From: Alphaproteobacteria bacterium | GTDB taxonomy: Bacteria; Pseudomonadota; Alphaproteobacteria; RF32; CAG-239 | DNA length: 64,000 nucleotides | NCBI GenBank assembly: GCA_017465945.1 | Contig: JAFTVD010000018.1 | Location: 1-64,000, forward strand | Reading direction: 5' to 3' | In this document: positions 1 through 64,000 of the stretch, piece after piece | Layout: each line of letters begins with the position of its first letter | Position numbering within the stretch: the first letter of the stretch is position 1 | Notes under the pieces: generated by a model | The model's database searches: none | What the model was told of the DNA's origin: nothing | The model's input: the letters and a program-made list of their open reading frames with translations, nothing else | Made by a program: the position numbers and the translations under genes

Positions 1-780
1 ATTGATAATAACGGAAATGTTATCGGTAAAAGTGAAAAAGCAGAACGCTTAGCTTATAATGATAAAGGTGAAGTAATAGGAACAATATCGCCAGATGGAA
101 CCGTAAAAGACTTTAGTGGAAAAATCATAGGAAAAGTAGATGCTAATGGCAATATTATTGATAATAACGGAAATGTTATCGGTAAAAGTGAAAAAGCAGA
201 ACGCTTAGCTTATAATGATAAAGGCGAAGTAATAGGAACAATATCGCCAGATGGAACTGTAAAGGACTTTAACGGAAAAACTATAGGAAAAGTAGATGCT
301 AATGGCAATATTGTAGATGATAATGGAAATATAATTGGAAAAAGTGAAAAAGCAGAACGCTTAGCTTATAATGATAAAGGTGAAGTAATAGGAACAATAT
401 CGCCAGATGGAACCGTAAAGGACTTTAACGGAAAAACTATAGGAAAAGTAGATGCAAATGGCAATATTATTGATAATAACGGAAATGTTATCGGTAAAAG
501 TGAAAAAGCAGAACGCTTAGCTTATAATGATAAAGGTGAAGTAATAGGAACAATATCACCAGATGGAACTGTAAGAGACTTTAGCGGAAAAAACATCGGT
601 AAAGTAGATGCTAATGGCAATATTATTGATAATAACGGAAATGTTATCGGTAAAAGTGAAAAAGCAGAACGCTTAGCTTATAATGATAAAGGTGAAGTAA
701 TAGGAACAATATCGCCAGATGGAACCGTAAAGGACTTTAACGGAAAAACTATAGGAAAAGTAGATGCTAATGGCAATATT
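1..780 (+). repeat. Five tandem 156-bp coding repeats
   Basis: Unit boundaries fall at 1, 157, 313, 469 and 625, and the phase continues to 781, where the sequence diverges. Copies differ by only a few bases, mostly synonymous or conservative (for example Asp-Phe-Ser-Gly versus Asp-Phe-Asn-Gly). Each unit is exactly 52 codons, so gain or loss of a unit keeps the frame. The array may continue to the left of the window. Confidence 0.95.
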
Positions 781-3700
781 GTAGACAGTAAGGGAAAGAT
801 TATCGGGGTAGCACAAAAAGGAGAGAAAGTAGCATACGGAAAAGATGGCAAAGTCATGGGAATTATCGATGAAAATGGTGTTGTTCGTAATTTTAATGGC
901 AGAGTTGTAGGTGTTGTTGATAAAGATGGAAACGTAATTCGTAATGATGCAGATACTGCAAAAATTATAGGAAAAGTTGGTTCAAGTAGACGATTAGCAT
1001 ATGATAAAGATGGTAATGTTGTTGGTTACATTGATAAAGATGGAACCGTAAAAGATTTTAAAGGTAATACAATAGGAAAAGTAGATGCAAATGGTAATAT
1101 TATTGATAATAAGGGGAATGTTATCGGTAAAGCAGGGGCTTATTCTAAATTAGCATTAGATGATAAAGGGAATGTTATAGGATATGTTGATGAAAAAGGA
1201 AATGTATACAACCAGAATGGAGAACAAATAGGAATAGCCGATGAAAATGGCAATATTATTGATATAAATAACCAATCTCCTGAAATTGAGAAAAAACGTA
1301 TAGCTACCGGAAAAGATGGTAAATCAATCGGATATATTGATGATGATGGTAATGTAAAAGATTTTAATGGAAATACCATAGGTAAAGTAAATGAAAAAGG
1401 TGAAATAATTAATAACAATGGTCAAAAAATTGGAACAGCAGGAGATTATAAGACAATAGCTTATGATACTAATGGTAATGTACTTGGATACATTGACGAT
1501 AAAAATAGAATAATAGGGCAAGATGGAAAAATAAAAGGGTTTGTTGATGAAAAAGGAAATATTATAGCTACAAATGATAAAACAATAGGTAAAGCTGGGT
1601 TATCTAGAAAGCTAGCGTATGATACTAATGGGAATGCTATTGGTTATATAAATGCAGATGGAAGTGTAAAAGATTTTAAAGGCAATATTATAGGAAAAAT
1701 TGATGCAAGTGGCAATGTTGTAGATGAAAAAGGAAAGGTTATTGGCAAAGCAGGAAAAGTTTTTGATTTAGCTGTTAATGATAAAGGAGAAGTAATAGGC
1801 TATATTGATGAAAATAGATTAGTAAAAAATGACAAAGGTCAGACAATAGGCGTAGTTGATAAAAATGGAAATATTATAGCATCAAGTGGCAAAAGTGTAG
1901 GTAGTGCTGGAGCAACTAGACGCTTGGCTTATGATGAAAAAGGAAATGTAATCGGCTATGTAGATAAAGATGGTACAGTAAAAGATTTTAAAGGTAATCT
2001 CATAGGAAAAATGAGAGATGATGGTAGTATTGTTGATAAAAAAGGAAGAATAATTGGTAAAGCTGGTGCGTATAAAGAAGTTGCTCTTGATGAAAAAGGA
2101 AACGTTATTGGATATAAAAATGAAAATGGACATATAGTAAATGAAAAAGGTGAAATAATAGGTTTTATCGATGAACATGGTAATGTTATAAAAAAAGGTG
2201 ATAAAATTATAGGCAGGACATGTATTAAAAAACGTGTAGTTAGAAATAAAACAGGCGAAATTATAGGTTATTTATCTCACAAAGATATTGTTAAAGATTT
2301 TAGTGATAAAATAATTGGTCATAATAAAAATAATAACATCGTCGATAATAGAGGAAAATTAATAGGCGAATTAAAAGAAGAGCTAAATATCGTTATAGAT
2401 AGTGCTAGCAAAGCTGTTGGTTATGTAGATAATGAAGGTTTTGTTTATGAACATAATAAAAAAATAATAGGTGTTATTGATGATAAAGGTGATGTACATA
2501 AGGCTAAAAAAATCATCATTGGTGAATTGAATAAAGATAAGATATCTGTGATAAATAAAAAAGAAGAAGTTGTTGGTGTTGTAAAAAACAAGAAAGTCTA
2601 TAGCGATAATAAACTGATCGGTTTTGTTAATGAAAAAGATGAAGTATATGGCATTGGTGAGATTATATGCACTTCTTGTAAAACAGCTAGAATAGCACAT
2701 GATGCTAATGGAAAAGTTATTGGCTATGTTGATGATAATGGTCGAGTTGTTAATGCTGAAGGCAAAGTAATAGGGGTAGCTGATAAAGATGGAAATATTA
2801 TTGAAACAACCGGTAAGATTATTGGTTCAATAGGAAATAGTAAGCGTTTAGCTCTTGATAAAGACGGTAATGTTATAGGTATCATTGATGATGACGGAAC
2901 TGTTAAAGATTTTAATGGTAAAGTAATCGGTAAATTAGATGCCAACGGAAATATTGTAGATGAAAAAGGTAATATTATTGGAAGAGCGGGAGAAAAGAGT
3001 AATATTGCTTATGATGAAAAAGGAAATGTTATAGGATATGTAAATGAAAAGGGGCAAGTTATTAATTCTAAAGGTGAAATAGTTGGTGTTGTAGATAAAG
3101 ATGGTAAAGTTATAGAAAGTAATGGAAGTTTAATCGGAAAAGCAGGAGACAGTAAAAATTTAGCCTATGATGAAAAAGGAAACGTTGTAGGATATGTTGA
3201 TAAAAATGGTATTGTAAAGAATTTTGATGGAGAAACAATAGGGTTCGTTGATGAAAAAGGAAATATCTTAAATAATACAGGACAAGCTATTGGTAAAACA
3301 GGTAAAATAGCAAAAGCAGCCTTAGATAAAAATGGTAACACAATAGGATATATAGGCGAAGATGGTAATGTTTATGATTTTAATGGAAATATAATAGGTA
3401 AGGCAAATTCTGATGGAACTATAACAGATAACTATGGAAGAGTGATAGGAAGTGTCGGCAATGATATAAGTCTAGCACTAGATGAAAGTGGAAATGTAAT
3501 AGGGTATGTTGGTGATGATAAAAAAGTTTATAAAGAAAAAGGAAAGTTATTAGGATTTGTTGATGAAAATGGGCAGGTTATAGAATTAACAGATGAAATA
3601 TTAGGAAAAGCAGATGAGAGTAAAAGATTAGCCTTAGATGCTAATGGCAATGTAATAGGGTTTGTTGATGAAGATGGAACAGTAAGAGATTTTAATGGAA

Positions 3701-6168
3701 ACTTGATAGGGTATATGGGAGAAGATGGTACCATAAATGATGTTAATGGTAATTTAATTGGTAAAGTTGGTGAATATTCTAAAGTTGCGCTTGATGAAAA
3801 TGGGCAAATTATAGGCTACGTTGATGAAAAAGGTCAAGTCATTGGCAACAACGGAAAAATTATTGGTATAGTTGGTGAAGACGGCTCTGTTTTAGGGACA
3901 AATGGCGAAATTATAGGCAATATTGTAAAGCAAATTGATGATACTTTAGATATAGTTAATCATAAAGCTATAATAAATAAAGATGGACAGGTCGTTGGTT
4001 ATATAGATGAAAAAGGTATAGCAAAAGATTTTAGCGGTAATGTTATAGGAAAATTACAGGAGGATGGTTCTATTTTGGACGATAACGGCCAAGTTGTTGG
4101 AAAACAAGGAAATAGAATGGATTTCACTGCCGATAAGAAGGGAAATGTTGTAGGTGTTGTTGGAGATTATTCTAATTTAGCAGTTGATGAAAGTGGTAAA
4201 GTTATCGGTTACATAGCAAAAGATGGTAAGGTATACGATTTTAATGGGTATGTGATAGGTTTTGTTAATGAAAATGGTGAAGTGATGAGCTCTAGAGGAG
4301 TTAAAATAGGAGCCGTTATAAAAAAAGACTTTATAGCACTATCCCCTAATGGATATAGTTTAGGTGTTATTAATAACAAAGGAGAGGTTGTTAATTCTCT
4401 ACAAGAAGTTATAGGAAGAGTTTTGCCCAATTCTCTAATTAAAGCAATAGAGGGGGAAAATATTATAGGAAAGGCGGTTATTGGTGGAAAGGCCATCGGT
4501 TGGGGATGTAAACAATATGGATATGTAGATAAAGATGGAAAAGTGAAAAAAGATGGGAAGGATACAGGATATAGAATGCTTTTCGATAGAAGTATTGTCG
4601 ACAACAAAGGCAAATATGTTGGTGATATTGTAAAAATTGGTTGGGTTAGAGATGATAAGTGTAATATTATTGGACAGGCATATTCAGAAGGATTTGTAAA
4701 AAATAATAAGGGTGAATATATAGGATGTGTTAATCCTGATGGAGGAGTTATAAATAATGGAAAACAAATAGGACAAGTTTATCAACCATCTTATGCATTG
4801 TATTATAATGGAGAAATGATGGGGGTTGTTGGATATGATGGAATTGTAAAAAATGATAATAAATCTATAGGATGTGCAAATTTTGATGGTGAAGTTTTAA
4901 ATCGAGACGGATTTATAATAGGACAAGTTATAGATGAAACACAAGCATATACATTAAATGGTGAATTTATTAATAATTTATCTCCGTTTGGATATGATAG
5001 TATGTCAGTAATACCAAACACAAAAATTTTATTAAATAAATATATAGTTAATCCTAAAAAAGAAGTACAAGGCTTAATCTTGTCGGATAAAAATATTATT
5101 GTAGATGCAAAAGGTGATGTTGTTGGACATTTATTTGCAGATGGGTATGTATACAATACAAAAGGTATAGCTATTGATAAATTTATATCTGATGGGGCTT
5201 CATTTTATAATAAGAAAGCAGGAAATATATTACCTAAAGGAAAAGTAGTAGACTTTAATGGAGATATAATAGGCTTAGTAAACGATAATGGAGAAGTTAT
5301 TGATATATTAGGTGAGGTACATGGTAAAATTGATGGCTCCGGACGTATGCTAGATGATAAAGGAGGGTATATAGGAGGTGTAATACCAACAGGGGTTGCT
5401 ATAGGATATGATGGAGCTTACTTAGGATATGTAGCAAAGAGCGGAAAAGTTATAGATGTTGATGGGCAAATAAGTGGAATAGTAAGTTCTGATGGGCATA
5501 TATTAGATTTGAATAAAAAAATAATAGGAGAAGTTGTTAAGGAAGATTTTGTTATTGATGTTTTAGGAAATATACAAGGATATTTAAATGCTCTAGGTGA
5601 TGTTATAGGTCTTGATGATGGCATTTTAACAACCATTTTACCAGGGGGAATTACTAATAATAATTATAGCATTTTAAGAAGAGGAAGTGTGTTTGATTAT
5701 TCTGGAAAAATTATAGGACAAGTATCTGTAAATGGCAGTGTTATATCACCAAATAAAGAAAATATTGGTAAAGTATCAAGCGTTGCTCAAGTTGTAGATA
5801 ATAAAGGCATTCCTATTGGTGAAATTGTAAATAGCGATATAGTTATAAATGAAGAAGATAAGGTTATTGGTTATGTTTTAAAGAATGGTAAAGTTATAGA
5901 TAAAGAAAGAAAAACAATTGGAAAGATTGTTTCATCAAATTTAGTTGTAGATAACAATGGAAAAATTATGGGACAAGCTTATAAAATAGGTGTTAATATA
6001 CTAGATAACGATGGTGTCTTTGTAGGACGTTTATCTGCAAATGGAGAAATTCGAAATCTAACCAATGGTAAAATAGGTTATTTGAAGAGTAATGGGGCAT
6101 ATATAAATCTTAGAAATAAAATTTCAGGATATGCTTTAGATACTGTAGCTCAAAATCGGAGGAACTAA
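1..6168 (+). CDS. Giant tandem-repeat protein, 5' end outside window
   Basis: The frame is open from base 1, so the first ATG (856) is internal and the real start lies upstream; 2,055 residues are visible. The whole protein is a 17-18 residue motif (roughly D-x-x-G-x-V-I-G-x-V-D) grouped into 52-residue superunits of three. The 5' part is five nearly identical units; later units drift, and a few cysteines appear (C-T-S-C near 2670, W-G-C near 4505). The regular Gly/Asp/Ile spacing suggests a beta-solenoid or beta-hairpin stack (inference). No enzyme motif or membrane segment is seen. It ends one base before a VirB10-domain gene built from the same repeat, so the two are probably co-transcribed and work together, perhaps as an envelope or surface part of a type IV secretion system. 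Confidence 0.85.
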   Translation: MDNNGNVIGKSEKAERLAYNDKGEVIGTISPDGTVKDFSGKIIGKVDANGNIIDNNGNVIGKSEKAERLAYNDKGEVIGTISPDGTVKDFNGKTIGKVDANGNIVDDNGNIIGKSEKAERLAYNDKGEVIGTISPDGTVKDFNGKTIGKVDANGNIIDNNGNVIGKSEKAERLAYNDKGEVIGTISPDGTVRDFSGKNIGKVDANGNIIDNNGNVIGKSEKAERLAYNDKGEVIGTISPDGTVKDFNGKTIGKVDANGNIVDSKGKIIGVAQKGEKVAYGKDGKVMGIIDENGVVRNFNGRVVGVVDKDGNVIRNDADTAKIIGKVGSSRRLAYDKDGNVVGYIDKDGTVKDFKGNTIGKVDANGNIIDNKGNVIGKAGAYSKLALDDKGNVIGYVDEKGNVYNQNGEQIGIADENGNIIDINNQSPEIEKKRIATGKDGKSIGYIDDDGNVKDFNGNTIGKVNEKGEIINNNGQKIGTAGDYKTIAYDTNGNVLGYIDDKNRIIGQDGKIKGFVDEKGNIIATNDKTIGKAGLSRKLAYDTNGNAIGYINADGSVKDFKGNIIGKIDASGNVVDEKGKVIGKAGKVFDLAVNDKGEVIGYIDENRLVKNDKGQTIGVVDKNGNIIASSGKSVGSAGATRRLAYDEKGNVIGYVDKDGTVKDFKGNLIGKMRDDGSIVDKKGRIIGKAGAYKEVALDEKGNVIGYKNENGHIVNEKGEIIGFIDEHGNVIKKGDKIIGRTCIKKRVVRNKTGEIIGYLSHKDIVKDFSDKIIGHNKNNNIVDNRGKLIGELKEELNIVIDSASKAVGYVDNEGFVYEHNKKIIGVIDDKGDVHKAKKIIIGELNKDKISVINKKEEVVGVVKNKKVYSDNKLIGFVNEKDEVYGIGEIICTSCKTARIAHDANGKVIGYVDDNGRVVNAEGKVIGVADKDGNIIETTGKIIGSIGNSKRLALDKDGNVIGIIDDDGTVKDFNGKVIGKLDANGNIVDEKGNIIGRAGEKSNIAYDEKGNVIGYVNEKGQVINSKGEIVGVVDKDGKVIESNGSLIGKAGDSKNLAYDEKGNVVGYVDKNGIVKNFDGETIGFVDEKGNILNNTGQAIGKTGKIAKAALDKNGNTIGYIGEDGNVYDFNGNIIGKANSDGTITDNYGRVIGSVGNDISLALDESGNVIGYVGDDKKVYKEKGKLLGFVDENGQVIELTDEILGKADESKRLALDANGNVIGFVDEDGTVRDFNGNLIGYMGEDGTINDVNGNLIGKVGEYSKVALDENGQIIGYVDEKGQVIGNNGKIIGIVGEDGSVLGTNGEIIGNIVKQIDDTLDIVNHKAIINKDGQVVGYIDEKGIAKDFSGNVIGKLQEDGSILDDNGQVVGKQGNRMDFTADKKGNVVGVVGDYSNLAVDESGKVIGYIAKDGKVYDFNGYVIGFVNENGEVMSSRGVKIGAVIKKDFIALSPNGYSLGVINNKGEVVNSLQEVIGRVLPNSLIKAIEGENIIGKAVIGGKAIGWGCKQYGYVDKDGKVKKDGKDTGYRMLFDRSIVDNKGKYVGDIVKIGWVRDDKCNIIGQAYSEGFVKNNKGEYIGCVNPDGGVINNGKQIGQVYQPSYALYYNGEMMGVVGYDGIVKNDNKSIGCANFDGEVLNRDGFIIGQVIDETQAYTLNGEFINNLSPFGYDSMSVIPNTKILLNKYIVNPKKEVQGLILSDKNIIVDAKGDVVGHLFADGYVYNTKGIAIDKFISDGASFYNKKAGNILPKGKVVDFNGDIIGLVNDNGEVIDILGEVHGKIDGSGRMLDDKGGYIGGVIPTGVAIGYDGAYLGYVAKSGKVIDVDGQISGIVSSDGHILDLNKKIIGEVVKEDFVIDVLGNIQGYLNALGDVIGLDDGILTTILPGGITNNNYSILRRGSVFDYSGKIIGQVSVNGSVISPNKENIGKVSSVAQVVDNKGIPIGEIVNSDIVINEEDKVIGYVLKNGKVIDKERKTIGKIVSSNLVVDNNGKIMGQAYKIGVNILDNDGVFVGRLSANGEIRNLTNGKIGYLKSNGAYINLRNKISGYALDTVAQNRRN

Positions 6169-6169
6169 T

Positions 6170-9100
6170 TTGTATATTAATATATTGAAATTAAAAAAAG
6201 TAATTTTAAGTATATCTCTGATTGTTTGTGTAAATTTTAACGTTTATGCAGCTGATATAAGCGCTATAGATTTTAATGGAGATTTATTAGGAAAAGTAAT
6301 TCCTGATGGGGGAGTTATTAATTTTAATAATGAATTAGTTGGGCATATTACAGCAGATGGTTATATCGTTGATGATAATAATATGCTAATCGGTGGAATT
6401 GTTCCTCAAGGAATTGCAATTTCTAATACAAATAAAATTTTAGGAAAAGTCAATAACGACGGAACAGTTACAGAAGAGCTTGATAATTTAGTAGGTAAGG
6501 TTCTACCACAAGGGTTGGTTGTTGACGATAGTTACAATGTATTAGGGGCTGTTATATCATCAGGATTAGTTTATAATGATAAGGGAAAAATAGTTGGACG
6601 CGTATCTGGTAATGGATATTTTTATGATTTAGCCGGTGAAAATAGTGGAGTTGTAACAGCAACAGGTTTTGTATATGGTTTAAATAAAGATAAATATGAG
6701 TTACTTGGTAAACTAATATCATCAAAAGTTGTAAATTCTTTTGATGGTAAAGTATTAGGTAGTATCACTCCTGATGGAAAGGTAACTAATCTTAAAAAAG
6801 AAGTTTTGGGTAATATACATGCTAATGGTTATGTATACAATAAAGATAATACTATTGTTGGGTATATGCCAAGTGGCGGATATGCCTTTGATTATAGCGG
6901 AAAATACTTAGGTGTAATTAGCTATAATGGAGAAGTTTTAAATAATGGAACAACAGTTGCATACACCATTAATAACAATAGGGTTGTTGATAAAGCTGGA
7001 AATATTATAGGTTTTACCTTAAATTTTGCATCAACACTTAATACCATAGATGGAAGATTTTTAGGATACCTTATTCCTGACGGAAAAATAGCAAGAGGAA
7101 AAGAAATTATTGGTAAAATTAATGCAACAGGTGAAGCTATAGATGATAATGGCGTTATTATTGGTTTTATCAATAAAGAAGGTCCTGTGTTTGATTATTT
7201 AGGACGGCTTAAAGGCAACGCATCCATTAGTGGGATTGTTACAACTTTAGATGGAAATGAACAAGGTTATATGTTGAAAGAAAAAGCATTTGATTTTGAT
7301 AGCAAAGAAATAGGTAGACTATTGGCTCCCAAAGTTGTTTTTGATAAAAATAATCAATTTATAGGTATAAATGGTATTAACAACATTATATATCATGGTG
7401 CAAAGGAGTATACAATTTCTCCATATGGTTATTTATTTGATAAAGATAACAAAATAAGTGGAAGCAATATTGCACTATCTGGAATATATACTCCTGAAGG
7501 TAATTTACTATCATATACATCTGTTAATGGAGATAGCGAGGATGTATCTCTTAATGAAATAGCTAAATTAGAGGGGAATGGAGTTTTTATTGATAAAAAT
7601 AATAAAATATTAGGATCAATAAATAATGTAAGTTATGTAACAGATTTCTTAGGAAAAAGCATTGGCAATATAGGGTACACTAATTTAATAACTAATGATA
7701 AAAATGAAAGAATTGCCAAAATACTTCCTAATAGTAGTATAATGGATAATAATGGAACGATATTAACAAATGAATTAGCAGGTAATTTATCTGTAGGTGT
7801 TAGTATAAATGGGGACTATATTGGAACAAATACAATAAATGGAATTGTTGTAAAAGATAAACAGGTTATAGGTAAAATAACATCTAATAGATATATTATT
7901 GATAGTTTTGGAGCGCTTAATGGGGGGGGGATTCCTTATTCCGTAGTTGTGGCCAAAGATTGCAAATTTTTAGGAGTTATTTCTAGTAATGGAGATATAA
8001 GAGCGCCAAATAATTCGTATTTAGGAATGATGTTAACTAATGGTCAAGCTGTAAATGAAGAAGGCGAAGTTATTGGTCAATATATTATACCGAGTGTAGT
8101 AATAGGAGAAAATGGGGATGTTATCGGTTCTCAAACTATATTAGGTAATGTATTAAATTATCAAAATGAAAATTTAGGATGTCAAAGTATAGATGGATTT
8201 GTTCGTAATGCTCAAAATGAAATAATTGGTACAAAAGTTGAATTTTGGCCTGTTATGAATTTTGATAGCAAAAAAATAGGTTATACCGATTTACAAGGAA
8301 AAATTGTTGATGATAGAGGAATTCAAATAGCATCAATGGATTTAAGTGGAAATATATTATCAAAAAATAATGATTATTTAGGGGTTTTATTTAAGTACAC
8401 AGTTGCGTTTGATAGTAATAATGTATATATGGGGCGAGTAGATACGAATGGAAATGTAATTTCCGATAGTGGTAATATAATAGGTTATGTAAAATATGAT
8501 GGTGAAGTTGTTTTTGGTGATAAGGTAGGTGGTTATGCTTTATACGATTTATATGTATATGATAATGATGAAAAAACGATAGGATATATAGCTAAAAATG
8601 GACGAGTATATAGCATATTAGGTGACGCTATTGGTTCAATATATAATGGCTTTGTTTTAGACAAGAAAAAAAATGTTATAGCTAGAGGAAAAAGAGATTA
8701 TTTTATCAGAAATAAAGAGAACAAGAGTATTGGGTACCTAAAATTAGATGGAAATGTTATAAATACAAAAAATGTTAATATAGGTAATTTAAATAACCAA
8801 GGAGATGTTATAAATAAAAATGAGGAACTTGTTGCTAAAGCGCATTATTTACAATATTATTTACCTCCTATGTCTCCAGAAAAAAATGATATTAATGTAG
8901 ATAAAGAAAATATTGGTGGAATACAAGAAGTAATTGATGGTTATATAAGCAATATAAATGAAGCAAAAGACGAAAATCAAAGTACTATAAATAGTGATGA
9001 TATTAAAAAAGATATTAATATTTCTTCTGAAGATACAAATACCATACCTTCTGAAGAAGCAGTTTCTGAAGGTAAAACAGTAGATAATAATAGTAAGCAG

Positions 9101-10591
9101 GGTGAAGGTGCAATAAAAGGTGATACTACATTAGATATTTCGGATAAAAAAGAAAATACTAAACAGATAAAAGAAAGTAAAGAAGCAACGAATACTAAAT
9201 TAAATCATAAAATAATAGGTATAGCAATAACTCCTGGCGGAAAATATATAGGAGATGTATATGATAATCAAAAAGTCATAGGAGAAAGTGGAGAGATTAT
9301 AGGGACACTTGATGAAAATGGTGAAATTATCGATAAAAAAGGAAATACTGTAGGTAGCTTTAAAAAACAGGAAATAGAAAGAAAAAATATTTCAACAAGT
9401 AAAAATTGGTGGCCATTAGCCAGTGGTGCAACAATTTCTCCATACAATAGTAATGACAATATTACAAATGTTGGACCTGGTGGTGGAGTTGGCCCTGGTG
9501 GACGCTATAATCCAAGAAGAGCAGCTATATTATCTCAGTTACATCAAGAAAGAAGACAAAGTTTAAGTGGAGTAGGAATTAAAAGTGGTTATAATGCAGA
9601 ATCATATACTGGATGGCAGGATGATTGGGGAATTGCTAAACAAATATCATCATTAAGAGTTGATATGAGTAATATGATTACAGCTGACAAACCAATCCCA
9701 GCAGTTTTAGCTCGTTCCCTCGTTTCAATTGGTGATACGCCGGTAACTGCTATTGTTGAGCGTAATATTTATGGAGATGCTGGGCGTAATGTTATAATTC
9801 CAGCAGGTAGCAGAATAATTGGTGGATTGCAGTCTGTATCTGAAGGAAGTAGATATGATAGCACAAGCGGTGGTGTAAAGATTGATATTAGTTGGAGTAG
9901 GATTATTAGACCTGATGGAATTTCTTTTATGTTGGGTAGCGCTCAAACAGGTGATGCACAAGGTAGAGGTGGCGGTGCTCTTGGCTATGTTGATGAACAA
10001 CTTGTGAAAAAATACACACTACCAATAGTTGGAACAATGGTTACATCTGCAATTACATATATGATGGCAGCAGATGAAGAGAGTACTGGGGAGATTGAAA
10101 ACTCAAAGCAAGAAGCTGCATCCGATGCTCGTCAACAATTTATGGAAAGAATGGATGAAATTTTACAAGAAATTATAGATAGTAAGAAACAAATAGAACC
10201 TGTAACATATGTTCCTGCAGGAACAAGAGTTATCATCTATCCAATGGTTGATTTATGGTTAAGAACAACAAAAGATATTGATAAAGGAGCAACAAGTGTT
10301 GCTGCTAATGTTGAAAATGTTTTGGTGACATCAGATGGTAGTGGAGATGGGGCTAATGGAGGAGCAACTCAAGGCGGACAAATTGTTACAACAGCAGGTG
10401 GAGGTAATAAAGATAATGAACAGCCACAAAATCAACCTCTCGTAGCCGATAGTGGTAATACAAATAATCAACAACAACGACCTATGAGAGCTCTACCTCC
10501 TCCATCAGCTGATGGCTCTGAAATGACGGTTAGCGAAAATAATGAAAATGAAAGTGATGGTGAAGGAGAAGGTGAAATCGTCTTATTCTAG
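6170..10591 (+). CDS. VirB10/TrbI-domain protein with long repeat region
   Basis: It starts at TTG 6170 behind a good ribosome site (CGGAGGAAC), one base after the previous stop. Residues 1-24 form a signal peptide or anchor (K-L-K-K then a hydrophobic stretch ending V-Y-A). About residues 25-900 repeat the 17-18 residue motif of the upstream gene, followed by a Lys/Glu/Asn-rich linker and one more repeat block near 1013-1060. Residues ~1150-1365 are a VirB10/TrbI domain: I-P-A-x-L-A-R-S-L, V-I-I-P-A-G-S-R-I-I-G, W-S-R-I-I-R-P-D-G, a hydrophobic helix near 1282 in the position of the outer-membrane antenna, and Y-V-P-A-G-T-R-V. Usual VirB10 proteins have about 400 residues; this has 1,473. 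A long repeat part before a VirB10 domain recalls DotG/IcmE of type IVB systems, but these repeats look different. The tail is Gln/Asn/Gly-rich. Confidence 0.9.
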   Translation: MYINILKLKKVILSISLIVCVNFNVYAADISAIDFNGDLLGKVIPDGGVINFNNELVGHITADGYIVDDNNMLIGGIVPQGIAISNTNKILGKVNNDGTVTEELDNLVGKVLPQGLVVDDSYNVLGAVISSGLVYNDKGKIVGRVSGNGYFYDLAGENSGVVTATGFVYGLNKDKYELLGKLISSKVVNSFDGKVLGSITPDGKVTNLKKEVLGNIHANGYVYNKDNTIVGYMPSGGYAFDYSGKYLGVISYNGEVLNNGTTVAYTINNNRVVDKAGNIIGFTLNFASTLNTIDGRFLGYLIPDGKIARGKEIIGKINATGEAIDDNGVIIGFINKEGPVFDYLGRLKGNASISGIVTTLDGNEQGYMLKEKAFDFDSKEIGRLLAPKVVFDKNNQFIGINGINNIIYHGAKEYTISPYGYLFDKDNKISGSNIALSGIYTPEGNLLSYTSVNGDSEDVSLNEIAKLEGNGVFIDKNNKILGSINNVSYVTDFLGKSIGNIGYTNLITNDKNERIAKILPNSSIMDNNGTILTNELAGNLSVGVSINGDYIGTNTINGIVVKDKQVIGKITSNRYIIDSFGALNGGGIPYSVVVAKDCKFLGVISSNGDIRAPNNSYLGMMLTNGQAVNEEGEVIGQYIIPSVVIGENGDVIGSQTILGNVLNYQNENLGCQSIDGFVRNAQNEIIGTKVEFWPVMNFDSKKIGYTDLQGKIVDDRGIQIASMDLSGNILSKNNDYLGVLFKYTVAFDSNNVYMGRVDTNGNVISDSGNIIGYVKYDGEVVFGDKVGGYALYDLYVYDNDEKTIGYIAKNGRVYSILGDAIGSIYNGFVLDKKKNVIARGKRDYFIRNKENKSIGYLKLDGNVINTKNVNIGNLNNQGDVINKNEELVAKAHYLQYYLPPMSPEKNDINVDKENIGGIQEVIDGYISNINEAKDENQSTINSDDIKKDINISSEDTNTIPSEEAVSEGKTVDNNSKQGEGAIKGDTTLDISDKKENTKQIKESKEATNTKLNHKIIGIAITPGGKYIGDVYDNQKVIGESGEIIGTLDENGEIIDKKGNTVGSFKKQEIERKNISTSKNWWPLASGATISPYNSNDNITNVGPGGGVGPGGRYNPRRAAILSQLHQERRQSLSGVGIKSGYNAESYTGWQDDWGIAKQISSLRVDMSNMITADKPIPAVLARSLVSIGDTPVTAIVERNIYGDAGRNVIIPAGSRIIGGLQSVSEGSRYDSTSGGVKIDISWSRIIRPDGISFMLGSAQTGDAQGRGGGALGYVDEQLVKKYTLPIVGTMVTSAITYMMAADEESTGEIENSKQEAASDARQQFMERMDEILQEIIDSKKQIEPVTYVPAGTRVIIYPMVDLWLRTTKDIDKGATSVAANVENVLVTSDGSGDGANGGATQGGQIVTTAGGGNKDNEQPQNQPLVADSGNTNNQQQRPMRALPPPSADGSEMTVSENNENESDGEGEGEIVLF
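7922..7930 (+). repeat. G9 homopolymer inside the VirB10-repeat gene
   Basis: Nine consecutive G encode Gly-Gly-Gly at about residues 585-587, in a gene that is otherwise strongly AT-rich. I noticed no other G or C run of this length in the window. Gain or loss of one base would shift the frame about 565 codons before the VirB10 domain. Such runs act as phase-variation switches in other bacteria; that role here is inferred. Confidence 0.9.
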
Positions 10592-10667
10592 GTAAAGAAG
10601 TTTTGTTGACTAACAACAAAAAAGATGTTAAAATAACAGCAATATGATTATTTTTTAGAGTGGTATT

Positions 10668-11648
10668 ATGGGAAAACTTGAAGATGAAGTTCTATGTTCT
10701 GTTTTAAGGCCTCTTGCGTATTGGTATGAGCAAGAGAATATAGAAGAAGTGGCAATTAATCATCCTGGTGATATTTGGTTGCGATTGCGTGGAAAACGAG
10801 CTTTTCCATGGGTTAACTATAAGGACCCTAAACTCTCAAGAGAATATTTAATTAATCTTTTGCATATAATAGCAAACTTAAATGACCAAGAATTTGATCC
10901 GATAAATGGTTCTCCTGTTGTTTATGCTCGTATTCCAGGCGGGCATCGTTTTACAGGTGTGGCAGGTAAAAATATTGAATACGATTTAGATGATGCAGCA
11001 ACAGGAGGAGTGGCAATAACGATTCGTCTCCATACAGAAGATGTTGCATTTGGTTTTGGTGATTATGGATTAGAGCAAGGAAAAGAATTAAAAGAAATAA
11101 ATCCATTAAAGCACATAAAAGCTCCAGATGATGCATATGAACGTTTATTACTAGCATTAAAACGTGGTGACCATATATTAGTTAGCGGTGGTACAGGTAC
11201 AGGTAAAACAACGCTATTGAACAATTTACTTAAAATTCTTGATATTCATAAACGTGTTATTACTGTTGAAGATACAAGGGAGCTTAATGTACCACAACCT
11301 AATCGTGTTCATATAGTTCTTTCTCGTACTGAACAAACTAATAGTATGGATTATTCAAAAGTTATTGACTTAATTGTTCGTTTTACACCTGATGCGATAA
11401 TCGGAGGAGAGATATCAACAAGTAATGCAGCAGCTCTTTGGGAATTAATGGGATCAGGACATGATAATTGTCTTGCCACAATACACGCAGAAAGCTCAAC
11501 AGCTGCATATGAGGCGTTTGTTAAGAGAATAATGAGAACGTCTCCTCATATCGATGTGGAAAAGACAATCGAAGAAATGAGACGTAAACTTCATGTGGTG
11601 CAAATAGTTAGAGATGGTAATATTCGTGGAATAACCGAAATAACCTAA
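10668..11648 (+). CDS. virB11: VirB11-family secretion ATPase
   Basis: This is a hexameric traffic ATPase expected on the cytoplasmic face of a type IV secretion system. Visible motifs are Walker A G-G-T-G-T-G-K-T-T at residues 174-182, the Asp box V-E-D-T-R-E-L, a Walker B-like I-I-G-G-E-I-S, and the His box C-L-A-T-I-H-A-E-S-S. At 326 residues it is a normal VirB11 size and starts at an ATG after G-A-G-T-G-G. It follows the VirB10-domain gene by 76 bases containing a weak TTGTTG/CAACAA hairpin, so an operon is likely. Related ATPases (DotB, PilT) share these motifs; the VirB10 neighbour favours VirB11. Its stop overlaps the engB stop on the other strand by 4 bases. Confidence 0.9.
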   Translation: MGKLEDEVLCSVLRPLAYWYEQENIEEVAINHPGDIWLRLRGKRAFPWVNYKDPKLSREYLINLLHIIANLNDQEFDPINGSPVVYARIPGGHRFTGVAGKNIEYDLDDAATGGVAITIRLHTEDVAFGFGDYGLEQGKELKEINPLKHIKAPDDAYERLLLALKRGDHILVSGGTGTGKTTLLNNLLKILDIHKRVITVEDTRELNVPQPNRVHIVLSRTEQTNSMDYSKVIDLIVRFTPDAIIGGEISTSNAAALWELMGSGHDNCLATIHAESSTAAYEAFVKRIMRTSPHIDVEKTIEEMRRKLHVVQIVRDGNIRGITEIT

Positions 11649-12274
11649 AGAAGGTCGAAAACTTCTGCTTTTAATTCATCAAGATATAAATTTTTTTCTG
11701 AACTTGTCTTTAGGATGTTGATATGTGCTGCGGTATGTTTAGAAAGTTTTTCTTTTGTATCAGAGATAATTTTATTAAGCTCTTTTTCACTAATTTTATC
11801 AATTTTTGTTAATACAATTTGATAAGTAACAGCCGCTGTATCTAGAATTTCCATTATTTCTTCATCAACCTTTTTTATGCCATGTCTGGAATCAATAAGT
11901 AAAAAAACTCTTCTTAAATTTGCACGGCCAACCAAATATGTATTGATTAGTTTTTGCCAACTTTTTACAATTTCCTTAGGAGCTTTTGCGAAGCCATATC
12001 CAGGTAAATCTACCACATATATTTTATCGTTTAAATTAAAGTAATTAAGCTGTTGGGTACGACCAGGAGTTGAAGAAGTTTTAGCCAACTTTCTCTGACC
12101 AAACAATGCGTTTATTAAACTAGACTTTCCAACATTTGAACGCCCTGCAAATGCTATTTCTGTTTTATCATCTAGAGGTAGTTGTTTTAATGAAGCCACA
12201 CTCAAAACAAAATCACAACGTTTATTAAAAAGTTCAATACCCTTTTTTATGCGTTCATTTTCATTATTTTCCAT
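11645..12274 (-). CDS. engB: Ribosome biogenesis GTPase EngB/YihA
   Basis: This is an essential small GTPase for 50S subunit assembly. G1 is G-R-S-N-V-G-K-S-S at residues 44-52, followed by the family-typical S-T-P-G-R-T-Q (G2), D-L-P-G-Y-G (G3) and T-K-I-D (G4). At 209 residues it has the usual size. The start ATG shares one base with the yidC stop (TAATG), so it is translationally coupled at the end of the rpmH-rnpA-yidD-yidC run. Confidence 0.96.
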   Translation of the reverse strand: MENNENERIKKGIELFNKRCDFVLSVASLKQLPLDDKTEIAFAGRSNVGKSSLINALFGQRKLAKTSSTPGRTQQLNYFNLNDKIYVVDLPGYGFAKAPKEIVKSWQKLINTYLVGRANLRRVFLLIDSRHGIKKVDEEIMEILDTAAVTYQIVLTKIDKISEKELNKIISDTKEKLSKHTAAHINILKTSSEKNLYLDELKAEVFDLL

Positions 12275-13938
12275 TATTTAACTCCATTTTTATGCATGAT
12301 AACTTTTTGTTGAATAATAGAAAGTATATTGCTTAAAGTCCAATAAATAACCAATCCCGATGCAAATTGACCAAGCATAAAAGTAAAAAATACAGGCATT
12401 AAAGCAAACATTTTGGCTTGATCATTATTTGTTGGGGCAGGGTTTAGTTTTTGTTGAAACCACATTGTTAAACCCATAAATATTGGCCATAATCCAATAT
12501 CCAAAAATGATGGTACATAAAAATGCAAGATTTTTGATAAAGTAAGAGGATCTGGAGCCGATAAATCTTTAATCCAGCCAATAAATGGTGCATGTCTAAT
12601 TTCTATTGCTATATTAAGAACCTTATATAATGAAAAGAAAACAGGTATTTGAATTAACATAGGTAAACATCCAGAAGCAGGATTAATCTTCTCTCTTTTA
12701 TAAAGTTCCATTGTTGCTTGCTGAATTAGCATCTGATTATCACCGTACTTTTCTCTAATCTCTTGCATTTTAGGTTGTATTGATTTCATTTTTGCCATAT
12801 TTTCAAAAGATTTATTGGCAATAGGGAACATCAATAAACGCAATATTGCAGCAAATAAAAGTATAGCCCATCCCATATTGCCAAGCAAACTATATAGAAA
12901 ATCTAAGATATAAAAGAATGGTTTAGTTAAAAAATAATACCAACCAAAGTCAACGGCTAAATCAAATTTAGGAACATTGTTTTCTTTAGTATACTTATCT
13001 AATAACTTTATCTCTTTTGCTCCAGAATATAACTTATATGTATAACTAGAAGCTTCGCCATTTGGTATAATAACACGTTGCCCTAAATAATCTATTTGAT
13101 AATTATTTTTACCATTGTTTTTAAAAGTTATTTTGTTTTTATTATCAGGAGTTATTAGTGCTGTAAACCAATATCTATCTGAAAATGCAATCCACCCACT
13201 TTTAGCATCAAATGTTTCATTATCATTTTCTTTAATGTCTGCATATTTAAACTCTTTTAGTATGCCATTTAAAACGGCACTAATGCCTTCATGTACAACA
13301 GATCTATTTTGTGGTGAGTTTTTTACATTTCTACTAACTAAAGCATAAGGGAATATATCAATTTCCTCACCAGTCATATTTTCAACAGTATCAGTAATTG
13401 TAAATAAATAATTTTCATCAACTGAAATTTTACGGATTATTTTTAAACCATTGCCATTGTCCCATGTTAGAATTGCAGGACTCCCTGATGTGAATGAACT
13501 AGATGTAGTCTTCCAAACAGTATTAGAATTTGGAAGAGATATTGCATTATCTAAAGATAACCAACCTAATTCTGCAAAATAAGGATTTTTTGTTTTTACA
13601 GGCGACAAAAGCTCTACTTTATTTTTATCATCATCAATTAAAGTGTTATATTTTTTTAACATTAAATTATCAAATCTAGCGCCCTTAAGTCTGATGCTTC
13701 CACTTATATTGCTGTTATCAAAAGAAATACGGGTATCCTCTTTTACAACTATATCAGAAGTTTTATTGCCTGTTTGATCTGATAAATTAGAAATGTTTTT
13801 TGGGGCGGAAATATTTTTCTCACTGACACTACTAGGAGTATATAATGTGGTTTTTACTCCAAAAAAATGATTTACAGTATAAATTGCAATAAAGGAGAGA
13901 ATAACTGCAAGTGACAATGATTTTAATTCATCTTTCAT
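12274..13938 (-). CDS. yidC: Membrane protein insertase YidC
   Basis: YidC inserts and folds inner-membrane proteins, alone or with SecYEG. The 554-residue protein has the Gram-negative layout: an N-terminal membrane segment (residues ~8-24), a periplasmic beta domain (~60-330) and the conserved five-helix core from ~345, with N-M-G-W-A-I-L-L-F, K-M-K-S-I-Q-P-K-M-Q-E-I-R-E-K-Y-G and N-P-A-S-G-C-L-P-M-L-I-Q-I-P-V-F. It lies downstream of rnpA/yidD in the classical order. Confidence 0.97.
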   Translation of the reverse strand: MKDELKSLSLAVILSFIAIYTVNHFFGVKTTLYTPSSVSEKNISAPKNISNLSDQTGNKTSDIVVKEDTRISFDNSNISGSIRLKGARFDNLMLKKYNTLIDDDKNKVELLSPVKTKNPYFAELGWLSLDNAISLPNSNTVWKTTSSSFTSGSPAILTWDNGNGLKIIRKISVDENYLFTITDTVENMTGEEIDIFPYALVSRNVKNSPQNRSVVHEGISAVLNGILKEFKYADIKENDNETFDAKSGWIAFSDRYWFTALITPDNKNKITFKNNGKNNYQIDYLGQRVIIPNGEASSYTYKLYSGAKEIKLLDKYTKENNVPKFDLAVDFGWYYFLTKPFFYILDFLYSLLGNMGWAILLFAAILRLLMFPIANKSFENMAKMKSIQPKMQEIREKYGDNQMLIQQATMELYKREKINPASGCLPMLIQIPVFFSLYKVLNIAIEIRHAPFIGWIKDLSAPDPLTLSKILHFYVPSFLDIGLWPIFMGLTMWFQQKLNPAPTNNDQAKMFALMPVFFTFMLGQFASGLVIYWTLSNILSIIQQKVIMHKNGVK

Positions 13939-14031
13939 TTAAAAAAAGCTCCTAGTTAAATATCTTTAATTCAATGTTTTCAACACTTATAATATAGAAA
14001 AGTAGTAATGTAAAGTTTTATAGCTGTTTAA

Positions 14032-14295
14032 TTAGCTCTTTTTGTTTATTTTTTTTATATTATCAGGTACGGGGTCATACCCAGATTCTCCAAAAGGATT
14101 GCAACGTAAAATTCTTTTAACACCAAGAGTTATGCCTTTTAGTATGCCATGTTTTTTTATCGCTTCAATCATGTATTCAGAGCACGTTGGTGTATATCTA
14201 CATGCATGCGGTAAAAAAGGTGATATAGCTCTTTTGTAAAATCTTAAAAAAGCTATCAATATTTTTGATATTAATGTACGTGTTTTTGTAAACAT
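14032..14295 (-). CDS. yidD: Membrane protein insertion efficiency factor YidD
   Basis: This small membrane-associated protein assists YidC. It shows the family signature [20 protein letters not shown] and [14 protein letters not shown] chose the ATG at 14295, which follows the rnpA stop by two bases (TAAAATG) and gives a typical N-terminus. An ATG at 14325, inside rnpA, would add ten residues. It sits between rnpA and yidC, as in many bacteria. Confidence 0.93.
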
Positions 14296-14296
14296 T

Positions 14297-14674
14297 TTAT
14301 TCAATAATAGTTGAATTATTATCATTAATTTGCGTGAAGTTTTTATTTATTTTTTTTAATGCATATATTGTATCTTTTTTTAGTTCTTTGAAGTCGCAAC
14401 TAGCTGTAGATAATCTTGCTATAAAAATATAATCAACATCAACAATAGCATAATCTTTTAATACTTCTCTAACAATGGCTCTAAGCCTTCGTTTACTCTT
14501 ACTTCTAATGACAGCGTTTCCGATTTTTTTAGTTGCAGTATAGCCAACCCTAATATTGTCATCGTTAAATAAACTACGAGTCGCTTGCAATACCATGTTG
14601 TGTGTTGCAACATGAAATCCCTGAGCGACTCTTAGAAAATCTTTCCTTTTTTTTAAAGTAAGTATTTTTGTCAT
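14297..14674 (-). CDS. rnpA: Ribonuclease P protein component
   Basis: This is the protein subunit of RNase P, which trims tRNA 5' ends. It starts with [13 protein letters not shown] and contains [24 protein letters not shown], the RNA-binding signature, in 125 residues. It lies 12 bases downstream of rpmH. The RNA subunit (rnpB) is not in this window. Confidence 0.96.
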
Positions 14675-14686
14675 TATGCTTCAATA

Positions 14687-14821
14687 TTAAGCAGAAAGTC
14701 TTTTACGTCCTCTTGCACGGCGTGCAGCTAAAACTTTACGACCTCCAGCTGTAGCCATACGTGTACGAAAACCATGGCGACGAGCTCTTACCAATTTACT
14801 TGGTTGATATGTACGTTTCAT
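14687..14821 (-). CDS. rpmH: 50S ribosomal protein L34
   Basis: The 44 residues begin [12 protein letters not shown], continue [13 protein letters not shown] and end R-G-R-K-R-L-S-A, the complete L34 pattern. It heads the rpmH-rnpA-yidD-yidC-engB run and has a strong promoter about 60 bases upstream. A small GGCTTTAGCC hairpin sits in its leader. Confidence 0.97.
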
Positions 14822-14882
14822 TATAAATCTCCGGTTAATTAATTATTATTTAAAGGCTAAAGCCTCTCGGTTTTGACAATTC

Positions 14883-14911
14883 CTTATAAAATCAAATATT
14901 AAATAAGTCAA
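14883..14911 (-). promoter_or_regulatory. Sigma70-type promoter of rpmH
   Basis: On the minus strand, TTGACT (14906-14911) and TATAAG (14883-14888) are separated by exactly 17 bases. The spacing and position fit a housekeeping promoter driving rpmH and the genes behind it. Confidence 0.75.
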
Positions 14912-14996
14912 ATGTTTTTTTGTTTAGAAATAAATAAAGTGTTGCAAAAAAAAGAACAATTAACATAAGCTAGATATTGGTTATAAAGGGGGTGTA

Positions 14997-15253
14997 ATGC
15001 AAAAGTTACTTATTTTGTATCTGTTTTATTGCTGTCTATATTAATTGGTTATGATATAAAATCACAAAAATTTCAATTTTTTGGAGAGTTATTTTATAAG
15101 AATGGTTGTGTATGCTTAAATCATTATTGGTACTTAAAAACAATTGATGAGTGGAAGTGTGGCATGAATTTTCCGATTCCTCATGGTACAGGAATAAAGA
15201 TTGGTGAAGATATGAAACTTAGCTTCATTGAGACAATAAAAAAATGTGAGTAA
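14997..15253 (+). pseudogene. Small membrane-anchored ORF with early frame break
   Basis: An ATG at 14997 with a good ribosome site (AAAGGGGG) opens a frame reading M-Q-K-L-L-I-L-Y-L-F that stops after 15 codons. The -1 frame over the same bases reads V-S-V-L-L-L-S-I-L-I-G-Y and continues to 15253 with a plausible 70-residue product containing C-V-C-L-N-H-Y-W-Y and P-I-P-H-G-T-G. A single-base loss early in the hydrophobic segment would explain this. It may instead be a real short gene starting at TTG 15029. I do not recognise the family. Confidence 0.45.
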
Positions 15254-15324
15254 TAAAAAAGCTTGAAAAACAAAATAAATATGTTATAAATATAGTGAAC
15301 TAATTGGAGGTTTGCTTTTTTGTC

Positions 15325-15678
15325 ATGATTATTGATAGTAAAAATGAAATACAGAAAAGTATTTTGACTAACAAGTGTTTTTATCAGACAACAGCTCAGA
15401 TTATGCATGAATTTGAGCGCAAAGGTTATGTCAATTCAGCGGATGAAACAGCCAAAGTTATTGCGGCATATCATGATTTAGTTCAAAAAAAGTCAAAAAA
15501 TAATTATAGTAAAGATTATAATGAAGCTTTCCATAAAATTGATGATGCTATAAAGGGGTTGGCTAATAAGGTATTTTATGGCGATAGCCAAAGCTTAGAT
15601 GTGGCATATAAATCTTTTGCTAAATTTGATTATATAAAGGCTATTATTGGTCGTCAAAATATTAAAAAGAAAAAATAG
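15325..15678 (+). CDS. Hypothetical protein, mostly helical
   Basis: The ATG at 15325 follows GGAGG with rather long spacing (14 bases); an upstream TTG at 15304 overlaps the ribosome site and is unlikely. The product of 117 residues is charged and helical with a basic tail (N-I-K-K-K-K-K). No membrane segment, signal peptide or recognised motif is seen. It lies between the broken small ORF and gpsA. Confidence 0.65.
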   Translation: MIIDSKNEIQKSILTNKCFYQTTAQIMHEFERKGYVNSADETAKVIAAYHDLVQKKSKNNYSKDYNEAFHKIDDAIKGLANKVFYGDSQSLDVAYKSFAKFDYIKAIIGRQNIKKKK

Positions 15679-15779
15679 TTATAATACCTCTTGTTGATTT
15701 CTTATAAATTAATTTGCTTAAATCAAAATATTAACATAAATTACTGCATAATATTAATGTAAGTATAAGGAAACTAGGT

Positions 15780-16754
15780 ATGTCTAAAATTTCTGTGATA
15801 GGAAGCGGTCGTTGGGGAACTTTTTTAGCTTGGTATATGGCTAATTATTGCAAGATGGAGCAAGTTCAAATATATAGCCGTCCAGAAGCACCAGATTTTA
15901 TTGAATTAAAAGAAACACGCAAAAATCCATACTTAACATTATCTGATAATATTACATTACATGATAAAATAAGTGAAGTGTTAGATAACGAATATATAAT
16001 TATCTCTATAGGATGCCAACATTTACGTTCATTGGCAAAAGAGTTAAATGGATATAATGTATCAGGTAAAACATTTATACTTGCAATGAAAGGGCTTGAA
16101 GAGCCTAGTGCTACTATTTTAAGTGATGTAATGTATCAAGAAATAAATCAAGAAATTCATATTGCAACACTAGGTGGCCCAGGTCATGTTCAAGACTACA
16201 TGAAAAAAGTTCCATCTTGCGCAGTGATTGATAGTGATGATGATGAAACTAAAGATAGAGTTGTTAAATTAATGCAAAGTGAATTAATTAGATTCTATTA
16301 TGGGTCTGATTTTATTGGTAATCAAATAGGAGCGGCATTAAAAAATGTTATCGGTATTGCTGCAGGCATTCTTGATGGGTTGGAATGGTATGGGCTAAAA
16401 GGTGCGTTGATGGCAAGAGCTCCTGTTGAAGTTGGGCGCTTTATCAAACATTTTGGTGGTAACCCTATGACTGCATATGGATTGTCTCATCTTGGTGATT
16501 ATGAGGCAACTTTATTTTCTAAACATAGCCATAATCGTATGTTTGGTGAAATGTTTGCAAAGGGTGAGGATTTTGGTAAACTAGCAGAAGGATATTATAC
16601 ATTAAAGGCTGTAAAGAATATTGCTGATAAAGAAGGGATTAATATGCCAATTTGTCAGGCTTTATATAAAGGGGTGTATGAAGGTGCTGATATAAAAGAA
16701 ACGATACGCTCAATGTTTGATAGAGATTTAAAGCACGAGTTTGAACAATTTTAA
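15780..16754 (+). CDS. gpsA: Glycerol-3-phosphate dehydrogenase (NAD(P)+)
   Basis: It reduces dihydroxyacetone phosphate to sn-glycerol 3-phosphate for phospholipid synthesis. The Rossmann loop is V-I-G-S-G-R-W-G-T near residue 6; L-G-G-P-G-H occurs where the usual S-G-P-S/T lies; the catalytic region reads G-A-A-L-K-N-V-I-G-I-A-A-G-I-L-D-G-L. The C-terminal domain has E-G-Y-Y-T-L-K-A-V. At 324 residues it is normal size. The exact sequence is divergent, so a related polyol-phosphate dehydrogenase is a lesser possibility. Confidence 0.87.
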   Translation: MSKISVIGSGRWGTFLAWYMANYCKMEQVQIYSRPEAPDFIELKETRKNPYLTLSDNITLHDKISEVLDNEYIIISIGCQHLRSLAKELNGYNVSGKTFILAMKGLEEPSATILSDVMYQEINQEIHIATLGGPGHVQDYMKKVPSCAVIDSDDDETKDRVVKLMQSELIRFYYGSDFIGNQIGAALKNVIGIAAGILDGLEWYGLKGALMARAPVEVGRFIKHFGGNPMTAYGLSHLGDYEATLFSKHSHNRMFGEMFAKGEDFGKLAEGYYTLKAVKNIADKEGINMPICQALYKGVYEGADIKETIRSMFDRDLKHEFEQF

Positions 16755-16774
16755 TTTATTGCTTATGTGAAAAA

Positions 16775-16804
16775 AAGAATAGCTAAAAGGGCTGTTCTTT
16801 TTTT
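16775..16804. terminator. Bidirectional terminator between gpsA and recF
   Basis: AAGAAT-AGC and GCT-GTTCTT form a stem around a 7-base loop with a T run on the + strand and a matching A run on the other side. It separates the convergent gpsA and recF genes. Confidence 0.8.
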
Positions 16805-18035
16805 ATATGAAAATGTCTTTTACTATATTATCTTTTATTTCAAAAAAATTAGCCTGTTCTTTAATTTTTGTGAACTCAAATAAGTTTGTTGTAGTAAGAA
16901 ATGTTTGGGTATTCAAATTTTTTATTTTAGCTAAGAATGCATCTTTTTTTGCATCGTCAATATGAGCAGCAATTTCATCAAGCAACATAATAGGAGGAAA
17001 GCCATTATGCTCCACAAGGCTTTGTGCTTGAGCTAGAATGATACTTAATAACAATGATTTTTGCTCACCTGTTGAACATAAATTTGCAGGTATATTTTTC
17101 TTTTTGTATATTGCTTTAAGATCCGTCTTATTTATTCCATCAGAAGTTATGTTATTTAGTATGAGATGACGTTGTGATAAAAGTGATTCTTTGTAAAAAT
17201 CTTCAACATAAATAGCAGGTTTTTCATCTAGCATTTTTTCTATTGTTCCATCAAGCATAAGGATTGCTTCAGGAAATATGTCATCAGGATTCTTTTCAAT
17301 GAAATTATTGAGCTTTTTTATTTGTTCTTTTCTTGCGCAAGCTATAGCTACGCCAATTCCTGCAATTTGTTCTTCTAATGAATATAGCCAATTATCATTT
17401 ATTTTTCCGCTTTTTATTATTTGTAACCATTGTCTGTAAACATTATCAAAAGCAGCAAGTCTTTTAGAATGATTCGTGTCAAAAAGATAAACGATTCTAT
17501 CTAGAAAGCTACGTCTATTTTGTGAAGATGTCTGAAATAATCTATCCATTTGCGGTGTTACCCATATGATAGATAAATAATTTCCAAGTTCACTTTGATT
17601 TGTTATTTTTTGGTTATTTATGTTTACGATACGTCTTTCTGTTTCTTTATATTCTTTGAAATTTGTCTCTTTGATTTGTGTTTCAACTGCAGTGCCGATA
17701 TTATAAGTATCATAACCATTTTTAACTAAAGCCGAAACCGCCCATCCATTATTATTGATAAATGTTGGTGATGTTTGTTGCTGTGCTAAAAAGTCAAAAG
17801 TTTTTATTTCTGATAATTTGGCACCTCGCAAACCTCGTCCTTGAGACAGAAAAGAAATTGCTTCAAGTATGTTTGTTTTACCACATCCGTTCTCGCCTGT
17901 AAAAACAACAAAAGGTTTATCAAAATTTAATCTTAAATATTTGTAGTTTCTAAAATTAACTAAGGTCAGGTGCTTTAAAGCAGACCAGACCTTAGTATCG
18001 TCAATATCATAATTTATGTTAGGAGCAATAGTCAC
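16803..18035 (-). CDS. recF: DNA replication and repair protein RecF
   Basis: This is an SMC-like ATPase that helps load RecA at gaps with RecO and RecR. Walker A is G-E-N-G-C-G-K-T-N at residues 47-55, the ABC signature region L-C-S-T-G-E-Q-K-S-L-L-L and Walker B I-M-L-L-D-E-I-A-A-H-I-D. It starts at GTG and shares one base with the dnaN stop (TAGTG), so it is coupled. At 410 residues it is somewhat longer than the usual ~360-380. recR is also in the window at 45.6 kb. Confidence 0.95.
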   Translation of the reverse strand: MTIAPNINYDIDDTKVWSALKHLTLVNFRNYKYLRLNFDKPFVVFTGENGCGKTNILEAISFLSQGRGLRGAKLSEIKTFDFLAQQQTSPTFINNNGWAVSALVKNGYDTYNIGTAVETQIKETNFKEYKETERRIVNINNQKITNQSELGNYLSIIWVTPQMDRLFQTSSQNRRSFLDRIVYLFDTNHSKRLAAFDNVYRQWLQIIKSGKINDNWLYSLEEQIAGIGVAIACARKEQIKKLNNFIEKNPDDIFPEAILMLDGTIEKMLDEKPAIYVEDFYKESLLSQRHLILNNITSDGINKTDLKAIYKKKNIPANLCSTGEQKSLLLSIILAQAQSLVEHNGFPPIMLLDEIAAHIDDAKKDAFLAKIKNLNTQTFLTTTNLFEFTKIKEQANFFEIKDNIVKDIFI

Positions 18036-19153
18036 TAGATTCTCATTGGCATCAAAACATAAATCGCACTATTATCAGAAGTATCATTAATAACTGTTGC
18101 TGCTGCACTTCCAGATAAGCTAAAACGAACATCTTCGCCTTTTATTTGCGCTAAAATATCAAGCAAATAACGGAAGTTATAACCTGTATCAATAGATTCT
18201 TTGTCGTATTTTGCTTCTAATTCTTCGGTAGCATTTCCCAATTCTGCATTAGAAGCGGCTATTGTTACATGGTTTGTATCTGTTATTAAACGGATTCCTC
18301 TGCTTCTTTCTGTAACAACAGATACTCTATCTACAGCTGATGCCAGTTCTTTAACGTTAACTTCTAGTATTTTATCATTATCTATAGGAATAACTCTCTC
18401 ATAATCAGGGAATGTTCCGTCGATAAGTTTAGATGTCAAAGTGATATCTTCAAAAGATATGCGAACTTTATTTTCAGATAAAGACATTGATACATTATCT
18501 ATTGATGCATCATCTAAAAGTTTTCTAATCTCTAGAACAGATTTTCTAGGAATAATAACGCCTTCTAATTTTTCAGCACCTTCTGGTAATGGAGATTCGG
18601 CGCAAGCTAAGCGGTGACCATCTGTTGCAACAACACGTAAAACTTTTGTATCACCTTCATTTTTAGCATGGACATATAAACCATTAAGATAGTAACGAGC
18701 TTCTTCAACAGATGCAGAAAATTGAGTTCTATCTATTAATGTTTTTAATTCATCTTTACTAATTTCAAAATTAATAGGAAGATTATCGCCAGAAATAATA
18801 GGGAAATCTTCAACGCCAATAGTTGAAAGAGAAAATTTAGAGCGTCCAGATGATATTCTTAAAGCTCCTTTTTCATCAGGATAAGTAATTTCAATGTCAG
18901 ATCCATCAGAAAGTTTTCTAACAATGTCATATAACATATGAGCAGGAGCTGTTGTTGCACCTTCTTCAGCAACCTTAGCTTCTACTATTTCTGTTATCTC
19001 AATATCCATATCTGTAGCTTTGAAGTTGATGCTAGAATCTTTTGCTTCGATTCTAACATTTGATAATACAGGTATGGTGTTTCTCTTCTCAACAATGCTC
19101 TGTACATGGCTAAGAGTTTTTAAAAAATGTGAACGTTCTATTGTAAATTTCAT
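18035..19153 (-). CDS. dnaN: DNA polymerase III beta clamp
   Basis: This is the sliding clamp of the replicase. It begins M-K-F-T-I-E-R-S-H-F-L-K-T-L and contains K-R-N-T-I-P-V-L-S-N, V-A-T-D-G-H-R-L-A and the C-terminal Y-V-L-M-P-M-R-I, all clamp hallmarks, in 372 residues. The longer frame to 19204 would add 17 residues with no homology-like content, so the ATG at 19153 is preferred. It lies between dnaA and recF. Confidence 0.97.
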   Translation of the reverse strand: MKFTIERSHFLKTLSHVQSIVEKRNTIPVLSNVRIEAKDSSINFKATDMDIEITEIVEAKVAEEGATTAPAHMLYDIVRKLSDGSDIEITYPDEKGALRISSGRSKFSLSTIGVEDFPIISGDNLPINFEISKDELKTLIDRTQFSASVEEARYYLNGLYVHAKNEGDTKVLRVVATDGHRLACAESPLPEGAEKLEGVIIPRKSVLEIRKLLDDASIDNVSMSLSENKVRISFEDITLTSKLIDGTFPDYERVIPIDNDKILEVNVKELASAVDRVSVVTERSRGIRLITDTNHVTIAASNAELGNATEELEAKYDKESIDTGYNFRYLLDILAQIKGEDVRFSLSGSAAATVINDTSDNSAIYVLMPMRI

Positions 19154-19263
19154 TATTTTTATCCTAAAAAAAAGACTTACTTCTATCTTCCTACAATTTA
19201 TCACGATTCGATAAAATCAGAAGTTTAAAAATAAGTCTTCAACAATTTTTTTATGAGAAAAAA

Positions 19264-20715
19264 TTAATTTTCTAAAGTTCTTCTCAAGATTTCAATATTT
19301 TCAGCTAAAGATTGATCTTCAATAATCAACTCTTCAACTTTTCTTACAGCGTGCATTACTGTTGTGTGGTCTCTGTCAAACTTACGTCCAATCTCTGGAA
19401 GTGAGCGAGATGTAAGTTGTTTTGCTAAATACATTGCAACTTGACGAGGTCTTGCTACTGTTCTTGCTCTGCGAGAAGATTGTAATTCTTTAACAGAGAT
19501 GTTGAAGTGCTCAGCTACTTTCTTCTGTATTTCATCAATAGTTGTTTTTCTATCAATAGAGCGTAGCATGTCTTTTAATACATCCTGTGTCATATCAAGA
19601 GTTATTTCTTTGCCTGATAATAATTGAGAATGTGCTGCAACTCTTTTGAGAGAGCCTTCTAATTCTCTAACATTAGAAGTGATTTTCTGTGCTAAAAATT
19701 CAGCAACTTTTTGAGGTAAATCAATACCTAAAACTTCAGCTTTTTTCTTTAAGATTCCCATTCTTAAATCAAAATCTGTAGGCATGATATCAACAACTAA
19801 TCCGCCAACTAGACGAGATTTTAAGCGTTCTTCGATTCCCTCCAAATCTGTTGGGGATTTATCAGCAGAAATGATAACTTGCTTACCTTCCTCAACAAGT
19901 GAGCTAAAAGTATGGAAGAATTCTTCTTGAGTTGTACCTTTGTTACCCATAAATTGGAAGTCATCTACCATTAAAACATCTACAGAACGAAATTGTTCCT
20001 TAAATGCAGCTGTGTCTTTATAGCGTAAAGCCTTTACAAACTTGTAAACAAATTGTTCAGCTGTTAGATATATCACGTTACGTGTTGGATCATTTTTCTT
20101 GATGTGCCAAATTATAGAGTGCATCAAGTGGGTTTTACCAAGTCCTACACTAGAATACAAAAACAAAGGATTGAAAGAAACGTTTTTGGATTCTGCAACT
20201 TTTCTTGCTGCCGCATAGGCAAACTCATTTGTTTTTCCAATTACAAAGTTTTCGAATGTGTAATTAGGATTTAGTGGAGTAGATGCGTTTGCATTCTTAT
20301 TAGAGTCGTTTGCAAGGATAGAGCCCGCAACCAAACCAAAAGAACTACTATTTATATTGCATCCGTAAATATTTTGTGGTGTAGGTGTAGAAGATATTTT
20401 CTTCAATAAAGAAGTATCTGTACTACGTCTGTCACTAAAACCTGTTTGAATAATAAAGTTAACTTTTTTAATATTAGGATTATGTTGTTCCCAAATTTTA
20501 TTGATTCTATCTGAATAATGGGTAACAACCCAATTCTTCATAAAAGCAGTTGGAGCGCAAATATTCATAACTCCGTTGTCGAACTCACCAACAGAAAGAG
20601 GTTTGAGCCAGCTATCAAAAGCTGTTTCTCCAAATTCCATTTTGAGCTGATTGCAAACTTGTCCCCATTGAGCATCAATTGAGCGTATTTCATTTACAAG
20701 TGCTTCTTCTGCCAT
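19264..20715 (-). CDS. dnaA: Chromosomal replication initiator DnaA
   Basis: This AAA+ protein opens the origin. Domain I is at the N-terminus (W-L-K-P-L-S). Domain III has Walker A S-V-G-L-G-K-T-H-L-M-H and Walker B V-L-M-V-D-D-F-Q-F-M, and domain IV the DNA-binding signature D-R-D-H-T-T-V-M-H-A. Two in-frame ATGs lie two codons apart: at 20721, which abuts GGGAG, and at 20715, six bases after it. I prefer 20715 (M-A-E-E). Confidence 0.97.
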   Translation of the reverse strand: MAEEALVNEIRSIDAQWGQVCNQLKMEFGETAFDSWLKPLSVGEFDNGVMNICAPTAFMKNWVVTHYSDRINKIWEQHNPNIKKVNFIIQTGFSDRRSTDTSLLKKISSTPTPQNIYGCNINSSSFGLVAGSILANDSNKNANASTPLNPNYTFENFVIGKTNEFAYAAARKVAESKNVSFNPLFLYSSVGLGKTHLMHSIIWHIKKNDPTRNVIYLTAEQFVYKFVKALRYKDTAAFKEQFRSVDVLMVDDFQFMGNKGTTQEEFFHTFSSLVEEGKQVIISADKSPTDLEGIEERLKSRLVGGLVVDIMPTDFDLRMGILKKKAEVLGIDLPQKVAEFLAQKITSNVRELEGSLKRVAAHSQLLSGKEITLDMTQDVLKDMLRSIDRKTTIDEIQKKVAEHFNISVKELQSSRRARTVARPRQVAMYLAKQLTSRSLPEIGRKFDRDHTTVMHAVRKVEELIIEDQSLAENIEILRRTLEN

Positions 20716-20721
20716 ATCCAT

Positions 20722-21210
20722 CTCCCACGTTAGATATTTTACATAAAATTATAGTTTGTAGCTCATTCGAAAGTTAAATTTATTAAGAAAAGTAACTCTA
20801 AGTGAGCATATTTAAATCAAAATAATTTCTTTTCATGGATTTGCCTTTTGTAAATATAAAGCAAAATCATAATCGAAATATTTTTTTATGCGACAATAAC
20901 TAACAAAATACCTAATCAAATTAAATGCAATTTTTTTTAATAAACTAAATTGTCTTTATAATGTCTGATTAAATATCTTATCTCCCAAAGTTAATGTCAT
21001 GTTTTTAAGTTCTTCGATTCGTTGTTGTTTAGCTATTTGCTAGGGTTGCATATAAATTGAAAAGTATTTATTTGCAAAATCAATCCATCTCATAACTTGG
21101 TATAACCATATTGAGTATTATTGCTGAAAACAAATAATTTTTTTAACATTATTTAAATAAATGTACTTGACACAGATTCTAAGAAAGATTCGGTTTAAAT
21201 GCTTGAAAAT
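20722..21210. other. AT-rich gap upstream of dnaA
   Basis: This is the longest gene-free stretch, and it contains the dnaA promoter region. It is very AT-rich with A/T runs. I found no clear DnaA box (TTATCCACA or a one-mismatch form) and no convincing ORF, so an origin here is possible but not supported by its sequence motifs. Confidence 0.4.
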
Positions 21211-21254
21211 AAAACAAAAAAACGCAAACGACACCACGAGGTGAAGCGTTTGCG
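21211..21254 (-). terminator. Strong terminator of rpsT
   Basis: On the minus strand CGCAAACG pairs with CGTTTGCG (21247-21254 with 21223-21230), with an inner CACC/GGTG stem, followed by TTTTTTTGTTTT. It ends rpsT transcription before dnaA. Confidence 0.9.
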
Positions 21255-21278
21255 CTAACCTAAGAATGAAAGTTAAAA

Positions 21279-21539
21279 TTAAAGAGCTTTAACTTTTTGG
21301 TTTAAGCGAGAGATTGTACGAGAAGCTTTGTTTTTATGGAAAACACCTTTTTGTGCAGCTCTCATCATTTCGCATTCAGCAACTTTTAATGCTGATGTAG
21401 CAAGCTCTTTATCTCCAGCTAAAACAGCTGCGATAACTTTCTTAACAAAAGTTCTAACTCTGCTTCTACGAGCACCGTTAATCATACTTCTTTTGTTGTT
21501 TCTATTTATTCTTGTTTTTGCCGATTTATGATTGGCCAT
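21279..21539 (-). CDS. rpsT: 30S ribosomal protein S20
   Basis: The 86 residues open M-A-N-H-K-S-A-K-T-R-I-N-R-N-N-K-R and contain the Ala/Lys-rich helices of S20, with A-A-Q-K-G-V-F-H-K-N-K-A-S-R near the end. It has its own promoter and a strong terminator and is adjacent to dnaA, a common alphaproteobacterial arrangement. Confidence 0.96.
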   Translation of the reverse strand: MANHKSAKTRINRNNKRSMINGARRSRVRTFVKKVIAAVLAGDKELATSALKVAECEMMRAAQKGVFHKNKASRTISRLNQKVKAL

Positions 21540-21590
21540 AATTTTAATCCTGTCAAAATTTAAGTTAATTACAAATAAAATTCTGAAACA

Positions 21591-21618
21591 CTTATAAACT
21601 ATAATCTGTGATAGTCAA
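21591..21618 (-). promoter_or_regulatory. Sigma70-type promoter of rpsT
   Basis: On the minus strand, TTGACT (21613-21618) and TATAAG (21591-21596) are 16 bases apart, about 50 bases before the rpsT start. The hexamers are the same as those of the rpmH promoter. Confidence 0.65.
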
Positions 21619-21642
21619 CAAATTTTTTTAAAAAAATTAAAT

Positions 21643-22014
21643 TTAAATCCTATTTTTTAAGTTAATTGACACATTTAGGGGAGATTCTTTTGTTTTTTGA
21701 AATTCTAAAATATCATTTTCTCTATCAAAAGTTATGCTATTTTCTGTTTCATTTGATATCATCCAACCTAGTTGAGGTAGAGTCGTTTTATAAAATTTTT
21801 TAAATTCATTAAAAGATGTTTTTTTATTAGATATTAAAAGAGTTTCTATATACCGTGTTTCTTCATTGTTAAAAGTTATATCATTTGTAGTGTTTTGATA
21901 CATTGTTTTAAGCAAAGGTATATCTTCAAAGCCAGCAATGAATTGTGTGTTTTGAGCATTAGATTCTGTACTTACTAAACATAAAGACATCAAAAGTATA
22001 TAAAGTGTTTTCAT
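21643..22014 (-). CDS. Exported conserved-type hypothetical protein
   Basis: This 123-residue protein has a signal peptide (M-K-T-L-Y-I-L-L-M-S-L-C-L-V, cleavage near S-N-A). The mature part starts F-I-A-G-F-E-D-I-P-L-L and has L-P-Q-L-G-W in the middle; I recall this layout from small exported alphaproteobacterial proteins of unknown function. The start is 8 bases downstream of the mutM stop, so it is likely in an operon with mutM. No enzyme motif is seen. Confidence 0.75.
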   Translation of the reverse strand: MKTLYILLMSLCLVSTESNAQNTQFIAGFEDIPLLKTMYQNTTNDITFNNEETRYIETLLISNKKTSFNEFKKFYKTTLPQLGWMISNETENSITFDRENDILEFQKTKESPLNVSINLKNRI

Positions 22015-22021
22015 TATATCC

Positions 22022-22861
22022 TCATTTTTGTAGTGTTTTGCAATAAAATGTAGAACGTCCTGCTTGATTTATTTTTGTTATGCCTCCGGTGATTTTTATA
22101 TCGCAAGTGCAATTAGGACATCTTTGACCTGTTTTGTTGTAAACACAATGTTGGTTTTGAAAATATCCTGTACTTCCATCTGGTTTTCTGTAGTCCCGTA
22201 ACGTTGAACCACCGGCTTTTATTGCATTATTTAACACCTCTCTGATTGCATCTACTAAATAAGATAACTCATCTTTTGATAAAGAATAACATTCTCTAAT
22301 AGGGGATATTTGGGCTTTATATAAAGCTTCTGATGCGTATATATTGCCAATACCATTTATAATACGTTGGTCTAGTAAAGCTGTTTTAATAGGTGTTTTT
22401 TTATTTTTTAATTTATTTAATAAATAAGTGGCAGAAAAGTTTTTATCAAAAGGATCGATTCCCATGTTATTAAATAAATGATGAGTAAATATTTGACTTG
22501 TTTTAGTGTATGTCATTAAGCCAAATCTACGAGCATCATTATATGCTATAATACCTTTAGATGTATAAAATATTACATGGTCATGCTTTTCTAAAGGTGT
22601 GTCATGATTCTCCAAAAATCTAACTTTTCCGCTCATTCCAAAATGCCAAATGATACTATATCCATTATCTGTATCTAAAATAGCATATTTCGCAAAACGC
22701 CAAATTTTGATGATTTTTGTGTTTGAAAAAACATTTTCAAAATCATCAGGAATGGATTCTCTAAATTTTCTGTTTCTAACAATAATAGATGTTATTTGAG
22801 CATCTATTATTGAATTTTTTAAAGCCTCTTTTATTGTTTCTACTTCTGGTAATTCTGGCAT
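22022..22861 (-). CDS. mutM: Formamidopyrimidine-DNA glycosylase MutM
   Basis: It removes 8-oxoguanine and ring-opened purines from DNA. The start is M-P-E-L-P-E-V-E-T-I, where the Pro after Met is the catalytic residue and Glu3 assists. K-V-R-F-L-E-N-H and N-G-I-G-N-I-Y-A-S-E-A-L are also typical. GGAG is well placed before the ATG at 22861; the longer frame is rejected because the N-terminal Pro must be exposed. The C-terminal zinc finger has C-P-N-C but ends Y-C-K-T-L-Q-K, so the usual fourth cysteine is Leu. It has 279 residues. Confidence 0.95.
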   Translation of the reverse strand: MPELPEVETIKEALKNSIIDAQITSIIVRNRKFRESIPDDFENVFSNTKIIKIWRFAKYAILDTDNGYSIIWHFGMSGKVRFLENHDTPLEKHDHVIFYTSKGIIAYNDARRFGLMTYTKTSQIFTHHLFNNMGIDPFDKNFSATYLLNKLKNKKTPIKTALLDQRIINGIGNIYASEALYKAQISPIRECYSLSKDELSYLVDAIREVLNNAIKAGGSTLRDYRKPDGSTGYFQNQHCVYNKTGQRCPNCTCDIKITGGITKINQAGRSTFYCKTLQK

Positions 22862-23015
22862 AAATATTCTCCTATGTTTAAAATATATACAAACTATAAA
22901 AAAATAGGAGTATAAACTTTTTGTTTTCACCAGATTTTAAATATTAATATTTGACTAGCATTGAAAATTAGTATAAAATACCAAAGATTTTAACCTTATA
23001 AATAGCATTTGTATA

Positions 23016-23567
23016 ATGAAAACAACTACAAAAAGAAGAAGTCGTAAATATTTTAACCCTCAAAATGAAGGGATAAAGCGTAATTGCGACCATCCAGGAT
23101 GTAATAAACCAGGAGAGTTTAAAGCTCCTCGTGATAGGAGTCTTAAAACCTATTACTGGTTTTGCTTAGAACATGTTCAAGAATATAATGCTAAATGGAA
23201 TTACTATATTGATGATAATGATATAGAAGAAGAAAATAATTTTCATAAAAGATTTAGTTTTGGTAATTTTCATTCTAAAATAAAATATAAATTCGGATGT
23301 GACTTAAATGAAGAATTAGAATTTTTGCGTAGTTTTTCTGATTATAAAAATGCAGAAAATGAAGTTAGATTCTCAAGAGATGATAAAAAGAAAATGGAAG
23401 AATTAAATTTAAATTTTGAGGAATTTAGTATTGAAAATTTGAAAAAACAATACAAGAAACTTGCAAAAACGTGCCACCCAGACCTTCATCCAGATGATAA
23501 AGAAGCTGAAGAAAAATTTAAGCGATTAACTGAAGCATATAAAAAGTTATTAGAGAAATTGTCTTAA
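23016..23567 (+). CDS. DnaJ-domain (J-domain) protein
   Basis: The 183-residue protein has a basic N-terminus, a possible metal-binding patch (C-D-H-P-G-C-N near residue 24, F-C-L-E-H near 49) and a C-terminal J domain with H-P-D at 154-156 in L-A-K-T-C-H-P-D. It is not full DnaJ: there is no G/F region or zinc domain. It should stimulate a DnaK-type chaperone (inference). Its stop overlaps the mfd stop by 4 bases. Confidence 0.85.
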
Positions 23568-26500
23568 ATACTTATTTCATAAAGTTTGGCAATATATTTT
23601 TTTATCATTTCTAATCTAATTTTATAGTTTGATAATTCTCTATCAATAAAAAGTTTTTGATCAGGTCTAATTTTTATTACACCACATTGTTTTGTAACAA
23701 AATCCATTAATAAATTAACATTTTTAAATGAGTTATTATGAAATGTAATAAGGAAACCTTTAGCACCTGCTTCGATTCTTTCGATATTGGCGCTTTTAGC
23801 GAGTTGTTTAATCTCAACAGTTTTTATAAGATTATCAACTTCACTTGGAATGTTTCCAAATCTATCAATGAGTTCTTCTCTTATGTCATTTATTTCATCT
23901 ATGGTTTTAAGATTTGCAATTCGTTTATATAATCCAAGTCTAACCCCTAAATCTGTAACATACGTTTCTGGTATTATAATTGGGACACCTGTTGTAATTT
24001 GTACGCTCCAATCGTTATTGTCTTTTAAGTCTTTAGAAATATCAGCTATTTCATTTTGTTTTATGCGGTTTATTTCTTCTTCTAAAAGATGATGATATAA
24101 AGCAACACCTACATCTTTTATGTGTCCTGATTGCTCAATTCCTAAAATATTACCTGCACCTCTTATATCTAAATCATGATTTGCAAGAGAAAAACCAGCA
24201 CCTAATTGATTCAATGCTTGTAATATATTTAATCGTTTTTGTGCTATTTGTGTTAATTTTTTCTGATTAGGGATTGTAAAATAGCAATATCCTCTTTTCT
24301 TTGAGCGTCCGATTCTTCCTCTTAATTGATATAATTGAGCAAGCCCAAACATGTCAGAACGATATATAATCATAGTATTCACATTTGGCATATCTATGCC
24401 AGATTCTATGATTGTCGTTGAAAGTAGTATGTCAGCTTTACCATCAGCAAAATCAGACATTACATCTTCTAAATGAGATGGAGACATTTGACCATGAGCA
24501 ACCAATATTTTTACATCTGGTGCAATTTCTCTTATTTTTGGTTCTATTTGTGCAATATCAGAAACACGTGGACATACAAAAAATATTTGTCCTCCCCTAT
24601 ATTTTTCACGATAGATTGCTTCTCTTATCATCATTTTATCAAAAGGCATAATAAACGTGCGAGCAGCGAGTCTATCAACAGGAGGTGTTGCTATAATACT
24701 TAATTGTTTTACACCGGTTAAGGATAATTGGAGAGTTCTTGGAATTGGCGTTGCACTTAATGTTAAAATGTGTACATCTGATTTTAAATGTTTAAGTCTT
24801 TCTTTGTGCTGAACACCAAAATGTTGTTCTTCGTCAATAATAAGCAATCCAAGATTACAAAACTCAATATCTTTACTTAAAAGAGCGTGTGTTCCAATAA
24901 CTATTTCTAGGCTACCATCTTTTATTTCTTTTTTTATTTCTTTTGCTTCTTTTGTACTAATTAGTCTTGAAAGCATTTTAACCTTAATTGGAAAGCCTTT
25001 TAATCGTTCTTTGAAATTAAGATAATGTTGTCTTGCAAGAAGTGTTGTTGGAACGATAAGGGCAACTTGAGCTCCACTCATAGCAACCGTAAATCCTGCC
25101 CTTAATGCAACCTCTGTTTTTCCAAAACCAACATCACCACAAATTAATCTATCCATAGGAATTCCTAAAGATAAATCTTTTATAACATCATTTATTGCAT
25201 TAATTTGGTCATCTGTTTCGGTGTATAAAAAACGACTACAAAATTCATCATAACTACCTCGCTCAGGAATAAAAATTTCAGCTTTTTTCATTTGTCTTTG
25301 AGCTGCAATTTTAATGAGTTTTTCGGCAATGTCTCTAATTTTTTCTTTTACTTTTGCCTTCTTTATTTCCCAAGCATTACCACCTAATACATCTAAATTG
25401 ACATTACTATCTTCTGCTCCATATCTACTAATTACATCAATATTTTCTACAGGAACATATAGTTTATCATTATTTGCATAAATAAGTTTTAAGCAATCAT
25501 GAGCAATACCGTCTGTAATAATATTTTCTAGTCCATTAAAACGCCCGATTCCGTGTTCAATATGTACAACATATTCGCCAATATTTAGTGATGAAATATC
25601 TGCAATTAAATTTTCAGCGCTTACTTTTTTTGTAATACGAGTATTTTTTCTCTCACCCCAAATATCTTGTTCTGTTACAATGAAATATTCATCAGAGGTA
25701 AAACCATGTTGAAGTTCTAATAAGATTAAAACTATTTTTCCTTTTTTTGCCATTTTTACGGCATCATCAAAAGATGGGGATATGTGTAGATTTTTAAAAC
25801 CATTTTCAATGAACATATTATGCATTCTGTCCATTGAGCCTTCAGAGTAACAGCATACTATTCTTTTTTTATCTGCATTTGCTTTTAATTCTGCATCTAA
25901 TTCTTGATATACTGTCAAATTGCTAATGTTTTTTAGAGTGGCAAATATTTTTTGAGGATTCGTTGTATAGCTAATAGAGGCATTACTATCAGGGAAAGAT
26001 AAATTAGAAAACTCTACATAATTTTTTTCTAATACAATATCATTAAATGCCGTGCTTAATAGATATAATAAATTTGGCTCAACAGGTCTATATCTATCAA
26101 CTTCAGATATTTCTTTAACATCAATAGCTTCAAGCCTTGAGTTGTAATGGTCAATAATAGTTTCTTCTTTTGATTTAAGGGCATTTTTTACATCAATTCC
26201 CAAAACAATATTTGCTTTAGGAAGATAATCAAAAATAATAGGAAGCTCTTCTTCGTAGAAAAAGGGTAACCAGTTTTCCATTCCTATATATTTTTTACCT
26301 TCAGAGATACTTTCATATATTTCGTCTTTAATTCCAGCACCACCAAAAGCTTCACGATATTTAGAACGAAAACATTTTATAGTGTTTTTATCTAAAACAA
26401 CCTCATTAGCACTATCAAAATTATAAAATTTTAATTCTTTTATGCTTCGTTGGGTTTCAACCTCGAATAGTCTTATACGTTCAATTTCATCATCAAATAA

Positions 26501-27046
26501 ATCGATTCTTAAAGGTTTATCTGCTCCACTTGGAAATATATCTATAATATCACCTCTAACAGCATATTCGCCCGATTCCATAACTTGTTCGACACGCATA
26601 TAGCCATTAATTGATATATAATGTATAAAATCATCAAAGCTAAGTTTGTCTCCAATTTTTATAGCTTTTCTGGCATTAAAAAAAACTTTTTTAGGCGGAA
26701 GTTTTTGGATACATGCTCCAATACTAGTTAAAATTATTCTAGGTTTTTTATTGGTTGTATCTAAACAAATTTTAGCTAAAGTTTCGATTCTTTTAGATAC
26801 AATACTAGGGTTAGGAGAAACTCTATCATATGGAACTGTATCCCAGTTAGGGAAAACTAATACCTCAATTTCAGGAGCAATAAAAGATAAAACATCATAT
26901 ACTTGCTTTATGCTAACACCATCAGATAAAATACATAATAAATCTTCATCAGAAGAATTGTATAAATCTCTTATTGCAAAAGCTTCAGCATCTTTTACAA
27001 TGTTTGATAATGTTTTTTTATTGCTCTGTTTAAAACTAATAGACAT
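23564..27046 (-). CDS. mfd: Transcription-repair coupling factor Mfd
   Basis: Mfd displaces stalled RNA polymerase and recruits UvrA. The 1,160-residue protein has a UvrB-like N-terminal part ([11 protein letters not shown]), the RNA-polymerase-interaction domain ([15 protein letters not shown]), and a helicase core with [21 protein letters not shown] and Q-L-R-G-R-I-G-R-S. The C-terminal TRCF domain follows. It is divergent from recG, with 68 bases between. Confidence 0.97.
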
Positions 27047-27114
27047 TTTTTCTCTTTTTTGTTATAGGTTACACATATCTAATTCAAAACAGCTAAAATG
27101 TAAAGAGATTAAAT

Positions 27115-29196
27115 ATGCGTCCAAGTATTTTATATCCACTCTTTTCTTCTATCGATTCTATAAAAGGAATAGGTGCAAAGTATCAAAAATTAATCAAAAA
27201 TCTTTGTGGCGATAAGATAATAGATATTTTGTTTCATCTACCATATAACGTAGTTGATAGAACATATACATCTCCATTGAGTAATGCAATAAATAATAAA
27301 ATTTGGACAGGAGTTGTTACCATTACAGAGCATGTCCCACCACAAACTAAAAAACATCCTTATAGAGTATATTGCACAGATGGAACAAGCGAACTAGAGT
27401 TGATATTTTTTAAGGTATATAAGGATTCTATAGAAAAAAATTACCCCCAAGGAGAAAAAAGAGCAATAAGTGGTAAATTAGAATATTTTAACGGAAGATG
27501 GCAGATGAGCCATCCTGATTTTGTGGTGCCAGAAAATAGGTTAAATGATATTATGCGATTAGAACCTGTATATCCCCTAACAGCAGGTATTACAAATAAA
27601 ATGATGATAAAATTAGCAAAAGATGCTATTTTAAGAACACCTAATTTTATAGAGTGGTTGTCTAAAGATAGTTTTGGTGATTTAGAGTATATAAGTTTTA
27701 ATGAAGCTATCAAAAAAGTTCATAATCCTAAAGCACTAAATGATTTATTGCCAAATTCAATAGCAAGACGGCGTTTAGCATATGATGAGATTTTATCAAA
27801 TCAATTAGCCCTTGCTCTTATTCGTCAAAAATTAAAAAAACAAACAGGAAGAGTTTTTAAGGCAACAAATATTTTATACCAAAAAATATTAACTAATTTG
27901 CCATTTACATTAACCAAAGGACAAGAAGAAGCATTAGAAGAAATTACTAAAGACCAAGAAGCTCCATATAAAATGCTTCGTCTTTTACAAGGTGATGTTG
28001 GTTCAGGAAAAACAGTTGTTGCCTTATTAAGTATGTTAAAGGTTATTGAATGTGGTGCACAAACAGCATTAATGGCTCCTACAGAAATTTTAGCCAAACA
28101 GCATTACGAAACTATTTGTAATTTGTGTAAAGATATTGATGTAAACATAGCATTGTTAACAGGAAAGCTTCGCCCAAAGCAAAAAAAAGAAATATATGAT
28201 AAATTAAAAGATGGTAAGATAGATATTTTAATTGGTACACATGCTTTATTTACAGAGCAAGTGGTATTCAAAGATTTAGGTTATGTTGTAATTGATGAAC
28301 AACATCGATTCGGTGTTAATCAACGTTTAGCTCTTTCATCAAAAGGTAAAACTTGTGATGTATTAGTTATGACTGCAACTCCAATTCCGAGAAGTCTACT
28401 TTTAACAGCATATGGGGATATGGATTATTCTAAAATAAGTGGGTTACCTATTGGAAGAAAACCCTCTAAAACAGTTGTGATGAATGTAAATAAAATGCCA
28501 GAAGTTATCGAGGCTCTAAAGCGAAAGCTAGAAGAAGGTACACGAGCATATTGGGTTTGTCCACTTGTAGAAGAAAGTCAAAAATCTGACTTGGCAGCAG
28601 CAACAGAGCGTTTTGAAATGCTAAAAACACATTTTGGAGATAAAGTTGCTCTTATTCATGGGAAGATGAAAGAGCAAGAAAAAGATGCGGTGATGGAAGA
28701 ATTTAAGCAAGGTAAAAAAACTCTTCTTGTGGCAACAACAGTTATAGAGGTTGGTGTAAATGTGCCAGAGGCGACAATTATGATAATAGAGCATGCAGAA
28801 CGTTTTGGGCTTGCTCAATTACATCAACTTAGAGGACGTATAAAAAGAGGATATGAAGAAGGAGTTTGTATGCTTATGTATTCGTATCCGATAAGCAATG
28901 TTTCAAAGGAACGCTTAAACATAATGAAACAAACCGAAGATGGATTTTTTATTGCTGAAAAAGACCTAGAACTTCGTGGCGGTGGTGAGATTTTAGGGAC
29001 ACGTCAGTCAGGCTTTGCGGAGTTTAAGCTAGCAGATATGCAATACCACCAAGACTTATTATTAAGGGCAAGAGATGATGTGAAACATATTTTACAAACA
29101 GACCCCAATTTAGAAACTAAACAAGGTGAGGCTCTAAAAACATTATTATATTTATTTGAACAAAACGAGGCTGTTAAAACATATCTTGCTGGTTAA
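27115..29196 (+). CDS. recG: ATP-dependent DNA helicase RecG
   Basis: RecG remodels stalled replication forks and Holliday junctions. The N-terminal wedge domain (I-K-G-I-G-A-K-Y and L-F-H-L-P-Y-N) is followed by Walker A G-D-V-G-S-G-K-T-V-V-A, V-I-D-E-Q-H-R-F-G-V, T-A-T-P-I-P-R-S, and Q-L-R-G-R-I-K-R-G. The 693 residues are normal. It is divergent from mfd and not obviously in an operon. Confidence 0.97.
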   Translation: MRPSILYPLFSSIDSIKGIGAKYQKLIKNLCGDKIIDILFHLPYNVVDRTYTSPLSNAINNKIWTGVVTITEHVPPQTKKHPYRVYCTDGTSELELIFFKVYKDSIEKNYPQGEKRAISGKLEYFNGRWQMSHPDFVVPENRLNDIMRLEPVYPLTAGITNKMMIKLAKDAILRTPNFIEWLSKDSFGDLEYISFNEAIKKVHNPKALNDLLPNSIARRRLAYDEILSNQLALALIRQKLKKQTGRVFKATNILYQKILTNLPFTLTKGQEEALEEITKDQEAPYKMLRLLQGDVGSGKTVVALLSMLKVIECGAQTALMAPTEILAKQHYETICNLCKDIDVNIALLTGKLRPKQKKEIYDKLKDGKIDILIGTHALFTEQVVFKDLGYVVIDEQHRFGVNQRLALSSKGKTCDVLVMTATPIPRSLLLTAYGDMDYSKISGLPIGRKPSKTVVMNVNKMPEVIEALKRKLEEGTRAYWVCPLVEESQKSDLAAATERFEMLKTHFGDKVALIHGKMKEQEKDAVMEEFKQGKKTLLVATTVIEVGVNVPEATIMIIEHAERFGLAQLHQLRGRIKRGYEEGVCMLMYSYPISNVSKERLNIMKQTEDGFFIAEKDLELRGGGEILGTRQSGFAEFKLADMQYHQDLLLRARDDVKHILQTDPNLETKQGEALKTLLYLFEQNEAVKTYLAG

Positions 29197-29284
29197 CTAT
29201 ATGTATTAAAATCAAAATATCGTATTTACCATATATTAAGATATATTATGTATCATATACACGAAATACCGAGTTGGTGTTTTG

Positions 29285-29450
29285 GGGTTTGAAAGCCTCT
29301 TAACAAGCGTTATATGTAAAGACGAAACTTTTGCATGCCTTTTAGTCTTATGGCTGGAAGGCGGTAAAATAAGCCTTTGCGGTGAATATACCGCACTATC
29401 TTGTTATAGCTTTCAACTTCCAGTCGCTTTTATTTTAAGCGGCTTTTTCT
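29285..29450 (+). ncRNA. Candidate structured leader with terminator switch
   Basis: Two helices close the element: TTGAAAGC (29289-29296) with GCTTTCAA (29409-29416), and TAACAAG (29301-29307) with CTTGTTA (29400-29406). Inside is a perfect TGCGGT/ACCGCA hairpin (29378-29395). A terminator (29422-29444, 8-bp stem, T run) follows, 31 bases before an outer-membrane protein gene. GGCTGGAAG (29352-29360) can pair with CTTCCAGTC (29417-29425), which would disrupt the terminator. This resembles a riboswitch or attenuator, or a terminated small RNA. I recognise no known class. A TTG-start ORF across it is probably fortuitous. Confidence 0.55.
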
Positions 29451-29481
29451 TTAAATACTATATTAAGAAAGGAAGTTTGAG

Positions 29482-30309
29482 ATGAGAAAATTTTTATTAC
29501 TTGCTGGTATATTCACATTTTTTGCATATAGCCAAGCAAAAGCAGAACAATATTATGAAAATGATGGTTATTACTATCAAGATGAGCCAAGATATGTTGA
29601 AAGAGTGGAATATAGAGAGCCTGTTCGTCAAGGTTATAGAAAAGCAGGCTATGAGTATCAAGAGCCACAATATAAAAGAATAAAAAAAGAAGAAAGAGTA
29701 GTTCAAAATCAAAATAATTATGGTCAACAAAAATATTATGAAAAAACAAATAATATTAGCCCTTATATAGGGCTAGATATAGCTATAAATTCAACATATT
29801 TTGGAGAGTCAGAATGGATAAAAGATAACCAAGAAGGTGGATATGAATATTTTGAAGATAAAAATACCACATTGAATTTTATAGTAGGTGCTAAATTTAA
29901 TAAACATTTCAGTTTAGAAGTTTTTTATCAAACTTCAAGTGAAGAAGATATGAAAGTTATGGATTATGAGGATTGGAAAACAACAATAAGTTATACCGCA
30001 TTTGGTATTGATTCAGTTGGATATATGCCTATTTCTCAAGAATTAGAGCTATTAGCTTCGCTTGGTTTGGCACAGTATTACTTTGAGAGTGATGATAAAT
30101 ATTATGAAGATTGGGGCGGTGGATATGGAGAATGGATAAATACATCAAAAGATTTTGATACACTTGGTTTTCGTTTTGGTATTGGTGCTCAATATAACAT
30201 TACAAATAATTTAGCACTAAGAGGGATGGCTCGTTATATCAAAATGAATGATGATGAATATGTAAAAAGTCTAACGGAGTTCTCTTTAGGACTTCGTTAT
30301 ATGTTCTAA
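29482..30309 (+). CDS. Outer-membrane beta-barrel protein
   Basis: It has a signal peptide (M-R-K-F-L-L-L-A-G-I-F, cleavage near A-K-A-E), then a Tyr/Glu/Arg/Gln-rich periplasmic or surface segment (residues ~22-90). A barrel of alternating strands follows (S-P-Y-I-G-L-D-I-A, F-N-F-I-V-G-A-type strands, L-G-F-R-F-G-I-G-A) ending L-G-L-R-Y-M-F; the terminal Phe is typical of barrel proteins recognised by BamA. The barrel is small (about 180 residues), like OmpA/OmpW-type porins. The candidate switch RNA upstream may control it. Confidence 0.82.
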   Translation: MRKFLLLAGIFTFFAYSQAKAEQYYENDGYYYQDEPRYVERVEYREPVRQGYRKAGYEYQEPQYKRIKKEERVVQNQNNYGQQKYYEKTNNISPYIGLDIAINSTYFGESEWIKDNQEGGYEYFEDKNTTLNFIVGAKFNKHFSLEVFYQTSSEEDMKVMDYEDWKTTISYTAFGIDSVGYMPISQELELLASLGLAQYYFESDDKYYEDWGGGYGEWINTSKDFDTLGFRFGIGAQYNITNNLALRGMARYIKMNDDEYVKSLTEFSLGLRYMF

Positions 30310-30331
30310 CCTAAAATATTTTGCCTTAAAA

Positions 30332-30358
30332 ATACCCTGTACTAACAGGGTATTTTTT
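30332..30358 (+). terminator. Terminator of the outer-membrane protein gene
   Basis: ATACCCTGT (30332-30340) pairs perfectly with ACAGGGTAT (30345-30353) around a 4-base loop and is followed by a T run. Confidence 0.9.
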
Positions 30359-30418
30359 ATTTATGGATTTTTTAATTATGTTTCTCTACAATAAACATAT
30401 AAATAAAGGAGAATTTAT

Positions 30419-31456
30419 ATGGCTTGTTATCTAATTACCGGTGGTGCAGGTTTTTTTGGAACAATCTTAAAAAAACATTTTTTAGCATTAGGTGAAAAAT
30501 GCGTAAGCATAGACCTTGAACATGATGATTTTAAGGATGAAAATTTTACATCTTATCAAGGTGATATAAATGATGATAAGCTAATGGATGAAATTTTCTT
30601 TAAACATAAATTTGATGCAATTTTTCATTGTGCAGCATTGTTGGCTCATGTGAAAAAGGATTTGAAACGTTTGTGGCATGCTAATGTTGATGGAACTAAA
30701 AATGTGTGTAATTACGCATTAAAGAATAATATTAATAAAATAGTTTTTATTTCTAGTAATTGTTTGTGGGCGAAAAATTTTGATGATTTAGTTCTAGAAA
30801 CAGAAACTCCAAACCCAGTTGAGATTTATGGTAAATCAAAGTTAGAAGCCGAGAAAATACTTTTATCTCATAAAGATAAGATAAATAGTATAATATTTCG
30901 TTCGCCAACCATTATGGATGAAGGGCGTTTAGGACTTCTTGGTATTTTGTTTGAATTTATTGATGAAAATAGAAAATTACCAATGGTGGGTGATGGGAAA
31001 AATTGCTATCAATTTATCTATGCTAAAGATTTAGCAAACGCATTTGAATTAGCATTATCGGCTGATTACACAGATATATTCAACATTGGCTCAGATGATG
31101 TTAAAACATTTAATGAGGTATATGAATATGTTATTAAAAAATCTGGTTCTAAAACAAGATTACTACATTTTCCTAAACTTCCAATGATTTGGGCTATGAA
31201 AATTTGTTTTTGGTTGGGGATTTCCCCTCTTGGTCCGTATCAATATAAAATGATAGCATCATCATTTGTTTTTGATACTCAAAAGATAAAAGAAAAATTA
31301 GGATTTAAGCCAACATTAAAGAATGAAGAAATGCTACTTCGGGCTTATGAATTTTATCACAAAAATAAACAAGAAATATTAAACAGAAAAGACGTATCTG
31401 CTCATAATAGTGTTGCTAAAATGGGTGTTATAAAAATCTTAAAATGGTTTATGTAG
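30419..31456 (+). CDS. NAD-dependent epimerase/dehydratase
   Basis: This is an extended short-chain dehydrogenase. The nucleotide loop is T-G-G-A-G-F-F-G at the N-terminus, the catalytic pair Y-G-K-S-K is preceded by I-S-S-N, and V-G-D-G-K-N-C-Y-Q-F-I-Y-A-K-D-L-A marks the substrate domain. It probably acts on a nucleotide sugar or sterol-like substrate; I cannot choose. It ends 2 bases before the convergent recX stop. Confidence 0.85.
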   Translation: MACYLITGGAGFFGTILKKHFLALGEKCVSIDLEHDDFKDENFTSYQGDINDDKLMDEIFFKHKFDAIFHCAALLAHVKKDLKRLWHANVDGTKNVCNYALKNNINKIVFISSNCLWAKNFDDLVLETETPNPVEIYGKSKLEAEKILLSHKDKINSIIFRSPTIMDEGRLGLLGILFEFIDENRKLPMVGDGKNCYQFIYAKDLANAFELALSADYTDIFNIGSDDVKTFNEVYEYVIKKSGSKTRLLHFPKLPMIWAMKICFWLGISPLGPYQYKMIASSFVFDTQKIKEKLGFKPTLKNEEMLLRAYEFYHKNKQEILNRKDVSAHNSVAKMGVIKILKWFM

Positions 31457-31458
31457 CA

Positions 31459-31995
31459 TTATTCGTAAACGCTATCTAAAATATCTTTTGCGACATCAAA
31501 GCTAAAGCCTGCTCGAACTAAGGTTCCTAAATCTTTTTGATAAAACTCAGCTCTTTTTTCTTTCGATTCTCTAAAAGGGCCAATCTTTTTTTTCTTTGCA
31601 AAATTATAGGCTACTTCTTGCTCATTGTATTCGGATTCTTCAAAAAAATTTGTAATAACTTTTTCATTGATTCCTTTTTGTTTTAATTTTTGCTCAATAT
31701 ATCGTTTTGGTTTTCCTGCTCTTAAATATGAATTTATCTTAAATTCCGCAAAGCGTTCGTCGTTAACAAAATTCTTTTTAGAACACTCTTCAACCACTTC
31801 ATCTGCCCAAAGATAAGCTTGTTCTGGGTTATATGATTTATCAAAAAAAGCATACTTGTCGATTCTTCTTCTTAAAACAGTTCTTAAATTATCTTTGCTT
31901 GTTTCAAATCTTTCTAAATAATAAAGTGCAATATTTTTTAATCTTGCCTTTGTAGGGATTTTAGGAGGTCTTTTTTTTGATTTTTCACTAAACAC
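31459..31995 (-). CDS. recX: RecA regulatory protein RecX
   Basis: This 178-residue helical protein matches RecX three-helix repeats: A-L-Y-Y-L-E-R-F-E-T-S-K-D-N-L-R-T-V-L-R-R-R, then F-V-N-D-E-R-F-A-E-F-K-I-N-S, L-K-Q-K-G-I. RecX inhibits RecA filament growth. recA is not in this window. The basic N-terminus (K-K-R-P-P-K-I-P-T) is common in alphaproteobacterial copies. Confidence 0.88.
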   Translation of the reverse strand: MFSEKSKKRPPKIPTKARLKNIALYYLERFETSKDNLRTVLRRRIDKYAFFDKSYNPEQAYLWADEVVEECSKKNFVNDERFAEFKINSYLRAGKPKRYIEQKLKQKGINEKVITNFFEESEYNEQEVAYNFAKKKKIGPFRESKEKRAEFYQKDLGTLVRAGFSFDVAKDILDSVYE

Positions 31996-32063
31996 TTGAA
32001 ATTTACCTTTAAATACATTAAGTTGCCAATATTGATATCAAATTATATTAAAGGAATAAGAAA

Positions 32064-32987
32064 TTGGCTAATAAAAATTTTGATGAATGTACATCTTTTT
32101 TAATTGATAATGGTGTATTTGTAGGAAGAATTTGTCGTTTGGATAATGTTTTAAAAACAATAATAAATAAACATGGATATATGAAAAACGTATCAGCAGC
32201 TTTGGCAGAAACAACTGCTCTTGGTGTTTTACTTGCAAATGCCCTAAAATTTGAAGGATTATTTACTCTTCAGTTACAAGGAAATGGACCAGTATCCGCA
32301 ATAGTTGTTGATGTTACATCAAATGGAAAAATAAGAGCTTGTGCAAATTATGATAGAGAACGCTTGGAAAAAGCATTTGCTCTTCGTAAAAATGACGGAC
32401 AAATTGAAGCAACTCCTCATCTTTTGGGTACGGGGACTTTAGTGTTTACTTTAGATGATGGTAAGTCTGATTATCATCAAGGAATAGTAGAACTTCAAGG
32501 AAAGACACTAGAAGAATGTGCTCTTCGTTACTTTAGAAAGTCAGAACAAATAGAAACAATGCTAAAATTATTTATTGAAATTCCTGATAGTGATGATGGT
32601 CAGTGGAAAGCAGGTGGTATTGTTTTACAACGTGTTCCAGAGCTAGGTGGTAAAGATGTTGATATTAAAGATTTACCAGAATTAAGAAATGAGGCTGAAA
32701 TATTAATGAACTCATTAACCAAAGAAGAGCTTTTTGATGAAAACTTAAGTTTGAATGAAATTTTATATCGCCTATACCATGCAAATAATGTGGCTGTAAC
32801 AAAGGTTAATACTTATGAGTTTGCATGTCGTTGTAGTCGTGAGAAATTATTAAAAACACTACGTGGTTTTAGTGAAGAAGAATTATCTTCTATGGTTAAT
32901 GATGAAGCTAAAATAACAGCAAAATGTGGTTTTTGCTCTGAGGAATACGAATTTACCATTCCTGAAATCGTGCAAAAATTAAACTAG
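32064..32987 (+). CDS. hslO: Redox-regulated chaperone Hsp33
   Basis: Hsp33 is a holdase activated by oxidation. The start is TTG 32064 after AAGGAATAAG. G-R-I-C-R-L-D, L-Q-G-N-G-P-V-S-A-I-V-V-D and the zinc centre C-R-C (residues ~252-254) with C-G-F-C near 292 all match HslO; the four cysteines bind zinc in the inactive form. The 307 residues are normal. Confidence 0.95.
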   Translation: MANKNFDECTSFLIDNGVFVGRICRLDNVLKTIINKHGYMKNVSAALAETTALGVLLANALKFEGLFTLQLQGNGPVSAIVVDVTSNGKIRACANYDRERLEKAFALRKNDGQIEATPHLLGTGTLVFTLDDGKSDYHQGIVELQGKTLEECALRYFRKSEQIETMLKLFIEIPDSDDGQWKAGGIVLQRVPELGGKDVDIKDLPELRNEAEILMNSLTKEELFDENLSLNEILYRLYHANNVAVTKVNTYEFACRCSREKLLKTLRGFSEEELSSMVNDEAKITAKCGFCSEEYEFTIPEIVQKLN

Positions 32988-33080
32988 AATTAAATAAGTA
33001 TTAAACTTTTAATTGTACAATAACAAAAAATGACGTTGAGTCTATTGTTTTGTGGACTATTTAAAAAAGGGGTATTCCTT

Positions 33081-33695
33081 ATGAATAAATTGAGAAATAT
33101 AGCGCTAGCTTTTGCAAGCTTGTTTTTATTTTCATGTTCAACAACATCTGATACAGATGCTATACCATTAAGATACAGTGAGCCTCGTTTTCAAACAACA
33201 GCTCCAATAGAGTTAAATGTTGAAAAAGTGGATGTTGTATCTGAGTTTGTTCCATCTTTTACTCGTCCTAATGTGGAACATTTATTCCCTGTATCTATTG
33301 AAAAAGCAGCTAAAATGTGGGCGGAAGATAGATTGAAAGCAGATGGTTTTTCTTCAAATCGTATTGCTGAATATATAATTAAAGATGCCTCTGTTACAGA
33401 AGAGGTTGAAAAATCTGAAGAGTTTTTACAAAAAGACAGACTTAAGTATCGTGCAAATTTATCTGTTGTATTAAAGATTACAGATAAATCTAATTTATCT
33501 GCAGCAGAAACAACAATTGATGCGTGGCGTGAACTTCGTATGCCTGTAGATACCAAAATTGCAGATAAAGAAAAATATTGGAATGATATGGTGTATAAAC
33601 TCTTTGATGAATTTAACAAACGTATGGAGCAAAACATACATGAATATTTAAATATGTATGTGAAAAATAATTATTCCATAAAAGAATATAACTAA
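33081..33695 (+). CDS. Predicted lipoprotein of unknown function
   Basis: The ATG at 33081 lies behind AAAAAGGGG and gives a lipoprotein signal: M-N-K-L-R-N-I-A-L-A-F-A-S-L-F-L-F-S-C, with Cys19 as the lipid site. The longer frame from 33030 adds no sensible sequence. The mature ~185 residues are mixed helix/strand, with K-A-A-K-M-W-A-E-D-R-L-K-A near the middle. I do not recognise a family. It is followed by a strong terminator. Confidence 0.78.
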   Translation: MNKLRNIALAFASLFLFSCSTTSDTDAIPLRYSEPRFQTTAPIELNVEKVDVVSEFVPSFTRPNVEHLFPVSIEKAAKMWAEDRLKADGFSSNRIAEYIIKDASVTEEVEKSEEFLQKDRLKYRANLSVVLKITDKSNLSAAETTIDAWRELRMPVDTKIADKEKYWNDMVYKLFDEFNKRMEQNIHEYLNMYVKNNYSIKEYN

Positions 33696-33700
33696 AAATA

Positions 33701-33725
33701 AAAGCCTCCGAAAGGAGGCTTTCTT
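33701..33725. terminator. Bidirectional terminator
   Basis: AAAGCCTCC and GGAGGCTTT form a perfect 9-bp stem with a GAAA tetraloop. It separates the lipoprotein gene from the convergent apaG-like gene. Confidence 0.93.
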
Positions 33726-34126
33726 TAATTTAGAATACGTGTTTCGTTATCATTTGCAATTAGAGGGACAATAGGAAGCTCTACCTCTCTGATTTTATCT
33801 CCGATTCTAATCTTGCAAAAACCTTTTAATATTGCACTAGTTTTAGATGTAACATAGCCATCATCTTCAAATTCATCACCAGGAACAAGTTCTGGTAATT
33901 GACCTCTAAAACCATTGTAGTCAACAGATATTGATTTACCTTTGCTATCAATAACAGATAGGTGCTTACTTAAAAGAACAACATCATCTGATGAATTATT
34001 TTCAAATCTAAAAAAATAATCCCAACAAAAACTACCATCTATAACAACATCATCAGATGGTTTTAGATACAATGAAACTAAAATATCATCATCTAGATTA
34101 GTAGCAAATTGTTCATCAGAGTACAT
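33725..34126 (-). CDS. apaG: ApaG-domain protein
   Basis: The ApaG fold (a fibronectin-III-like domain of unclear role) is indicated by Y-F-F-R-F-E-N-N-S-S-D-D-V-V-L-L-S-K-H, D-S-K-G, G-Q-L-P-E-L-V-P-G-D-E-F and L-K-G-F-C-K-I. The ATG at 34126 has AGGGA 8 bases upstream; the ATG at 34150 sits inside a hairpin stem and is unlikely. The N-terminal Y-S-D-E-Q-F is acidic and not typical. Confidence 0.85.
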   Translation of the reverse strand: MYSDEQFATNLDDDILVSLYLKPSDDVVIDGSFCWDYFFRFENNSSDDVVLLSKHLSVIDSKGKSISVDYNGFRGQLPELVPGDEFEDDGYVTSKTSAILKGFCKIRIGDKIREVELPIVPLIANDNETRILN

Positions 34127-34128
34127 AT

Positions 34129-34181
34129 AAAAAATCCCTAAAAGTCTCATCTGATTAATAAATAATTAACTTTTAGGGATA
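34129..34181 (-). terminator. Long inverted repeat with T run before apaG
   Basis: ATCCCTAAAAGT (34170-34181 read on the minus strand) pairs perfectly with ACTTTTAGGGAT (34135-34146). The 23-base loop contains TTAAT/ATTAA, and TTTTTT follows. It would end transcription of the cupin gene or attenuate apaG. Confidence 0.65.
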
Positions 34182-34220
34182 TGTAAAAATGAATCTTTAT
34201 TTTTTCAACAGAATAGAAAA

Positions 34221-34589
34221 TTATTTTGTTCTACCATAGTTGTCGTCAAAGCGAATAATATCGTCTTCATCCAAATTATCGCCTGTTTGTACTTCAATAA
34301 AAATAAGTTCATTTTCTTTTGAGGTGTTTTTAATGCGATGTTTTGTTTTAACAGGAATGTAAACGGCTTCGTCTTGCTTTCTATATAATGTATCTTCACC
34401 TAAAACTATCATAGCATTACCTTTTGCTATAATCCAATGTTCTGCTCTATAATTGTGCATTTGAAGAGAAAGTATAGCCTCTGGTTTTACGGTTATTTTT
34501 TTTACACAAAATTTGTCATTTGCTTCTAAAACTTCCCATGTTCCCCACGGTCTAATATCACTATCACCTTTTTTATATGTTGTAGCCAT
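34221..34589 (-). CDS. Cupin, mannose-6-phosphate isomerase type II-like
   Basis: A 122-residue single-domain cupin: D-I-R-P-W-G-T-W-E-V-L, then H-N-Y-R-A-E-H-W-I-I-A-K-G, K-H-R-I-K-N and E-V-Q-T-G. This matches the C-terminal isomerase domain of ManC/AlgA without its guanylyltransferase partner. It could isomerise mannose-6-phosphate or be a stand-alone cupin binding another sugar phosphate. Confidence 0.85.
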   Translation of the reverse strand: MATTYKKGDSDIRPWGTWEVLEANDKFCVKKITVKPEAILSLQMHNYRAEHWIIAKGNAMIVLGEDTLYRKQDEAVYIPVKTKHRIKNTSKENELIFIEVQTGDNLDEDDIIRFDDNYGRTK

Positions 34590-34686
34590 AATATTTTATC
34601 CTTTTAGTAAAAAATAAACTAGAATAAATGAATAATAAGTGATATAGATAAAAAAACAAGTCGATTTTAAGGGGCTGAGGGAAACT

Positions 34687-36894
34687 ATGGGTAATTTACA
34701 AAAAAATATAGCATTAGAGGTTATAAAACGTATACATAGCGAATTAGTTGCAGATAATACAACAGATAACCTATCGTTTATTATGCAAATAATTTTAGAT
34801 GAGACAAAAGCAAGTGCGGTAAATTTATATGTTAAAGCTGATGATGTCTCATTAGAAGAAGTTTGTTGTAGCCCAAATAAAGAAAGTTTTTTATCGATTC
34901 GTGTGGGTGATGGTATTGTCGGAAAAGTAGGATTAGATAATCAAATATCATTTATCCAAAGTAAAAAAGATTTTCAAATAGCTTTACCAATCAAGAGATG
35001 GGGAAAGACAACAGGTGTATTGCATTTAACATATAAGCATACACATAAATATGATGATACCGAAGTTGAATTTTTAGAAACAATATGTATGTTCTTAAGT
35101 GAATATATAGCATCTGAAGATGTTACTACTTATATTAAAAAAGTTATAAAAAGCCGAGGTATTGTATCTAAAGACAAATTAAAAGGTGTTGTAATTAATT
35201 CAGGATATGCTCTTGGTAATGTGGTGGTTCATAGGCGTCGTAAAGCGGTAACAGAAGTTTTTGCAAAAGATAAGGATGCTGAACTAAAAAAATTAGAAGA
35301 TGCAAAACAAAAAATGAATGCTGATTTAGATGTAAAATTAAATCGCAATAATTTAGAAAATGATGAACAAATAGAAATACTTGATGCCTATAGAATGATG
35401 GCAAATGATAAAGGTTGGTATAAACGAATTATAAATCATATAAATTTAGGTCTAACAGCAGAAGCAGCAGTAGAACAAGCTTATACAGAAATGTGGAATA
35501 GGTTATCAAATGCAACAGATGACTATTTGAAAGAAAGATTGCATGACCTAAGAGATATAGCTGATAGATTACGTTTATATTTGAGCGGAGAATATTGTAG
35601 TCCAAAAAAAAATGATGCTTTTGATAATATTGTTATAGTGGCAACATCTATGGGTCCTGCAGACCTTATGGATTATGATTATAAAAAAATTAAGGGATTA
35701 ATTATCGAAGAATGTACACCAACAATGCATGTTGCAATAGTGGCTAAAACATTAAATGTGCCAGTAATTTCTGGCATTGTTGGATTGTTCAAAGAAATAA
35801 AAGACGGCGTCGCTATATCCATAGATGGAAAAGAAGGTGTTGTTGTTATAGATCCATCAAAAAGTGTTGTTGATAAAATATCTAAAAAAATTGAAGAAAA
35901 AGAAATTGAGCAAAAAAGAATTCAAAAACTAAAAAATTTAAAGAGTAAAACTAAAGATAACAAGCGTATCAATTTGTATCTAAACGTCGGTATGGATTTT
36001 GATTTTGATAACATAAAAAATACACAATGTGATGGTGTTGGCTTGTATAGAACAGAAATACCATTTATGTCCGCAGAAAAAATGCCAGATATAACAACAC
36101 AAGTTGCAGGGTACAAAAAATTGCACCAAGCTGCTAATGGTAAAAAGGTGATATTCCGTAGTTTAGATGTTGGTTCTGATAAACTACTTCCATATTGGAA
36201 TAGTATTAGTGAGGAAAATCCTGCAATTGGTTGGCGTTCGATTCGTATAACACTAGATAGGCGAACAATCTTAAGAAAACAAATGAGAGCGTTTATTCGA
36301 GCATCTGGTGGAAAAGAATTGTATGTAATGTTTCCAATGATATCTAATTTAGATGAATTTTTGGAGGCAAGAGAAACATTTATGTTTGCATATGAAAGAG
36401 AAAAGAAAGCTGGATTTGAAATGCCACAAAAAGTACATTTAGGCATGATGATTGAAGTGCCATCGGTCGTTTTTCAATTACGAGAAATACTAAAATATTG
36501 TGATTTTATCTCAATAGGTACAAATGACTTATATCAATTCTTTTTTGCATGTGATAGGGGTAACCCTAGATTAAATGGTAGATATGATGTATTATCAGCT
36601 CCGTTTTTGAATATGTTAAAAAAGATAATAAAAGAAGCAAATAATGCCGGAGTTCTTTGTTCGGTATGTGGAGAAATGGCTAGTTCACCAATTGATGCTA
36701 TGGCTTTGATAGGTCTTGGATTTAGACATTTGTCAGTATCAAGTGCTTCATATGGTAAAATAAAAGCAATGATTAGATCGTTGTCTGTTCAAGGGATTGA
36801 AGATTATCTAAATAATATACTATCATCATCTAGAAAATCATTGCGTCCACAATTAAAATCATATGCAGATGATCACGCTATTGAAATTTATTAA
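34687..36894 (+). CDS. ptsP: PTS-Ntr enzyme I (PEP phosphotransferase)
   Basis: The first component of the nitrogen-related PTS, passing phosphate from PEP to NPr. An N-terminal GAF domain (residues ~1-165) is followed by the phosphohistidine domain with T-M-H-V-A-I-V-A (His348) and the PEP-binding barrel: L-Y-R-T-E-I-P-F-M, G-W-R-S-I-R-I, F-P-M-I-S, S-I-G-T-N-D-L-Y-Q-F-F, and the Cys motif C-G-E-M-A. The 735 residues are normal. A run of nine A (near 35603) lies in frame. Confidence 0.95.
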   Translation: MGNLQKNIALEVIKRIHSELVADNTTDNLSFIMQIILDETKASAVNLYVKADDVSLEEVCCSPNKESFLSIRVGDGIVGKVGLDNQISFIQSKKDFQIALPIKRWGKTTGVLHLTYKHTHKYDDTEVEFLETICMFLSEYIASEDVTTYIKKVIKSRGIVSKDKLKGVVINSGYALGNVVVHRRRKAVTEVFAKDKDAELKKLEDAKQKMNADLDVKLNRNNLENDEQIEILDAYRMMANDKGWYKRIINHINLGLTAEAAVEQAYTEMWNRLSNATDDYLKERLHDLRDIADRLRLYLSGEYCSPKKNDAFDNIVIVATSMGPADLMDYDYKKIKGLIIEECTPTMHVAIVAKTLNVPVISGIVGLFKEIKDGVAISIDGKEGVVVIDPSKSVVDKISKKIEEKEIEQKRIQKLKNLKSKTKDNKRINLYLNVGMDFDFDNIKNTQCDGVGLYRTEIPFMSAEKMPDITTQVAGYKKLHQAANGKKVIFRSLDVGSDKLLPYWNSISEENPAIGWRSIRITLDRRTILRKQMRAFIRASGGKELYVMFPMISNLDEFLEARETFMFAYEREKKAGFEMPQKVHLGMMIEVPSVVFQLREILKYCDFISIGTNDLYQFFFACDRGNPRLNGRYDVLSAPFLNMLKKIIKEANNAGVLCSVCGEMASSPIDAMALIGLGFRHLSVSSASYGKIKAMIRSLSVQGIEDYLNNILSSSRKSLRPQLKSYADDHAIEIY

Positions 36895-36942
36895 TTTTTA
36901 TGTTTTAATACCAAAAATAACTTACAAACGAGAGTTAAGGCC

Positions 36943-37788
36943 ATGGAAAATACACAAGAGTTAGAAATAGATATTGATGATATTGGTGCAATATTAAAAA
37001 GCAATAGATTAAAGCAAAAGAAAAGTTTAGAAGACGTTTCTGCGGAACTTTGCATAAGAAAAATATATTTAACAGCACTAGAAGAGGGTGATTATGAGAC
37101 TTTGCCTCCTGTTCCATATGGTGTTGGGTATGTTAGAACATATGCAAATTATTTAGGACTAAGTTCTGAACGTGCAGTTAAATTATATAAAAAAGCCTCT
37201 CTTATAGAAGAAGAAAGTAAAGTAGAGGAAATATCTATTGAGCCTGAAATAAATAAAAGCAATACAAAACACATTTTTTTAGGAGTAATTGCGCTACTTT
37301 TTGTATATGGTTTATGGCAATTATATAGCAAAACATCTACAAAAATAACACCAGCAGTTGAAGAAATTGCTGAAAAAGAAAGCCAAATAAATAGCAGTAC
37401 AGTAGAAGATGTTTTGGTAAACAATGATGTTGTTATAGATACATCATCAACCATTGAAGATGTTGAAAGCAAAGCAAATATTGAAAATGATATTATAGAA
37501 GAAAAAGAAATAGAAACAGAAGCCGAAAATAAAGTAGAAGAAACCATCATCGATAATAAGCTTAAAATAAAATTTAATGGTGAAAGTTGGGTGGAAATAA
37601 AAGATAAAAATAAAGTTTATTTCCAAGGAGTATATCACCAAGGTGATATAAAAGAAGTTGAATATGTAGATAATTTATTTATATCTGTCGGTCGTCCAAA
37701 GAATGTTGAAGTATTTGTAAAAGGTGTAAAGAAAAACTTATTAGCAAAACGTCGTAAAACAAATATTTTAGTCGATTCGTTAGAATAA
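36943..37788 (+). CDS. RodZ-like helix-turn-helix membrane protein
   Basis: Residues ~14-85 form a HTH_25-type domain (L-K-S-N-R-L-K-Q-K-K-S-L-E-D-V-S, Y-L-T-A-L-E-E-G-D-Y, P-V-P-Y-G-V-G-Y-V-R-T-Y-A). A membrane helix spans ~110-128 (I-F-L-G-V-I-A-L-L-F-V-Y-G-L-W), followed by an acidic linker and a C-terminal DUF4115-like beta domain (W-V-E-I-K-D ... N-V-E-V-F-V-K-G-V). RodZ links MreB to the cell wall; mreB is not in the window. Confidence 0.88.
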   Translation: MENTQELEIDIDDIGAILKSNRLKQKKSLEDVSAELCIRKIYLTALEEGDYETLPPVPYGVGYVRTYANYLGLSSERAVKLYKKASLIEEESKVEEISIEPEINKSNTKHIFLGVIALLFVYGLWQLYSKTSTKITPAVEEIAEKESQINSSTVEDVLVNNDVVIDTSSTIEDVESKANIENDIIEEKEIETEAENKVEETIIDNKLKIKFNGESWVEIKDKNKVYFQGVYHQGDIKEVEYVDNLFISVGRPKNVEVFVKGVKKNLLAKRRKTNILVDSLE

Positions 37789-37866
37789 AAATAAGTTGCA
37801 ATTTAAAATAAAACCAGTTAAAGAAGAGCCCTTAAAGAGAATAAATAAATCAAAGGAAAATATTTT

Positions 37867-38940
37867 ATGAATTTTCAAGAAAAATTAGCAGGTGTTGTAA
37901 GTCGTTTTGAAGAAGTGCAAGCGCTTTTATCTTCACCATCAATTTCTGCAGATGAGTTAGTCAAATTAAATAAAGAAATTTCTGTTTTAGAACCAGTTGT
38001 TGATGCAATTGGAAATTACCAAAGAATGGAAAAAAGTTTTAAAGATGCAGAAGATATGATGAATGATGCAAGTCTTGATAAAGAGATGAAAGAACTTGCG
38101 GAAATGGAATATTATGAATTAAAAGACAAGCTTCCTGAACTTGAAAAACAAATAAAAGTTTTATTACTTCCTAAAGAAGAAGATGATGAAAAGAACGCTA
38201 TTCTTGAGATTCGTGCTGGTACAGGTGGTGATGAAGCGGCTCTTTTTGCAGCAGTTTTGTTTGAAATGTATCAACGTTATTCTCAAAAACAAGGGTGGCG
38301 TTTTGAAATTTTAGATGCAAATGAAAATGGTATTGGAGGCTATAAAGAAGCTTCAGCTAAAATTACCGGTAAAGATGTTTTTGCAAAATTAAAATTTGAG
38401 TCAGGAGCGCACCGTGTTCAACGTGTTCCTGTTACAGAGTCTCAAGGTAGGGTACATACTTCTGCGGCAACAGTTGCTGTGTTGCCAGAGATTGAGGAGG
38501 TTGATTTATATATTAACCCTGCTGATTTAAAAATAGATGTATATAGAGCATCTGGTGCCGGTGGACAACACGTTAATAGAACAGAATCAGCTGTTCGTAT
38601 TACTCATATTCCAACAGGTATTATTGTTCAATGCCAAGATGACCGTTCTCAATTTAAGAATAAAGAAAAAGCAATGAACCATTTGCGTGCAAAACTATAT
38701 GATACTCAAAAAGCCAATATTGATGCAACCTATTCTGAAAAACGTAAATTGCAAGTAGGTTCAGGTGATAGAAGTGAAAGAATTAGGACATATAATTATC
38801 CTCAAGGAAGAGTAACAGATCATCGTATCAATCTAACACTTTATAAATTAGAAGATATTGTAAATGGTGAATGTTTGGACGAGATTATAGATGCACTTAT
38901 AACAGAGGATCAGGCAGAGCGTTTAGCGGAGATTGATTAA
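37867..38940 (+). CDS. prfA: Peptide chain release factor 1
   Basis: It releases peptides at UAA and UAG. The GGQ catalytic motif is at residues 232-234 in S-G-A-G-G-Q-H-V-N-R-T-E-S-A, and the recognition region P-V-T-E-S-Q-G-R-V-H-T-S precedes it. At 357 residues it has RF1 length, and the motif around P-V-T favours RF1 over RF2. The usual neighbour prmC is absent; a terminator follows. Confidence 0.96.
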   Translation: MNFQEKLAGVVSRFEEVQALLSSPSISADELVKLNKEISVLEPVVDAIGNYQRMEKSFKDAEDMMNDASLDKEMKELAEMEYYELKDKLPELEKQIKVLLLPKEEDDEKNAILEIRAGTGGDEAALFAAVLFEMYQRYSQKQGWRFEILDANENGIGGYKEASAKITGKDVFAKLKFESGAHRVQRVPVTESQGRVHTSAATVAVLPEIEEVDLYINPADLKIDVYRASGAGGQHVNRTESAVRITHIPTGIIVQCQDDRSQFKNKEKAMNHLRAKLYDTQKANIDATYSEKRKLQVGSGDRSERIRTYNYPQGRVTDHRINLTLYKLEDIVNGECLDEIIDALITEDQAERLAEID

Positions 38941-38976
38941 TTAGAAAAGTAATTATACTTGTCGCACAATACAAAA

Positions 38977-39003
38977 AAAGAACCAATGTTGGTTCTTTTT
39001 TTT
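38977..39003 (+). terminator. Terminator of prfA
   Basis: AAAGAACC and GGTTCTTT form an 8-bp stem with a short AATGTT loop, followed by a long T run. Confidence 0.9.
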
Positions 39004-39106
39004 TTACATGAATTATGTTTGTAACAAATTGAAATATATTTTTAGAAGATTTTTATAAAAAAGGGTGATATATAAAACCTAAATGACAATTTTAAAGGGG
39101 TTTAAT

Positions 39107-40132
39107 ATGTCAAAAGTAATTAGAGTTGCCGTAATTGGTGCAGGTATGATGGGTAGAAACCATCTAAAAACATATAAAACACTTCAAGGTGTTGAGCTTG
39201 TTGGTGTATATGATATTTTTACAGAAAATGCTGTTAAAGCAGCTGAAATGTTTGGTATTAAAGCTTTTACATCTTTAGAAGAAGTTGCTCATAATGTTGA
39301 TGCTGTTAGTGTTGTAACAACATCAGTTGCTCACTGTGAAGTAGGTGAGTTTTTCTTAAATCGTGGTATTCACTGCATGATGGAAAAACCTCTTGCAACA
39401 ACAGAAGAAGAATGTGCACGTTTAATTAATGCTGCAAAAAATAATAATGTAACACTCCTTGTTGGACACATTGAACGTTTTAATCCAGCTGTTGAACAAA
39501 TGGGTAAAATCTTATCTGATACAACAAAGATTCGCTCGCTAACAGCTCAACGTATGTCTGCAGCATCTGGCCGTATTACAGACGTTGATGTCGCTATGGA
39601 TCTAATGATACATGATGTTGAGGTTATTCAATCTTTAGTTAAATCACCTGTTGTTGATGTTAAAGCTATGGCTGTGAAAACTCCTGGCAATGAAAGTGGT
39701 AAAGATTATATTACAGCACTTTTACAATTTGAAAATGGTGCAACAGCTAATATCACAGCAAGTCGTATTACTCAAGCTCGTGTTAGAACACTAGCTGTTA
39801 CAACAGATACAAACTATATTGATATGGATTTTATTAATCAAAGTATCAACGTTCATTCACAAGGTCGTATGCCTTATGTAAATCAAGAAGAAATCCCTGA
39901 ATGGATGAATTATGGATTAAAGGGAAGCGTTGAACAGTTGTTTATACCAACAAATCAACCATTGCAAGCTGAACTTTCACATTTTATTGCATGTGTAAAT
40001 GGACTTGCAACTCCTAGAATTACAGGTGAAGATGCTCTAAATGCACTTCGTGTAATATGGAAAATTCAAGATGCTCTTGGTTTTGCTCGTAGAATTTCAG
40101 CGCCAGATATGGTTGAGCAAAAGGCTGCATAG
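39107..40132 (+). CDS. Gfo/Idh/MocA-family oxidoreductase
   Basis: An NAD(P)-dependent sugar dehydrogenase-type enzyme. The ATG at 39107 follows AAAGGGG and gives M-S-K-V-I-R-V-A-V-I-G-A-G-M-M-G-R-N-H; the frame start at 39083 adds eight residues with no ribosome site. E-K-P-L-A-T-T and G-H-I-E-R-F-N-P-A are family motifs, with D-V-A-M-D-L-M-I-H-D as the catalytic region. The substrate is unknown. Confidence 0.9.
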   Translation: MSKVIRVAVIGAGMMGRNHLKTYKTLQGVELVGVYDIFTENAVKAAEMFGIKAFTSLEEVAHNVDAVSVVTTSVAHCEVGEFFLNRGIHCMMEKPLATTEEECARLINAAKNNNVTLLVGHIERFNPAVEQMGKILSDTTKIRSLTAQRMSAASGRITDVDVAMDLMIHDVEVIQSLVKSPVVDVKAMAVKTPGNESGKDYITALLQFENGATANITASRITQARVRTLAVTTDTNYIDMDFINQSINVHSQGRMPYVNQEEIPEWMNYGLKGSVEQLFIPTNQPLQAELSHFIACVNGLATPRITGEDALNALRVIWKIQDALGFARRISAPDMVEQKAA

Positions 40133-40141
40133 CATAAAGAT

Positions 40142-40882
40142 ATGCGATATAAAATAACAATAGAATATGATGGCACTAACCTCCTCGGATGGCAAAAACA
40201 AAACGAGGGGGTTAGTGTTCAATATTATTTAGAAGAAGCTATTAAAGGATTCTCTCATCAAGAGGTTGAAGTTGTAGGAGCGGGGCGAACAGATGCAGGA
40301 GTGCATGCTATAGCGCAAGTTGCTCATTTTGACCTTGATACATCAATGGATGAATTTCACTTACAAGAAGCATTAAATGCAAGACTTCGCATATTAGATG
40401 CTCCAGTATCTGTTTTAGATGTCCAAATAGTAAATGATGATTTTCATGCAAGATTCTCTGCAACACATCGAGGATATATATATCGTATATTAAACAGAAG
40501 AGCACCAACAGTTTTAGAAAAAAATAGAGTTTGGGTTGTAGGTTACCCTCTTGATGTAGAAAAGATGAGAGAGGGTGCGAAATATTTACTAGGTAATCAT
40601 GATTTTTCTTCTTTTAGAGGAGCAGGATGCCAAGCAAAGTCGCCAATAAAAACATTAGATAAAATAGATATTATAGTAAATAAAGATGAAATAGATTTTA
40701 TTGTTGAGGCAAAATCATTTATTTATCACCAGGTAAGAAATATGGTTGGCACGTTAAAGTGCGTAGGTGATGGCAAGTTAAATCCTGAAGATGTGAAAAT
40801 TATATTAGAAAAAAAAGATAGACGATTTGCAGGTCCAACCGCTCCTGCTTGTGGGTTATATTTAAACAAAATTATATATTAA
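40142..40882 (+). CDS. truA: tRNA pseudouridine(38-40) synthase
   Basis: It makes pseudouridine at tRNA positions 38-40. The catalytic Asp51 lies in G-A-G-R-T-D-A-G-V-H-A; Y-D-G-T-N-L-L-G-W-Q and K-S-F-I-Y-H-Q-V-R-N-M-V-G also match. 246 residues. It is 9 bases after the oxidoreductase, and its stop overlaps the yraN stop by 4 bases. Confidence 0.96.
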   Translation: MRYKITIEYDGTNLLGWQKQNEGVSVQYYLEEAIKGFSHQEVEVVGAGRTDAGVHAIAQVAHFDLDTSMDEFHLQEALNARLRILDAPVSVLDVQIVNDDFHARFSATHRGYIYRILNRRAPTVLEKNRVWVVGYPLDVEKMREGAKYLLGNHDFSSFRGAGCQAKSPIKTLDKIDIIVNKDEIDFIVEAKSFIYHQVRNMVGTLKCVGDGKLNPEDVKIILEKKDRRFAGPTAPACGLYLNKIIY

Positions 40883-41277
40883 AAAGCCTTATCTAAATAT
40901 ATCGCATTCTCGATTCGTTTTATATTAAAAGGTAATTTTACAAAAAATACATCAAATTGGAAAGCATATTTGTTATATATGGGATTATGCTTTAAAAAAT
41001 TAATTCCTCCCATAATTATTCGCTGTTGTTGTTTGTAAGTGATTGCATGAAGGAAATTTGTGTCGTGTTTTCTTTTTTTTACTTCACAAAAAACGATTCG
41101 ATTGTTTTTTAGTGCAATAAAATCTAATTCTCCATATGGTGTTTTTCTTGCGTGTTTTGATTTATAGTTTTTAGCTATAATTTTATAACCATGCAATCTC
41201 ATATACATACGACACAAAAATTCAGCAATATAGCCAGAATTATAAGGTGTTATTTTTAATTTTAAGAGCTTTTTCAT
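40879..41277 (-). CDS. yraN: YraN-family (UPF0102) endonuclease-like protein
   Basis: The restriction-endonuclease-like fold shows as A-E-F-L-C-R-M-Y-M-R-L-H-G-Y-K-I-I-A-K-N-Y, G-E-L-D-F-I-A and F-C-E-V-K-K-R (E-L-D then E-V-K). The start at ATG 41277 (M-K-K-L) lies inside the rsmI 3' end. The rsmI - yraN pair beside an LpoA-like gene copies the E. coli yraL-yraM-yraN neighbourhood. Its role is poorly known. Confidence 0.88.
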   Translation of the reverse strand: MKKLLKLKITPYNSGYIAEFLCRMYMRLHGYKIIAKNYKSKHARKTPYGELDFIALKNNRIVFCEVKKRKHDTNFLHAITYKQQQRIIMGGINFLKHNPIYNKYAFQFDVFFVKLPFNIKRIENAIYLDKAF

Positions 41278-42082
41278 ATACATCACTTCTTTTTAATTTA
41301 TAAATATCTGATACTTTTTTTACAGCATCTTTTAAGGTAGATTTTTTTAATTCTTCAATTAATATTGCTTCGATATCAATATTTTCTGATGTCGTTTTTT
41401 CACAAAATGGAGATATTACAAGAACGATTTCTCCTTTAATTGGATTTTCTTCTATTTGTTTTGCAACATCACTTATATCCCCTAAAATACACTCTTCATG
41501 AATTTTAGTTATTTCTCTAACAATAGCAACTTCTCTATCTGGCATAAGTTCTTTTATAGTATTTAATGTTTTTGTGATACGTACAGCTGTTTCATATAAA
41601 ACAAGTGTTGCATTAATATTTTTTAATTCATTTAATAAATCTAAACGAGCTTTGTCTTTGTTTGGAACAAAACCTGCAAACATAAATCTGTTTGTTGGAA
41701 GCCCTGATAATTGTAACGCAGAGATTACAGCGCAACATCCAGGGATTGTAGTTACTTTTATTCCTTGTTTTCTACATTCTCTAACAAGTTTATATCCAGG
41801 GTCTGAAATTAGAGGAGATCCCGCATCGCTAACAAGAGCAACATCGTTACCTTCTTTTAATAAATCAATAATTAATTGAACTTTTTCTTGTTCAAAATGA
41901 TCTTCATAGGCAATAAATTTCTTGTTACAAGAAACACCAATAAGTGAAAAAAGCTTTTTTGTTACACGAGAGTCTTCTGTTGCAATAATATCAACAGAGT
42001 TTAAAACATCTTTTGCTCTCATAGATAAATCAGCTAAATTGCCAATTGGAGTTGCGATAATATATAAACATGTATTAGTCAT
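41240..42082 (-). CDS. rsmI: 16S rRNA (cytidine-1402-2'-O) methyltransferase
   Basis: A SAM-dependent methyltransferase: L-Y-I-I-A-T-P-I-G-N-L-A-D at the start, A-T-E-D-S-R-V-T, and V-A-L-V-S-D-A-G-S-P-L-I-S-D-P-G. The ATG at 42082 gives M-T-N-T-C-L-Y; a TTG at 42103 would add seven residues. 280 residues, overlapping yraN. Confidence 0.96.
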   Translation of the reverse strand: MTNTCLYIIATPIGNLADLSMRAKDVLNSVDIIATEDSRVTKKLFSLIGVSCNKKFIAYEDHFEQEKVQLIIDLLKEGNDVALVSDAGSPLISDPGYKLVRECRKQGIKVTTIPGCCAVISALQLSGLPTNRFMFAGFVPNKDKARLDLLNELKNINATLVLYETAVRITKTLNTIKELMPDREVAIVREITKIHEECILGDISDVAKQIEENPIKGEIVLVISPFCEKTTSENIDIEAILIEELKKSTLKDAVKKVSDIYKLKRSDVYEKALKIKNNTL

Positions 42083-42154
42083 TTTATATCTCTTTACAAA
42101 CAATGTTTTTTGTTTTAAGTAAGTTTATAAGATTGTTAAATATTTTGGGAATAA

Positions 42155-43414
42155 ATGCAAGTGTTAAAAAAAATAGCTATGTTTTTTCTTATGTTGGGAC
42201 TATTTGGGTGCAATAGTCGTCTAACAGATAATAGAATTGAACTATCAGATTATAAATATGAAATAATAGATTATGATGTAATTAACTCTGAGATGGTAGA
42301 AGAAGATTCGTTAAATGTTGCTGTATTGCTACCATTAACAGGAGATACTGGAAATATAGGGCTAGGAATGCAAAATGCTATGTTTATGGCCTTAGATGAT
42401 TTGAAAAATAGTAAAGTTGTTCTAAAATTTTACGATACAAAGGGTACTAAAGAAGGGGCGCAAAGTGCAATTAAACAAGCAATTAATGATAAGCAACAAT
42501 TAATATTAGGGCCTTTAACGAATAAAGAAGTAGAGGGTGTGGCATCTTCTGCATTATCCAATAATATACCGGTTGTTTCTTTTACTACATCTCCTCAGGT
42601 TTTACAAAATGGTATTTATAGTATAGGATTATTAAACGAAGAGCAAATTGAAAGAGCTTTGTCATATGCAAAAAAAGAAAATAGAAATAGATTAGTATTA
42701 CTTGTTCCTGATAATAATGGAGGCTTAAATGTTGTGAAATCAGCTTTAATGTCTTCATTTAATAATAATATAACTTTAACAAAAGTAGGTTTTTATAATC
42801 AAGACACTGTAGATTTTACATCTCTAGTTAACACGATATCTCAAGCAAAAGACTTTGATGCTGTTTTAATTGCAGATAGTGGTAATCGTCTAAAATCAAT
42901 AGTATCAATGTTTGCATATAATGATATTATGTATCCAGATGTATTATTTTTAGGAACATCTGCATGGGATAATACAAATTTAAGCAAAGAAACTATTTTA
43001 TATCATGGGGTATATCCAATGGTATCAAAAAGTTATGGAGAGTACTTTACTAAAAAATATAAAGATATATTCGGAGAATATCCCAAAAGTATATACTCTG
43101 TTGCATATGATAGCGTTTTGTTAGCATCAGTATTATCTGCAAAATCTCATGATAATTTAGAGGAAAATTTAACATCAAAAAGTGGGTTTATTGGTGTTAA
43201 TGGTTACTTTAAAATTTTACCAACAGGAGAAAGTCGCCATAGTTTAGAAATGTACGAAGTTACACCTAATGGCCCTAAAGTAGTGTCTAAAGGTGATAAA
43301 AATGTAGATTATCCTGAAAATCAAATGGATATACGTTATATCCCTTATGATAGCCTTCCAGAGTTTTTGGGTAAAAAGAATGATGATGTTTTACAGTGGT
43401 TATACAATAATTAG
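42155..43414 (+). CDS. LpoA-like lipoprotein, PBP activator type
   Basis: The lipoprotein signal is M-Q-V-L-K-K-I-A-M-F-F-L-M-L-G-L-F-G-C (lipid Cys). The mature part is a periplasmic binding protein fold: V-A-V-L-L-P-L-T-G-D-T-G-N-I-G and P-V-V-S-F-T-T-S-P. It lies divergent from rsmI, matching the LpoA (yraM) locus. LpoA activates PBP1A; 419 residues is shorter than E. coli LpoA, so it has the C-terminal module only (inference). Confidence 0.85.
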   Translation: MQVLKKIAMFFLMLGLFGCNSRLTDNRIELSDYKYEIIDYDVINSEMVEEDSLNVAVLLPLTGDTGNIGLGMQNAMFMALDDLKNSKVVLKFYDTKGTKEGAQSAIKQAINDKQQLILGPLTNKEVEGVASSALSNNIPVVSFTTSPQVLQNGIYSIGLLNEEQIERALSYAKKENRNRLVLLVPDNNGGLNVVKSALMSSFNNNITLTKVGFYNQDTVDFTSLVNTISQAKDFDAVLIADSGNRLKSIVSMFAYNDIMYPDVLFLGTSAWDNTNLSKETILYHGVYPMVSKSYGEYFTKKYKDIFGEYPKSIYSVAYDSVLLASVLSAKSHDNLEENLTSKSGFIGVNGYFKILPTGESRHSLEMYEVTPNGPKVVSKGDKNVDYPENQMDIRYIPYDSLPEFLGKKNDDVLQWLYNN

Positions 43415-43435
43415 TATAATTGTATAATTTTAAAC

Positions 43436-43464
43436 TTGCAAATTATTGCTGTATACGTCATAAA
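43436..43464 (+). promoter_or_regulatory. Possible promoter of the SRP RNA
   Basis: TTGCAA (43436-43441), a 17-base spacer and CATAAA (43459-43464) lie about 20 bases before the RNA helix. The match is moderate. Confidence 0.4.
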
Positions 43465-43483
43465 AGAAATGAATTGATTAATA

Positions 43484-43571
43484 TGAAGGGAACAGGATTG
43501 TTTTACTGCCAACCCGGTCAGGTTCGGAAGGAAGCAGCCGTAACAGTCAAAATGAGGTCTGTATCCCTTCA
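43484..43571 (+). ncRNA. ffs: 4.5S signal recognition particle RNA (small type)
   Basis: The conserved apical domain GGTCAGG-TTCGGAAGGAAGCAGCC (hyphen marks a break for reading) is complete, including the GGAA loop and the asymmetric AGCAGCC side. The ends pair as TGAAGGG with CCCTTCA, with ACAG/CTGT further in. It lies 15 bases before dnaX, the classical ffs-dnaX-ybaB-recR order. ffh is not in this window. Confidence 0.97.
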
Positions 43572-43586
43572 CCTCTTAGAGTGTTA

Positions 43587-45173
43587 ATGAGTATGGTTCA
43601 AGAAAATAAAGAAAATCAATATGTGGTTTTAGCCAGGAAATATCGTCCTCAAAATTTTGAAGATTTGTTGGGGCAAGATGCTTTGGTTAAGACATTAACT
43701 AATGCGATAGAAAACAACAGATTACACCATGCATATATTTTAACAGGAATAAGAGGGGTTGGAAAGACTACAACCGCAAGACTTATTGCAAGAGCATTAA
43801 ATTGTGTTGGAAAAGATGGTAATGGCGGTCCCACAATTAATCCTTGTGGAGAATGTGATAATTGTAAATCAATAGCTTCTGGACGTCATATGGATGTTAT
43901 GGAACTTGATGCTGCATCACACACAGGTGTAGATGATGTAAGAGAGTTACTTGATAGTGCTCGTTATGCTCCAACAAATGCTCGCTACAAAATATATATC
44001 ATAGATGAGGTTCACATGTTATCTAAAGGAGCTTTTAATGCTCTTTTAAAAACCTTAGAAGAACCTCCTGCGCATGTTAAGTTTATATTTGCCACAACGG
44101 AAATACGAAAAGTTCCCGTAACAATTTTATCTCGTTGCCAACGATTCGATTTGCAGAGATTATCAATAGAAACACTAAAAGAGCTTTTTACAAAAATATT
44201 AAAAAATGAAAACATTCCAGCAGATAGTGAAGCCCTAGAGATTATTGCAAAAGCTGCTGATGGTTCAGCAAGAGACGGTTTGTCCCTTTTAGATCAATCC
44301 ATTGTTTTGAGTAATGCTAATATAAAAACAGATGTTGTAAAAAATATGCTTGGTCTTGCAGATAGGGGGCAAACACTATCCTTATTTGAAAATTTAATAA
44401 ATGGAAACATGGAAAATGTTTTGAGTAATGTATCTAGTCAGTATACAAATGGTGCAACACCAATGATAATATTGCAAGATTTAATAAATATTACTCATGA
44501 TATGGCAAAAATAAAAATATTACCTCAACTATTAAGTACTACAAGTTTTAGTGAAGTAGAAAAAAATACTTTCTCAAGTTTAAGTCAAACGACATCTCTT
44601 GCAATATTATCTAAAATATGGCAGATGTTGATTAAAGGAATAGGGGAGTTAAATCTAGCGCCATCATCTGTTGAAGCATTGGAGATGATTCTATTGCGTG
44701 TTGCATATTCTGCATCAATGCCAACACCGTATGAGATTTTAAATGATGTAAAAAAAAACTCTAGTTTAATATCGGGTGTAGCAACAAAAGCTCAAGAAAA
44801 GCCAAGTGCTTTTGAAAAAAAAAATAATATAACAAATGTAAGTTCACCAAAAGATTTTATAAAATTTAATACAGTTGATGAGTTTGTTTCTTATTTAGAA
44901 AATACTAAAAAGGCACTAATTGAATATTCAATAAAAAACGATGTTAGTATAAAAGAATTTTCTGATGGTCATATAAAAATGAATATATCTCCTAATATTC
45001 ATCAAGATTTTATAATGAATCTACATAAGCTGTTAACTGATGTAACTGGTAAAAAATGGGAAATTGATATATTTAAAGGTGATTTAGGTGAAACAATTGC
45101 GGATAAAGAAAAATCAAAAGTTGAAGCCTCTAGAAAAAATGTGGCAGAATACCCATTAGTAAAAAAATACTAG
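43587..45173 (+). CDS. dnaX: DNA polymerase III gamma/tau subunit
   Basis: The clamp-loader ATPase. Walker A is G-I-R-G-V-G-K-T-T-T-A; four zinc-type cysteines (C-G-E-C-D-N-C after C-V-G) and I-I-D-E-V-H-M-L-S follow, with the sensor I-L-S-R-C-Q-R-F. The start among GTG 43581, ATG 43587 and ATG 43593 is uncertain. The frame stops at 45173 in P-L-V-K-K-Y, but the -1 frame continues I-L-E-E-F-K-G-S-R-I and ends at 45292, so the full-length protein probably needs a -1 shift at an A7 run. A separate A10 run lies upstream. Confidence 0.93.
   Translation: MSMVQENKENQYVVLARKYRPQNFEDLLGQDALVKTLTNAIENNRLHHAYILTGIRGVGKTTTARLIARALNCVGKDGNGGPTINPCGECDNCKSIASGRHMDVMELDAASHTGVDDVRELLDSARYAPTNARYKIYIIDEVHMLSKGAFNALLKTLEEPPAHVKFIFATTEIRKVPVTILSRCQRFDLQRLSIETLKELFTKILKNENIPADSEALEIIAKAADGSARDGLSLLDQSIVLSNANIKTDVVKNMLGLADRGQTLSLFENLINGNMENVLSNVSSQYTNGATPMIILQDLINITHDMAKIKILPQLLSTTSFSEVEKNTFSSLSQTTSLAILSKIWQMLIKGIGELNLAPSSVEALEMILLRVAYSASMPTPYEILNDVKKNSSLISGVATKAQEKPSAFEKKNNITNVSSPKDFIKFNTVDEFVSYLENTKKALIEYSIKNDVSIKEFSDGHIKMNISPNIHQDFIMNLHKLLTDVTGKKWEIDIFKGDLGETIADKEKSKVEASRKNVAEYPLVKKY
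44815..44824 (+). other. A10 slippage tract inside dnaX
   Basis: Ten A lie in frame as G-A-A A-A-A A-A-A A-A-T (Glu-Lys-Lys-Asn), about codon 410. With 11 A the next codon is TAA; with 9 A the reading is ATA ATA TAA. Either error ends translation within three codons, at about the size of E. coli gamma. Thermus dnaX uses an A9 run this way. Confidence 0.55.
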
Positions 45174-45292
45174 AGGAATTTAAGGGTTCAAGAATAGAAA
45201 CAGTAATTCGTAAAAATTTGAATGAAATTTCAGAAAGTGAAACAGAAATATCTAGTGATATGTCAATAACCTATTTTGATGAAGAGGAATAA
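45161..45292 (+). other. A7 frameshift site and -1 frame end of dnaX
   Basis: The sequence is GTA-AAA-AAA-TAC-TAG in frame 0, a perfect X-XXY-YYZ slippery heptamer (A AAA AAA). After a -1 shift the frame reads ATA CTA GAG and continues 41 codons to TAA at 45290, ending F-D-E-E-E four bases before ybaB. The P-L-V-K-K-I-L-E-E-F motif resembles the C-terminus of other alphaproteobacterial tau proteins. A missing base in the assembly would look the same. Confidence 0.65.
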
Positions 45293-45295
45293 ATT

Positions 45296-45616
45296 ATGTT
45301 AAATATTCAAGGTTTAATGAAACAAGCTCAAATGATGCAAAAAAAGATGCAGGAAGCACAAGAAAAATTAGCACAAACAGAAGTTTTAGGAAGTGCTGCT
45401 AATGGTTTATTGACTATAACATTAAATGGTAAATCAGAAATGAAAAAAATTAATATAGATAAATCACTTGTTTCTTCAGATGATGTTGAAATGTTAGAAG
45501 ATTTATTATTAGTGGCATATAATGATGCCCATAATAAAGTGGAAGCTATGGCAGAAGAAAGTATGAAATCTGCAACAGGTGGTGTAAATTTAGGTGGACT
45601 AAAATTACCATTTTAG
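45296..45616 (+). CDS. ybaB: Nucleoid-associated protein YbaB/EbfC
   Basis: 106 residues: M-L-N-I-Q-G-L-M-K-Q-A-Q-M-M-Q-K-K-M-Q-E-A-Q, then G-L-L-T-I-T-L-N-G-K, and G-G-V-N-L-G-G-L-K-L-P-F at the end. It binds DNA as a dimer. It lies between dnaX and recR, where ybaB is normally found. Confidence 0.96.
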   Translation: MLNIQGLMKQAQMMQKKMQEAQEKLAQTEVLGSAANGLLTITLNGKSEMKKINIDKSLVSSDDVEMLEDLLLVAYNDAHNKVEAMAEESMKSATGGVNLGGLKLPF

Positions 45617-45624
45617 AGGTATAA

Positions 45625-46218
45625 ATGTCTGATGGATATATAGAGCAACTTATTAAAATTATATCTAAACTTCCATCTCTTGGCACACGTTCAGCAAGAA
45701 GGATAGTTTTATATATGCTAAAAAAAAGAGAGAGTGTTATTCCTCAACTAATAACAGCTCTTCAAAATGTGTATGATAATATTAAAGTATGTGAAGTATG
45801 TGGTAATTATGACACAATAAGTCCTTGCTCTATATGTACATCAACACAAAGAGAAAAACATTTTTTGTGTGTGGTTCAAGATATTAATGATTTGTGGGCT
45901 TTAGAAAGAGGTGGATTATATAAAGGTCAATATCATATATTAGGAGGAGTTCTTTCTGCAATAGAAGGAATTACTCCTGATGATTTGAGTATTGACAAGT
46001 TGCTTGCAAGAATAGATGATGAAAATATAACAGAAATCATTTTAGCATTACCTGCAACAGTTGATGGTCAAATAACTATGCACTATATTTCATCTTTATT
46101 AAAAGATAAAAATATAAAAATAACAACCCTTGCCCAAGGAATACCTGTTGGAGCTGAGCTTGATTACATGGATGATGGAACAATTAAATTAGCATTAGAT
46201 ATGAGAAAAATACTCTAA
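45625..46218 (+). CDS. recR: Recombination protein RecR
   Basis: Works with RecF and RecO in gap repair. L-P-S-L-G-T-R-S-A-R-R is the helix-hairpin-helix, C-E-V-C-G-N-Y-x-x-x-x-P-C-S-I-C the zinc finger, and C-V-V-Q-D-I-N-D-L the Toprim domain. 197 residues. Its stop overlaps the phoB stop by 4 bases. Confidence 0.97.
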   Translation: MSDGYIEQLIKIISKLPSLGTRSARRIVLYMLKKRESVIPQLITALQNVYDNIKVCEVCGNYDTISPCSICTSTQREKHFLCVVQDINDLWALERGGLYKGQYHILGGVLSAIEGITPDDLSIDKLLARIDDENITEIILALPATVDGQITMHYISSLLKDKNIKITTLAQGIPVGAELDYMDDGTIKLALDMRKIL

Positions 46219-46934
46219 TCTTCATTAGTATCATCATCAGAAGGTAAGTCTATTTTTTTATCAATAGCATAGCCATTTGCTCTCACAGTTCTGATATAAT
46301 CCGGACCATGTTTATTTAAAGAGCTTCTAAGGCGTCTAATATGTACATCAACGGTTCTAGATTCTACAAATATATTTTCACCCCAAACAGATTTTAACAG
46401 AACTTCTCGAGAGAAGACTTTTCCTGGTTCTTTTACTAACATTTTTAATAAACGAAATTCTGTAGGGCTTAAATGTATATAAACATCACCACGTCTTACT
46501 TTACGCTCAACTAAGTCCATATGAATATCTTCAAATTCTAAAAACTTTTCTTTTTCTTCGAACAAAGGTGCTCTTCTCATATTAGTTTTCACTCTAGCCA
46601 TAAGCTCTGGTACTGAAAATGGTTTAGTAACATAATCATCAGCACCTGCGCCCAAGCCTTTAATTTTGTCTTCTTCTTGACTTTTAGCTGTGAGCATTAT
46701 TATTGGTATTGTTTTAATGTCAGGCTTTGAGCGAATTAATTTACATATCTCAACACCAGATATTTCAGGTAGCATCCAATCTAATATTATTACAGATGGT
46801 TGAACACGTTCAACTTCACTTACCGCATTTAAGCCATTACTTACAACAACTGTTTTATATCCCTCTTTTTCTAAATTGTATGTTAGTAATGTAGCAATAG
46901 ATTCTTCATCTTCAATAATCATTACTGTACTCAT
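46215..46934 (-). CDS. phoB: OmpR/PhoB-type response regulator
   Basis: Receiver domain with phosphoacceptor Asp52 (I-I-L-D-W-M-L-P) and T-K-P-F, followed by a winged-helix domain (H-L-S-P-T-E-F-R-L-L, V-D-V-H-I-R-R-L-R-S-S-L-N). The overall sequence, with W-M-L-P and R-T-V-R-A-N-G-Y, fits PhoB of the phosphate regulon. No histidine kinase (phoR) lies beside it. The start overlaps the rpe stop by 4 bases. Confidence 0.87.
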   Translation of the reverse strand: MSTVMIIEDEESIATLLTYNLEKEGYKTVVVSNGLNAVSEVERVQPSVIILDWMLPEISGVEICKLIRSKPDIKTIPIIMLTAKSQEEDKIKGLGAGADDYVTKPFSVPELMARVKTNMRRAPLFEEKEKFLEFEDIHMDLVERKVRRGDVYIHLSPTEFRLLKMLVKEPGKVFSREVLLKSVWGENIFVESRTVDVHIRRLRSSLNKHGPDYIRTVRANGYAIDKKIDLPSDDDTNED

Positions 46935-47578
46935 AAAGTTTCTCCTTTTAGTTCTTTTATACTTTTTTCATAATTATCACTTTTGAAAACCGCTGTTCCT
47001 GCAACTAAAATGTCAACATTAGCATCACGACATAATTTTGCAGTTTCATTATTTATTCCTCCATCAACTTCTATAATGATATTTTTATTTTTTATAGATT
47101 TTCGTAAATAATCGATTCTAGAAAGAGCGTTATTATCAAACTTCTGTCCCCCAAAGCCTGGCTCAACAGACATAATAAGAATAAGATCAATATCATCAAT
47201 AAATGGTAAAATAGCCGATATTTCTGTATTTGGTTTTATTGATATGCCAGCTTTTATTCCATATTGCTTAATTAAATTGATATCTTCAATGGGATTATCA
47301 GATGCCTCTAAATGAAAAGTAATAATATCAGCCCCTGCTTTAGCATACCACGGAATAAATTTTGTTGGATTATTTACCATTAAATGAACATCAAAAAGAA
47401 GGTTAGAATACTTTTTCAAGTTTTCTAAAATCATCGGACCAAAAGTAATATTGGGAACAAAATGACCATCCATTACATCAAAATGAATCAAATCAGCTTT
47501 TGCTTTTTCAAGTTTTATAATTTCATCTCTTAAACAGCCAAAATCTGCTGCTAAAATACTTGGTGCTATTTTTACCAT
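46931..47578 (-). CDS. rpe: Ribulose-phosphate 3-epimerase
   Basis: Interconverts ribulose- and xylulose-5-phosphate. It opens M-V-K-I-A-P-S-I-L-A-A-D-F, with H-F-D-V-M-D-G-H-F-V-P-N-I and M-S-V-E-P-G-F-G-G-Q, and E-V-D-G-G-I near the end. The ATG at 47578 has a GGAG-type site (GGAGAGCATT); the longer frame is rejected. 215 residues. Confidence 0.96.
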   Translation of the reverse strand: MVKIAPSILAADFGCLRDEIIKLEKAKADLIHFDVMDGHFVPNITFGPMILENLKKYSNLLFDVHLMVNNPTKFIPWYAKAGADIITFHLEASDNPIEDINLIKQYGIKAGISIKPNTEISAILPFIDDIDLILIMSVEPGFGGQKFDNNALSRIDYLRKSIKNKNIIIEVDGGINNETAKLCRDANVDILVAGTAVFKSDNYEKSIKELKGETL

Positions 47579-47639
47579 AATGCTCTCCTTATATGATAAA
47601 TAAGCATATATAAAAAGGTTTAACTTAAAGTAAATAAGA

Positions 47640-47668
47640 TTAAAGCACATTGATAATGAAGATATAAT
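47640..47668 (+). promoter_or_regulatory. Possible promoter of the ferritin-like gene
   Basis: TTAAAG and TATAAT (47663-47668) are 17 bases apart. The spacer contains GATAATGA, which recalls part of an iron-regulator box, but the match is too short to name one. Confidence 0.35.
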
Positions 47669-47711
47669 GATTATTTAATTTGTGTCATGAAATACAAAAA
47701 AGGAGATAAAC

Positions 47712-48200
47712 ATGGGTGAAATGGCACAAAAAATATCAAAAGTAGATAAAGACGAATTGCTAAAAGCTCTGCAAAGTGCATATGCAGAAGAGTGGCTAGC
47801 ATATTATCAATATTGGGTAGGAGCAAAGGTTGCCGAAGGTATTGAAAAATCAAAGGTTGTTGAAGAGTTTTATGAGCACGCAAATGAAGAGTTAAAGCAT
47901 GCAGATTGGTTAGCAGAACGCATAATTCAATTAGGAGAAACACCACTTCTTGATCCAAAATTATGGAATGAACATGCGAAATGTAAATATGATGCGCCAA
48001 GTAATCCTGACACAAAAGTATTGGTATCACAAAACTTAATGGCAGAAAGGTGTGCAATAGGGCGTTATCAACAAATTTGTGAAATGTGCCAAGGAAAAGA
48101 TTATATAACTTTCAATATTTCAAGAAAAATATTAAAAGAAGAAATTGAACATGAACAAGAAATGGAAGATTTTGAAGCCGATTTTGAGCATTATCTGTAA
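47712..48200 (+). CDS. Ferritin-like (Dps/bacterioferritin-type) protein
   Basis: 162 residues, four-helix bundle. Di-iron-type motifs are E-E-W-L-A-Y-Y-Q-Y-W, E-E-L-K-H-A-D-W-L and, after a middle C-A-I-G-R-Y-Q-Q, E-E-I-E-H-E-Q-E. It has a good ribosome site (AGGAGATAAAC). It could store iron or protect DNA; exact subfamily uncertain. Cys and Met residues in the middle (C-E-M-C) are unusual. Confidence 0.85.
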   Translation: MGEMAQKISKVDKDELLKALQSAYAEEWLAYYQYWVGAKVAEGIEKSKVVEEFYEHANEELKHADWLAERIIQLGETPLLDPKLWNEHAKCKYDAPSNPDTKVLVSQNLMAERCAIGRYQQICEMCQGKDYITFNISRKILKEEIEHEQEMEDFEADFEHYL

Positions 48201-48225
48201 ATAACACTTGGTATAACTTTTTTTT

Positions 48226-48258
48226 AACCTCTTATTACTAGTATGGTAATAAGGGGTT
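48226..48258 (+). promoter_or_regulatory. 13-bp hairpin in the xer leader
   Basis: AACCTCTTATTAC pairs with GTAATAAGGGGTT (one G-U pair) around a 7-base loop, 20 bases before the recombinase start. There is a T run before it but none after it on the + strand, so it is not a normal terminator in that direction. It could end the ferritin gene or affect recombinase translation. Confidence 0.5.
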
Positions 48259-48277
48259 ATTTCATAGGAGACTTCAG

Positions 48278-49183
48278 ATGCCAAGTAAAGAACTCAAAAA
48301 AATAATATCAAGATGGCAAGATTGGCTAACATTACAAAGAAATTGTTCAGAGCATACTATTCAAAGTTACTTGAGTGATTTATATATTTTTTTAGAATAT
48401 TTATCTCCTAAAGAAGAAGTAGGCATACCAACATTAAAGCAACTAGATATAAAAGCATTTCGTAATTTTTTTAGCATAAGAGCTAAAAAAGGCATATCCA
48501 AAACATCAATAGCAAGAGAAGAATCTGCTGTGAGAAATTTTTTCAAATGGTTAAATGAAAATAAGATATTAAATAATACCTCTATTTTTCAAATTTCAAA
48601 ACCCAAATTAGATAAAGCTCTTCCAAGGTTTATTGATGTAGACATGACATTTGACATTATAGATGAAGCTCAAAAAGGATGTAAAGAACCTTGGATTGGG
48701 TATAGAGATATGGCAATTATTACATTATTATATGGATGTGGTTTACGTATATCAGAGGCGCTTTCTTTAAATATAAAAGATATTGATAATGAAGAGTTTA
48801 TAAAAATAAGAGGTAAAGGAAATAAAGACAGGTATGTTCCCTTATTACCAATTGTTTTAGAGCGTATAAATAAATATATTAATCATTGTCCATATAAGTT
48901 TAAACAAGATGACGCATTATTTTTAGGGGTAAGAGGTGAGCGCCTAAGTCCTAGAATAATACAAAGAAAAATACAAAAAATTAGAATGAATTTAAATTTA
49001 TCTGAAAATGTTACCCCGCATACTTTAAGACATTCTTTTGCTACACATCTTTTAGCTCAAGGAACAGATTTGCGCTCTATTCAAGAGTTATTAGGGCACT
49101 CATCATTAAGCTCAACTCAAATATATACTGAAGTTGAGTTAAATAAAATAAAAGAAGAATACGAAAAAGCTTTTCCAAACTAA
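48278..49183 (+). CDS. XerC/XerD-type tyrosine recombinase
   Basis: 301 residues with an N-terminal SAM-like domain (R-N-C-S-E-H-T-I-Q-S-Y) and a catalytic domain: Arg in Y-G-C-G-L-R-I-S-E-A-L, Lys in G-K-G-N-K-D-R-Y-V-P-L, H-T-L-R-H-S-F-A-T-H, L-G-H-S-S and Tyr in I-Y-T-E-V-E. It probably resolves chromosome dimers; XerC versus XerD cannot be decided here. Confidence 0.92.
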   Translation: MPSKELKKIISRWQDWLTLQRNCSEHTIQSYLSDLYIFLEYLSPKEEVGIPTLKQLDIKAFRNFFSIRAKKGISKTSIAREESAVRNFFKWLNENKILNNTSIFQISKPKLDKALPRFIDVDMTFDIIDEAQKGCKEPWIGYRDMAIITLLYGCGLRISEALSLNIKDIDNEEFIKIRGKGNKDRYVPLLPIVLERINKYINHCPYKFKQDDALFLGVRGERLSPRIIQRKIQKIRMNLNLSENVTPHTLRHSFATHLLAQGTDLRSIQELLGHSSLSSTQIYTEVELNKIKEEYEKAFPN

Positions 49184-49209
49184 AAAGAGCTCCATATAGG
49201 AGCTCTTTT
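49183..49209. terminator. Bidirectional terminator between xer and rpmG
   Basis: AAAAGAGCTCC and GGAGCTCTTTT form an 11-bp perfect stem around a 5-base loop, with an A run before and a T run after. Confidence 0.94.
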
Positions 49210-49227
49210 AAAAAGAATTATGTAAAA

Positions 49228-49395
49228 TTACTTTAATTTCTTTTCTACAAATTCTTCATGTTTCTTAGACTTCTTGTCATACTTTTTCATAACCAATTTC
49301 TCAGGATGAGTTCTTGGATTTTTTTCTGCAAGATAAAAAGTACCTGTACCAGCACTACTTTCTAATTTTACTTTAACTTTAATTGCCTTTGCCAT
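49228..49395 (-). CDS. rpmG: 50S ribosomal protein L33
   Basis: 55 residues: M-A-K-A-I-K-V-K-V-K-L-E-S-S-A-G-T-G, Y-L-A-E-K-N-P-R-T-H-P-E-K-L-V-M-K-K-Y-D, matching the cysteine-free L33 form (no C-x-x-C pair), which is zinc-independent. Confidence 0.96.
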   Translation of the reverse strand: MAKAIKVKVKLESSAGTGTFYLAEKNPRTHPEKLVMKKYDKKSKKHEEFVEKKLK

Positions 49396-49443
49396 TATTT
49401 TACTCTTATAAATACAAGGTTAAACACAAAAAACTTTTAATGC

Positions 49444-49471
49444 AATATACATTCATTATCAATAATGTCAA
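49444..49471 (-). promoter_or_regulatory. Sigma70-type promoter of rpmG
   Basis: On the minus strand TTGACA (49466-49471) and TATATT (49444-49449) are 16 bases apart, about 50 bases before rpmG. Confidence 0.65.
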
Positions 49472-49479
49472 TAAAAATT

Positions 49480-50508
49480 TTATCCTAAATTGTTTTTTAT
49501 TAAATCAATGGCTAATAAAATATCTTTAGATGTGTCTTCTTTAGAAGAAATAACACAACTATTATCTATTCCTGTACAGATTTGAGGAGTTATCCCATTT
49601 TTATCTATAATTTTGCCAGACGGACTATAAATTAAGCCACTAGTTACATATAATCGTTGATCGTTCATATTGTAAACAGATTGAAGACTTCCTTTTCCAT
49701 ATGTTTTTGTCCCAATTACAACGGCTCTACTTTGGTCGCTAAGAGAAGCTGTAACAACTTCTGCTGCAGATGCCGTTTTGTTACTAGTAAGAATAATGAT
49801 TTTTTTATTGTTAAAAATATCACCTTTTGTAGATGTATAATAATTAGTTTCATTCTGTTCTTTGCTATATGCAATAAGTGTATCATCTAAAAATAAATCA
49901 GATAATTTTATAGCTTCATTAAAATCTCCGCCAATATTATGTCTTAAATCAAATATAATACCTTCTGCCAAATTATTATTATAAACTATTTTTTTTACAT
50001 CATCACTAAAGCCCTTATAGAAAGTATTAGATTTTATATAAATAACATTATTAAAAACATCAAAAATTAAGTTTGCTTCTTCATTTTTAGTGTTTTCAAT
50101 TCGGGAATAACTATCTATATTTTTAGCCAAGACACTTAATATTTTATCTTCAAGCAATTTTTCATTTCCCTGAAATTTATTCGACTGGTCCGCATATATT
50201 TTTAGAACATCTGTTAATATATTTTTCCAAGAATTATGATTGTTTTGTTGGGGCAGAGCAAATGATTTAACAAGATTATTTTGATGATATAAATATGCCT
50301 TTGTGTCACTATTATATAATCTAAAATTTTTATCTAATTGATTTATAAAATCAAATCCTTTAAAGGATATTTTTCTTAAATTAGCAGAATGAGAATGATT
50401 TTTTTCTAATACATTATATAGCTCATCAATTTTAACAAATTCATACGCATTTACATTAAATGCACTAAATAAAATAAATAATACAAAAGTATAAAAAAGC
50501 CTTATCAT
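49480..50508 (-). CDS. S41-family C-terminal processing peptidase
   Basis: Signal peptide (M-I-R-L-F-Y-T-F-V-L-F-I-L-F-S-A-F-N-V-N-A), then a 320-residue periplasmic enzyme. The catalytic Ser is in N-K-T-A-S-A-A-E-V and the Lys in Y-G-K-G-S-L-Q; D-L-R-H-N-I-G-G-D is the family core. No clear PDZ domain is visible, so it is shorter than CtpA. It could trim envelope or repeat proteins (speculative). The start is 5 bases after the xthA stop. Confidence 0.88.
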   Translation of the reverse strand: MIRLFYTFVLFILFSAFNVNAYEFVKIDELYNVLEKNHSHSANLRKISFKGFDFINQLDKNFRLYNSDTKAYLYHQNNLVKSFALPQQNNHNSWKNILTDVLKIYADQSNKFQGNEKLLEDKILSVLAKNIDSYSRIENTKNEEANLIFDVFNNVIYIKSNTFYKGFSDDVKKIVYNNNLAEGIIFDLRHNIGGDFNEAIKLSDLFLDDTLIAYSKEQNETNYYTSTKGDIFNNKKIIILTSNKTASAAEVVTASLSDQSRAVVIGTKTYGKGSLQSVYNMNDQRLYVTSGLIYSPSGKIIDKNGITPQICTGIDNSCVISSKEDTSKDILLAIDLIKNNLG

Positions 50509-50513
50509 ATATT

Positions 50514-51305
50514 TTACCTAAACGTTGCAATAAGAGCTGTGTGATCAGAGGGGTGATCCATTTCTCTTAAAGTTTTATCAACACTAATGTCTATAAGTCT
50601 GTCTGCAAAAAAAGCTGATAGAAATAGATAATCTATTCTTAAACCTAAATTAGTTACAAAAGAGTTACCAGTGTAATCCCAAAATGTATATCCCTCCAAA
50701 TTTTTGTTAAATAATCTAAACGCATCATGAAAACCGATGTTTTTCAAAGCGATTATTTCATTTTTTATTTCTTTTCTAAATAATGGGCTATCTTTAAATT
50801 TTGAAGAATCAAAAACATCTATATCTTTTAACATTACATTAAAATCACCACCTATAATAATAGGGTATCCTTTGTTTTGAATAGATTTTAAATGCATATA
50901 TAATTTATTATACCATTTTAATTTATAAAGATATTTTTCTTCTTCTTTGTTTTTATCATTAGCACATCCATTAGGTGCGTAAATTGATGCAATATAAAAC
51001 TTTTCATTATTCTTATTTACTAATATTTCAATATATCTAGCAGAATCATCTTCTAAAAAAGTTGGAAGGTTGCGATTCGTTATTTCAAATTTATATTTGC
51101 ATAAAATAGCGACACCATTATATCCCTTTTGCCCCCAAGCAACAACATTATAACCAAGTGTTTCTAATTCAAAATATGGGAAATTTTCTGTTTCGCATTT
51201 TATTTCTTGTAACAAGACAATATCTGGATCATGTTCTTTTAGCCAAATACAAAGATTCGAAATTCTAGCTTTTATTGAATTTATATTATAAGTTGCTATT
51301 TTCAT
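50514..51305 (-). CDS. xthA: Exodeoxyribonuclease III
   Basis: AP endonuclease and 3' exonuclease. M-K-I-A-T-Y-N-I-N-S-I-K-A-R-I at the start, V-L-L-Q-E-I-K-C (catalytic Glu), G-G-D-F-N-V, W-D-Y and D-H-T-A-L-I near the end. The start at 51305 is chosen; the frame at 51317 adds four residues (M-R-P-Y). Confidence 0.96.
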   Translation of the reverse strand: MKIATYNINSIKARISNLCIWLKEHDPDIVLLQEIKCETENFPYFELETLGYNVVAWGQKGYNGVAILCKYKFEITNRNLPTFLEDDSARYIEILVNKNNEKFYIASIYAPNGCANDKNKEEEKYLYKLKWYNKLYMHLKSIQNKGYPIIIGGDFNVMLKDIDVFDSSKFKDSPLFRKEIKNEIIALKNIGFHDAFRLFNKNLEGYTFWDYTGNSFVTNLGLRIDYLFLSAFFADRLIDISVDKTLREMDHPSDHTALIATFR

Positions 51306-51419
51306 ATACGGCCTCACATAAATTACTCATGATATAACTTTAATTGTAAAATATTAAATGATTGTAAACATATTCTAATTTACAATTATAGAAACTTTAC
51401 AACAATAAGGGGTGTATAT

Positions 51420-52349
51420 ATGCTACAAGGATTCGGGTCTGATAGAGATGAAATAAATGATTTTCACCAAAGAGTTGCAGATAGAAATATTCAAAGTATA
51501 AACGATAGAGAGGAAGAAATAGAACATGCCAAAAATGGTTTCATTGGTATGTTAGCAGGAATATTGGTTGGTGGAATTATTGGGTGGATTTTTTTAGGTC
51601 CAACAACAGATGCAAATAAAGAGCACTCAATTCCTGTTATTCGTCGCCCTCTTATTCCTTTTAAGGTTCAACCTAATGATCCAGGTGGTATGGAAATAGA
51701 TAATCAAGACAGAAATATATACCATATTGTTGATAATACCTCTAAAGAAATAAAAGAGGTAAATATTCGTCAAACTCCAGATATTCCAAAGTTAGTGGTA
51801 GAAAAGACAACGCCTACACCATCAGATATAGATAGTTTAGTTGAAAATATTGATAAAGATTTATCTTTAAATAATGAGGATATAAAATTAGAGGAAACAG
51901 AAGAAAATAAAGTAGAAATAGCAAAGAATGAATTATCTGAAATTAATACAAACAGTAAAGAAAAAATTGTGATACCTACTAAAATAAAACAAATAGATGT
52001 TGCAGTTCAAGATAGTGTAAATTCAGTTGCACCAGAAGTTAAAGAAGTTGTAAGTAAGCCAGAAAATAAAGTTGCAAAAAAAGAAGAGATAAAAAGCACA
52101 AAAGGTACTTGGTATGCTCAAATTATTGCATCATCTAGTCGTAGCTCTGTTGAAAAACTATGGAGAGAATTATCTTCTAAACATTCATTCTTAAAAGAGC
52201 ACTATCATGAAATAGAAGAAATAACTGCAGGAAATAAAAGTACATTATATCGCTTAAAAGTGGGGGCATTTAAAACAAGAAAAGAAGCTGAGACTTTGTC
52301 ATCAAAATTAAAAGAAAACAAAGTTGGTAACATTATAAAACAAAATTAA
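51420..52349 (+). CDS. SPOR-domain cell-division-type membrane protein
   Basis: A cytoplasmic start (~40 residues), a membrane helix (G-F-I-G-M-L-A-G-I-L-V-G-G-I-I-G-W-I-F-L, ~40-60), a long Lys/Glu linker and a C-terminal SPOR domain (W-Y-A-Q-I-I-A-S-S, L-K-V-G-A-F-K-T-R-K-E-A). SPOR domains bind denuded peptidoglycan at the septum. The SPOR-nagZ order is typical of alphaproteobacteria. Confidence 0.9.
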   Translation: MLQGFGSDRDEINDFHQRVADRNIQSINDREEEIEHAKNGFIGMLAGILVGGIIGWIFLGPTTDANKEHSIPVIRRPLIPFKVQPNDPGGMEIDNQDRNIYHIVDNTSKEIKEVNIRQTPDIPKLVVEKTTPTPSDIDSLVENIDKDLSLNNEDIKLEETEENKVEIAKNELSEINTNSKEKIVIPTKIKQIDVAVQDSVNSVAPEVKEVVSKPENKVAKKEEIKSTKGTWYAQIIASSSRSSVEKLWRELSSKHSFLKEHYHEIEEITAGNKSTLYRLKVGAFKTRKEAETLSSKLKENKVGNIIKQN

Positions 52350-52359
52350 AGGGTAATAA

Positions 52360-53430
52360 ATGTCTAAACCAATTTTAGCCGCTATTTTATCTTGCCAAGG
52401 GTATTCTTTAACCGATGATGAAAAATATCTTTTCAATAAATTTAACCCACTAGGAATTACTCTCTTTAATCGTAATATAAAAGATAAAAAACAAGTTAAA
52501 TCACTAATTGATAGTATAAAAAATACAATCAATAGAGATGATATTTTAATTGCCATAGATGAAGAAGGTGGTAGAGTTCAAAGATTAAAAAATATAAATA
52601 GGCATAATTATATATCTGCACAAAATTTAGCTACACTTCCCATAAAATATACTAAAATGCACGCAGAATTAATATCTTCTGATTTAATAGAGATGGGGAT
52701 TAATGTAAACTATTCGCCTGTAGTTGATAGAAAAATAAACTCAACAGATAGTAGTGTTTTAGAAAAAAGATGTTTTAGCGATAACGATGAAGAAATAGTA
52801 GAATTTGCTACAAATATGGCAAATACATATATAAATATGGGAATATGTCCGTGTATAAAACATATTCCAGGACATTTTAATATAGCCAAAGATCCGCATT
52901 TAAATAAAATTGAATGCGATTTATCAATAGATGAAATTAAAAATCAAATAAAATACCTTAAAGAGTTTTCTAAATATCCATTGGCTATGACTTCTCATAT
53001 TTTATTAAAATCTATAGATGATACATATCCAGTTACTTTATCATCAAAAATTATTTCAAAACTTATAAGAGATTACTTGTCATTTGATGGATTCTTATTA
53101 AGTGATGCAATAGATATGAAAGCGATTTCTGGTAATATAATCGAAAAATTAAACCAAAGTTTAGACGCTGGAATTGATGCTGTTTGTTATTGTTCAGGTG
53201 AATATAAAGATTTGTTTGCTATTTGTAATCAAAAAAGATTTATTACGGAAAAATCATTAATAAGATTTGCAAACATAAAAAAAGTAATTAATAATAATAG
53301 GCAAGAGGTTGATATCAAAGATATTCGTAAGCTCTATAGAACGGGTATAAGAAAATTTGCAAATGAGACATATTCATATGATGCAACAGAAGTTTTGCAT
53401 TATATGCAAAAGAAAGGAGATTTTAAATGA
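52360..53430 (+). CDS. nagZ: Beta-N-acetylhexosaminidase
   Basis: A family 3 glycosidase that recycles peptidoglycan fragments: I-D-E-E-G-G-R-V-Q-R at residues 66-75, K-H-I-P-G-H at 167-172 with D178 and H180, and L-S-D-A-I-D-M-K-A containing the nucleophile Asp. 356 residues. It lies between the SPOR gene and the TatA-like gene, as in other alphaproteobacteria. Confidence 0.93.
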   Translation: MSKPILAAILSCQGYSLTDDEKYLFNKFNPLGITLFNRNIKDKKQVKSLIDSIKNTINRDDILIAIDEEGGRVQRLKNINRHNYISAQNLATLPIKYTKMHAELISSDLIEMGINVNYSPVVDRKINSTDSSVLEKRCFSDNDEEIVEFATNMANTYINMGICPCIKHIPGHFNIAKDPHLNKIECDLSIDEIKNQIKYLKEFSKYPLAMTSHILLKSIDDTYPVTLSSKIISKLIRDYLSFDGFLLSDAIDMKAISGNIIEKLNQSLDAGIDAVCYCSGEYKDLFAICNQKRFITEKSLIRFANIKKVINNNRQEVDIKDIRKLYRTGIRKFANETYSYDATEVLHYMQKKGDFK

Positions 53431-53630
53431 TTTGGGTTTTAGTGATAGTTGTTGTTACTGCAATTTATTATGCAGAGCGTTTACCTCAAATAATGAATAA
53501 AGTTAAAGATGAAGTTCCTCATATTGTTGAAGTAAGTAAAAAAGCGTCAAAAGAAATAAAAGAAAAAGCAAAAGCAACACAAGAAAAAGTTGCACACAAA
53601 AAAGATAATGCGCCAAAAGATAAAGAATAA
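53427..53630 (+). CDS. Small TatA-like membrane protein
   Basis: 67 residues: an N-terminal membrane helix (I-W-V-L-V-I-V-V-V-T-A-I-Y-Y), then R-L-P-Q-I-M-N-K-V-K-D and a Lys-rich helical tail. The layout fits TatA of twin-arginine export, but the usual F-G-x-x-x-L-P-E is Y-A-E-R-L-P-Q. It overlaps the nagZ stop by 4 bases. tatB and tatC are not seen here. Confidence 0.55.
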   Translation: MIWVLVIVVVTAIYYAERLPQIMNKVKDEVPHIVEVSKKASKEIKEKAKATQEKVAHKKDNAPKDKE

Positions 53631-53640
53631 AATTTATCAA

Positions 53641-53671
53641 AAAAAAACTCACCATTTGGTGAGTTTTTTTA
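53641..53671. terminator. Bidirectional terminator
   Basis: AAACTCACC and GGTGAGTTT form a 9-bp stem around ATTT, with A and T runs on both sides. It divides the nagZ run from the minus-strand secretion block. Confidence 0.93.
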
Positions 53672-54397
53672 TTACTTAAGAGCTGGAATATTAAGCTGTG
53701 CAAAATGACCAGGTTTTATTTTTACCGTAGCATATCTCAAATTATCTGTTTCTATCATATACTCTTCACGTCCAGTAAGTTGCGCTGCTAACTTATAGAA
53801 ATCACGCCCATTTAATTCTTGTTTATACCAATTCATTAAATAAAATACGCAAGCTTGACTCTTATCTGTAAGGCCACATCTTGGTCTACCTGCAGGTACA
53901 TCATCATTTATAACAACACCTTCTAATCCCTGTTTTTCAACACTCTTTGAAGAAAATAATGCTTTACCAGCAAATATACCTACAAATAAAAATAATAAGC
54001 TACATACAACTAATATATTCTTTTTTACATATCCACTATTACTCTCATCTAATTCTTCATCTATAACATAGTCAAGTTCAGGAGGAAGACCATCAAGTAT
54101 ATATTGGTCATTATACTCGTTGCCTGTTGCAATATCATTTGCATCAACCGCTGTAATTAAATCTGTACTTTGCGTATTAGTTTCATCATTTGGAGCTTCA
54201 AAAGACATATTTTGCTCATCATTTTGAATAGATAAATTATTATCAACATATTCTTCTTTTTTAGGCGCTTGAGGCACATCAGGAGTTGTACGCACCTTCG
54301 GTCTTTTTATTTTTCTAAGTTTAGGTCTAGCACTACCTTCTTGTGGTACATTTTGCGATATTTGATTAGTTAAACCGTCTAAAGAATTATCTTCCAT
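53672..54397 (-). CDS. Single-pass membrane protein of secretion block
   Basis: 241 residues: a polar cytoplasmic part with a basic patch (R-P-K-L-R-K-I-K-R-P-K) and a long acidic stretch, one membrane helix (~126-146) and a C-terminal domain with C-G-L-T-D-K-S-Q-A-C-V-F-Y-L (a possible disulfide). The single crossing recalls DotF/IcmG or VirB8-type components, but no family motif is visible. The start is 9 bases after the secretin-like gene. Confidence 0.7.
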   Translation of the reverse strand: MEDNSLDGLTNQISQNVPQEGSARPKLRKIKRPKVRTTPDVPQAPKKEEYVDNNLSIQNDEQNMSFEAPNDETNTQSTDLITAVDANDIATGNEYNDQYILDGLPPELDYVIDEELDESNSGYVKKNILVVCSLLFLFVGIFAGKALFSSKSVEKQGLEGVVINDDVPAGRPRCGLTDKSQACVFYLMNWYKQELNGRDFYKLAAQLTGREEYMIETDNLRYATVKIKPGHFAQLNIPALK

Positions 54398-54406
54398 TTC
54401 TACCTC

Positions 54407-55693
54407 TTAAATTTTATTTTTTATCTTTTCATCAGTTTTCAACATTCTAACCAACCTTGGAACAATAAATACAATAGTTTCTGTTCCTTGTTCTGTTGTT
54501 CCAAAAATTTCACTAGGCAATCCAATAATTAAGAAATTTTCTCCCAAACGATTACGAGCCTTGAATTTTGTTATTTCACCTTCGGTAGTGTCTAGTGTTA
54601 TTTCAGATAGAATACGATTGTTTTTTTCAATTTCTGCTTTAGCTAAAAGTGATAAAGGATATTCCATATTATCGACTTTTCCGCATCTACCTATATCAAA
54701 TCTAGAGAACCATTGAGTAGGTACAACAAAACGCCCTTCTGATATATCCTCAATAGTAGCATATTTCTCAACAAAACCTTTCAATCTTTCTATTGAAATA
54801 TCATTTGTTACAGTTAGCATTCTACCAATGACGCCTGTCTGAGTTGTTGCAATGCTCCCAAAATCAAAATCTTTTAGCAAATCATTCCAAACTATACCAC
54901 AAGCCTCTTTAGCTTTTGCCTTAAATATATTAACATCATACATAACCATTGTTGGGTTATTTTCAAAATCATTAACCAACTCTGTAATTTTATTCATTGT
55001 TTCCAAATTTGTTTCAAAAGATATAGAATAATCACGCCAGTTTGTTATCATATCAGTAATGCCGGCTCCTCTTAATACGTCAAGAAAACCAATCATCAAA
55101 GTTCTAGAGCTTGGAATATAAAGTGTAAAACTAGCTCTTCTGCTTAAAATAATAGAATTCATTTTAGCATCATATCTGTAAAATAAATCAGCAGATTTAG
55201 ATATCATTTCTACAACTTCTTTAAAACTGCCATTAATGTTTTTACCATAAAGCATAGGATATGGAGCATCTTTAGCAACAAGTTTTATTCCGGCTTCATT
55301 TGTAAGATTAAACAAAGCTTGCTCGGCTGGAATATTGTCAAAACTAAAATCCCTAACTTCAAATTCTGGTAAATCATTGTTTACATCATTACGTTCCAAC
55401 TTAAATGAAACATTATTATGAGGTAATATTTGAACCATCTCTTGTGTTTTCCAATTTACATTACAACGTAATGGAGTTTCTAAGTCCAAATCATTTGCTC
55501 TAAAAGTTGTTCTTAACATATAAGGGTTCTGTTGAGGTAAAACTACAAAATTATTTATATTCTTGGCGTCATCAGTTGTATTTGTCATAATAGTTTCTTC
55601 AGATTCCTGATACGCATTACATGCAACAACAGTTGCCAAAGAAAACAATAAAAATAAATACTTGCAATTTTTTAACCAATTAAATTTCTTCAT
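54407..55693 (-). CDS. Secretin-like lipoprotein
   Basis: The preferred start M-K-K-F-N-W gives a lipoprotein signal with lipobox L-A-T-V-V-A-C. Residues in the middle resemble secretin N0/N1 domains (F-S-F-D-N-I-P-A-E-Q-A-L-F-N-L-T, I-L-S-R-R). The end, E-T-I-V-F-I-V-P-R-L-V-R, is the usual secretin finish. The canonical V-P-x-L-G-D-I-P-x-L-G gate motif is missing or replaced (L-I-I-G-L-P-S-E-I-F-G). It resembles type IVb pilus lipoprotein secretins (BfpB/PilN). It overlaps the previous gene by 14 bases. Confidence 0.75.
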   Translation of the reverse strand: MKKFNWLKNCKYLFLLFSLATVVACNAYQESEETIMTNTTDDAKNINNFVVLPQQNPYMLRTTFRANDLDLETPLRCNVNWKTQEMVQILPHNNVSFKLERNDVNNDLPEFEVRDFSFDNIPAEQALFNLTNEAGIKLVAKDAPYPMLYGKNINGSFKEVVEMISKSADLFYRYDAKMNSIILSRRASFTLYIPSSRTLMIGFLDVLRGAGITDMITNWRDYSISFETNLETMNKITELVNDFENNPTMVMYDVNIFKAKAKEACGIVWNDLLKDFDFGSIATTQTGVIGRMLTVTNDISIERLKGFVEKYATIEDISEGRFVVPTQWFSRFDIGRCGKVDNMEYPLSLLAKAEIEKNNRILSEITLDTTEGEITKFKARNRLGENFLIIGLPSEIFGTTEQGTETIVFIVPRLVRMLKTDEKIKNKI

Positions 55694-56192
55694 CATTTTC
55701 TTCTTTCGTCTTAATAAGTTTGTCTTGCTCTGCCATAAGTTTTGCAACAACGTCATCTATACTTTGTCCGGCACCTTTTGTAGGGTCTTCAGCTTGGTTG
55801 GTAAAGCCACCAAATATATCATCTTTAGCCGAACTTATATCTTCAACATCTTTTTTCACAGTCATTTCAACTGAAGCATTACGCTCTAATTCTTGTTTGT
55901 ACAAGCTCAAATTATCCTTAAGAGCCTGAATACCTCCTTTAATTTTCTTTTCAACATATGGGTGAAGCTCTGTGTGAGATATAATATAATCACCTGTTTC
56001 GCATAACTCATCTAACACATCAATAATGTAAGTATAAAAAGGATAATCTTCTACAGCAATATTTCCTTTGCGAATACAACGAGCAGCAATTCTAGATACA
56101 GTACGATCATAATAATCTCTAATAAGTACATAATTATCTATGTACCAAAGAGATTCTTTTGTTACTGCAACTTCATTGTTATTATTTTCCAT
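55680..56192 (-). CDS. Helical protein of secretion block, unknown
   Basis: 170 residues, soluble, with W-Y-I-D-N-Y-V-L-I-R-D-Y-Y and a charged C-terminus (E-E-N-D-E-E-I). GGGGGAAGTA lies well before its ATG. No motif is recognised. Its position between the acidic repeat protein and the secretin-like gene suggests a related assembly role. Confidence 0.7.
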   Translation of the reverse strand: MENNNNEVAVTKESLWYIDNYVLIRDYYDRTVSRIAARCIRKGNIAVEDYPFYTYIIDVLDELCETGDYIISHTELHPYVEKKIKGGIQALKDNLSLYKQELERNASVEMTVKKDVEDISSAKDDIFGGFTNQAEDPTKGAGQSIDDVVAKLMAEQDKLIKTKEENDEEI

Positions 56193-56245
56193 TACTTCCC
56201 CCGTTTAATTAATAACTAAAACAAACATAGTATTCTGTAAATAGT

Positions 56246-58912
56246 TTATTGATTGTTATTATCTACATTATTCCCAGATGCTTCTTCTTCCTCAACATAT
56301 TCCCACTCCCATTCTTCATCTTCTCCATTAGATTCTATGGGATTACCATTTTCATCAACATATTCCCAATCCCATTCCTCATTATTATCTGAAGTTTGAT
56401 TATTTGTATCTAATGTTTCTGTGCCATCTTCAACGTATTCATATTCCCAATCTTCATCAGCATCAGTACTTGTGTTGCCAATATACTCATCATCTTGAGG
56501 AACATTTTCGTCATCGCTATAATCATCTAATGCGATAGGTTCATCTAATGATGAAATATCTACATTGTCAGAAGTAAGAGCAGCTCTTATTTTATCCAAT
56601 TCAGCACTATATCTGCTTGTGCTTGTAGATGGTTGTGATGGAGCTTGAGGAGTGTTGTCTACTGCATCGGTATTAAAAAAGTCATCTATACTCACATTAT
56701 CAGACTGTGAATTTTCTGTATTTTTATTTTCTTCTTTGTTTTCTTCAGGTAACTCAAAAGATAAACCATCATCAGCAATATCATCTAAAGAACTAAAAGA
56801 TTCGCTTTCTTTTGTTGTATTATCTTCTGCACTAAATTCAGTATTTTCTTCTGGTAACTCAAAAGATAAACCATCATCAGCAATATCATCTAAAGAGCTA
56901 AAAGATTCGCTTTTTTCTGCGATATTATCTTCTGCACTAAATTCTGTATTTTGTTCAGGTAATTCGAAAGATAAACCATCATCAGCAATATCATCTAAAG
57001 AGGTAAAAGATTCGCTTTTTTCTGTTGTGTTATCTTCTGCGCTAAATTCTGTATTTTGTTCAGGTAACTCAAAAGATAAACCATCATCAGCAATATCATC
57101 TAAAGAACTAAAAGATTCGCTTTCTTCTGTTGTATTATCTTTTGCACTAAATTCAGTATTTTGTTCTGGCAATTCAAAAGATAAACCATCATCAGCAATA
57201 TCGTCTAAAGAGCTAAAAGATTCGCCTTCTTCTATTGTACTATCTTCTGTGTTAAATTCAGTATTTTGTTCAGGTAACTCAAAAGATAAACCATCATCAA
57301 CAATGTCGTCTAGCGAGGTAAATGATTCGTTTTCTTCTGTTGTATTATCATCTGCACTAAATTCAGTATTTTGTTCAGGTAATTCGAAAGATAAATCGTC
57401 ATCAACAATACCATCTAAAGAAGTAAAGTTGTCATCGTTTTCTTCAGCAATATCAATTTCAGTGTCATCTAAAATAACGCTACTATTACTCAAATTTTTA
57501 TTTTCATCATTTACAGAAGAAACATCTTCCAAATCTAAGTCAGAAATTGATGAAAGGTCAGATAAGTCATCAAAATTGATATCAATTTCTTCATCTGTTG
57601 TAATTTCCTCTTCGATTTCATCTTCTAAATCATCCATTGGAGGTGTATCTAATTTAACATTGTTAAAATTGTCTTCATGCTTAAATGTGTTATTTCGAAT
57701 GACACCATCTACAATAGGCGCACTAACAGTATTCATAGTTACTTTTTCTGCAACACCACCTTGTTTGTTTTCATTATTTACATTATCTTCTGATTCAAAA
57801 TTATTAAACTGGTTATTCTTATTTTTTTTCTTGTTTTTCTTTTTTCTATTAATATCGTTTTCATTTACAATAGTATCTTGAGCGAAATTATTTTCTATTC
57901 TTTGTGGGGTGGTATTATTATTTGTCTCAAAATTTTCCTTTTTTTCTATATTTGCATGTTCTTTTATTGTTGAAGCTAATAATGTACTTAAATTTTTAAT
58001 ATCATCATGCTTTAAACTTGGTTCTTTTGTTTCTATAACAACCTTTTTATCGTTAAAAGATTTCATACATTCAACAAACATATCCTGCATTTTAACCAAA
58101 GATTGTTCCATTTCAGCACGTATTTCATTCTTAAAGTTTTGAAGCTTTGTTTCTATGTTTAGATAATCGGATATTTCATTATTTTTTTGATTATTAGCAA
58201 GATATAAGCCTTCTAATAATTTGGTGATAGAAGCTTGTGATGCAATTATTCTATTATTCAAATCAGCTGTGCCAACTTCATCTCTTGTTCGAGCAGATAA
58301 TATACCTTCCAAAATTCGAGATATTGAAACTTGAGATGCAATAACGGAGTCTGTGATACTTCTTGTTTCTTTTAATACATCTAAAAGAGAAGTTCTTGAG
58401 GTTTTAATTTCTTCTGCAATAATGTCAAAAGCATTTCCAAAATCAATTTTACCACCAACAGCTCCTCCGCCAGAAACAGTTGCTTGCATTGGATTTTGTT
58501 TGAAAGCGTTTGCCATAGATTGCGCCAAAGCCTCAGCAAAAGATTCATCAACAGTAACGCTTCCCCCAACGATAGGAGCAACACCACCTGCTACAACAGG
58601 AGCAGGAGTAGGGGTAGTAGAAGTTCCACTACCTTCTGCAAAATCTTCCTTGCTTGATTTTACAAAGGATATGCCTCTTTCGGTTTTTACTTCTTCAATA
58701 TGTTCAACAAGCAAGCGTCCACCAGGCATACGCTTGAAGAAATCGAAAATATTAGCAGGTAAAGCTAATAGCTCGTCATCAAATTGATCACGTTTTTCTT
58801 TGTTGAAAATATGAATTTGTCTGTAAATATTAAGATAACGTTGAGCCACCAAAATCGGGGCTTCTTCTTTATCCTTATCGCTACCAAACTCTACGTCATT
58901 TAAATTTTCCAC
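56246..58912 (-). CDS. Acidic repeat protein with coiled-coil and W motifs
   Basis: 888 residues from GTG 58912. Residues ~20-90 are a folded helical part (R-Y-L-N-I-Y-R-Q-I-H-I-F), followed by an Ala/Gly/Val/Pro segment and predicted coiled coils (~165-300). Asn/Lys-rich low complexity comes next, then seven 35-residue acidic repeats (~483-727), and the C-terminus has three Trp motifs (W-E-Y-E-Y-V, W-D-W-E-Y-V, W-E-W-E-Y-V). There is no signal peptide or membrane helix, so it is probably cytoplasmic. It could be a scaffold or substrate-docking hub; unrecognised. Confidence 0.75.
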   Translation of the reverse strand: MENLNDVEFGSDKDKEEAPILVAQRYLNIYRQIHIFNKEKRDQFDDELLALPANIFDFFKRMPGGRLLVEHIEEVKTERGISFVKSSKEDFAEGSGTSTTPTPAPVVAGGVAPIVGGSVTVDESFAEALAQSMANAFKQNPMQATVSGGGAVGGKIDFGNAFDIIAEEIKTSRTSLLDVLKETRSITDSVIASQVSISRILEGILSARTRDEVGTADLNNRIIASQASITKLLEGLYLANNQKNNEISDYLNIETKLQNFKNEIRAEMEQSLVKMQDMFVECMKSFNDKKVVIETKEPSLKHDDIKNLSTLLASTIKEHANIEKKENFETNNNTTPQRIENNFAQDTIVNENDINRKKKNKKKNKNNQFNNFESEDNVNNENKQGGVAEKVTMNTVSAPIVDGVIRNNTFKHEDNFNNVKLDTPPMDDLEDEIEEEITTDEEIDINFDDLSDLSSISDLDLEDVSSVNDENKNLSNSSVILDDTEIDIAEENDDNFTSLDGIVDDDLSFELPEQNTEFSADDNTTEENESFTSLDDIVDDGLSFELPEQNTEFNTEDSTIEEGESFSSLDDIADDGLSFELPEQNTEFSAKDNTTEESESFSSLDDIADDGLSFELPEQNTEFSAEDNTTEKSESFTSLDDIADDGLSFELPEQNTEFSAEDNIAEKSESFSSLDDIADDGLSFELPEENTEFSAEDNTTKESESFSSLDDIADDGLSFELPEENKEENKNTENSQSDNVSIDDFFNTDAVDNTPQAPSQPSTSTSRYSAELDKIRAALTSDNVDISSLDEPIALDDYSDDENVPQDDEYIGNTSTDADEDWEYEYVEDGTETLDTNNQTSDNNEEWDWEYVDENGNPIESNGEDEEWEWEYVEEEEASGNNVDNNNQ
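56730..57464 (-). repeat. Seven 105-bp coding repeats
   Basis: The anchor ATAAA recurs at 56761, 56866, 56971, 57076, 57181, 57286 and 57391, exactly 105 bases (35 codons) apart. The unit encodes S-L-D-D-I-A-D-D-G-L-S-F-E-L-P-E followed by an acidic Asn/Thr stretch. The end copies are less alike. Confidence 0.95.
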
Positions 58913-58979
58913 GAGCTTTTACCTTTTACACAAAATTACTTAAAACCACAATCAAATAACAATAATTTATATAAAATTA

Positions 58980-59951
58980 CTATAAGGCAATATCAACAAC
59001 CTTATGAATTTTATTAAAATCATCATTACTAAAATAGATTCTTTCTTCTGGATTCCACATTAAGCCATATAGCTTACCGGCTTCATCTTCTCTAACGCTT
59101 ACAACATAGGCTTCTTGCTCATTCTTGTAGTATAAAGCAATATCACCAACGCTAGCAACTTCAGAAGGAGCTACGAACATAACAGCTCTATTAGATAAAA
59201 TAGAACCCAATCTTCTAGTACATAAGCTCACACCATATACATCCCTCTTTTCAAAAAGGTTTGCTGGCTTTGTAGCTTCTTTAGAAGAAGAAGTTTTATC
59301 TACAATAATAGAACCATCGATTCCAGATATTCCAAAAACAGGGATTTTTAATGCTTCAATATCGATATAGCTATTATGTTCAACAATCATTCTATTCATG
59401 TTGTTTACTTTAAATTTTGTATCGTTATGAGTGATAATTTCTTCTAACGCACCAGCTTCATCAAGTCTTTTAATTTCAGCTTTAAGATCATCTAATTCCA
59501 TAGACAGTGCTCTTGCAATATTTTTATATTCCTTATCAGAAACTTCACGTTGCCCCATTTCTATGCGGTGATAAACAGACAAAGTCATATCAGCACGTTC
59601 TGCTACTTCAATTAAGGTTAAAGATTTATCATTTCTGATATATCTCAAAGCCGCACCAAGAACTTTAAGTCCACTACTTTTGTTGATTTCTTGTCTTCTT
59701 TCTTGCTCTTTTTTCCAAGCAAGTACAACTTCTTGCTGAGAATTTTGTTCATTAACATACAATTCTTGCAATGGACAATCTAAAATTTCTGCAACAGAAA
59801 TAAGTTGTTCTTGATTAAGACGTCTATAGCCTTTTTCAATTTTTGAAATGGCAGAAAGACTAATGTTTAATTTGTCAGCTAAATCTTGCATTGAAACACC
59901 ACGTAGCTTGCGGTGGATTCTAATTTGGTTAGGAAATACAATCTCTTCCAT
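58980..59951 (-). CDS. Double helix-turn-helix regulator with S24-like end
   Basis: Two XRE-type HTH domains in one chain: residues ~8-62 (S-M-Q-D-L-A-D-K-L-N-I-S-L-S-A-I-S-K-I-E-K-G) and ~97-150 (L-T-L-I-E-V-A-E-R-A-D-M-T-L-S-V-Y-H-R-I-E-M-G). The C-terminal ~205-323 looks like a LexA/CI peptidase fold (V-G-D-I-A-L-Y-Y, M-W-N-P-E-E-R), but a G-x-S-M serine motif is not seen (C-T-R-R-L-G-S instead). It may regulate the secretion block it lies in. AGAGGTG precedes the ATG. Confidence 0.8.
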   Translation of the reverse strand: MEEIVFPNQIRIHRKLRGVSMQDLADKLNISLSAISKIEKGYRRLNQEQLISVAEILDCPLQELYVNEQNSQQEVVLAWKKEQERRQEINKSSGLKVLGAALRYIRNDKSLTLIEVAERADMTLSVYHRIEMGQREVSDKEYKNIARALSMELDDLKAEIKRLDEAGALEEIITHNDTKFKVNNMNRMIVEHNSYIDIEALKIPVFGISGIDGSIIVDKTSSSKEATKPANLFEKRDVYGVSLCTRRLGSILSNRAVMFVAPSEVASVGDIALYYKNEQEAYVVSVREDEAGKLYGLMWNPEERIYFSNDDFNKIHKVVDIAL

Positions 59952-60094
59952 AATTTATCACCTCTAATAAATAACAAACTTTTCTATATAATAGTGTTGT
60001 ACAAAAAAAAGGCAAGTCAAAAAAGTAAAAAAAGTTTTAAATCTGTATAACTTTTGTCAAAGAGAGTCTATTTTTATTATAATTAACTCTAATA

Positions 60095-60508
60095 TTAAAT
60101 TTTGGAATATTCATTCTGTAATAAACTCATGCTTGCATTTATGTTATCAATACTATTACCAGCAATAGCGCTTTTTAAAGAATTTAACGCAACATCTAGA
60201 CTTGCTTTTTGGGAAGACGAAAGAGTATTTGCATATGCTATAAGCGCCATTTCTACTTCTGCAATTAAACTTTCTGCAGATATTTTCAAATTCATTAAAT
60301 CTAAAGTGTTATCTTCAGGATTTTCATTTTGCTGTTCTTCATTTTCAGATGTAGAAGAGCTATCACCATCAGTATCTTCATCGTCTGTATTTTCATCATC
60401 GGTATCATCATCGGTATCATCGTCTCCGCCACCGGTATCACCAGTTGCGCCACCGGTACCACCAGTTCCACCACCAGAACCTGAATTTCGAGTCGTACTT
60501 AAAAAAAC
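60095..60508 (-). other. -1 frame continuation of the VirB6-like gene
   Basis: Past the TAA at 60499 the -1 frame runs open to TAA at 60095. It reads S-T-T-R-N-S-G-S-G-G-G-T-G-G-T-G-G, then a Gly/Asp/Thr-rich acidic linker, then a helical domain (S-A-E-S-L-I-A-E-V-E-M-A-L-I-A-Y-A-N-T-L) of ~70 residues. The break coincides with a 7-base homopolymer (60501-60507). The VirB6-like protein is probably ~870 residues in its intact form. Confidence 0.65.
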
Positions 60509-62703
60509 TTAGTGTTTTGGCGGTTGCGCTTTGTCACACGATTACGTTGCATCAAGCCAATATACATATCTTTTACAGTTTTTCCGTTAGGTATTTTCAT
60601 ACCAAGATTCATACTATCATCCATACCAAAACATAAGTCATCTGCAACTTTTCCTCCTTGGCTAGGGTCTAAGTCTTTAGCTATTTTACCAGTGTTATCA
60701 ACAACTTGATTTTCTTCAATACTATCAGTTATTTTTGTATGATTATCACTAATTCTTTTATAATATTCTGTTGTAGAAACTTCATTACCATCTTTATCTA
60801 CAATAGTTGTAATTTTAACCATACCATTATCAAATACAGCAATTCTAGAACCATCACTTCTAATTCTATCCATTGTTATAGCAACTCTTCCTGTATTAGG
60901 ATCCATCTTTAAGCTAAAGTTTGTATCTTTTTTACTTGTATCTTGTTGCATAACTTTGATTTCGTACGGGTTAGTAGGATCAAAAATTATATTTCTAGAA
61001 TTAAAGTTTGTACCAATATCAAGACCTTTTATTTTCGCAACTTCTATTGCAACTTGCGACATTATTGCTTCTTTTGCACCAGGTACTTGAGCAATATCAG
61101 AGTTAAGCAACTTGTTAATTGCTTCAACATTAATATCCCCCTTTTTATCAAGAAGATGTTTTTTGATAAAGTTATTTTTAAATTTAACTTCACTTTTAAT
61201 TAAAATACCGCTATCATCCTTTTCCTGTTTTATATCCAAAAATCTATTATAATAAGTCTCATGTAGTCTATCATTTATAGGATTAGTCCAAGAGCGAGAT
61301 AATACTTTTTTGCCTCCACCAATATTTACATTAGAATATGTCATTCCTCCTAAATTTAGCTTTCCTCCAGCTCTATTAACAGCCCATTTCATGGCAGGCC
61401 GTCCAATATGCCCAGCTCCTCTACTAACACCACTTACAACATAATCTGCAGCATTTACAGCCTGAGAACCCGCATTTTTAGCCATTCTACTTACATTATC
61501 TTCAACTTTATCTGAAACAGCTTTTCCGATATTAGCCCCAGCACCCAAACCAGAACCTTCCGAAAATCGTTTTGCTAAACTGCTTACTATAGGCATATAA
61601 TTCCATCCAATACATAGCATAAATATAATCATAATCATATTTGCTCCCCAAAAAGCAACACCTTCATTGGGGCTTACAAATATTTTATCTGCATCAGCAT
61701 TACCTAGTGCTCCTAATAGTAAGTTTTCAATGTATCCTAGTATGCAAGATAATAAAATTGCCATAAATATAAATACAAACAATGAATTCAAAATCCATTT
61801 CCAAATTTTGCCGATATAGCTTTTTGTTCCTTGAAAGGCATAACCGCAAATAGCAAAAGGAAGCAACGTCATCGCAATCCCTAGTTGTAAAACAGCATCT
61901 GCCATAACCCATGGATAAGCCACTATAAAGAATATGCCTCCAAGATAAAGTAGTATTGCATCAATAATGTATATAGGATGAGGAAGAATAAATAATATTC
62001 TATCAGGTCCTGTTCCACGGCAAAATGCCCATTCTCCAAATTCAAACAATAAATTAATTTTATTTTCAATGTTATCAACTGCGCAAACAATCATTTTGCC
62101 AACATCTGCAGGCATACCGCCTCCGGAGGCATTTGAGCTAAATCCAAGAATTCCTCCTGCTTCACTACATCCTGTTGGTGTATTGCCATTATTAGCTAAA
62201 TCAACAAAATTCATTGCTGCATCAAAAATAGGGACAAGTGTTAAATTTAAAATATAGTAGTAGTTATATGATAAAATTATATAAATAGTTATTCCTAAAA
62301 ACACTTTTCGCATTACATCATTCATTAAGCCATAAGGGTCTTTTGCCCCAAATGAAGCAACATAACGCAATATAATCAAAGCAAGAGATACACCTAAAAA
62401 TATAAGCAATAATTGAGCAAGGTCTTCACCAAATGTTGTATACGATTTATGTGCCATTAAACTGCCAGCATTAAAGATAATCTTGAACATCGGGCAAAAT
62501 AAACAAAAAGATTTTTCCATTTGAGGAACAGCACAATTAACATTTGTATCAATGCCTAGTGCTTCAAGAACATTTCCTTTAACCCAATCAACAAGATCCG
62601 CACACCAACCACAACTCCAAGCAACAGCAACATTAGGAGTAAATATTACAGCGCAAATAATAATTGGAAGATAGATTTTTAGATATTTAAATAATTTATT
62701 CAT
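60499..62703 (-). CDS. VirB6/TrbL-like membrane protein, long C-terminus
   Basis: 734 residues: a signal peptide (M-N-K-L-F-K-Y-L-K-I-Y-L-P-I-I-I, ending near A-V-A-W), a Cys-rich start (C-G-W-C, C-L-F-C), then about 6-7 membrane helices (~95-372: L-L-L-I-F-L-G-V-S-L-A-L-I-I-L, F-V-F-I-F-M-A-I-L-L-S). After that comes a soluble C-terminal part of >300 residues. The TM layout and the two similar genes beside it support VirB6/TrbL, the inner-membrane core of a type IV secretion system. Long C-terminal parts are known for rickettsial VirB6 proteins. A -1 frame break follows its stop. Confidence 0.78.
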   Translation of the reverse strand: MNKLFKYLKIYLPIIICAVIFTPNVAVAWSCGWCADLVDWVKGNVLEALGIDTNVNCAVPQMEKSFCLFCPMFKIIFNAGSLMAHKSYTTFGEDLAQLLLIFLGVSLALIILRYVASFGAKDPYGLMNDVMRKVFLGITIYIILSYNYYYILNLTLVPIFDAAMNFVDLANNGNTPTGCSEAGGILGFSSNASGGGMPADVGKMIVCAVDNIENKINLLFEFGEWAFCRGTGPDRILFILPHPIYIIDAILLYLGGIFFIVAYPWVMADAVLQLGIAMTLLPFAICGYAFQGTKSYIGKIWKWILNSLFVFIFMAILLSCILGYIENLLLGALGNADADKIFVSPNEGVAFWGANMIMIIFMLCIGWNYMPIVSSLAKRFSEGSGLGAGANIGKAVSDKVEDNVSRMAKNAGSQAVNAADYVVSGVSRGAGHIGRPAMKWAVNRAGGKLNLGGMTYSNVNIGGGKKVLSRSWTNPINDRLHETYYNRFLDIKQEKDDSGILIKSEVKFKNNFIKKHLLDKKGDINVEAINKLLNSDIAQVPGAKEAIMSQVAIEVAKIKGLDIGTNFNSRNIIFDPTNPYEIKVMQQDTSKKDTNFSLKMDPNTGRVAITMDRIRSDGSRIAVFDNGMVKITTIVDKDGNEVSTTEYYKRISDNHTKITDSIEENQVVDNTGKIAKDLDPSQGGKVADDLCFGMDDSMNLGMKIPNGKTVKDMYIGLMQRNRVTKRNRQNTKFF

Positions 62704-62713
62704 AACCTATCTC

Positions 62714-63661
62714 CTACTTTGTTTTTCCTAAAGATGCACCTGCACGATACAAAGCTCGTTGAGCAAAATTACCTTTTTCATTACCCATTTTTTTCAATAG
62801 ATTACCAGATTGGTGTTTTGCAACATCCTTTCCATATTTTGCCAAAGGTTTTGTAGTTTTTCTATGAAATTTCGCAATCATTTGAGTTATTTTTTCACTA
62901 ATAGGATTGCCCGCCAAAGCACCTCCAAAGAAGCGTCCACAAAACTCTGTTGCCATTAATGGAATAATCTTAAATGCAACACAATAACTTATAAGAACCT
63001 TTAAAAATGATAGCGTAAATAGTGATAAATTATCTTTTATAATATCAGCTTGATCGTTCTCGAAAGCCTCAATTAACGCTTGTTCGCCCCCGAAAACATT
63101 TGCAATAACTGTACTAACAAGTTGATTCGCAATGGTAATACCTAAAGGTAAGAAAATAAAAAGCCCGGTATAATAAACAATGTTATTTACAATATTTTTT
63201 AGTTTCGCTTTCGTCCAACCAAAAGGCCATAATGCAATACCCAAAGGTAACAAAACAATAGTTATAGATAAATTAAATGCAATATCAAACAAATAGAAAG
63301 ATGTGGCAACAGTTATTAAAAAACCTACAAAGATCAGAATAATAGCACTAAACCATAAAGGAAACGATATTAATCTCCAACTTTTACTCCAATTTAAGGC
63401 TGGAATTTCAATTTCCCAATCAGCAGCCTTCCCATGTAAAGAATTACAATATAACATATTGGCAAATTTTAACATTTTAGATGAGGCAGTATGTATAGTT
63501 TTAGCAAGAGAAGTAACCTTGTTAGAAAGATTATTCATAGCTTCACCGCCAGAATAAACATCAAATTTTACAGTAGAAACATTGATTAAATCCGCATTTG
63601 CATTTGTTGGTAACAAAAATACAGTAAGGCAAATGAATAATGTAGCAACAATTTTTTTCAT
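62714..63661 (-). CDS. VirB6/TrbL-like membrane protein
   Basis: 315 residues with a signal peptide (M-K-K-I-V-A-T-L-F-I-C-L-T-V-F-L-L, near A-N-A-D) and several membrane helices (L-W-F-S-A-I-I-L-I-F-V-G-F-L-I-T-V-A, I-T-I-V-L-L-P-L-G-I-A-L-W-P-F-G-W, Y-Y-T-G-L-F-I-F-L-P-L-G-I). A basic C-terminal tail lies in the cytoplasm. Its start overlaps the upstream stop by one base (TAATG), so the genes are coupled, and the next gene begins 10 bases after its stop. Confidence 0.8.
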   Translation of the reverse strand: MKKIVATLFICLTVFLLPTNANADLINVSTVKFDVYSGGEAMNNLSNKVTSLAKTIHTASSKMLKFANMLYCNSLHGKAADWEIEIPALNWSKSWRLISFPLWFSAIILIFVGFLITVATSFYLFDIAFNLSITIVLLPLGIALWPFGWTKAKLKNIVNNIVYYTGLFIFLPLGITIANQLVSTVIANVFGGEQALIEAFENDQADIIKDNLSLFTLSFLKVLISYCVAFKIIPLMATEFCGRFFGGALAGNPISEKITQMIAKFHRKTTKPLAKYGKDVAKHQSGNLLKKMGNEKGNFAQRALYRAGASLGKTK

Positions 63662-64000
63662 TACTTACCTCCTATGCCTGTACTTTTGTTAAATTCTGTT
63701 CCAATTGAATAACCAATATCAAGTAAGGGTTGAACAATATATTCAACAATACCATCAAGTCCTACATATATTGTAGCATAACAAAGTGACCATTTGAAAA
63801 CAAATATCATTAAACCATCTAAAACTTTTCCAGGTGTTTGAGCAGCAAAAGAACCTAGTGTTTTTAAGAAATAACATGCAATCCAAATAGCTCCACCATA
63901 CAGGAGTACTGTTTCAGAAATAGAACGAATTGCTTCATAAAGTACTCCTGTAACATTAGTTAACCCTTGCATTAAAGTTTGTACAACTTGACAAGACCAG
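63661..64000 (-). CDS. VirB6/TrbL-like membrane protein, 5' end outside window
   Basis: The frame stays open to the window edge (W-S-C-Q-V-V-Q-T-L before the ATG at 63972), so the ATG is probably internal and the gene starts outside. The visible 113 residues hold membrane segments (V-L-L-Y-G-G-A-I-W-I-A-C-Y-F-L and F-V-F-K-W-S-L-C-Y-A-T-I-Y-V). It resembles the start of the next gene's family and is coupled to it by TAATG. Confidence 0.7.
   Translation of the reverse strand, partial: WSCQVVQTLMQGLTNVTGVLYEAIRSISETVLLYGGAIWIACYFLKTLGSFAAQTPGKVLDGLMIFVFKWSLCYATIYVGLDGIVEYIVQPLLDIGYSIGTEFNKSTGIGGK

Follow-up and report, generated by a model that had tools for sequence, protein, structure and literature searches.

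Two adjacent open reading frames, ORF1 and ORF2, very likely represent a single VirB10 that gene fission has divided into two halves, one for the inner membrane and one for the outer, as judged from sequence comparison across the order, which consists of uncultured gut bacteria. The window analyzed is a stretch of 64,000 bases (bases 1-64000 of contig C9) from a draft genome of 1.55 Mb in 27 contigs. Of all type IV secretion subunits, only VirB10 is described as forming a physical bridge between both membranes, and a naturally two-chain VirB10 would be a notable variant for that reason. We found nothing relevant in the open-access literature on a split VirB10, or on such a type IV secretion system in gut Alphaproteobacteria.

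Domain Content of the Two Open Reading Frames

The features of the locus are as follows.

1..6168, + strand: ORF1, putative inner-membrane half of the split VirB10 (Bflower_2, E 1e-156); the part in the window holds beta-flower repeats only, the TM helix and ASH domain lying off the contig
1..806, + strand: 156-bp tandem array inside ORF1, 5.2 copies, 92% match (Tandem Repeats Finder)
6158..6162, + strand: GGAGG Shine-Dalgarno of ORF2, in the Arg-Arg codons of the terminal NRRN of ORF1 (from the sequence)
6170..10591, + strand: ORF2, putative outer-membrane half of the split VirB10, 1,473 aa, with a TTG start at 6170, one base after the ORF1 stop codon
6170..6250, + strand: predicted Sec signal peptide, cleavage VYA|ADIS at residues 27/28 (by eye and pattern)
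6251..8839, + strand: about 50 beta-hairpin repeats of 17 aa, residues 28-890 (period 17; AlphaFold2; Bflower_2)
8840..9214, + strand: charged low-confidence linker, residues 891-1015 (pLDDT <50 from model residue 874 on; composition)
9215..9355, + strand: short second repeat block (repeat listing; DUF3659 match at residues 1027-1064, below its cut-off)
9677..10261, + strand: TrbI/VirB10 outer-membrane domain (PF03743; relatives aligned)
10668..11648, + strand: VirB11 ATPase (T2SSE 2e-26; TIGR02788 VirB11 1e-46, below the equivalog cut-off)

A Pfam profile search places PF03743 (TrbI) at residues 1170-1364 of ORF2 with an E of 6e-30, above the curated cut-off. The first-pass annotation, which had proposed such a search, was thus right that a VirB10/TrbI domain ends a giant secreted protein. 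NCBIfam and PDB sequence neighbors of ORF2 are ComB10, VirB10, CagY, and TrwE. Ahead of the TrbI domain, nine stretches of ORF2 match PF21785 (Bflower_2; E 1e-39, 135 bits), and the same repeat runs throughout ORF1 (512 bits), both scores being above the cut-off of 38 bits; the earlier claim that the two proteins share one repeat is therefore borne out. ORF1 is incomplete; the contig starts within the 156-bp tandem array and thereby cuts off the beginning of the gene, and this array probably caused the contig to break there. The draft genome gives no VirB9 match, presumably an assembly gap and the same one that took the ORF1 start.

Conservation of the Pair in the Order

Of the 153 genomes of the order, 121 contain TrbI, nearly always as one match. 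The named relatives are metagenome-assembled Alphaproteobacteria, some of them obtained from water buffalo and water deer (colon or rectum). In all 39 readable loci (two sets, 19 + 20), spread over 14 genera, a repeat protein ending in NRR(N/D) directly precedes the TrbI protein. This invariant adjacency and order argue that the pairing is not due to chance, and the search of related genomes suggested in the first-pass annotation thereby sustains its view of a pair conserved inside a type IV secretion locus. Wherever flanks could be read, the pair sits between VirB9 and VirB11, the usual order being VirB8, VirB8, VirB9 with a SPOR domain, repeat partner, TrbI protein, and VirB11; in the window, VirB11 likewise comes next. 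Family names of the neighbors rest on one genome (G031), in which VirB4 lies further upstream, and the other loci were assigned by position and matching ends. A Dot/Icm-type reading of the gene order was dropped, as the neighbors score as VirB8, CagX/VirB9, and VirB4.

The TrbI protein measures 1,381-2,372 aa across the readable loci of the order and differs rather little in length inside the genus (1,381-1,471 aa for the first 19-locus set). Its partner, the ORF1 orthologue, spans 1,051-2,518 aa across loci and 2,094-2,518 aa in the genus of the window. The TrbI halves of loci L153 and L154 (G134 and G139, genus g15), at 2,106 and 2,372 aa, are longer than those in the other loci read. Frames of ∼25,000 aa in G095 and G141 were discarded as artifacts of masked N runs.

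Homology of the Partner to the N-Terminus of VirB10

Complete partners begin with a short cytoplasmic-type tail, one TM helix, and an Ig-like ASH/choice-of-anchor-D domain (assigned below curated cut-offs), followed by the repeats. Giant TrbI proteins also turned up in other alphaproteobacterial families in a class-wide search; in five genomes (G340, G434, G224, G173, and G154), TM helix, ASH domain, beta-flower repeats, and TrbI domain are all encoded by one gene of 1,280-2,838 aa. A profile of the partner TM+ASH region, built from 19 sequences of the order over 237 positions, matches these single-gene giants strongly (G154, 3e-50; G173, 2e-43; G434, 9e-42; G340, 2e-41; G224, 3e-41) and, more weakly, a frame-broken protein in G351 (6e-20), an 843-aa VirB10 (5e-11), and a 524-aa VirB10 (3e-8). 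Against the TrbI proteins of the order itself, the best match has an E of only 0.18. Because the profile finds the N-termini of single-gene VirB10s and not the TrbI proteins of the order, the partner appears to be the missing N-terminal half of VirB10. The first-pass annotation had suggested that the pair of giants could form a fiber; the TM helix and ASH domain carried by complete orthologues of the upstream one argue against its being an extra fiber subunit. For ORF1 of the window, whose TM/ASH part is off the contig, this step rests on the relatives.

Fission is the simpler reading of the direction of change, since VirB10 outside the group of the order is one chain; the choice between fusion and fission rests on these single-gene outgroups, and the trees leave the split group without resolution. 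In a VirB11 tree, the giant-repeat systems form one clade apart from the short VirB10 systems (100/100), and within it the single-gene giants of families f4, f23, and f74 group together (94/92). Pairwise alignment put the junction at no consistent place in the single-gene giants, owing to the repeats, and no additional giant emerged when the phylum was searched for TrbI (E 1e-15, 398 genomes). The frame break in G351, which falls at the junction of two pieces, is a single-genome oddity and was kept out of the main evidence.

The class-wide set held other variants. At L118 (G201, family f51), a 20-bp tandem duplication, either a mutation or an assembly error, breaks the frame of the TrbI protein; this genome may also have a split VirB10, though a broken one, and as another peculiarity of one genome it too was kept out of the main evidence. 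Six loci (L120, L121, L124, L125, L126, and L129) encode short VirB10s of 524-623 aa with lipobox-like signals (LTAC|G, LGAC|G), which from these motifs look like lipoproteins that dispense with the inner-membrane helix. Some of them match the ASH profile weakly.

The Junction and Alternative Readings

Among the 39 relatives, 33 encode the Shine-Dalgarno GGAGG for ORF2 at the very end of the partner gene, typically within AAY CGG AGG AAY. The CGG-AGG codon pair is present at 32 of 39 loci, where 0.4% would be expected from codon use; the loci are related, and a P value from this comparison is not a true probability. In 35 of 39 loci, the earliest start codon of the ORF2 frame lies 1-3 nt beyond the stop. 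In nearly all relatives, a signal peptide, judged by pattern, with small residues at -3/-1 is followed by a conserved (D/E)I(S/T)A motif. Translation of ORF2 would be coupled to termination of ORF1, an arrangement that would keep the two halves near equal in number.

It is most improbable that a frameshift or readthrough joins both frames into one conventional giant VirB10. The ORFs do touch or overlap, and 9 of 39 relatives have both in one frame, yet from locus to locus ORF2 lies in any of the three frames with respect to ORF1 (19, 11, and 9 loci), which indicates that no conserved recoding links them. All three stop codons also occur at the end of ORF1 among relatives, and both the signal peptide and the Shine-Dalgarno are kept at the junction. 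A second reading, that ORF2 alone is the working VirB10, held by its N-terminal hydrophobic stretch as an uncleaved anchor, with ORF1 as a separate accessory repeat protein, we consider unlikely. It draws on the bitopic nature of VirB10 elsewhere and on the single hydrophobic stretch at the N-terminus of ORF2, but that stretch is short, and after it come a small-x-small site and a mature N-terminus that is conserved; moreover, the TM+ASH region that matches VirB10 N-termini is found on the orthologues of ORF1, not on ORF2.

The repeats might instead lie exposed on the cell surface and vary, with a role in adhesion or antigenic change of the kind proposed for Helicobacter pylori CagY. In favor of this are the near identity of the 156-bp DNA repeats and the differing copy number of the partner inside the genus, together with the recombination of CagY repeats during infection of mice (PMC5954226). 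The near constancy of ORF2 length in the genus speaks against it, and so does topology: both repeat regions follow an inner-membrane anchor or a signal peptide and come before the TrbI domain at the outer membrane, a position that is periplasmic in the usual VirB10 arrangement. We therefore regard surface exposure as very unlikely, and the surface fiber envisaged in the first-pass annotation is disfavored on the same grounds.

Sequence and Structure of the Repeats

The repeat unit of ORF2 is 17 aa, of the type LGKVIPDGGVINFNNEL; that of ORF1 is 52 aa, or 3 x 17.3, with glycine spacing peaking at 52 aa (three units). The best AlphaFold2 model of ORF2 residues 28-930, from 13 sequences, has a mean pLDDT of 86.4 and a pTM of 0.85, and the other four models have pLDDT values of 69-74. 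By DSSP, the modeled repeats form a regular, continuous beta-hairpin array, in agreement with their earlier description as solenoid-like. The modeling proposed for both proteins worked for the ORF2 repeats; for the N-terminal 999 aa of the partner it was poor (pLDDT 64, pTM 0.29). Among solved structures, the best Foldseek hits are Rhs/teneurin beta-hairpin shells with a TM-score of only ∼0.1, and VIA-align gives a best Z of 4.4 over ∼50 residues and no global match; this absence does not show a new fold.

The nearest named family is the beta-flower (PF21784, PF21785), which was named in 2023 from predicted structures and described as having a [DNEQ]xxG tip motif and closed 4- to 6-fold flowers (PMC10584680). 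The hairpin repeat and the PF21785 match over cut-off are shared; the described members are closed flowers, and the window proteins are predicted to form a continuous array of dozens of hairpins. The split VirB10 would give this recently named repeat a cellular setting.

Proposed Working of the Two Halves

In the split VirB10 that we favor, ORF1 would be the inner-membrane half, with a cytoplasmic tail, one TM helix, an Ig-like ASH domain, and over 100 periplasmic beta-flower hairpins. ORF2 would be the outer-membrane half, which its signal peptide would direct to Sec and whose ∼50 hairpins and flexible linker would lead to a TrbI domain that builds the outer-membrane pore with VirB9. Cleavage of the signal peptide and the periplasmic placement of the arrays are both predictions. 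In the most likely working, the two hairpin arrays would make contact in the periplasm, either laterally or end on, and rebuild the link between inner and outer membranes that one chain gives elsewhere. We think it probable that the halves bind each other there. The chances are slightly better than even that the membrane bridge is non-covalent order-wide, with signals and force crossing the interface of two beta-hairpin arrays, such that VirB10 need not be one chain. The partner varies strongly in repeat length (1,051-2,518 aa), a pattern that does not point to a measured bridge.

VirB10 of Agrobacterium senses the ATPases, according to a passage in PMC12857230 that cites Cascales and Christie 2004. 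By extension, the inner-membrane half may sense the ATPases and transmit to the outer-membrane half via contacts between the hairpin arrays, a transmission that we infer. A VirD4-like ATPase domain (PF10412) is present in 13 of the 14 genomes of the order that were tested, among them that of the window, and a MobA-type relaxase (PF03432, the sole relaxase family searched) gave no match in all 14. From these two profiles, a protein-exporting system seems more likely than a conjugative one. As the split is kept in 39 loci of 14 genera and unsplit giant relatives exist, the need for one continuous chain is directly testable.

Comparison with Known Systems

ORF2 resembles the VirB10/TrbI family (TrwE of R388, TraF of pKM101, ComB10) in its C-terminal TrbI domain and in its VirB9 and VirB11 neighbors. 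Those proteins are one bitopic chain (TrwE is 395 aa in the PDB), whereas here the anchor and TrbI domain lie on two proteins with long beta-hairpin arrays. The TrbI chain lacks the N-terminal cytoplasmic tail and TM anchor and starts with a signal peptide, and the TM helix is on the upstream partner in relatives; ORF2 alone would therefore be half a VirB10, and the pair together would have that tail and anchor as well as the TrbI domain.

Other enlarged VirB10 proteins are known. CagY is likewise a giant VirB10 with a large repeat region, and its TrbI domain is among the PDB matches (8cb2), but it is one chain where the order has two genes. Its repeats are reported to be alpha-helical modules (PMC2581425), unlike the 17-aa beta hairpins seen here. 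The single-gene giants share the TM helix, ASH domain, beta-flower repeats, TrbI domain, and neighbors of the pair and differ in being one gene; they appear to be its unsplit form. DotG/IcmE of Dot/Icm, one chain, is also an enlarged VirB10 homologue of an expanded system, but the locus here has VirB8, CagX/VirB9, and VirB4 of the VirB type, and DotG is absent among the PDB sequence matches of ORF2.

Several further features recur around the pair. The hydrophobic stretch KKYTLPIVGTMVTSAITYMM of the TrbI protein and the helix-like stretch that follows it are conserved in the genus; they are candidates for the two-helix antenna with which VirB10/TrbI proteins cross the outer membrane. VirB9 at L060:2342-3958 carries a C-terminal SPOR (peptidoglycan-binding) domain (22.6 bits, cut-off 21), and a similar C-terminus, ending in VVRIQ or VVRTQ, recurs in relatives. 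Most loci read have a large gene of ∼1,200-1,550 aa before VirB8 (L056:11694-15539), the one tested giving no Pfam match. Four genes after VirB11 at L060:12943-17879 (727, 230, 435, and 226 aa) have no Pfam match over cut-off, and genes like them also come after VirB11 in G041 and, encoded on the opposite strand, in G053.
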